Shown here: piece after piece, positions 1 through 64,000 of the stretch | Numbering within the stretch: the stretch's first letter is position 1 | Layout of the letters: every line of letters begins with the position of its first letter | Source of the DNA: Amia ocellicauda | Taxonomy: Eukaryota; Chordata; Actinopteri; Amiiformes; Amiidae | Direction: 5' to 3' | Length of the DNA stretch: 64,000 bases | NCBI RefSeq assembly: GCF_036373705.1 | Contig: NC_089869.1 | Location: forward strand, 10,861,676-10,925,675 | Position numbers and translations under genes: made by a program | Notes under the pieces: model-generated | Told to the model about the DNA's origin: nothing | The model's database searches: none | Seen by the model: the letters and a program-made list of their open reading frames with translations, nothing else

Positions 1-1825
1 TGTTACATTTTCATTTGTCTCCAGTTTTCAAACTATTTAGCCTGTAAATTCAAATGAAAATTAACACAGTTTATTGGTTATAATGGGGGCTAACACAAGG
101 GGTTGGTTAATTAAATTGTTAAAGTTAGATAGAGGAACTGGAACAATACCGAAAACCAGAATCCCTAGATTGTCCCAACAGATATACTAGTGGAAAAAAG
201 AAAAGATCAAGGATTTCACACGGCAGCATTTACATATATTCTCAGGCAGCGGATTTCATAGCTTGTACACCTTGGATTTGAATTATTAAACACCATTGGT
301 TTCATAGAATAAACAGTCTTACTCAAACAGCTAGGATCTGATATTCTGGATATTATACATCAGCTTTTTAACTGTAAAGGCTGAATACACACACACACAT
401 ACAGACATATACGTATACACAGGTCTATTTTTACATCACATATTGTGCTCTCATCAAACACCAGTGGACAGAGACCCAAAGGAAATATACCTTTTCAGAC
501 AATGGTTGAAAATTGCCACCTTTTCACCTGGAAAGCCAGAGGCTAGACTTTTGCATCCTTTCAGCACCATATCAAGATCTACAAGGGAAATAATGTATAT
601 TGGCTGAATGGCCCATGCACTGTTTATATTGTGGTAGGCCACGATACTGTAATAATGCAAATAGCTGGGCCTCAGTGGGACAACATGTGGGAACCAGTGA
701 TCTAGAATATTGTGGCTGGACACTTTGATTGCACTCGGTATGGACTGCCAGCATCACCACTCCAGCAGTGTCTGTCAAGGCTCCATGTGCGTGAGACTGG
801 GAGCACCAATTTGCAAATTGACGGGATAATGGAGTTCAGTATCAGGTCAATGCAAATGCAGTCAGAAGCACTATACACAGCTGACCTGAAACACTCAAAT
901 CTACACTGATCAATAGGCAGGGAGCCTCCTACGCTGGCAGCCAATAGAGATGAAGAGCAAGACTCTTGTTGAGCACAGGCCCTTCCCACCAGATAGGGGC
1001 CAGCACAGCGCATTCCTACCCCCATAAATGTCAGCAGAGATAAATGGAAAGTATTCGCTGAAGGTTGGGAGATGATGAACAAAGCAAGCAAACAGCAGCT
1101 CAAATTGTGAAGACATAAAGATGGCAGATGCAGTCCTGAAAATATAGGCAGAGTGTATTTTTTGTCTTACTGAACAGACTGGAGAAATGGGACCAGTCCA
1201 CCAGCTTTTATATACACATTACAGCTTCCAGTGAAGCTTAATTAAAACAAAGGGGTGTGCACATTATGGACTGCCAGTCCATTGAGTCCATATAATGAGA
1301 TACTATGCACTTTAATACAATGCCTTACTTCCATTCCTTACCTTACCATATTACTGCCTGCACCCTTAAACAAATGCAAAAAAATTGAACTCTGTTTCTA
1401 TGATGCACAAGCCCTACTTACAAGCTAATATTGTGTTTGTGCCTTCTTTGTTTTGTGCTTAGTGTTTTGTCAAAAACATAACATCTCTCAATAGGCCTCA
1501 CTTTAATATGGCAGGAATCAATAATACAAATAATAGGTGCATTAGGTCATTTAGTAGATGCCTTCATCCATAAACACTAAACAAACACTAAACATTTTGT
1601 AAGTCTTCTAATAAATAAATAATAATAATATACAATGTTAGTGCGTCTGCTATTAATAATAATGATGTTGTACGTGTACACAGCATTATAATATATAGCC
1701 GATGTATGGTTAGAAATTGCACGTTGTCTTTTGCACTCTGAATTTGCTGGTAAGACTAGAAAAAACTATAATCAGAAAGCGAATCCCTTACATGTGTCTT
1801 CAAGTTGGAGAATCTCAGACAGGGA
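1..1825. other. Upstream flank, no gene recognised
   Basis: I see no convincing exon on either strand. There is a short CA/TA microsatellite near 388-415. AT-rich DNA with ATA/TAA runs lies at about 1600-1700. Short open frames at 454-1116 on the minus strand are not supported by splice signals or by any family I know. If the human order holds (GLUD1 next to SHLD2, head to head), a divergent minus-strand gene could begin here, but I found no SHLD2-like coding exon. Confidence 0.5.
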
Positions 1826-1829
1826 TTTG

Positions 1830-1990
1830 TTCTCCGTCAGTAAACCAGGCAGCCGCGGCCGGATTCCTGGCGCCCTGATTGGTTCCCTTCGAGCACCACG
1901 TGGTCTCACACGCCCCCTGCACGCCCCCGACACGCCCTCCTGCGTCAGGGGGAGCGCGCACGTCGCCTTATGCTGAAAAACAACTGCCAG
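1830..1990. promoter_or_regulatory. CpG-rich cluster with E-box and inverted CCAAT box
   Basis: This 160 bp GC/CpG-rich island stands in AT-rich flanks. It contains an inverted CCAAT box (ATTGG, 1878-1882), a 10-bp palindrome ACCACGTGGT (1895-1904) holding a CACGTG E-box, and a TGCGTCAG CRE/AP-1-like site near 1942. It lies 1.5 kb upstream of the GLUD1 start codon. It could be a distal GLUD1 element or the promoter of a divergent minus-strand transcript. The motif content is seen; the role is inferred. Confidence 0.4.
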
Positions 1991-3159
1991 CGCGCACCCG
2001 CGACCCACAACACATCCACAATATAATTTACTGACTATGATACACTTTTAATTCGGGTTTCTTTCATATATTGTATTTTATCGGAAGCCACATGTGGAAA
2101 ATAATGCAAATCAAAAGCAAAATGAAACATAGTCCATAATCTCCACATTTAAATAATAACTGAGAGTTTCCTAACAGCAGCAAGTTCCTCATTTGCTTAA
2201 TGAAGTACTTTATGAGAGAGTTTTAGGGAGGCTATTAACATCGATCAAGCAAGAGTATGCCACAGGTGCTCAGTGGGGTTGGATACACATCTCATGGCTG
2301 GGCTGGGAGCTGTGACATCCTGTCTATCCTAGCATCTCTGGGGCAGCATCTTCCCTAACAACATATTTGTGTGCACCCTTAATACAGATAGACAGAACTC
2401 CTTGAAGACTCTCAGTGTACAGTATCGAGCAGAAGAGTCTTTTCATGGCTCACACTGTCTGTAAAATTCAAATACTGTATGTAAAGTGAGCCAGGGCATT
2501 CAGACAGTTACTGGACATGAACCCTAAGTCTATGTGTGTGTGATTTTCAATTGGTCCCTGAAAAGGTGTCCTAGTATACCTGCTTTTTTGTGATTGTGAC
2601 AATACTAGGACTGCTAATCACATCCTCACACTGTATGTGCTTTGCTGTCTTGTGCAAGGGAAAAGTGTAGCATTGCATTTCCTCCACTCATATTGTTTCC
2701 AGTGCTCTGCATTATAACAGGATCTGCGCACCTATGCCAAGTGTCCTTAAACTGGATTAGTGATGCTTAAAGGCGATTCCTTAAGTTATATGTGCTCATG
2801 ACCATTGTTCCAATTTGAAATGTCGGTCGGTGTGTTTTTTGGGGTTGCGAACTCATCATTGATGCATACTGTACAATCAGCCGGTGACAAGTTAAAACAA
2901 GACACCAAAGATAGTATTGTGCAACCTGAACAAATATAATTAAAAAGCAAGTTAGTAGCCTACAGTTAATTCATGGTAGGCCTACAGCAACAGAGCTACA
3001 ACCAATCAAGGACAATATGAACATTCATATATGGCGAGGAAATGCAAAGAGATGCCCTTCAGAACTGCGATTGAAGGAATGAATGCACACATGAATAGAC
3101 GGTGATTGGGGATTATAATTTTAAGGTGACTGCGGGGAGTTGACTGGTGTTTAAGAGGT
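1991..3159. other. Gene-free interval between CpG cluster and GLUD1 promoter
   Basis: This is AT-rich unique-looking sequence. I see no exon, repeat family or strong motif. Confidence 0.5.
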
Positions 3160-3495
3160 GGGGGGACGCGGCTGTACTGAGATGTATGCGTTTCACACAG
3201 ACTAGCAGAGCGCTCGCACAACCCCGGGCACCTCACTGCGGCGCGCGCAGCCACAGCCCCCTCCCTCGCGCCGCCGCGTGCCGACAGCCGCCGCTCTCGC
3301 GCTGCCTTTTAAAGCCCGGGGACGGCATGAGGACGGGCAGAGCGGCAGAGCGCAGCGCAGAGAGGAGCAGCTGCGGTCTCCACACGCATTTCGTTTATTT
3401 TTTTTTTAAAGGATCCGTGTAGTTGTTAGCCCCTTCCCCCACCCGTTCCTTGTTTTCTTTTTAAAATAATTAGATTTCTCACCTCATAGTTCAAT

Positions 3496-26324
<22,829 letters not shown>

Positions 26325-27505
26325 ATACCTCTGTCCGGCCCTGCCTGCCCTCTGCCTCTTCAGTTCGAGGATTCCCTGCCCGCCCCAATACAGCCTTTAT
26401 AACATATCAAGCGTTTACATATTATGTACCATATGCTGTCTGTATAACCATCAGAAAACTCTTCTGTTTCTTTTTTTGTGTACCAGCGTGTTTAGAGATG
26501 TATTGTGACAGATAACCTTTGTTCTGAGAGAGCCCAAAGCTAACCTGTGATTTTATAAATCTCTAGATTATTATTTTTTTTTAGTTTTTTTTGTTCATTT
26601 CCTTCTGTATCTCCTCCATAAGGATTTATTTTATTTTATTTTCCATCCCAGGTCCTTATCAGACTCCATTGTATGCTTTTATAAAGTTTCACACCAAAAC
26701 AGATTTTGCGGTTAACATGGCTTTCGGCTCCACCAAAGTAGCCCAGCGGACAGAGACGCGGTCGAACATGTGCAGACCGGTGTCCCGTCGGTCAGCTGAC
26801 GTTTGATACAGGTAGTAAAGATCAGGGAAGGAGAGGGAGTCTCAGAGCTTCTATTACTGGATCTATCTGGCACAGTTGATCGGTTTTAATGGCTATTGAT
26901 ATTTTCATTATATTTTGGGGGTTTAGTGTTCTTATTTTTCAAACCCTATAATGGATTGAATTGAAATTGCCAAGTTGTTATCAACACAGTGCACTTTTGT
27001 TTTGTATTACTTTGTATGCCTTAGTTTTTAATGTTGGAAAGAGCTTTACTCTAGTGTAAACCAGACGCCTATAAGCAGTTGCAGGCGCATCATTAAAAAT
27101 TGAGTAATTAAAACGACCTCATCTGCAAGTGGGGCCTCCAGGTTTACTGTAATTTTATGTAGACTGTTGGTGCACTTATGCTGTGTTTAGTTCCAGGTTG
27201 AAAGACGCACTTCTCTGAAATGATAACCCCCCACCTATAAGTACTGCTTTGGGCGCTACATTTGTTCTGAATGTTAACTGTGTAAAAGTTTGATCTGTAC
27301 AGCTTATGTGGAAAGCTAGACAGGCTGGAGAGAGAATGCATATGGGAACAAATCTTTATTTTATTTTTCTGGTTTCTTCTTGCCATGTGAGCCTTGATCT
27401 GAACACTGCTTTGGGATTATTGGTAAATTTGTAATGCTTTTTTTTTTTTTGGGTTAGAATTTTTTTTTTTTTGTCCGAGAAACAAATAAAAACAACAAAA
27501 CGCAC
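26325..27505 (+). other. GLUD1: GLUD1 3' UTR with polyadenylation signal
   Basis: AT-rich 3' UTR of about 1.2 kb. A canonical AATAAA at 27485-27490, preceded by T-rich runs and followed by a GT-rich stretch, is the best polyadenylation signal. An ATTAAA at about 27092 could give a shorter form. Confidence 0.65.
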
Positions 27506-28455
27506 ACTGGTGGGCTTTGTGTCTTGAAGAGTGAGTGGGTTTGAGTGTCTGAGAGCAATGGGGATATGGGAACAAAGAGTGAGAGGACTAACTATGCTTG
27601 CTGCAGTGTTAATGCTGTGCGAAACCAAATACACTGCTGTCTGGTGTTTTCAGGTCTTCATGAAAGGAGGGAGACGTTGGCCAGGCAGATGTTGAGGAGT
27701 GATGTATTTGCAGGGCAGCACATCATCCAGTTGCATCGCCTCTGAAATACTGGTCAGTCAGGTTCAGCCACGTTCACGGTCTTTACCATACTCTGTGAGC
27801 GAGCAGGTCTCGGTTCTTCTTGAATGTTTAGTTTTTTTTTTTTCTTCAATCCCCTGATTTTAATTCTCAAATTCCCAGCAGGATTGAGTTTGAATTTGGT
27901 CTTTCCCACAACAAAAGCTGCTCTCTTTTGTGTACGTCACATTTACACCTGATAACATTCTAGTGGCGAAAACTAGTGTACACTCCTGTCTTTTACAGGC
28001 ATGAGAGAAAACTTGAAAAAAAACTAAAACGGATTTATCCCTTTCTATATTTATCACTGGATCAACCAGTTCTAATGGTATGTTGAAATTCTGGAGAAAC
28101 AGCTGTATTAAAATTCCTTTCTGATGTATTAACTTTACCTACAGTATTTCAATTGTATATTGAATTGAATTGAATATTGAATATTTATATGCCATTTGTT
28201 CATGAAACTCCAATTGTCAGTGTAAGACTGCCCTAGATAGCAGGTTTATTCACCTGGGAATTGCACTGGCCGAGGTGATGAAAGGGAAGGCTCTCTACGC
28301 ATTTCCATAAAGCATGTTTACTCTGAGTGCACTAGTATATGATGACGGAACTTTCAAGCATCTTTGTTCTAATGTTGTCAAAATACCTTTTAATAATGGT
28401 ATGTGTTTAGGACCGTAGAAATTATTATATCATGATCAAACGCAGATGGAACAGT
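27506..28455. other. Intergenic between GLUD1 and the tandem gene pair
   Basis: No gene seen. AT-rich, with a T-run at 27832-27843. The two flanking genes are convergent, so both polyadenylation regions face this interval. Confidence 0.5.
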
Positions 28456-29011
28456 CAGGTAGCACAGTTTATGTAATCTCTTTCATGTCTACCCATATAA
28501 TGTTTAATTAGAACCGTGCAGGACATTTAATTTCAGAGGTATACCACACCCTTTGTGTCCTCTAGAGGGACTGCACCCATGGTCTCAAATGGCAATGCAT
28601 TATGGGACATCAAATCTGGGTTCATATGGCCTCCTTCTGTGTTAGAACCAGATCAAAGGCAACACACAGGCAAAAACAGTCTCGGGCATATTTATTTATT
28701 TATAGATATTTTATTTCAAAACTGATTTACAGGCAATGGTCTTCACTCTCAATCTGCTTATGAATTCAAGTCCAAAGCATGTCCCTGAAGTGCAGATTGG
28801 TTAAGTTGCCTCAAAGGGCTTAGAAACACCGTGGGATTGCAGTTTGTTTGCCTGCAGAGTATAGGGAATATGAAAGATCTTCCAGGGGAAATACTGGACT
28901 ACTAAGGTGCTTTCAGAGTCGGGGTGGCCAGGGGGAGCGGGGGGTGGTGGTGAGGAGGGGCATGAGAGTCTGCATCTACAAGGAGGTCCATCTAGTCAGG
29001 AGAGGGGATCC

Positions 29012-31887
29012 TTAACCCAACAGGTTCTTGCCAAAATCGAGGGCCTTGCCCATGGCATTCTCCGCCTTCTTCCCAGCAGGTTCAGGCTGTTTAGCAGCGT
29101 CTGGAGGGACAAAGGAAGACATGTATGAGCCAAGTGTGCTACTCCATTCTCTTCACTGCAGCTGAGGAACGGCTGGTCAAACATCTCGACAGAGTCACTG
29201 GTTGTGCAAATTAATCCACAGTCTATGGTGGACCGGTTATATACACTCACCTAAAGGATTATTAGGAACACCATGCTAATACTGTGTTTGACTCCCTTTC
29301 GCCTTCAGAACTGCCTTAATTCTACGTGGTATTGATTCAACAAGGTGCTGAAAGCATTCTTTAGAAATGTTGGCCCATATTGATAGGATAGCATCTTGCA
29401 GTTGATGGAGATTTGTGGGATGCACATCCAGGGCACGAAGCTCCCGTTCCACCACATCCCAAAGATGCTCTATTGGGTTGAGATCTGGTGACTGTGGGGG
29501 CCAGTTTAGTACAGTGAACTCATTGTCATGTTCAAGAAACCAATTTGAAATGATTCGACCTTTGTGACATAGTGCATTATCCTGCTGGAAGTAGCCATCA
29601 GAGGATGGGTACATGGTGGTCATAAAGGGATGGACATGGTCAGAAACAATGCTCAGGTAGGCCGTGGCATTTAAACGATGCCCAATTGGCACTAAGGGGC
29701 CTAAAGTGTGCCAAGAAAACATCCCCCACACCATTACACCACCACCACCAGCCTGCACAGTGGTAACAAGGCATGATGGATCCATGTTCTCATTCTGTTT
29801 ACGCCAAATTCTGACTCTACCATCTGAATGTCTCAACAGAAATCGAGACTCATCAGAGCAGGCAACATTTTTCCAGTCTTCAACTGTCCAATTTTGGTGA
29901 GCTTGTGCAAATTGTAGCCTCTTTTTCCTATTTGTAGTGGAGATGAGTGGTACCCGGTGGGCTCTTCTGCTGTTGTAGCCCATCCGCCTCAAGGTTGTAC
30001 GTGTTGTGGCTTCACAAATGCTTTGCTGCATACCTCGGTTGTAACGAGTGGTTATTTCAGTCAAAGTTGCTCTGCTATCAGCTTGAATCAGTCGGCCCAT
30101 TCTCCTCTGACCTCTAGCATCAACAAGGCATTTTCGCCCACAGGACTGCCGCATTCTGGATGTTTTTCCCTTTTCACACCATTCTTTGTAAACCCTAGAA
30201 ATGGTTGTGTGTGAAAATCCCAGTAACTGAGCAGATTGTGAAATACTCAGACCGGCCCGTCTGGCACCAACAACCATGCCACGCTCAAAATTGCTTAAAT
30301 CACCTTTCTTTCCCATTCAGACATTCAGTTTGGAGTTCAGGAGATTGTCTTGACCAGGACAACACCCCTAAATGCATTGAAGCAACTGACATGTGATTGG
30401 TAGGTTAGATAATTGCATGAATGAGAAATTGAATAGGTGTTCCTAATAATCCTTTAGGTGAGTGTATGTTGTTCAGGTTTGTTTTCATATGCATTCTGGT
30501 CAGAAAAGATTGGGTGCTTCCCCCCCACCTCCTAAAATAATACCCTGTTCTGAATAGGTACAAACATTGTAGTAGAGTTAGTTTACTATACAGATTCAGC
30601 ACTAGGTTTTTGTTTGGCTTAAAAAAAAGGTTTCTGCTTTGATTGGGAGGAAATGCAATCTTAATTTTATAGCAGTCAGAGCAATGGGGAATGAGTGGAA
30701 TCATAAATCGATCATTTGAACACATTTATAATGGGCTTCTTTCTGACAGACTGTGTATGACGTCTCCAATGCAAAACGTGAGCGGAGTGTGAGAGAAACG
30801 CAGAGAGGTGAGTTACCTTGCGCCTTATCCTTATTGCCTCCAATAAGCGTGCTCACTTTCTGTTTGGCCGTTCCAGCTGCAAGACACACAGGGAAAAAGC
30901 AGTGTGTCACAGAAGCATGTATTTAAATAGTTCACACATAAACACAGCCCCAGTTCCCCCAATACAAACTGAATAAACATGGATTAATCACAACTGGAGA
31001 CAATATCCCCATGATGGCAAATACGTTTTTTCTTTACATGTTTAATCCTGTAATGAATGACCCTGCATTCAAACATAAAACACCATTAGAATGTCAGTCA
31101 TTTGTTGATATTGGAGGACTGTGTTTATACGAGCAACAAAACAGACATTCACATGCACACGAAATGTACGCACAAGCCTTAATATAACTCAAAAATAAAA
31201 TAAAACTAACCAAAATATTATTTCCAGAACTGTAAAATGTATCATTTATATATAGTAGTTATTTTTCCTGGATTATCTTGAACATTTCAGAGGAGAAAAC
31301 CATGACCGCAGTGAAAAAACTTTACTACAGATCCCAACAGAACTAGGAACTATATAAAGTCTAAATATATTGGGTGCATAATAATTTAAAAAATGCAGAA
31401 CCAAAATATTATGTACAAAAAAAAAAAGTATTTTAGTCCACTGACCTGTTTACAGACAGTCACACTAATATATTTTTTAAATAAACCTGAGTGAAAAGTA
31501 CGTTAGTAGTTCATTACTGCCATTCAAAGCCTAAAATAATTAAATATTCTATTTATTGTTTGCACTAATGGACCTTTTTAGAGATTTCTTTTGTGCAAAA
31601 CAGTCTAATTTAAATAAAGCAGAGGAGTATCTTGAACCCTGAGAACAATGACCAAAAGTGACTACAGATCCTAACAGTTCAATGATATTTACAGTCCTCA
31701 TTCGCTCACACCAGTCCCCTGCCTTGCTTAGAAAGCAGGACAACAACATATTTTCAAAGCAGCATCTTTTCTTTTTCTTTTCTTTTCTGCATGTAATTTC
31801 AGCTGCAGTTTATCTAAAGTACTCACCAGCCTGCTCAATCACTTCATTTGCCTTGGTCTGAATAAAAGCAGATCCCATCTTATCCAT
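29012..31887 (-). CDS. Small Lys/Ala-rich 69-residue protein, copy A (ADIRF/FAM25-like by position)
   Basis: Three coding exons on the minus strand: 31827-31887, 30817-30876 and 29012-29100. They join in phase with AG/GT borders (donors GTGAGT and GTAACT). The product starts MDKMGSAFIQTKANEVIEQA, continues through TAKQKVSTLIGGNKDKAQD and ends KALDFGKNLLG. It has no signal peptide or membrane segment and looks like an amphipathic helix, comparable in size to ADIRF (76 residues in human) and FAM25. I cannot recall a sequence match strong enough to give a symbol. The position between GLUD1 and SNCG and the orientation agree with ADIRF or FAM25. Intron 2 carries a same-strand Tc1/mariner element. 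A T-rich TTTATT cluster at 28685-28705 (AATAAA on the minus strand) is the likely polyadenylation region. The function is unknown from sequence. Confidence 0.75.
29244..30464 (-). mobile_element. Full-length Tc1/mariner element, DD36E type, copy 1
   Basis: A 1,221 bp element flanked by TA target duplications (29242-29243 and 30465-30466). Its 29 bp terminal inverted repeats are perfect (CACTCACCTAAAGGATTATT, then AGGAACACC). It contains a single transposase frame. It sits in intron 2 of the copy A gene. The paralogous site in copy B (about 33934-33950) is empty and reads straight through a single TA, so the insertion came after the duplication. Confidence 0.95.
29276..30316 (-). CDS. Tc1/mariner transposase, 346 aa, catalytic triad kept
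   Basis: Cut-and-paste DNA transposase. An N-terminal paired-like helix-turn-helix region (about 1-110, with GLSISQSAQLLGFSHTTISR) recognises the terminal repeats and is followed by a DDE catalytic domain. The three acidic residues are Asp in CSDESRF, Asp in FQQDNALCH and Glu in DLNPIEHLWD. Thirty-six residues separate the second Asp from Glu, so this is DD36E, as described for the Incomer family, rather than the common DD34E of Tc1. The frame is uninterrupted. Two changes near the active site (Cys for Trp before the first Asp, Leu for Pro after the second) are private to this copy and may reduce activity. Confidence 0.92.
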   Translation of the reverse strand: MGKKGDLSNFERGMVVGARRAGLSISQSAQLLGFSHTTISRVYKEWCEKGKTSRMRQSCGRKCLVDARGQRRMGRLIQADSRATLTEITTRYNRGMQQSICEATTRTTLRRMGYNSRRAHRVPLISTTNRKKRLQFAQAHQNWTVEDWKNVACSDESRFLLRHSDGRVRIWRKQNENMDPSCLVTTVQAGGGGVMVWGMFSWHTLGPLVPIGHRLNATAYLSIVSDHVHPFMTTMYPSSDGYFQQDNALCHKGRIISNWFLEHDNEFTVLNWPPQSPDLNPIEHLWDVVERELRALDVHPTNLHQLQDAILSIWANISKECFQHLVESIPRRIKAVLKAKGSQTQY

Positions 31888-32000
31888 GGTGCCGTCTGTG
31901 TCTGAGTGCGAGGGAGTCCTGTGAAAAGCCTGTGTCTTCAGGTAAATCTGTAACTGGGTTGCTGGTGGCTGGGTTGTTGTTATGTCGAGGTGTGCATGGA

Positions 32001-32010
32001 GTTTTATTCA
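32001..32010 (-). promoter_or_regulatory. Degenerate TATA box of copy A
   Basis: On the minus strand CAGCTGAATAAAACTCC aligns with CAGCTGTATAAGACTCC at the same place in copy B. The first T is replaced by A, giving AATAAAAC. It lies about 115 nt upstream of the copy A start codon. Confidence 0.5.
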
Positions 32011-32112
32011 GCTGCTGTGTGTCCTGGGGGACAAGGGCGTTGTCCCACCTGGGGTTGGGTGTGGTGAGGCAGGCAAACCCTCATGGAAAGAGAGTGCACT
32101 CTGTTGTTGCTG

Positions 32113-32172
32113 TTTTTCTCTCTCTCTCTCTCTCCCTCCTCTCTATCTCTCTCCCTCCTCTCTATCTCTCTG
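32113..32172. repeat. CT-rich microsatellite upstream of copy A
   Basis: (CT)n/(CCTCT)n tract also present at the matching place in copy B (35397-35457). On the gene strand this is a purine-rich GA tract about 100 bp upstream of the TATA position. Confidence 0.8.
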
Positions 32173-32534
32173 TTTCTGTCATACCTGCATGTCTGGTTTA
32201 TCGTGTTTAAACATTGAATCTGCACACTAGGCTACTAAAACTAAGAATATATTTTATATGCATAATGCTGCAGAGCAGTCTTTACACCCTTTGGCTGAAA
32301 CAATGTATGTCAGCAATGTGTTTACTTTAATTCATATTGTCCATTAAACAGTGTATCTCTGCTATATTAAAAGGTAGGACATCAACTCTTCTACCCTGCT
32401 GTTATGCCTGTTTTTGATCATGTGATAATCATCTCATGTTACAAAACAAGTGTTTCCATTTTTGACAAACACTGCTTCACTATCTTATATGACTCTTAAG
32501 AAACCAGTGTGATGCATGCAAGTATTAAAGCTTG

Positions 32535-32582
32535 TATTGCACTTATGTTGTAAATTGCCCTGGATAAGGGCGTCTACCAAGA

Positions 32583-32639
<57 letters not shown>

Positions 32640-32640
32640 G
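32535..32640 (+). repeat. SINE/LINE tail with (TAA)n microsatellite (copy 3)
   Basis: GTAAATTGCCCTGGATAAGG, then GCGTCTACCAAGAAATAATA running into about 18 TAA repeats (32584-32639). This is the clearest copy of the tail family in the window. Confidence 0.75.
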
Positions 32641-32818
32641 CTGGGTTTCAAATGGATAAATAAAGTATGGAAATCTTGTCATGTCCTTCAGAAAATGCAC
32701 ATGAGCAGAATAAATGTCATTGTATTGTATGTGTAGAACACCCCACAAGTACCTGTATATTGATATTAAAGTGGATTATTAAATGGGATTACATTAATTG
32801 ATTAATTGACCTGAAAAT

Positions 32819-32856
32819 ATTTTGATGATTTATTATCAGATGCCCTTATCCAGGTA
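32819..32856 (-). repeat. SINE/LINE tail fragment (copy 4) at the left edge of unit B
   Basis: Minus-strand CCTGGATAAGGGCATCTGAT followed by AATAAATCATC. It adjoins the point where homology between units A and B begins. Confidence 0.5.
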
Positions 32857-33010
32857 GCAGTTTGTAATCTCTGTCATGTGTACCCTTTAAATATTTTATC
32901 AGAACCATGCAGGACATGTCATTTCAGCAGTATACCACATCTTTTGTGTGTCCTTTGAAGGGACTGCACACTAGTTCTCAAATGGCAATGCATTCTGGGA
33001 AAACAATTAA

Positions 33011-33313
33011 GGCAGTGCTTCCCAATCCTGGTCTTGGGGACCCAATGTCCTGCTGGTTTTTGGCATTTCAGTTCCTTAATTGAACTAATAATTGGCCTAA
33101 TCAGAGCTTATTAAGAATTGTAAACCACTGGAGACGTCAGATTGAATTAAAAAATATATTAGGTACTCAAATTCTCCAACTTTTAGTAATTTAAATATTA
33201 ATCAAAGTCAAACAAAGCAAATTATTAATTCAATTAAAGTTTTAGTTAATTGAGGGTGAGACAAAACCCAGCAGGACACTGGGTCCCCAGGGCCAGGATT
33301 GGGAACCGCTGAG
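33011..33313. mobile_element. 303 bp MITE with TTAA target duplication
   Basis: Flanked by TTAA (33007-33010 and 33314-33317). The termini are inverted repeats about 50 bp long (GCTTCCCAATCCTGG left; CCAGGATTGGGAACCGC right), with AT-rich, non-coding DNA between. TTAA duplications suggest a piggyBac-type source. It is absent from the same place in unit A (28606-28660), although the local alignment there is loose. Confidence 0.75.
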
Positions 33314-33706
33314 TTAAGGGACCATGTGACAACCATATGTGATAGGCCCTGATCTAAGGCAACAAACAGGCAAAGACTGTATCATGTATATTTATTTATT
33401 TAAACTTTATTTCAAAACAGATTACAGGCAATGGTTTTCACTCTCAATCTGCTTATGAATTCAAGTCCAAAGCATGTCCCTGAAGGGCAGATTGGTTAAG
33501 TCACCTCAAAGGGCTTAGAAACACTGTGGGATTGCAGTTTGTTTGCCTGCAGAGTATAGGGAATATGAAAGATCTTCCAGGGGAAATACTGGACTACTAA
33601 GGTGCTTTCAGAGTCGGGGTGGCCAGGGGGAGCGGGGGGTGGTGGTGAGGAGGGGCATGAGAGTCTGCATCTACAAGGAGGTCCATCTAGTCAGGAGAGG
33701 GGATCC

Positions 33707-35177
33707 TTAACCCAACAGGTTCTTGCCAAAGTCGAGGGCCTTGCCCATGGCATTCTCCGCCTTCTTCCCAGCAGGTTCAGGCTGTTTAGCAGCGTCTGGA
33801 GGGACAAAGGAAGACATGTATGAGCCAAGTGTGCTACTCCATTCTCTTCACTGCAGCTGAGGAACGGCTGGTCAAACATCTCGACAGAGTCACTGGTTGT
33901 GCAAATTAATCCACAGTCTATGGTGGACCGGTTATATATGTTGTTCAGGTTTGTTTTCATATGCATTCTGGTCAGAAAAGATTGGGTGCTTCCCCCCCAC
34001 CTCCTAAAATAATACCCTGTTCTGAATAGGTACAAACATTGTAGTAGAGTTAGTTTACTATACAGATTCAGCACTAGGTTTTTGTTTGGCTTAAAAAAAG
34101 GTTTCTGCTTCGATTGGTAGGAAATGCAATCTTAATTTTATAGCCGTCAGAACAATGGGGAATGAGTGGAAAAATCAAACGATCATTTGAACGGGCTTCT
34201 CTCTGACAGGCTGTGCCTGACGTCTCCAATGCAAACATGAGCTGAGTGTGAGAGAAGCACAGAGAGGTGAGTTACCTTTCCCCTTATCCTTATTGCCTCC
34301 GATAAGCGTGCTCACTTTCTGTTTGGCCGTTCCAGCTGCAAAACACACAGGGAAAAAGCAGTGTGTCGCAGAAGCATGTATTTAAATAGTTCACACATAA
34401 ACACAGCCCCAGTTCCCCCAATACAAACAGAAATTACAGTGAGCTCATCACAACTGAATAGCAAATAAGACAATGAGAGTTTTGTGTATCTAAACAAAAA
34501 GGTTACCAGAAACAAAAGAAGGAAACCATGCACGAAATATCAAGCAAGCATGTTCATTATCTCCTTATTATAACTCAGTACCTGATATTTGTATAGGTTG
34601 CCTATTTCCAAGGAAACCCACATTTAACAAATTGCATTATTATTGAACTAGGAACTATATCAAGTCTAAATATATTGGGTGCATAACAATTTAAAAAATG
34701 CAGAACCAAAATATTATGTACAAAAAAAAAAAAGTATTTTAGTCCACTGACCTGTTTACAGACAGTCACACTAATATATTTTTTAAATAAACCTGAGTTA
34801 AAAGTACATTAGTAGTTCATTACTGCCATTCAAAGCCTAAAATAATTAAATATTCTATTTATTGTTTGCACTAATGCACCTTTTTAGAGATTTATTTTGT
34901 AAATAAAGCAGAGGAGTATCTTAAACCCTGAGAACAATGACCAAAAGTAACTACAGATCCTAACAGTTCAATGCTATTTACAGTCCTCATTCGCTCACAC
35001 CAGTCCCCTGCCTTGCTGACAAAGCAGGACAGGAATATATATTTTAAAGCTGCATATTTTCTTTTTCTTTTCTTTTCTGCATGTAATTTCAGCTGCAGTT
35101 TATCTAAAGTACTCACCAGCCTGCTCAATCACTTCATTTGCCTTGGTCTTAACGAACGCAGTTCCCATCTTATCCAT
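33707..35177 (-). CDS. Small Lys/Ala-rich 69-residue protein, copy B (ADIRF/FAM25-like by position)
   Basis: Exons 35117-35177, 34276-34335 and 33707-33795 on the minus strand have lengths and phases identical to copy A. The product begins MDKMGTAFVKTKANEVIEQA and ends KALDFGKNLLG. It differs from copy A at five residues (S6T, I9V, Q10K, A39G, Q40K). Nucleotide differences fall from 5 in 61 (exon 1) to 3 in 60 (exon 2) and 1 in 89 (exon 3, silent). This gene keeps a good TATA box. Codon integrity in both copies suggests both are functional. As for copy A, the family assignment rests on position, size and composition, not on a recognised domain. Confidence 0.75.
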
Positions 35178-35284
35178 GGTGCCGTCTGTTTGTGAGGGAG
35201 TCCCGTGGAACGTCTGTGTCTTCAGGAAAGTCTGTATTCCTTTACTGGTGGCAGGATTGATGTTATGTGGAGGTGTGCATGGAG

Positions 35285-35291
35285 TCTTATA
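35285..35291 (-). promoter_or_regulatory. TATA box of copy B
   Basis: TATAAGA on the minus strand, about 110 nt upstream of the start codon. This leaves room for a roughly 75-80 nt 5' UTR. A GA-rich tract lies further upstream. Confidence 0.6.
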
Positions 35292-35396
35292 CAGCTGCTG
35301 TGTGTCCTGGGGGCAAGATTGGGGGGCATTGTCCCAGCTGGGGTTGGGTGTTGTGAGGCCAACACCCTCATGGAAAGAGTTATCTCTCACTCCCCA

Positions 35397-35457
35397 CTCT
35401 CTTTCTCTTTCTCTCTCGCTCTCTCTCTCTCCACTTTTTTCCCCTCTCTCTCTCTCT
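35397..35457. repeat. CT-rich microsatellite upstream of copy B
   Basis: Same type and relative position as the tract upstream of copy A. Confidence 0.8.
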
Positions 35458-35536
35458 GTTACCTGCAAGGCTGGTTTCTCTGGTTTATGGGTTGAATTAT
35501 TAAGTGGATTATTAAAGAGATTATTTGACCCAAGAA

Positions 35537-35576
35537 ATTATTATTTATTTATTAGGTGATGCCCTTGTGCAGGGTG
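35537..35576 (-). repeat. SINE/LINE tail fragment (copy 5) at the right edge of unit B
   Basis: Degenerate version of the same tail (minus strand CCTGCACAAGGGCATCACCT, then AATAAATAAATAA). The sequence before it also resembles that at 32757-32818. Confidence 0.45.
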
Positions 35577-37040
35577 AAACATTAAAAAGCATTACAAAGT
35601 GCACTAATCAATCCAAAATCCAAAATGCTAAGCTGATGGTTTAAATGCCATCACAGGTCAGGTATATATTCTATAATTGGCAATGATAAAAGTTCCAAAA
35701 GCTCAGTTCAAAATCCAAGTTCAGATACAAACAAGTAATGGAGAAACTTATGGCACAGTTCCTAAAATCATGGTTTTACGAGTATGTATGTTTGCTATAG
35801 TATATAAGATGTATACTACTCCAATACGTACATTTTAGGAGCCGAGACAGTTCCTGAATTGTTCCAGAAACCACATAGTTTTTTTCCCATTCACAACAAT
35901 AAAACAATTAAATATCATAATAAAAATAATAGCGTAGATACACCCACATTTTTCGATGTGTATGTCATAACTAAGTGGACAACATCCATAGAAATGTCAC
36001 ATGTTAGATTCCTTGCTATTAAAAGTGTCTTTATTAACTGAGGCTGAATGAGTAGATACCCCCATCTTTCACTGGGAACATCTCATAATTAACAGCCAGG
36101 GGCCTAAACAACACAGGACAAAGGCTTCACACCCTTGGCAGCTACCAACACTTAACAACCAGTTTGCCAAATGCGGCAATTAAACTTGAATGTTGCTCTA
36201 GACAGCGATCCGGTTGCCTTCATTTCCTGCACTCATTTCAATTACTCACCTGCATGATAGAATAAAAAACAGTTTAAACTCTAATGACCTGGGCTGTCTT
36301 AAAAATTTGAAAACATGATAGCCCAATTTCTTAGTCAAGTTAACACACGTGATACAAGTCTTAAAGTATATGTTCCACTTTGTGTGTTAAGCATACAAAT
36401 AAAACATAAATAATATAATAATTTACATTTATAAAGTGCCTCATTCAATCCACAACCAAAATGTACCCCCACCAGTACAGTTATGTCAGTGGCTCAACAC
36501 ACTCCTGATTAAGAGAATTGAGAAGTTATTTAGCCAATTAAACTACAGGGGGATTTTTTTAGGAAGGCCAGATTCAGAATGTGGATATGGATTTCCACTC
36601 CTCTCTTTTGAAAAGTGCAGAGATCTTTAATGCCCACAGAGAGTCTGAATCCCAGTTCAATTTCTCTTCCAAAAGACAAGTAATGAACAAATAATCCAAC
36701 ATCAAGAAAAATGATGAAATAATAAATGTTATTGCAATATATATATTTTTTCCTCTTGTTTAGCAAACAAGGTGCTGTCAAGTATGGTCAACAACATCTT
36801 AAAACAAACTTGACACAGAGGAGTCTGATGTTGTACAGAAACCCTACTATTTACATTTGTCACAGAGTATCATGACCACAAACAATCACCTTATATTCAG
36901 AATGCATCAAAATGCATACAGTAATAACACAATGTAATACATAGGTTATAATGCACTCATAATGAACTTTAATGTGCAATACAGGCACGCACACACACAT
37001 TATTATAATGTTATGTTTACATGTCTATATATGACACTGC
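35577..37040. other. AT-rich intergenic stretch
   Basis: No exon or repeat family recognised between the copy B upstream region and the CCAAT-rich block. Confidence 0.5.
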
Positions 37041-37044
37041 ACGT

Positions 37045-37439
37045 TTTCGATCGCATAATTCAAATCAAAATCAACCAATCAGTACACATTATGCGAGAGC
37101 TCCAGATTTTGACCAATCCGCGCACTTTTAGCACATAAGAAGTGTCCAATCAAAAGCGAGTTCGTAATTGTGACCAATAATTGCTCTGTTACCGCGGGAA
37201 ATTATCCAATCCAATCGCACGTCAACAAACCTCCCCCGGCCTGTGCGCATATTGGCGTGCGCACATGATGACGGTTCAATTATCAAAAATCACGGCTAAA
37301 AACCCTTCAAAACATTGTACATGAAAGTGGGGACAAATTGTGCAACGCTGTGATGAAGCAGGAGAAAGTCGACACTCAGTCACTGCGAATCAGCAGCCTG
37401 TGAGGATGTCTGAAGACTGGCGAGCGCCGGAGAGTCCAG
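37045..37439 (+). promoter_or_regulatory. CCAAT-rich, CpG-containing promoter-like block
   Basis: At least six CCAAT pentamers lie within 140 bp on the + strand (about 37074, 37113, 37147, 37174, 37207 and 37212), followed by an inverted one (ATTGG, near 37250). They are spaced roughly 30-40 bp apart. A TGATGACG CRE-like site is at about 37267, and CpG-rich DNA continues to 37470. Clustered, evenly spaced CCAAT boxes are typical of NF-Y-driven promoters such as cell-cycle and germline genes. The motif cluster is seen; promoter activity is inferred. Confidence 0.6.
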
Positions 37440-40170
37440 GTGAGCGGCGCTTTACTCCAACTCTACTCCGCTTTTACTCCAGTGCTGCTGTGAAGTTTGG
37501 CCGACCTACCCTCCCACCCTCGTCATCAATTTTTAGGACAAAGTGGAACAAACGAAATAGCAAGGAAACATGATCTAGCAGTAGCGGATTTACAATTACA
37601 ATTTAAAACTTCGTGCAGTGGGATTAGCGGCAAAACGGCCTAATTTAGGTCGCGTTTGTGTTGCGCAGATTCCCGCAGATCTGCACAGTCGTCCGATCCC
37701 ATTGGTGGAGCCGCGCAGATTTGTGCAAAAATGCGCTACACGGACGTGTGCTTACTCTGCGCAACAGCACATCACTTTTGATAATATTTTAATGTAAGGT
37801 ATGCATTTCTATTGTTAATATCTCAAAATACAGTAGATCTCTATAAGGGATACTGTGGTCAACTTTTCATTGTTTTATCTGGGGGGAATGGAAAATGGAG
37901 TGAGGACTTAAGGGATTTTCGTTCTTGTCTAAGGTGAAGTATATTCAATTATTACTTATACGTTGCTTTGGACAAACAAGTGAAATCTTGTTCTCCTAAT
38001 TACTATATTTTAGCTTACATTTATTGACATTAAATGTATTGACACATATGGATTGCCTTAAATTGCTCCCTTTACAAGTTGAACTCATTTCTTTATAAGT
38101 ATTTGTGTGGATAAGTATGTTACCCCAAAACTGTACCCATCTGGCCCCCCCAACCCTGATGCAGAGGTGTGTGTGTGTGCAGAAAAAGCTGTTTGTTCAG
38201 GACAAGAAACACAATTGAGCACTTTAAATGTTTATATTTGTTTTTGTATTCTGTATTCTGCTTAAAATCATCCTAAAACTGACCACATATGACTTGTTAT
38301 TGCATTGTATGAAATTAACATGAAGTATGCTTTATATGAAATGAATATGTGGCAGCAGCTGTTAATACCACCAGTTTGCATTGAGTTCAATGTAGATATT
38401 ACTGTGTGTCTCTACTGCCAGCGTGATTCTTAACAGTCTGGCTGCGTTCTCGACACAAGACTTTCCTGAGCCGGCACAGTAAACGATAATTTTGCCAGAA
38501 ATGTCCTTTGTGGAAACATTAAATGGACAAAATACCTTTCCCAAAGAAGAGAAAACTGCAGCCTAAAGGTTATGTAATGTAATGTACAGGAATGTATTAT
38601 TAATCAGTAATAAAAATAAAATCTGTTGTTGGGTCTTAACAGGGTCAAGGCGCTGTAACAGGGATGCTCTTAATATGAGCGACTCTGTTACTGATGGCAG
38701 GTGCTGGTTTTGTTTGTATTGTAATATTCAGTATGGTGATGTCACAGCACTGTGGATCTGAATAATGTTTATTGGTTAAGGTGATGTTGGTCCAGTGCTT
38801 TTTTTTGTTGTACCTGGAACAAGAGCAACATTGCCAAAACAGGTGTGCAACTCGGCCTTCTAGGGTAGCGATCAGCAGCTCTAGAGAGGATGCTGTTCAG
38901 AAATGATGCTGCTATAGCAGTAGCCGGTGTCTCAGGCCCATTCCAGGTATCCGCACAAACGGGCCGGGTTGCATTCTGAAGCACACCTGCCATTCCTCGG
39001 TGACGCACGTTTCACAGATCACCCAAATTCCAGCGACGAGCAGCAGGGGAAAACAAATCATGTAGGTGCGTCGCATCACAAAAACAAAGCAACACAAAAA
39101 TAAAACGCTTATATAAAAACATCTTGTTGTCTTAGATACCAACACAACCTGCATTGCATTCTAATTTCCTATAGCCTTCAATATTTTGATTTATTGCAAC
39201 TGAAATTAGTATTGGTCAAGCATTACTACACTTGCATCAACATAATTCTGCATTATTATCAGGTTTTAAGCAGTGATGGGAATTAGAAAATCCATCTTTA
39301 ATTTAAGCACAGCAAGATTACAAAATAATAGTTTTACTTAGGTTGATTATATTTGCCGGTAAAATATATCGCTGGATTCCCTCTGTTTTAGGCATCCACT
39401 GAAAACCCTTTGTTAATTTGCTCCTAGCATTAGTTCTGTTTCCAGAAGGAGGTTATAAGGTGACCCCCCCCACAGCACTTTATCCTTTCAAAAAAGTCTT
39501 AATCATTTTCTCCAGATGATTACAAGGTGTTCTTGGTGTTCAGAGGGTTTCAGCGGCATCTTGGCTGTGTCATTAATTTGGCTACAGTATAAAATGGTTG
39601 AAAGCTTGGTCTCCTCCTGTAGTTATTTCTGCTCAAGTGTTTAATCCATCCTCTAATTGTGTACCCCTCAAATGGGGCCCCAGAAATGGCAGGGCCAATT
39701 GTGGAATTGGTTTTTGGGCGCCTTATATAAGACCTCATGAACTTCTATGGCTAATGGACCGGTTGTAGAGACTTGAATTGTGCACAGCCTTGTGTACCAT
39801 ATCTAAAACCAGTGTTAATTGGTTTAATTTAGTTGGGAATACATTTATTTGGTTCTCTATGTCATCTTGACCTTCCAGGCATGCATCTCCCCATGCTTCT
39901 TTGTATTGTTTGCAGTTTCTGTATTATTGTTGTGTTTAATAACCAGGTTTTGGAGCCACATGGTAGCACTGGTAGTATGTATTGGTCAAATACTTTTCTC
40001 TCAAAGCAAATCTTAAGATTTTATAGTATGCTATCATGCCTGGAAAGCTTTAGATATCAAGAATGGCAAAGAGGCATAAAAACCTTAGTTAGAGCAGCTA
40101 ATGTCTTTCAGTCTGTATGAGTTGTATAATCAATGTATAATGTATGAATGTGTGTGTGTTGTGTGTGTTT

Positions 40171-40227
<57 letters not shown>

Positions 40228-40398
40228 CATACATACATACATACATACATACATTATATATACATGTACATATAGGTGTGGCGTGATGACTAACTCTTTA
40301 TTTAGTCTATTTTTGTCATCAGTGGGGACAGGAGCTGGAAGCAGCAGAGCAGGCAACACCTGAGAAGTTACCAGGGAGATGTAACTTTATATTATTAA
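37406..40398 (+). CDS. Candidate small gene of unknown function (three possible exons)
   Basis: Downstream of the CCAAT block an ATG with A at -3 (37406) opens MSEDWRAPESP and runs to a good donor (CCAG/GTGAGC, exon 37406-37439). A possible second exon at 38643-38700 (acceptor CTTAACAG, weak donor GTGCTG) and a third from 40323 (acceptor TTGTCATCAG) keep the frame open to TAA at 40396-40398, giving about 56 residues. An AATAAA lies at 40785-40790. I recognise no domain and cannot name a homologue. Exon 1 with its promoter and donor is moderately supported. Exons 2 and 3 are weak, because frames this short stay open by chance. Alternatives are a longer gene with exons I did not find, or a non-coding RNA. 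Confidence 0.28.
40177..40254. repeat. (TA)n(CATA)n microsatellite
   Basis: About 23 TA units followed by about eight CATA units. Confidence 0.95.
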
Positions 40399-41134
40399 TT
40401 TAATTGATTCGTGAAGTTTGTTTTGTTCGTGCTATGGGACCATAGTGGGAAAATCAGTGAAGGCAGCCTCTGCTTTTTTGTTTTCTGTGTCTTGCTGTTT
40501 TTCAATGTGTTTTTTTTTCTGTCTTATACAAGTCCAATGTGGTTGTGGTCAGGGGTTTTGGTTTGGACTGTCACTTTCATGGGCGTGATGGGTTACTTAT
40601 GAATGGATCTGGAATGATGCGACTTGATGTGACGAGATACATGGGATATCTTTTTTAATCTACCTGATGCTAAATTCTGCTCTCTATGAAAAGGAACCAG
40701 AGGTGTGTCAATGGTCATTGTGATCAGTCCCACACTGTAAACAAAACAAGTATAATGAATGTGGCTGCATTGGGGACAATTAAAAATAAAAGCATCCTGA
40801 AAGGATTTGACAAATATTTTTTACCCACTGACTGATATTTTCTTGTGTGGGTTCACTCAAAAGTATAAGACCTTGAGATTCCTTTGTGGACATTTAAGAC
40901 ATAAACTCTTCACACTATTCCTAAACACGCACATCACCTTCCCCTTCACAAAACACAAACTCCTGGTGGCATTGAAAGACAAAACACATAGGCCGGTGTT
41001 TGGATTTAAACAAAAAGTATCTTTATTTCACTGTACTGTTTTATAAAATCAACTCGGTCTGTATTGTAATATTTGATGCCAACTTACAGACGTATACGTT
41101 TGTGCATGAGTGTGTGAGTGTCTGCATGTGTGTT

Positions 41135-41139
<5 letters not shown>

Positions 41140-41172
<33 letters not shown>
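41140..41172. repeat. (TG)n microsatellite
   Basis: Pure TG run inside a longer TG-rich stretch (41101-41175). Confidence 0.9.
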
Positions 41173-41174
<2 letters not shown>

Positions 41175-41341
41175 TATCTGAGTGCTGTTAAGGCAACATG
41201 CAGTCTTTAGTTCCCAATAGCTTCAAAGAAATAACACTGTATTTGTTTTTATTTTTATTTTTTAATACCTGTTTCTAGTGACCTAAAGCAGACAATGAGG
41301 CTTTTTTAGGTTTGGGCAACAGTGCTAACAGATGTGAGCAA

Positions 41342-41343
<2 letters not shown>

Positions 41344-41380
<37 letters not shown>
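41344..41380. repeat. (TG)n microsatellite
   Basis: TG run with flanking TATGCGTGTG variants. Confidence 0.9.
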
Positions 41381-41577
41381 CGTGTGCGTGTATGTGTGAA
41401 GATGGGAGGAATCGGACATGGAGAGGGGGTGAGGATGGAAGTATAGCCACAGTCCCATCACTCGGTGGCTAAAAATGGGATTCTCTTGAACTGCAGACAT
41501 TTAACATTTCTAATTTCTAAAGTCATGATTTGGTTTAATTTTTGCCCTTGAAACCTTAAAGGCAGTATAATAAACAT

Positions 41578-41618
41578 TATTATTATTATTATTATTATTA
41601 TCATCATCATCATCATCA
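41578..41618. repeat. (ATT)n(ATC)n microsatellite
   Basis: Trinucleotide repeat changing from ATT to ATC units. Confidence 0.9.
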
Positions 41619-42119
41619 AAACCTCCTTTATTTAGCACATCCATTTTGTAGGAGAACTCAAAAACATCCTTCTCTCCCCTGTCCAATAGGAAGAGTAGAG
41701 ACTGCCAGCTTAGAACAGCACATCTCTGAAGTCTAACCATTTGAACAAACTAGAGTTTAAAAAGTGCCAATTTTCCTTATTTTGCCAATGGCTTAGTCAC
41801 AGTATAAGGTGAAGTCTGATAGGCTTCGGTAGATAGAGTGTGGTCTTGTTTTAACCTCTTGCCAGTGAGACGCAAACTCTCACACAAACCAAAACTCAAA
41901 TATAGTGCCACCATTAGGTCACTAGTCTATGTAGTCCCATAGTTCTCCATTGTTCACAAAATAACTGGCCCCCTCTAGCCTGGGCTGTATGGAGAATTGG
42001 GAAGGACCCTGTTAATGGAGCCTGCTTCCTAACCACAGCTAAGGGACTGTGTGAGGCTAGGAGGGGAGGACAGTGATATAAACCAAGGATGGAAGCTGGT
42101 AGGGTATGTGTGTGTTTGT

Positions 42120-42124
<5 letters not shown>

Positions 42125-42156
<32 letters not shown>
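42125..42156. repeat. (TG)n microsatellite
   Basis: It lies within the region where the last SNCG exon is expected and makes a reading frame there unreliable. Confidence 0.9.
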
Positions 42157-42157
<1 letters not shown>

Positions 42158-42355
42158 AGGGGAATAGGGCACTGGGATTTCTTTTTGAATTTTGGCTTCC
42201 TTTAGGTCAGAAAAAATATCAGCAGGGAGACATCCTAGGGCTGTGGAGTTTTCAGGTGGGGGGGCAGCTACGGTGGAGCCCCCGCTCGGCTGGGGAGAGG
42301 GACTGAGCTGCTGTAGCCCAGCGGCTAGTAACCCACTGGCTAGTAACCCACCTGA

Positions 42356-42411
42356 GAGAGAGAGAGAGGGAGAGAGGGAGAGAGGGAGAGAGGGAGGGAG
42401 GGAGGGAGGGT
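42356..42411. repeat. GAGA/GGGA purine tract
   Basis: Polypurine run on the + strand, hence a long polypyrimidine tract on the SNCG strand just upstream of a possible acceptor at 42290. Confidence 0.85.
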
Positions 42412-42753
42412 GGATGACAGATTCAGTGACAAACACAACACCCTATAGAGAACAAAAAAGACTAATCTATACATTTGTCATGAAAGCAAAAACGAATAAA
42501 CATAAAAAAAATAACTGTTATACTGTTAAACTGTTGCCCTAGCTTTAGAACTTTGCTGAATATACAGATCTATCTATCTATCGATCAATCTATCAAGCTC
42601 CCTCTTGGCTTTTTGCACTCCCCACCCTTACTGATGATTTAAACTTATGCTCTAATGTGTGTGTGGCAAACCAACGCAAAAACTGACCCATGGGGTTGTA
42701 GGCTTGTCAGTGAATACAGGTCGAGTTTTGCATTAGTTACAGCCCTGTCTTAC

Positions 42754-42813
42754 CTGCTCCCCAGCATCTGCAGCCTGCTCCACAGCTCCCTCTGCTGCAC
42801 GAGAGAAGTCCTC
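42754..42813 (-). CDS. SNCG: SNCG exon 4
   Basis: Exactly 20 codons ([20 protein letters not shown]), phase 0 at both ends. Acceptor CCGTGCAG, donor GTAAGA. It starts with ED as in human gamma-synuclein exon 4, and is acidic overall. Confidence 0.88.
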
Positions 42814-45800
42814 CTGCACGGGGCACAAGGAATACGCATTAGCCCGTCTCGGAGGCAGCGCTTTGGGAGGACTCGATGGCTTAGTATTGTGGCAGTGCAA
42901 TTCTGGGCTGGCTTTACTTCCAGCAGCGCCAAGGTTATGTTTAGCTCAAGCTCGAGTCTTTTCGAAGTGTGTTAGTGACTGGACAAGGGTCTCGGTGCTG
43001 GTTAGGTGGAACCAGGATTAGGTAGGGAGCCCTTGCATGCAAAATGCTGTTGTGCTACAGTATAGATTATATTGTATTTGCTCCTCTTCTATGACACACA
43101 CAAACACACACACACATACTGATTGACACTTCTATGGTTCGCTGGGCTAGGGAAGTTATCATTCAGATGTGCCACAGGGGGGCACTATTCAAGTATATTG
43201 CAAGAACTCCAGATTTTTTGTTTTTTGTTTCTGTGTCACAGGTCTGTGTCACAACTGCTACGCTGTGCTGTGCTGTGCTGTGATGGATGCTGTACTGCCT
43301 GCACTTGCACTGAAGCCCTGGTTTATTACTGTCCCCAATATGAGCAGCTTTAATGTGCAGATAATACAACTGTCAAGCAGATGTATAGAACTTTGTGGAG
43401 ATACTGTAGGGAAACTGTACATTATATTATAGCAGGGTTTCTATGTGTGTGTGTGTGTGTGTGTGGTTTATTGTGTTGTGTAGGAATTGTGATCCTGTTT
43501 GCTCTGATATATATGTAGTGCACATCCTCACCGACCCCAATGGGACACCATGTACCAAGACTATAGAGTAGTGAAAAAGCCAAATCCCTAACCCGCAAGC
43601 ACACAGCACACTCCCATCAACTCCATGCTGATATTCAGAAGGGTTCAGCTCTGGGGAATTCGTAGGCAGCAAAGTGCAGTAAAGCGCAAAATCGACACTG
43701 GTTAATGAATTAATGCCTCTCGTATCGTGAACCACAGCGGGCTGTATTGAATGGGGATGTGAGTTGTCTCTGCGATATTCAGCAATGAAGAAATCATGGA
43801 ATGCACTGGACACACACGCAGACACAACCACCAGCTTGTGCAACTGTGCTCAGACACCGCTGTAAAAGTACAGACTGCTTTGTTGCTCTGCACTTCCTGC
43901 TTTCCCATAGTCCTGTACTACACATATACTTGCAAATTGTTCTGCGTTTCAGTGGTTGCACTGATTGTGCACTGGGGAAACTACATACACAGATGCACTA
44001 TATATATATACAGTAAGCACTCATAGCTATACGTAATGCTGACATGAAGACAGGTAAGATAAGATGAATGGAATGCAAAATAATCAAACTCAAGAGAGTA
44101 ACATGACATAGAGGCAGAAAGAAGTGGAAAAGTGACGAGTTCCCTGGGAGATCCTAAGAGCTTTCGGGATTGGTGAAACTATAGCTGGGAGCTGGAGGGC
44201 AGAGAGGCAATTAGTGGCCTGTCTGGCTGTAGGAGCCTTCCGCCTGCAATGCAGTCTGTTGCAGGTTTTTACGCTGAGTCACTTCAGGAGTTAATGCCCC
44301 CCTCACCCGCTCTGTCTCTGTGTGTGCTCTCTCTCTCTCCCCCATCTCTTTCTCAAGGGCGTTCGGACGCAGTGGGACACCGTAGAGGTGGGCTCACTGC
44401 GGCAGAGAGAGGCAGACTGTGAGAAGCAGGGGGGGGGGGGAGCTCTGCAGAGGATGCTGTAGGTTTAATTACAGCTTTTATTTTGTAACTAATATTCTTT
44501 CTTTTCTTAATTAATATTCATTGGCTCAGTCTGCAAGTGTAGCTAAGGGAGAAGAAGATAACCAAACCAAACAGAGAGGATACAGAGACAGATGCAGGGA
44601 AATGAGGTCACTGACGCTGTACAGCAACCCCCACAGTATATAAATATATATATTTGTGCATATTTCAAACAAAAGCTTGTGTTCCAGCATGCTCTGTTGA
44701 GTGTTGAATTTGAGGCTTTGAGGGACTCCACAATGACCTTACACCCCACTGAAGGGGAATCACAGTCCTTCAGCTTGCATAGGTGAACTTCAAATCCTCC
44801 AGGCTTTACGTCCTGGGAAACAGTGGGAGTTTAGGTGGATTATGACAAAATTTGACTGTATTGAGGCCTTTGGGGGCCAGATGGCATTACAGATGTTGTG
44901 GTTTTTCAAGGCCAAGGGAGAGAATTTGTGCCCTAGAAATTGCACAGAGAGGCTGTAGTCAGCTGGTTTGTGTCCCGATTCCAATGCTGGGGTCCAGAAG
45001 CATTAAGTGAGAGTTCCTCTGGTTTGTGAGGCTTGCAATTAACCCTTTAACTGCCACCACTTTTCAGATTCCACCACGAGAAACAATGCACAACCTGGAG
45101 GGGTCTGCTTTGAACTTAGACCACCAACAATGGCAGCTAAAGGGTTTTAAAAAGAAAAAGCCTTGTCTGCAATGAGAAATCTGGATATGCATGCAGAGTA
45201 CTCCTAAATGTGGGTCCGCTGGATTGTGTTAAATGCGTTCTAGTTTTCTTGCTATTAAGCGGCCACCTCATACACACACAGTCTGTGCCTATTTCTGGTA
45301 CCTTCTATAGTCCGGCTGTAGTTTATGACTAAGGGGTCAGACTCTATTGCTACAGGCTGCTGGGTTGCATGGCTTACTTAGTTGCTTGAATTTAGAAATA
45401 TTTAATCTTTTTAAGGGGAAACCTTTTTTAAATTCAGCTCTGGTTAAAGGGAACAGCTGCTGTCTCAATCTGACAGCTCTGGAGGAACCATACGACTCTG
45501 CAGACCCCCAGCAATCGAGTGTGATGCCCCCAGTCTCGCCTAGGAGTAGAAAGTGTTAGGTCTCTTCAAACAGCACCGCGCATGTGAGACAAAGTCAGCA
45601 GAGCGCTGAGGAAAGTCAAAGCTGGCAGAGCCGACACTGAAGGCTACATGCTGCCCAAACATCTCCCCTCCTGCCCTTCTCACAGCCTCTACCCCAACCC
45701 CCCAGCAACAAAAGGCACCTGGTCTACAGGGGCATCCTGCCAGCAGTCGCCAGTCATGGTCCGACAGGGGGGAGACAAACAGAACAACAGGTTAACAACA

Positions 45801-48800
45801 GGACTGCCAGTTCAGCACTACAGGAGCTGTCCCCGCCGCAGTGGTGCTGATTTTGATTTTCTATATTTACTTACTTACTTAGTGTATCAGACCTTTCTCC
45901 ACCTGAATGAAATTAGTTCAGGACTGGGCTAATTTCTATACCAGAACAACCCCCACCACCACCAATTATGTTTTCCTACAGTGCAGCATTTGTTCCACTT
46001 TCCTTGAAATAAGCTCCAAGTAGTTGTCTGAGAATAGAGGTTCCTGTAAAGAATGAATTAGACCTGCTGACCTTTTTCATCTTGATGTACTTTGAAGAGG
46101 GACTAAAGGCAATGAAACCACACCATGTTCAAAGAAAGTGAGTCTAAGTGGCCTATTGCAGTGTTCTTGAATTAATTATCCACTTAACTGAACCAATTGG
46201 AACACATTTTGTGGTGTAATGTAGGCGATGACTTATAGAGACCTCTAAACACTGGACAGGAGTTTGAAGAAGACTTGGCACACTGTGACTCACCGGGTTT
46301 ACCATGCCAGTCGATGCTGCCACGTTCTCCAATCCCTCCACTGTCTTCGCAGACACTTGGTTGGCACCGCTTACCGCTGTATCACCCACGATGTTGGCCT
46401 GTTCGGTGGTCTTCTGAGCCACTGTGCCAGGGGAAGGAGAAACAAGTGTAAAAAAATACTAACTTTAACTTAGAACAGTGGCAAGTGGTAGTTTAAAACC
46501 TGCACATCCGAACAGTATTTCATAGAAAATATACAAATGAAAAAAATTAAAAAGACCATATTTCCTTATTAGTATTATGATTTTTATGTTTGTCAGCTTG
46601 AGAAGTGGGTCACAAACTTACGTGCTTCTATACTGTACATAGGGAGAGAGAGAGAGACAGAAAGAGAGAGTTCTTTCAGGGGCTGTGGTTAAAATGCTCT
46701 GCTTTGCTCTCTGAGTGTGATGTAACACCAGGAGATTTCAGGCCCTGATAGAGGCAAGTCTTCAGTGACTGCTCTGCAGGATAGATTTGTTGATAATGTA
46801 TAAATCTTGAAACATAAAACTCCAGAACACAAGGAAGCAAATGATAATGACATAATTTATTAAAATACAGTATTATTAAATTGTTGATCAGTTGGCCTTT
46901 AAAGAAAAGGTTCCCACAAGCCAAATATGGCCCCCACTGGTACTGTACCTGTATTTACACTGTGTACGACTCCTTCCTTCGTTTTTGAACCTGGAAAGCA
47001 AAAAGAGAGTACAATCAAACCAACAAAACAGCAGTCAGTTTCTTCTTCCCTCCCTGGTACCGCTTTAAAAAAAACAACCTGCCATTCACATTAACTCATG
47101 ATTGAATATCACCAGAATAGTGCTCAATGAAGACAATCAGATTGTCAGAGTCCTATGTTCATATGAAGCCTTTATGATTAAACTCAGGGCATTTACAATT
47201 CATGATCTGGAAGTACAAATCCACTGATGCAAATGTTCGGTGTTAGCTCTACCAGCCTCACAAGAATCGCTCAACTGTCCTCTGCTCTACTGGATGGGCA
47301 TGGTGCATGCTGGGAAGCTGGCGTGCCTCTGTAGCCTCTTAATGAAGAGCTCCCACCCTAAATGTCACTTTCCTGCACTTCTCATGCAGTTGCATTCCCG
47401 GCGCCCCCGGCTCGGCGGCAGCAGGGCTCCCTCGCACGCACGATCCTCCGCCGGAACAAAAGCCCTGCCCCGTTTCTCCAAAACTTCTGGATCAAAGGCG
47501 GGCCAGTTGCGTGCAAATATCAGTGCCCCCGCAGTTCTGGGGTCGGCAATGTATTTCCATTATTATTACGATGAAGACAAGGGCGTTAAACAAAGGAGCC
47601 ATTTAACGCAGGACCAAGGACATTAACGGGGAAAGGACTAAGCCTTGTATTGTTTATGGCTCCATTTCGTGTCCTGCTTGAGAGCTTGAATGCAGGAAAT
47701 GGAGGCGCAGGACTGTCACACTGTGTTCTTAACACAGCACAGGGCAGGAGAAAGGGACCTAAACATCTGAAGACTATTATAGGAAATTTGAAGTCGCCCC
47801 CTTTTGGGTGGTAGAGAACAGAAGGCATTTACAGACCTTTCATGTTTAGTTACTTACCTTATTTTGAGAAAATAGTTGCCCAATCCTACACAACGTCCTA
47901 ACGGAAAAACCAACTGACTGATCATTGCGTCTGGCCTCAAAAGAAATTCGTGTTTTATATCCTGGCAGTTCAATTATTCATATTCTCCCCTGAGCTATTC
48001 CCTCTGATCTCTCCCTCTGCACATGAAGACACCCCCCCCCCCCCCTGCGCGCACAGCACGCACACCATTAATTATCAATGGATCGCTGGTATTTTCGAAT
48101 TTGCAGGAGCTTTATACGTGATGTAACCCAAGTGCAACGTATAGTGCTTGGCCGCATTGAAATGCCGAGCTGTGTGCAGAAATCAAGTACAAATAAAACC
48201 CCAAGCACCAAAGTGAGCAAACACTTGCCCACACACATTTGGTATCTTGGCTTTGGGTACAATTTAGGCTCTGGCAGATAGATGATATGTATACAATATC
48301 CCAGGAATGTAGCAAGAGGAAAACATAGTTGTCCACTATTCTTTGGTCATTTTGCCAGCTTCTTCTCACCTCTTCCACCCCAAGTGGAGTGTGGACTGGT
48401 CAGTCCTATAGCTATCTTCCATGTGTCCAGATAAACAACAGAAGTGCCAAAACTACTTTTCATTTTGAGCCCTGCTCTGTATCTCAATGGGAGGAGAGAT
48501 GATAAAAGCAGAGCTATGTTTTAAGTGGGAGGTCCTGTTCTGGAACATATTGTGGACTGGACTCTTTCCCAGGACCACTTTATAGGCTTTTTGGCAGAGT
48601 GCAAAATTTGATCCACTTTGTTCTGTCACTAAATAAAATCCAGCTGAAATCCCAAAATGCAGCTAAAACATCTCCTCCAGCCAGTTCCCTTTAAACATTG
48701 GCAGTGACTTACAGAAAAATGGAGGCGAAAGTGTGTGCTGGGGTGACTGATTGAGATGCAGCTTGATGCAGCACTGGGAACATAGCCCTGTCAATGTAGT

Positions 48801-51800
48801 CCAGTGCAGCGGCCAAACACAGCCTGTCACGGCCTGATTACAGCCCCCCCCTGACATGTCAGAGCAGGAGAGATGTAAGTGCTGCGCAGTGAGGGAAACT
48901 GCAGATGTGCTGCTGCAGAGCTGGCAGTGTGCAGATCAGAGGTCCACAGACTGTATAATATGTAGAGATATGTCGTTTTTCCCATTTTTTCAGTTATTTG
49001 GAATCACTAGTAAGGCAACTCCAGGAGAAACATTCTGCCTTTTTTTCTCCCTGTGATCCCAGAATGCTCCACAGCCAAGCTCTCACACACATTGATGGAT
49101 TTGATGCAGCTGCAACTGCCAAGCTGGTCTGAACCTGCCACAACCCAGCTTCTAGTACTATTAACTCGAGGACTGCTGTGGGAGTCTCCGACAACCTATT
49201 TCAGTCTTACTCACAGCTGCAGGAGAGCTCGAGGTGGATGGCACAGTTCAGCCCGAGAGTCACTCCCCCAGCACTGTCCATCGAGAGCAGACGGGGTGTT
49301 TTGACTTGCGCAGTTCATTACTTCACTGAACTGAGGCACTTATATTTGGCCAGGTGGATAGTTAGTTCCCAGCTGAGGAGTTCAGACAACCCCAACTTAT
49401 TTTGGCCTAGACTGGCTTGACTAAGGGAACGATGACCTGGCCATGAGAACGAGGCCATCCAAACCCTCCCTCAGGAGCTGCTGCAAAGGACGTGTTTGGG
49501 GTGGAGGAGGGAGGTGAGGCCATGGATGCTAGGAAAGTGGGTTTGTTGCCAGATACTTATTCATAGGAATGTGACCCTATGCCAACATCCTCCAAGGAAT
49601 CTATTCTGTTTGTGTACATTTTGACCAGCAGTATCAACAATATTAGGAAGGTTTCAAACAAAAGGAGGTCGTTCATCTAGCCTGATTCAGCTTGTAGGAC
49701 CTTATGGATTCAAGGATCTCATCCGACCAGATCTTAGGCAAATCAACTCGAAAACAACAGCAGGTGACAAATACCCAGGATGCCAAGAAGCACATCTGTT
49801 CTCCAGACCTCAGTGCAAGCATTCTTGCGGTCTGTTCTGGGCAAGTGCACTTGGTCACCGCCATGAGTTAAATGCACCTCGATTGCTCACGAGGCGTCTG
49901 TCAGCTCCGCACACAGATGCAGCCCTGTGATGGGAGAGCCGCGTGACTGCCGCTCTGCTTTTAAAGATCACCCGCAAGGAGAGCATTTTCTGCTTTCATG
50001 TGGGTTGCTGATCTTCACATGATGGGAATGCTGCAAGAAAATAGCCCAACCCTACACGTTTTATAATACCATAATTATTAAAACGCAGCCTAGAATAGAC
50101 CGCATAGGACGTGCACAGTTTATTGAGTTTATTTTCTCATCTTGTCTGGTGTATTATGTGTCATACATTAATCTTTTGAGTTTTGCTCCTGGGGTGGAAA
50201 TAACATTGTTTCAAATGAAAGGTGTGAATACCTTTAACTACAAATATTGCCACATTAAACAAATGGCCAGAAAGACAATCTGAAAATACATTTGACTTCA
50301 ATGTTGTATATATATTTAGCGCAAGCATTGAAACAAACTATATTCAATTTTGGGATGTGTGTGAATATTTTATACTTCTTGTACTGCAGTCCCAGTGGCA
50401 TTATCTACTGCTTGAAGCATTTCGCCAATGGCATTTTATCCTCATCATGACAAATATCATATTCTCTTGATCTGATAATAAATAGTCAAGTTAAAGTTAT
50501 AAACCCTCTCTGAAAATCATTTGTGAAATGCCTTGAGCTAAGATCTTTAGTCAGTTCTTTAAATTAATTATTAACTGCTAATTAATACTAGAAAGGATAA
50601 ACTCACATTAACATTTTCATTTAGATTTAAATGACCAATTCAGCTATGCTCTGCCATGGTTTTATTTGGCTAATTCACTGCAATAGACATAACATCTCCA
50701 ATTTCCTGCCGTATTGTCTTATTATGCTAGCATTAGATGATTCTTATAAGCATTTACTATGTCAGCTGATTGTTTTGCTATTATTAACAAATAAGACAAC
50801 TGTCAAAGCATGTGCAATCACAGAAAATTCATGGATAAATGCAGGGGATAATATGTGACAGTACCATGAAATTGTACAATGTTTAAGACCTGTGATTGGT
50901 TCATCTAAGGTTCTTGAAATAGTAAAGAGGTTGAGAGTACTCTTTATGAACGGTTTCATAATACCCCACTAGAGGGTCTATCGAAAACAATTAAGACGCA
51001 CAGAGTAGTGGGGGTGTGGAACAGTTGAAGCTGAGCTGAGCTGCTTTGTGTCCCAGCTGGAGGACATGCTGAGACTGATTAGCTACCATGATTCTTATCT
51101 GCAGTTTTCCTGCAGTCTTTTCCATATCTGTTGCTGTTTATGAAAAGGTGTCCTCTCCATCAGCCTTTGATTCAGGCCTGGCATGACCCTCACATCCAGA
51201 CGTCCCCATGTCTAGGTGTGTTGGAGTATGCTATATTTTGCTTGGCGTTTTGACACAGATGTATTATATGCAAGTAAAGATTACTCATCACTTTCAAAAA
51301 GAAGGCAGAGGGAATAAGTAGAAACGGGCAAGGCCAAAAAAGGGCAAGGCTGAGGAATACCAATGTATCAGTATTATTGAGAGAGCAAGGGGAAATTCGA
51401 GTGATATACTCTGAACGCACAGAGGATGTAACGCTTGGCTAGAACAGAGAATAACATGAAATAAAAAAATATTTACGATTGCCTTTGTGTTCTGGAATTC
51501 AGTCGCTCTCCCTGGTATTGGTCAGTGTTGAACAGAGCCTCACTATCAGTTTATGCTTCATTGTTGTTCTGACTGATCCTATTCTGCCTCAAATTGTGTA
51601 GGAGATGATTGGGGAATCAGTAGCTTTATAATGCACCTGGCTGTGTGGAGATGCTCGGGATGGGGAGCTGGAGAGGAAGAGAAAGCTGGTGTTTACTATG
51701 CAGACCCAGCCCTGCAGTGCCCACCAGGGGCTCAATTATACAAGCAGACTCCTGGGCACGTTGGCAGCTCTGTGACCGAAAGCCTCAGATCTTATCAGGC

Positions 51801-53459
51801 ACTGTGCAGGGGTCCTCTTCATAACTTGTGGCTGCAGTCAGGGCCTCCTGGACGCCCATAATGCAGTGACAGGGCAGAAAAGGAGAGATTATTGCCTAAT
51901 AATTATTGCTTAGTGCAGCTAGAGAATACTCTCTGTGGTCCTGGAGAGAGACAGTAAGGGGGCTTTTTAAATGGTCAACCAAACATTAGAAATATTTAAC
52001 TGTCTTGTAATGGAGCAAATAATTGGTCCAAGCCCAGTGACAAAATATCTTAAGGTAAGAGACTGCAGTGCTGTGAGCCATCTGGCCCCTCAATAAATCA
52101 CATCTCTTTTCACGCAAGGCTGGTTCTGTGACCAAGGATACCGCACACATAAATCTCAGCCACAGCACGGGACTGCAGAACAGCTGTCTGTAACCACTGC
52201 AGCTCCGGAGAAACTGCGTGGAGGGCTGACTGCACCGATCGTTTGGGTGGGGAGCAGAGCAAAGGCATTTCAGAGGTTAAAAAGAACAGCCGAAATGAGC
52301 AATGTGGCTTTTGTGCAGGACTGAACTTCTTAACTGCTTAGCTTAGTACCCTAAGGGCTCCGGCTGGTTTAGCCGATGATGGATCAAGTGGAAAAGCAGC
52401 CGATACCATGGGATAGTGTACTGGGGCCAGCATCAATGCTGCATTGCAAATAGGACACCGTGAGTGTGGGAGCAGGTGTGTTTCAATAATGTTTCCTCTC
52501 GAGACCCTTTTTTGGATTCCTGAATTTTCTCGGGTGTTCTCTCTGCAGTGAGACTCTCTTCACTGCAAGGTTCAGTGACTGTTCACACCCTGGTAACAGC
52601 ACAGTAATGCATAGGGATCTCATGGTGAGATAGAGGATTAGAAATGCATGTCTATAGATCTATAGGTAGTCTTAGAGCCCAGCCTGGTGCAGTATAGCAG
52701 GTGCCCTTCGAAACAGCGATGCGAAACACACTGCAGTCTTAATGGGAGGGCGCATCACAAGGGTAACCTTGCTTTACATTTTGTATCTTGGTGGGATCTG
52801 GGTCCTGGAAAACCCCCACTAGGTCCTGCTAGTACTTGAATACTACAGAGATCGGAGGAAGAGTAAATCACAGCTGATCTCATTATTACTCTTATTATTT
52901 TTTTGGTATCCTGTCTAACCTGTCTCTGAACCTCTTTTTCTGTCTCTTTCTCTCTGGAGTTTACGAACACCACACCCCAGATGCGTCCTTCTACTGCTGC
53001 ACCACTTTTTTACCCCCCGACCTCCTCCCTCCAGTCAGTCAGTCCTGTCCCCTACCTCTCCCTGCCTTGTCTCACAGCTCTTAGTCTTGGTGTATTCACA
53101 AAAGCTGCAAAGCCCAAAAGAATGATAAAAATAACAATAATAACATTTTTAAGATAGGATGCACAGTCCTATGTTAATCTGCAGTCCTGCTGAGTTTTTT
53201 CTCTCTCCCCCTTTGCTACATGACCATTTTTTCATCACACTTGTATACAGCTATAGGTAGAGGTCGTTTCTTTTCCTCAAGGTCCCCCTGTTGCAAAGTC
53301 CTCACCATCTCCCAGCCTCCATGCACCCCGTCACCTACCTACATACATGACCCCTTCCTTGGTTTTCGCGGCAGCTTCCTCCACCCCTTGCTTGGTCTTC
53401 TCCGCTGCTGCCACCATCCCCTCCTTGGCCATGGAAAATCCCTTCTTCAATACATCCAT
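42754..53459 (-). CDS. SNCG: Gamma-synuclein (four exons; last exon unresolved)
   Basis: Small, natively unfolded, vesicle-binding protein of neurons and other tissues. Coding exons on the minus strand: 53339-53459, 46949-46990, 46294-46421 and 42754-42813. They join with consistent phases to give 117 codons. The product begins [20 protein letters not shown] and contains the imperfect 11-residue KTKEGV repeats (KTKQGV, KTKEGV, KTKEGVV, KTTEQA). These form the lipid-binding amphipathic helix. It then passes through a NAC-like segment ([14 protein letters not shown]) into an acidic tail ([20 protein letters not shown]). Exon 2 is 42 nt, as in other synucleins. [15 protein letters not shown] at the start and divergence after residue 75 favour gamma over alpha or beta. 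Human SNCG has 127 residues, so about ten are missing: the terminal exon was not securely found. A candidate acceptor is at 42290/42289, with another at about 41498. Adjacency to GLUD1 supports orthology. Confidence 0.92.
42814..46293 (-). other. SNCG: SNCG intron 3 (3.5 kb)
   Basis: Contains a CTCF-like CCACAGGGGGGCACTA at 43172-43187, a TG microsatellite near 43445-43464, and a small TTAA MITE at 45039-45150. No other exon seen. Confidence 0.6.
45039..45150. mobile_element. Small piggyBac-like MITE
   Basis: TTAACCCTTTAACTGCCA at the left and TGGCAGCTAAAGGGTTTTAA at the right form imperfect inverted repeats around a 70 bp core. The CCCTTT terminus next to TTAA is typical of piggyBac-related elements. 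Confidence 0.5.
46294..46421 (-). CDS. SNCG: SNCG exon 3
   Basis: 128 nt encoding [20 protein letters not shown], then [20 protein letters not shown] and VNP. Acceptor TGGCACAG, donor GTGAGT. Confidence 0.95.
46949..46990 (-). CDS. SNCG: SNCG exon 2
   Basis: 42 nt encoding [13 protein letters not shown] with split codons at both ends. Acceptor CTTTCCAG, donor GTACAG. Confidence 0.93.
46991..53338 (-). other. SNCG: SNCG intron 1 (6.3 kb)
   Basis: No exon recognised. A CpG-rich patch at about 47395-47540 and a run of C at 48031-48046 are the notable points. The remainder is AT-balanced unique-looking DNA. Confidence 0.55.
53339..53459 (-). CDS. SNCG: SNCG exon 1
   Basis: Residues 1-40 plus one base, ATG at 53457-53459. 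It contains the first repeats ([16 protein letters not shown]). Donor GTAGGT. In-frame upstream codons exist but encode a microsatellite, so the conserved MDVLKKG start is used. Confidence 0.95.
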
Positions 53460-53876
53460 TCTGGAACCTGGAGCTGGAGCTGCTGTCTCTGACTTTCGCT
53501 GCTCGTGTGTGCGTGTGTGAGTATGTGTGTGTGTGTGTGTCTGTGCGTGCACCAGGGAGCAGAGCAATCTCTTTCTCCACCAGAGAGGAGGAGGAGGAGA
53601 GGGTTGGTGTTTGGAGGGGGAGGGGGGATGGATAGACTGTGTGCACTGCTTACTGGCTAGCTGGCTTCTGCAGAGAGCGACACAGGGCTGTCAGACACAG
53701 TAGAGACAGCGGGAGCAGGACGAGACGGAGGCAGTGAAGAAGAGAGCGAGTGAAAGAGTGTGACAGAGCGAAAGGAGAGCAGAAAGGCAAATCCCACTAG
53801 GAGCTGCAGTGTATTTAAGTCAGAATGCAGCCCCCCCTCCCTCCCTCCCTTCCACCTTAGTTCAGCGCGCACACTC

Positions 53877-53945
53877 TCACACACACACACACACGCACGC
53901 ACACACGCACAAACACACACGCACGCACGCACACACACACACAAA
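53877..53945. repeat. (CA)n/(CACG)n microsatellite
   Basis: Alternating CACA and CACG units upstream of SNCG. A second TG run lies in its probable 5' UTR (53525-53541). Confidence 0.9.
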
Positions 53946-56900
53946 CACACTCTCTGGAAACAGGCTGATTACAGTCTGTATGTTTGTATTTTTGTTGCAC
54001 TAGCAAACTCCTTTCTTTATCATTCAGTTTCCTTTATATTCCCAAATTAGATTGTTATTATTAGTGGTAGTAGTAGTGATATTATTCGCAGTGATGTCAT
54101 CATCATCTCAGATCTGTCCCCCATAGATTCCCTACAAATTGGATATAATGTTTCTCAACTCAACTGTGCATCTGGGTCTAAAGGCAGTAGGGATGATAGC
54201 ACTCAATGTAAAGCCATTAACCCTTAAATGCGGGAACCGAAAAGGCTTCACTGACTGTGTAATAAGAGCAAGATGGGCTTTTTGTTATTTGGTATCCTGT
54301 ATATGTAGTTTTCCAGCATTTAAGGGGTTCAAAAAAGGTCCCTTACACAGGAGAAAGGTTGCAACCTTTTTTTTTCTTTTTTTTTTTACAGAGGCTGGTT
54401 TTGTTTCCCATCTAAGGAGTTCCTCTTCAATTTCATAAATGTTGCTGCTCCACAAATCCCCTACTTCAGCTCTACAAGGCTCAGCCCAGAGGAACAGCAT
54501 AGCCCCCATCGCCAAAAGCATGCATCTCCTGTTCTTCTCTATAGCTGACCTATAAACTACATCAGGTGCATCTGTCTTTCCCTGTCTGCCATAGGTCTGA
54601 TCTGATCTGGGTGGCCAAGGCACCTCGCATCCAACAATTACCTTCTTTGTGCTAAGGTACATGTCCTATACAGTGATGTGATGAATGACAAGCTTGGGCG
54701 AAACACAAATATGCAAATAGACAAATTGATATGGCAAATGAGTTCCAGGGATATTGGTTGTTTTAAGTGTTTGTTTGTCACATGCTCTTTGTATGGCCGT
54801 CCATTTCTCTGCAGATGTTGGTATTGTCATGATGAGAATGCTTGCAAGTCAATTTGTGCCAGTTCTCCAGAAGTGCCCCTAGAAATATATTGTGAATAAC
54901 ACGAGTCACTGTGTATAAAACGCAAACTCTGCAATTGCTAAAGACTGGGAAGCAAGTGCTGTGAATTCTTGGAGAAGCAGCTGAGCGGTCACCCAAAAAG
55001 AGCAAATCAAATGGAAAAAAAAAAAATGCTGAATCATTGCCGTCATCTGTCTTTGATACCTTTTCAATTCCCATCAGGTGTGGCCAGTAGAAATGCAATG
55101 ACTCAGCACTTCACCTCCAGCATCCTGCAGTATCGGCCTCCACCCCACCAGGCTCAAGACACTTCTCTCTGCCTATTGGCTGTGGGCCAGCGCAGTATAT
55201 ATTTATAGATCCGCTAATTTGACGACACAGTGTGAGAATGTGCGTGCATTTTGGCTCTGGTGGTGCGCCCAACCTCTCCCGATTCTCCCCAACCGGCTCT
55301 AGCCCAGGGTCAGAGGTCGCCATAGCTCATGGGGGCTTTGCATCTCTGTGTCAAATTAATCACACCCCTTCAAAAACACCTCCCCTCCGCCTACCTCCAA
55401 CCACAAAAACAAGAATCCCATCAAGGTCAATCCACAGACGGTTGATTGAAGAAATAAATCAAATTTAATAAATCGACGCTAATTCAGTCAAACCTTAAAA
55501 TTCCCATTTGAGGAATGCAGTTTCCTTTAGATACTTGGCACCACATCAGCACTGCTATTCCCCATGGCCCACCTCCCCCGACCTCCACGTTTATAAGCTT
55601 CCAACACAGGCCGGGTCATTTAATTAAGACAACTGAATTGGGCAGAGACATTCATAACAAGAAGCAGCACTGAAGTCAAGCAGTCTTGATTAAATCTGGG
55701 CCCAGGTGACTGCTGACAGAGACAGTGGGACCCTGTGAAGTCCCATGGAACGTTTGGCCAGCACTTAGGGAGCAGTTAATCTGGGACAATAGCTGTAAAC
55801 AGATGGAAAATAATCAATCTCCACTGTGCCGTCTGAGTTGAGACCGGCCCTTCAAGAGAGCTCCCATTAGCAGGAGGCTGCCAAGTGCTTCACAGGCCTG
55901 TGTGGCATTTTCCTTGCCCGTCCAGCCTGGCACGCACACACCAAACCTCCAGAAAATGCATTCCAGCTCTAGGATCATGTGCATTGTGAGTGGGGGGTGG
56001 CTAGGGGGCTGCCACAGTAACATCTGCTGGACTGTGCTCTCTCTCTCGCTCTCTATCCCTCTCTCTCTCTCCCTCTAGCTTCTGCACTTCTGTATATTAG
56101 GCTGGTCATCTTGTGCGTCATACAGGCTTAGGTAGTTGTGGTTTATTCCACTGTGTAAAAGCAGCTTTGTTGGTACAGTAGACAATTGATATTTTGTCTT
56201 TTTTTGGGGGGGGATTGGTTCATGCAAATGTGGCAGGCTTTGAAGCAACATCACAAATCAGCTAGCAGGCAATCTTGTGTGCACTGGAAGATTTTAAAAG
56301 CACACAGTATAAAGTATCTGCAAACTAGAAAGGAAAAAAATAATAGAGAGAGGAATATGCATGTACCCAGCAGTGAATATGCATGTCCCATAGTTCCCTG
56401 AGCCCCGAGAAATGGGTGGCGGTGTTGTGTTACTAATATTCATAATCAGCAATTGCTTACGAATGCAGCATCTGAAAAATGACAGATTGTGTTCATTACT
56501 GTGTGTAAAATACTGTAATTTCCTTTAAGGCAGGAGAGCAAAGAGAAGAATTGCCTCCCAGTAGATGCAGCTCTCAGTGCTCTGCTATAGTACAGCATCC
56601 TGGTCTCCTCCCCTCCCCCACCTCCCACTCCTCCTCCCTCCCCCCCCCCCCCAGCAGCGACACTCCTCCATCTCGCCTCGGAAACGGACCAATGACGCGG
56701 GCACTGCAGCAGCCTGCCAACCCCGCACTCACAAGCCCCCGCTGCCCTGCCACGCCCTTGCTGAGCGCCGTATCTCTGCAGTCCCTCCCAGCAGCCCCTG
56801 CTCCAGACGAGAACCTGCTAGGACAGCACTTTAAGCTCTGGGAACAAGAGGCTCGGGCACAAAATCAATCGCAGGAAGCATAATCGATAGGGACCCAGGA

Positions 56901-58639
56901 GGGATGAGCTGTGACATCAGCACAATCTTTCTCTCATCCTACACCCACACCGCCCTACCTCTCCCCGGTCCCTTCAACACGCTGGCGAAATCAATACCTG
57001 GTCTATAATTCATTCTGCTAGAGTAAGTCTGGCAACCACCATCTCCAAGTCAATAAAAAAGACAAAAAGGTAAAGACACTGGCCTTTTTATATATAGTGT
57101 CCTGGAAAGGTGATGTGATTCTGAACTACCAGAAAGGAAAAATCGCAACGCAGTCTCTACACTGGCTCTAGCCTGTACTGCTCTCGGCTGTGGCTGCTTT
57201 GAATGCAGCACCAGAGAACTTTGCACCAAGGGGGGAAGAAAAAGCTGCCATGTCACATGAACTTGGACAGCAAGAGAATGAGCTTACAGGAAAGTCTCTA
57301 ACAAGAAGTGTGCAGGAAACTATTACACTCAGCACCAATGCCAATCGAATCAAATAAAACAATGAATAATAATGGTAATAACATAACATACCTCAAGGAC
57401 CAGGAAAACAAATCCAAGATCAGTTGGGTCTGCTTGATGTTTGCATGCTATCTAGATTCATTCCCTGAGCTCTGTGGACAGTGGGATGACACAATGTGTA
57501 GCTGCCAAAATATTTCATTCAAGCACTATCAACACTACACAAGAGTGGATCAATCCACGTAGCAATCGCACACGTTAAGTGCAGCTGGCACGAATTTGGT
57601 TGGAAAGCCATCTTAGCTGTGGATGCAGTCCAAATAATGCCCAATTACAGGATCAGTATTTCAAAATAACAAGTCTTTAAAGAATTTTAAGAATTATCGG
57701 CTATAACCCAGCAAGAGCTGCAAGCGTCACTGAAAACTTGATTGTGGTTGCTTTTATTCTACAGTTTCACTTAATTGTTTTGCTCATACTCATCAAGTTA
57801 ATCACGTTTAATCGCCTGCTACAGGTAGAATTACTTATATTTACTGGAAGTAATTCTGAATACAGTATATCGAATCGGGAATTTATTATATTTATACAAG
57901 ATATTTTTCTAAAATTGTCAGCGGAAAAACAAAATTAAACAATTAAAAAATGTAAAGGAGACTGTTTTTTTATTCTGTATTGGTCATTTAAGAGAAGGAT
58001 CTCACGACCACCTCAGGATGCCAGCAAGGTCAGCTGAAGATGCTGGAGCAACGATCGCAGAAGGCGTTGACAGTCAGCGAGGAATGGCATTACAATTTAT
58101 TTTCATACATGAAAACTAAACTACATGTGGATCCAGTTGTTTGAGCTACAGATATGGAAGAAACATTGAAAAGAAGTTTGACCTGATGTATTATTTCAAA
58201 AGAATTTAGACACCAAGTATAGGTAGGAAATTTAATTCTCAGAGACGCAAAGATCTGAAAGTACAATTTTGAATACAGCAGTCCTTACTGTAAATAGTCT
58301 GTGCTTGTAATGTTCTTTATTTTTGTCATCTTTTAGCTGACCTAATAAGACTATAGACTGAATGTGCAATATACACCATTTCTTATTTACTCAGAAATGG
58401 ACACACAAGTTTCCCCACAGTACATGAATTTTTACGAAAAAGAAATGTGCAAAATTAACACTAAACACTCGCAGGTTTCAACAATTTTTTGTTTTGTTCC
58501 CCTGTCCCACAATGATGTAGAAGCTGGATTTATAGTGCTGTGTTTGTGGCCGGGGTGTGTGGCAGCATGTTAAAGCAGAACTGCCGATTTTCTGCTGTAT
58601 GTATCTTGCTGGTGCTGTGTTTTAGGCAGAGAAGTGAGC
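53946..58639. other. Intergenic region upstream of SNCG
   Basis: Human MMRN2 lies head to head with SNCG, but I found no EMI-domain or signal-peptide exon here on the + strand. A GC-rich, proline-coding-looking stretch at 56551-56883 has no splice support. A CT microsatellite lies at about 56037-56078. The rest is AT-rich. Confidence 0.45.
54217..54334. mobile_element. Small piggyBac-like MITE
   Basis: TTAACCCTTAAATGCGGG on the left pairs with GCATTTAAGGGGTTCAA on the right. It has the same CCCTT-type terminus and TTAA-like target as the element at 45039-45150, but a different core. Confidence 0.5.
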
Positions 58640-60180
58640 CGTGTGAAGTTGAAGATCATGGAGGGAAAAGGGTGTTAGTCCCCGGTAGCTCACTGCTGTG
58701 GTCACTGGCCGCAGGTTGTGGGTTCAAAACTGGGGTGACCTGCTGTCTTTTCAAGATGTTATTGTTTGTGTGCTGAGGGGGAAGTGGTAGGCTGATATAC
58801 CAGATCTCTGAACATGTGGAAGAGGAGCTTTTTGGCTTATGTGGAGTGCTGGTCTTAAAGCTAGCAGGACTTGAGTTCAAATTGAGGTTGTGGTGCTAGT
58901 GCCACAGGGGGCAAACGTGAGTTTGATATTCAAGATCATGAATCACATTTGAAGTCAATATTTTATAGACCCACTGCATTGCTGACTGTTCAGAAAGCTG
59001 GAAGGCTATATGTTCAAATCCTGGTTCAGTTGTTGTCATTTGAAATTGTATTTGTTCTGTGCTACTAATGCTTTGTTTTACTGCCACAGGGGGCAGTGAG
59101 GCAGATATACCAGATGATTGAGGTAATAGACAAGTCCTTGCCTTAGAGTTAGTAGAACATGGAGGTTAGCCAGAGAGGGCAGTGTATTGAAGATATTCAA
59201 GCAACCAACCAACCATGTAGTCCTTTTTGCATGAAATCTTGCAGGACCTGGGTTTGAAGCCAGGTGCTGTATTTTTCTTCCATGAATCTGTTGTTTGTGC
59301 TTTGATTTGTTGGCTGTGCAGTGGATATAGCAGATCTTCTAACACCTATAAGTAAATACCTTTGTGTCTCACCATGTAGAGTGCTGGTCTTAAAACTAAT
59401 AAGTCCTCAATTAAAATCTTGGTGGAGCACCTGTTTTCTAAAGATCTGTTACTTGTTTATTGTTTTAGTGCAGGGGGGTGAGTGAGGTTGATATACTAGA
59501 TCTTTGAGCAGGTAACTGGACAAGCCTTTGTGGCTCACTACTTGCCTTAAAGCTGGGGGGGCTTGATATACAAGAGAGTGAGTATGAAGTTCTCTGTGGC
59601 TCACTTCATGCCATGTTGTTCTAGATGCTAACAGGACCTAGGTTCAAATCCTGGTGTAGGATGTGTCTCTGGAAAATCTGTTGCTTGTGTATTGTTTGTG
59701 GTGTGTTTTAGCCCCAGAGGGGGTAGTGTGAGGTTGATAGACCTGAACTTTGATCCTCTGAACGGTGAGTCCTTTGTGGCTCACTGCATGGAGTGCTGGT
59801 GTAGATGCTGCAAGACTTGGGATCAAATCCTGGTGCAGGTCCTGTTCTTTGAAAATCTGTTGATTATGTATTGTGTTTTGTGGGCAGTGTGAGGTTGAAA
59901 TACCTGAACTTTGATACTTTAACAGTTGAGTTCTTTGTGGCTTGCAGCATGGCGTGCTGTCCTAGATGTACTAAGGATCTGAGTTCAAATCCTGGTTGAA
60001 GAAATAAACCTGTTGTTTGTGATGTTGTTAGTGCCAGAGGGGGCAGTGCAAGGTTGATATACCTGAACTTTGATCCTCTAAAAGGTGAGTCCTTTGTGGC
60101 TCACTGCATGGAGTGCTGGTCTAGAAGCTAAGAGGATCATTGTTCAAATCCTGGCTGAGGAGTCTGCTGATGAGGTAAGT
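58640..60180 (+). repeat. Tandem array of tRNA-like units, + oriented arm
   Basis: About ten degenerate units are spaced roughly 145-240 bp apart, settling to 157-167 bp near the centre. Each has an A-box-like TGGCTCACTGCATGGAGTGC and, about 40 bp on, a B-box-like GGTTCAAATCC. The better units (near 59600, 59767, 59928 and 60085) can fold as a cloverleaf: acceptor-like TCCT...AGGA, a five-pair T stem around TTCAAAT. The spacer between them is also conserved, with GTGCCAGAGGGGGCAGTG and ATACCTGAACTTTGAT. These look like tandem tRNA-derived SINE heads or a satellite made from one. Confidence 0.8.
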
Positions 60181-60576
60181 ACATAATACCAACCTTTGTT
60201 AAGAGTACTAAGCATAGATAGTGGGGGGGGTGTATGGATGAGAGGTAGGATAAGATACCTAGGCAACATGAGAGGGTAGGGAATTGAGAGTGGGGTGGGC
60301 CAGAAAAGGATAATAGCTGAAGTGAGAAATGGTTAAGCTGAACAAAAGGAGAGAGAACATTTTTATATCACATTCTAGCTCACCCTTCCACCCCTCTCCC
60401 ACAGCTTAGCCTACACTTCTACTGTCTTGTCTTCCAAGCCAATTCCAGCCCACCCCTCAACTGTCCTCTTCATCTAGTCCAGATGTCTCCACCATTTACT
60501 CTTCCCCTCATCTAGCTCTCTACCAACCCAACCCCTGGTATCTACACATAGTACAGTTAACATTGTATATCTTAAT
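60181..60576. repeat. Centre of the palindrome
   Basis: The two halves around about 60380 remain weakly inverted relative to each other (GTACTAAGCATAGATA near 60205; its counterpart, inverted, near 60540-60555). They are more diverged than the arms. No tRNA-like unit lies here. Confidence 0.5.
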
Positions 60577-61000
60577 GTACTTACCTCAACAGCATGCTCC
60601 TCAGCCTGGATTTGAACCCATCTCCTTCTACCTGCCAGACCAGCACTCCATGCAGTGAGCCACAAAGGACTCAGTGTTAACTTGGTCAAAGTTCAGGTAT
60701 ATCAACCTTACACTGTCCCCTTTGACACTAAAATACCACAAACAATATATTTTCAGAAGGCCCACCAACAGGATTTGAACCCAGATCCTCTCAGTTTCCA
60801 GGCAAGCACTTCATTCAGTGAGCCACACAAGCATCTACTATTACATTCTCAAATATCTGGTATATCACCCTCACCCTGCCCTCTCCAGCACTAAAACAAG
60901 ACACAAACAACAGATCTCCAAAAGACAGGGGCTCCACCAAGATGCAAACTTTGAGACTAGCACTCTGCATGGTGAGCCACAAAGGACTTCATGTTTGAAG
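60577..61000 (-). repeat. Tandem array of tRNA-like units, - oriented arm
   Basis: Three units of the same family on the minus strand (B boxes near 60610, 60775 and, weaker, 60945; A-box-like GTGAGCCACA near 60655, 60820 and 60980). They are about 160 bp apart and mirror the + arm across a centre at about 60380. Confidence 0.8.
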
Positions 61001-61271
61001 GACAGCTGTTTGAAGATCAATGATGATGCTCTGAGGAAGACCAATGAGTCAAAACACATAAACATCATATTGTTCTTAGCCCCCAAATGTTTAATATATC
61101 AAAAATGTTTTAATGACATCAATGACTATGGACTATTTACAGGCGGGATCTGCTGTCTAGCTTTCCAGTGGCTCTTCCAGAGGGTAATTATTTTTCTACA
61201 TATTCCCTGGGACAAAGCATCCTACATTTAAAGTCTATTGTTAAAATGTTGTGTTATTTTATAACTAAACT

Positions 61272-61302
61272 ATATTTATATATATATATATATATATATA
61301 TA
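61272..61302. repeat. (TA)n microsatellite
   Basis: TA run directly abutting the Tc1/mariner copy at 61303; the element used one of these TA dinucleotides as target. Confidence 0.9.
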
Positions 61303-62523
61303 CACTCACCTAAAGGATTATTAGGAACACCTGTTCAATTTCCCATTAATGCAATTATCTAACCAACCAATCACATGGCAGTTGCTTCAATGCATTTAGG
61401 GGTGTGCTCCTGGTCAAGACAATCTCCTGAACTCCAAACTGAATGTCTGAATGGGAAAGAAAGGTGATTTAAGCAATTTTGAGCGTGGCATGGTTGTTGG
61501 TGCCAGATGGGCCGGTCTGAGTATTTCACAATCTGCTCAGTTACTGGGATTTTCACGCACAACCATTTCTAGGGTTTACAAAGAATGGTGTGAAAAGGGA
61601 AAAACATCCAGTATGCGGCAGTCCTGTGGGCGAAAATGCCTTGTTGATGCTAGAGGTCAGAGGAGAATGGGCCGACTGATTCAAGCTGATAGAAGAGCAA
61701 CTTTGACTGAAATAACCACTCGTTACAACCGAGGTATGCAGCAAAGCATTTGTGAAGCCACAACACGTACAACCTTGAGGCGGATGGGCTACAACAGCAG
61801 AAGACCCCACCGGGTACCACTCATCTCCACTACAAATAGGAAAAAGAGGCTACAATTTGCACAAGCTCACCAAAATTGGACAGTTGAAGACTGGAAAAAT
61901 GTTGCCTGGTCTGATGAGTCTCGATTTCTGTTGAGACATTCAGATGGTAGAGTCAGAATTTGGCGTAAACAGAATGAGAACATGGATCCATCATGCCTTG
62001 TTACCACTGTGCAGGCTGGTGGTGGTGGTGTAATGGTGTGGGGGATGTTTTCTTGGCACACTTTAGGCCCCTTAGTGCCAATTGGGCATCGTTTAAATGC
62101 CACGGCCTACCTGAGCATTGTTTCTGACCATGTCCATCCCTTTATGACCACCATGTACCCATCCTCTGATGGCTACTTCCAGCAGGATAATGCACCATGT
62201 CACAAAGGTCGAATCATTTCAAATTGGTTTCTTGAACATGACAATGAGTTCACTGTACTAAACTGGCCCCCACAGTCACCAGATCTCAACCCAATAGTGC
62301 ATCTTTGGGATGTGGTGGAACGGGAGCTTCGTGCCCTGGATGTGCATCCCACAAATCTCCATCAACTGCAAGATGCTATCCTATCAATATGGGCCAACAT
62401 TTCTAAAGAATGCTTTCAGCACCTTGTTGAATCAATGCCACGTAGAATTAAGGCAGTTCTGAAGGCGAAAGGGGGTCAAACACAGTATTAGTATGGTGTT
62501 CCTAATAATCCTTTAGGTGAGTG
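61303..62523 (+). mobile_element. Full-length Tc1/mariner element, DD36E type, copy 2
   Basis: 1,221 bp, the same length and terminal inverted repeats as the copy at 29244-30464, flanked by TA (61301-61302 and 62524-62525). The two copies are closely similar (about 97 percent at protein level by my count). Confidence 0.95.
61451..62491 (+). CDS. Tc1/mariner transposase, 346 aa, catalytic Glu replaced by Val
   Basis: Uninterrupted transposase frame with the same architecture as the 29 kb copy. The N-terminal helix-turn-helix region, WSDESRF and FQQDNAPCH are normal. The third catalytic position reads DLNPIVHLWD: the codon at about 62297-62299 is GTG (Val) instead of GAG (Glu). Loss of this metal-binding residue should abolish catalysis even though the frame is open. 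It differs from the other copy at about ten residues, each copy having its own private changes. Confidence 0.92.
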   Translation: MGKKGDLSNFERGMVVGARWAGLSISQSAQLLGFSRTTISRVYKEWCEKGKTSSMRQSCGRKCLVDARGQRRMGRLIQADRRATLTEITTRYNRGMQQSICEATTRTTLRRMGYNSRRPHRVPLISTTNRKKRLQFAQAHQNWTVEDWKNVAWSDESRFLLRHSDGRVRIWRKQNENMDPSCLVTTVQAGGGGVMVWGMFSWHTLGPLVPIGHRLNATAYLSIVSDHVHPFMTTMYPSSDGYFQQDNAPCHKGRIISNWFLEHDNEFTVLNWPPQSPDLNPIVHLWDVVERELRALDVHPTNLHQLQDAILSIWANISKECFQHLVESMPRRIKAVLKAKGGQTQY

Positions 62524-62525
62524 TA

Positions 62526-63540
62526 TATGTACTACTAAATCAAAAAACTGAACAAATCATTCAATTAAATACATTATTATGAGCAACACTCTGTTGGGAA
62601 AATCCCCTAAATCATGGAATGTCTATTACATTATTCATTAGTTATTCATTGGTTTAAGTTCAGTGCTACAAGATGGACTTTACCAAAAGTTTAACAGGTA
62701 CAGTATGCAAAACCCTCACTGGACAGAATGCCACAGATGAAAATATGTCTAAGCCTGTAGTTCAGTGCTTTTGACAGAGGGGGGGGGGGGGTCATAAGGC
62801 CAGGGCCCCCAAATCCCAGGCTAATGTGCAAAAACAATACACTGGACAGTGACTGAGATTTAAAAAGGACTGAGGATAAGGACTTAAACATGCCTAAACA
62901 GCTCAAAGAGTATATTGGTATTAATTGAAATGTCTTTATTCATTATTTGTATAAATTCTATATTTATATTGTTTTATTTAATAATGAATACTGAAATTAT
63001 CAGTACATTTAATTGGTTCAAGTGATAGTGTATACAATAAATGAATGTTAATAAAATTATTCTTTAAAAAAATAAGTTTTGTTGAAGTATTGCTCATTTA
63101 TTTAACATACTGTAAAGAGCGTTACCTACATGCCTACTGGGTTTATATTTCAAAATCCTAGAGTCTACATTGAAATAGGACACCTCCTTAAAGCACTGTT
63201 TACTGTGTACATTATGTATAGCTTTTGTGTTTACATTGTGCCTAGCTTTCTTTTATAGCTTGTGTTTTTATGATGTGTAATGTTTTAGTTATTTTTAAAA
63301 TAATTATTGATTTGTGCTTGGATAAAGTAATATTCTCAATAACATTATAATTATAATACCTGATGTCACAGATCTATAGGGAGTGAAATAGGTGTTGTAT
63401 TGGACTTGGGTCAGATTAGGGGTATATAAAAGGGGCATATATAAAAGCTTATCGGAATTGGGCCAGTACTGGGTAATAAAGTATTGATGAGCCTGCCTGA
63501 ACTGGACCAGCACTGTCCCATATGTCTGTGTTCAATATTT
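62526..63540. other. AT-rich gene-free stretch
   Basis: No exon recognised. A run of G lies at 62779-62791. Low-complexity A/T occurs at 62935-63075 and 63240-63360. Confidence 0.5.
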
Positions 63541-64000
63541 TCATGTGTATATAAGCACTCTACATGTTAATGTATCTGAGCAGCAGCATCACACCTGCGT
63601 AGTGAGCAGAGCTGGGCAGTCAGTTCACCCCAGAGCCATCCCAGCTGGGGGAAGTGTAGAAGACAGTGCTGAGGACCAGACAGGACTGTGGGGGGGAGTG
63701 CGGATGTCAGGAAACCACCCGCTAAGTTTCATTTCGCAACCGTGTGTTCCGACGATAAGGAATTTGAATGCTCTCTCACTGTCCGTCCTTGTTTTTTCCA
63801 GCTTCGTTGGTGGTATGCGGATTTTGCCGTATGTACTTTTGTTTGTTATTTCTTTTCAGCACGAATCCAGTCTGTCTGCTCTTGTCGGGGGCTTTTTTGA
63901 GACAGAGTATTATTGTCCTGCTCGTGTGGGAGTGGCACCACCTGCTGGCCTCTTGAGGAAACGTGGGTGCCGGTTTGGGAAGCTTGCAATCCACAACCTG
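63541..64000 (+). promoter_or_regulatory. Possible TATA promoter or repeat terminus at window edge
   Basis: GTATATAAGCACTC at 63547-63560 resembles a TATA box and is followed by a GC-richer stretch. A CTCF-like motif (CCACCTGCTGG, minus orientation) lies at 63938-63948. No coding exon can be supported before the window ends. An unrecognised mobile-element terminus is equally possible. Confidence 0.25.

Follow-up and report, generated by a model that had tools for sequence, protein, structure and literature searches.

What is the palindromic array of tRNA-like units in this stretch of Amia ocellicauda DNA? We propose that the array, which lies in the 64,000-nucleotide stretch that was analysed (the window), forms the inner part of a DNA transposon that is old, non-autonomous and foldback-like in anatomy, and that the palindrome was already present in the ancestral element; we put the probability of this reading at roughly 0.7. 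The element consists of a left module (L), inward-facing tRNA-derived units, a short centre with purine/pyrimidine asymmetry, the inverted array, and a right module (R), and it is bounded by imperfect 31-bp terminal inverted repeats. The reading as a transposon rests on the convergent order of the units in 20 of 21 clusters, the consistent flanking of the array by L and R, the sharp right ends (14 of 14 read), and the matching tips.

The array and its units

An iterated profile search from a three-unit seed recovered 13 units in about 58649-61024, ten on the + strand and then three on the - strand, with per-unit E values of 9e-10 to 2e-35 in the last profile round (Table 1), and found no further unit at E ≤ 1e-3 elsewhere in the 64-kb window. 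The number and orientation of the units given by an earlier sequence-only reading of this DNA are thereby confirmed. That reading placed the centre of a large inverted repeat near 60380, and the refined profile gives a centre of 417 nt with its midpoint at 60379. Likewise, the tandem period of about 160 bp that it reported is the spacing of the inner + units, the units following one another at about 160-170 bp overall. The inverted symmetry that it expected a self-comparison to reveal is seen as 28 inverted pairs in 58000-61300 by repeat detection; the longest among the 25 pairs listed, 60028-60227 / 60532-60731, has 200-nt arms that are 79% complementary.

Table 1. Coordinates of the array, its carrier element and the nested transposon in the window
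Feature	Positions	Strand	Basis or remark
Left module (L)	57552..58587	+	homology to other copies, 71-89%
Patch shared with element copy L032 (C26:11.447 Mb)	58586..59162	+	577 nt, 99.3% identical
Unit +10, outermost, decayed	58649..58778	+	profile match
Unit +9	58789..58912	+	profile match
Unit +8	58923..59094	+	profile match
Unit +7	59186..59313	+	profile match
Unit +6	59321..59477	+	profile match
Unit +5, partial	59485..59564	+	profile match
Unit +4	59564..59723	+	profile match
Unit +3	59731..59875	+	profile match
Unit +2	59892..60044	+	profile match
Unit +1, ends at model position 123, just beyond the tRNA-like part	60051..60170	+	profile match
Palindrome centre	60171..60587		left half purine 0.68, right half 0.31
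Unit -1, mirror of unit +1 at 81.5% identity	60588..60708	-	profile match
Unit -2	60717..60871	-	profile match
Unit -3	60878..61018	-	profile match
Tc1-like transposon between array and R; ends approximate, by eye	61296..62527	+	inverted ends, Pfam
Right module (R)	62531..63533	+	homology to other copies; terminal part absent in window copy

Is the unit a tRNA gene? The family consensus, 163 profile positions long, forms a cloverleaf at positions 40-111 with 20 of 21 pairs, a result matched by 0 of 20,000 shuffles, and ARAGORN reports a similar 74-nt fold in the consensus at relaxed thresholds only. Run at default settings on the window and on 23 loci, ARAGORN makes 0 calls; among the Rfam matches, the tRNA model is absent both for the window array at E ≤ 10 and for ten other clusters at E ≤ 1. 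In single units, cloverleaf pairing shows no excess in the D and T stems (94 and 136 of 300 column shuffles are as good) and lies slightly above the 300 column shuffles in the acceptor stem (11 as good) and the anticodon stem (2). The earlier claim that several units can fold as a cloverleaf therefore holds for the consensus and not for single units; by the covariance score that was suggested for checking that claim, single units do no better than chance, whereas the consensus does. We read the unit as tRNA-derived and not as a tRNA gene, since the consensus forms 20 of 21 pairs and the single units are decayed and carry no tRNA score.

We rejected the window as a site of real tRNA genes or of a known RNA family: there is no match at gathering score in the window, no ARAGORN call, and no tRNA match at relaxed E. 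Four weak Rfam matches to the window array, with E between 0.36 and 3.9, all fall below gathering, as do a MIR2863 match in locus L031 and an HIV-1_SL3 match in locus L037, which lie outside the units and are read as chance or generic hairpins. We note that the MIR2863-like hairpin overlaps a separate nested inverted and direct repeat at 4783-5220 of L031, outside the array, which is probably another repeat element.

Dispersed clusters in the genome

A search of the window's own genome (988 Mb, 385 contigs) with the unit gave at least 87 matches in at least 24 loci, 40 of 108 first-look candidates having been scored. Twenty of the 24 loci were taken at 5.5-6.5 kb, single-match places included, and with the window these make 21 sequences. 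In 20 of the 21 clusters read, the window included, + units are followed by - units without interleaving; the exception, L050, has - units only within the stretch read. Because L042 is a 99.9% copy of L041, 19 of the 20 convergent clusters are independent. The remaining unit loci are two on C27 (11.03 and 11.07 Mb) with + and then - matches, and C22:16702654 with a single match. Among four further loci reached via L or R, that on C22 (16.12 Mb) is convergent, C10b and C6 have + units only, and C5b has no unit within the 3.3 kb covered. In 18 of the 20 convergent clusters the innermost units end at model positions 101-136 on both sides, a little beyond the tRNA-like part (the exceptions are L037 and L049).

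The sequence-only reading had asked whether one unit is also dispersed in the same genome. It is, as clusters (all of the 21 loci read of the 24) rather than as solitary copies, and the suggestion of a SINE head that is merely tandem here is not borne out, the palindrome lying inside a larger dispersed element.

Merging the L, R and unit matches yields at least 63 loci, 7 of which have all three, 15 two and 41 one. Their distribution over the chromosomes is uneven: C5 has 21 of the 63 listed loci, 20 within its first 16 Mb, C27 has 8 (four of them from the tandem duplication described below), C23 and C29 have 6 each, and C8, C11-C21 and C24 have none among the matches listed. Local hopping or regional retention may account for the crowding; the 21 loci on C5 are not what plain random insertion would give, and this counts against the reading as a transposon. 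Similarly, many listed loci have L only (19 of 63) or R only (15 of 63) at the sensitivity used, and this too weighs against it. On C27, four copies stand about 46-53 kb apart (10922602, 10971798, 11025069 and 11071002), and the two that were compared are 99.9% identical over 6 kb; we interpret the four as the product of a recent segmental duplication in tandem, in which a single copy of the element was carried along.

The carrier element

L and R are shared outside the arrays and flank the array in consistent order among the dispersed copies. Genome searches returned at least 46 matches with positions 57552-58491 of the window and at least 53 with R of L038, the query itself included in each case, and 10 matches with the L end. 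No coding frame was recognised by eye in L, for which frames were listed for the window only, or in R, for which the window and four other copies were inspected. An autonomous relative or a transposase was likewise not found in the frames inspected by eye (R of the window and four copies, L of the window), which counts against the reading as a transposon.

The right ends are sharp. From the 53 matches, 14 whose alignment extends to the query end, or almost so, were selected and read; every one breaks off at a common motif, GTCTGGG in 10 and a close variant in 4, and the flanks beyond them are unrelated (mean 28%, maximum 53% identity over 40 nt). A Helitron-type end, looked for by eye, was dropped because the G after CTGG is conserved. 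On the left side, a tip like CATACAGCAGGTGG is kept in only 9 of the 14 ends read, a further count against the transposon; the motif is absent in L074, L075, L077, L080 and L085, the last of these being the window itself, where about 45-50 bp of the left end known from other copies is missing or diverged and neither tip is present. The left and right tips form an imperfect 31-bp terminal inverted repeat with 20 of 31 positions matching (P 4e-6; equalled in 1 of 200,000 shuffles); since the ends were picked by eye from alignments, this P value is optimistic. Beyond these tips, a self-comparison of the 21 stretches, most with partial L and R, gave no inverted match of L to R. Also counted against the transposon is that no target-site duplication was found in the four old copies with both ends read, where lengths of 2-10 were tried with ends shifted by up to 3 and a duplication was kept only if exact over at least 4 nt, or over at least 7 nt with one mismatch.

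Does the unit itself derive from the modules? In 2 of 8 copies, R carries on its reverse strand a match to ATATACCAGATC(T), which lies in the conserved 5' island of the unit, with 3 and 5 of 200 shuffles as good, and the matches to the other 6 R copies are not significant; derivation of the unit from R, or a binding site shared with it, was therefore not retained as an explanation, and the 12-13-nt match may serve as a lead. The best matches between unit and L are weak (11 of 200 shuffles as good for C10b and 5 of 200 for C6), the other three of five not being significant.

The window copy has been interrupted by a Tc1-like transposon with an open reading frame at 61451-62491 (346 aa; Pfam HTH_Tnp_Tc3_2 and DDE_3) and inverted ends at 61295-61331 / 62495-62531. 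A near-identical second copy, also with a 346-aa open frame, lies in the window at 29238-30467, and the element occurs, whole or in part and about 94-99% identical, in L038, L039, L041, L042, L044, L045 and L057, L041 and L042 being duplicates. These near-identical copies in the window and seven other stretches suggest that the Tc1-like element was recently active. Elsewhere in the window are glutamate dehydrogenase domains near 3.5 and 19.6 kb and a synuclein exon on the - strand near 53.4 kb; these neighbours are presumably GLUD1 and SNCG, and with the Tc1-like transposase they give the surroundings a vertebrate, fish-like look.

History of the palindrome

How old is the palindrome relative to its dispersal? 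For unit statistics, L042 was left out and units shorter than 90 nt were dropped, leaving 211 units. Mirror partners, paired by rank from the centre, are closer to each other in 18 of 19 clusters than units otherwise paired across the arms (0.747 versus 0.638, P 3e-5), and units of the same rank at different loci are closer than units of other ranks (about 0.67 versus 0.62). Because of both likenesses, we conclude from the alignments that a palindrome with already different units is older than the dispersal. Within-locus mirror partners exceed the between-locus likeness of same-rank units in 13 of 19 clusters (P 0.006). In the other 6 they are no closer than same-rank units of other loci, and this counts against the proposed reading.

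At L034 (C29:11837000-11843000), the three inner mirror pairs are 100% identical and the fourth 93%, which we interpret as a recent event of arm homogenisation. Similarly, the window and L032 stand 0.53 Mb apart and share the near-identical patch given in Table 1, whereas their other longer aligned pieces are 67-83% alike, with short stretches reaching 90%. Such patterns are expected from gene conversion, both from arm to arm and from copy to copy, and we favour it on account of the identical inner pairs of L034, the 99.3% patch, and the likeness of mirror partners within loci.

The centre has a signature of its own. Purine content is 0.59-0.71 in the left half and 0.28-0.45 in the right half of 16 of 17 centres, L049 being the exception, and the two halves are complementary beyond 100 of 100 shuffles in 14 of 17, the others being L046, L049 and the window, whose halves are not significantly complementary to each other. 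This test left out L042 and the loops shorter than 100 nt of L037 and L044.

Alternative explanations

SINEs are Pol III retroposons, and the array could in principle be a tandem SINE or SINE-derived satellite, that is, a retroposon amplified head to tail and inverted locally. The tRNA-like part, with its B-box-like and more weakly A-box-like elements, is what such an origin would supply, and vertebrate parallels exist: SINE-derived tandem repeats are described in squamates (PMC10702118), and a review table lists tRNA-related satellites for Xenopus and Hydromantes (PMC9659126). Several observations make this explanation unlikely. There is no solitary copy in the 21 of 24 loci read, two more loci have both orientations, and only C22:16702654 gave a single match. 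The units abut, following at about 160-170 bp, and their consensus is without the 3' A-rich or simple tail that is a SINE hallmark. The modules L and R travel with the array, and the units have rank-specific identities instead of satellite-like homogeneity.

Could the copies instead be a family of hairpin-RNA genes, the transcript of each palindrome forming long double-stranded RNA from which small RNAs would silence related sequences? The long hairpin expected from the array by the sequence-only reading can certainly be folded, the inner 704 nt reaching -354 kcal/mol (z -24.7 versus 20 shuffles), and the convergent layout is kept in 20 of the 21 clusters read. R also carries a TATATAAAAG-like, TATA-like stretch near 63420-63450, present in 5 of 8 sequences aligned and possibly a relic promoter, but it is directed away from the array. 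The differences between the arms speak against it. Germ-line transcription of one strand leaves the usual strand mutation bias, and either such transcription or selection on RNA pairing should favour G-U over A-C differences. We compared 20 loci, oriented from L to R where this could be judged (the orientation of L048 could not), and found no such bias: transitions that keep pairing number 345 and those that break it 348 (P 0.94), with 9 loci leaning up, 8 down and 3 tied. L034 alone leans toward G-U (16 versus 5, P 0.027 before correction for 20 loci). Because of the 345 to 348 split, neither selection on pairing nor strand-biased transcription is seen, and arms as low as 67% identity persist. 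We therefore consider hairpin-RNA genes very unlikely. With no G-U bias and with single-unit cloverleaf pairing near that of column shuffles, we conclude from these comparisons that neither the hairpin RNA nor the tRNA fold is under visible constraint, and the RNA roles put forward earlier for the array are not supported. The case shows that events at the DNA level can produce a striking RNA hairpin as a by-product.

Which parts of the unit are conserved? Ranking 153 windows over the 112 full-length units of the 211 places the best conserved windows at unit positions 92-103, the B box (starts 93 and 92 are the top two and start 91 is rank 5). Two further islands, around positions 6-18 and 143-155, are about as conserved, and the A-box window, at 47, comes no higher than rank 59 of 153. 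Between loci the units differ by 0.21 in the B box and by 0.30 in the A box, compared with 0.44 for the remaining tRNA-like positions and 0.37 for those outside the tRNA-like part. With box patterns taken from general knowledge, the B box is found in 113 of 211 units versus 3 of 211 shuffled, the A box in 80 of 211, barely above 63 of 211 shuffled, and both in 50 of 211. Since no window is better conserved than that of the B box, Pol III may use this box; since two other islands are about as conserved, the signal is not special to Pol III. By analogy with known repeated units, such short conserved islands fit candidate protein-binding sites. A CTCF site at the 3' end of the unit (GCCAGAGGGGGC) was considered and dropped: the core pattern, taken from general knowledge and allowing at most 2 mismatches, has no match in the array, and CTCF-like cores in the window are at chance (42 versus 38.4 expected).

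The same conservation, of the B box and not of the cloverleaf, with an inter-locus difference of 0.21 versus 0.44, raises the idea that mirrored clusters of putative TFIIIC-binding B boxes were spread by a foldback-like transposon and that some copies were kept as chromatin boundaries or tethers, a vertebrate counterpart of the inverted-repeat boundaries of fission yeast, where TFIIIC is recruited by the five B boxes of IR-L, without which a reporter shows less than full boundary activity (PMC4502379). We hold this to be very improbable, given the two other conserved islands, the low rank of the A-box window, and a B-box pattern in barely more than half of the units. The fission yeast elements resemble the present arrays as B-box clusters in inverted repeats, but they belong to the mating-type locus and their TFIIIC sites have a tested function, whereas the arrays described here have another origin and scale, and the functional likeness is conjectural (PMC4502379).

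Discussion

How might a transposon with such a core have arisen? In the history that we propose, tandem duplication of a tRNA-derived sequence within a progenitor element built the array, to which an inverted copy was next added, perhaps through fold-back or template-switch synthesis. The whole element would have been spread by a transposase acting in trans, with the repeated units perhaps offering extra protein-binding sites during movement, as has been proposed for Galileo and Tetris. Later, unequal exchange would have altered the number of units, and gene conversion would have homogenised some arms. The element is probably inert now. Its foldback anatomy is partial: large inverted arms of tandem sub-repeats surround a centre in 20 of 21 clusters, but the arms do not reach the ends of the element, because the palindrome is internal and the tips, the only matching ends, are 31 bp long.

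The nearest anatomy that we found in print is that of Tetris and Galileo of Drosophila, as far as their available text describes them. Tetris is an apparently non-autonomous foldback transposon of Drosophila virilis (PMC4079207). Like the element described here, it has a flanking domain, a variable number of tandem repeats on each side (about 220 bp in Tetris), an inner domain, a variable non-coding middle and inverted arms, and it shows variation in unit number and signs of local homogenisation. The differences are equally clear from the same text. The flanking domains of Tetris lie inside its inverted repeat, whereas L and R differ from each other and only the tips of about 31 bp are inverted. 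Between unit and flanking domain, Tetris has 37 bp in common (about 80%), whereas the likeness seen here is the 12-13-nt match of the unit to R in 2 of 8 copies. Target-site duplications can be identified in Tetris, whereas we found none in four copies, and, unlike Tetris, the present units are tRNA-derived and the genome is that of a fish. A role as binding sites has been suggested for the Tetris repeats, similar to Galileo (PMC4079207). Galileo, a member of the P superfamily, likewise has long inverted repeats and, in some subfamilies, internal tandem repeats of varying number (PMC3573991), in which binding sites for the THAP domain of the transposase have been identified (PMC3688188). For Galileo, however, a transposase is known and the long repeats are terminal; in the present element neither has been seen.

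The nearest tRNA- or SINE-related tandem repeats found in print are the squamate SINE-derived satellites and two amphibian satellites, again judged from the text available. The squamate repeats are also tandem units, derived from portions of three named SINE families with a preference for subtelomeres, and the available description mentions no conserved palindrome or transposon ends (PMC10702118). Similarly, Satellite 1 of Xenopus laevis and the salamander Hy/Pol III satellite are given in a review table as vertebrate satellites from the tRNA-related region of SINE-like elements, and those entries mention neither a palindrome nor a carrying DNA transposon (PMC9659126). In the open full-text literature searched, none of the titles and abstract openings listed describes a vertebrate element of this anatomy, though it may be catalogued in Repbase or Dfam.

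Finally, the foldback transposons with tandem-repeat arms that we found in print are from Drosophila, whereas here the genome is that of a vertebrate and the palindrome is kept in at least 20 clusters. With these copies, one genome contains a natural series of long inverted repeats that differ in age. This series allows arm-to-arm gene conversion to be measured directly, and it raises the question of how such palindromes survive replication.
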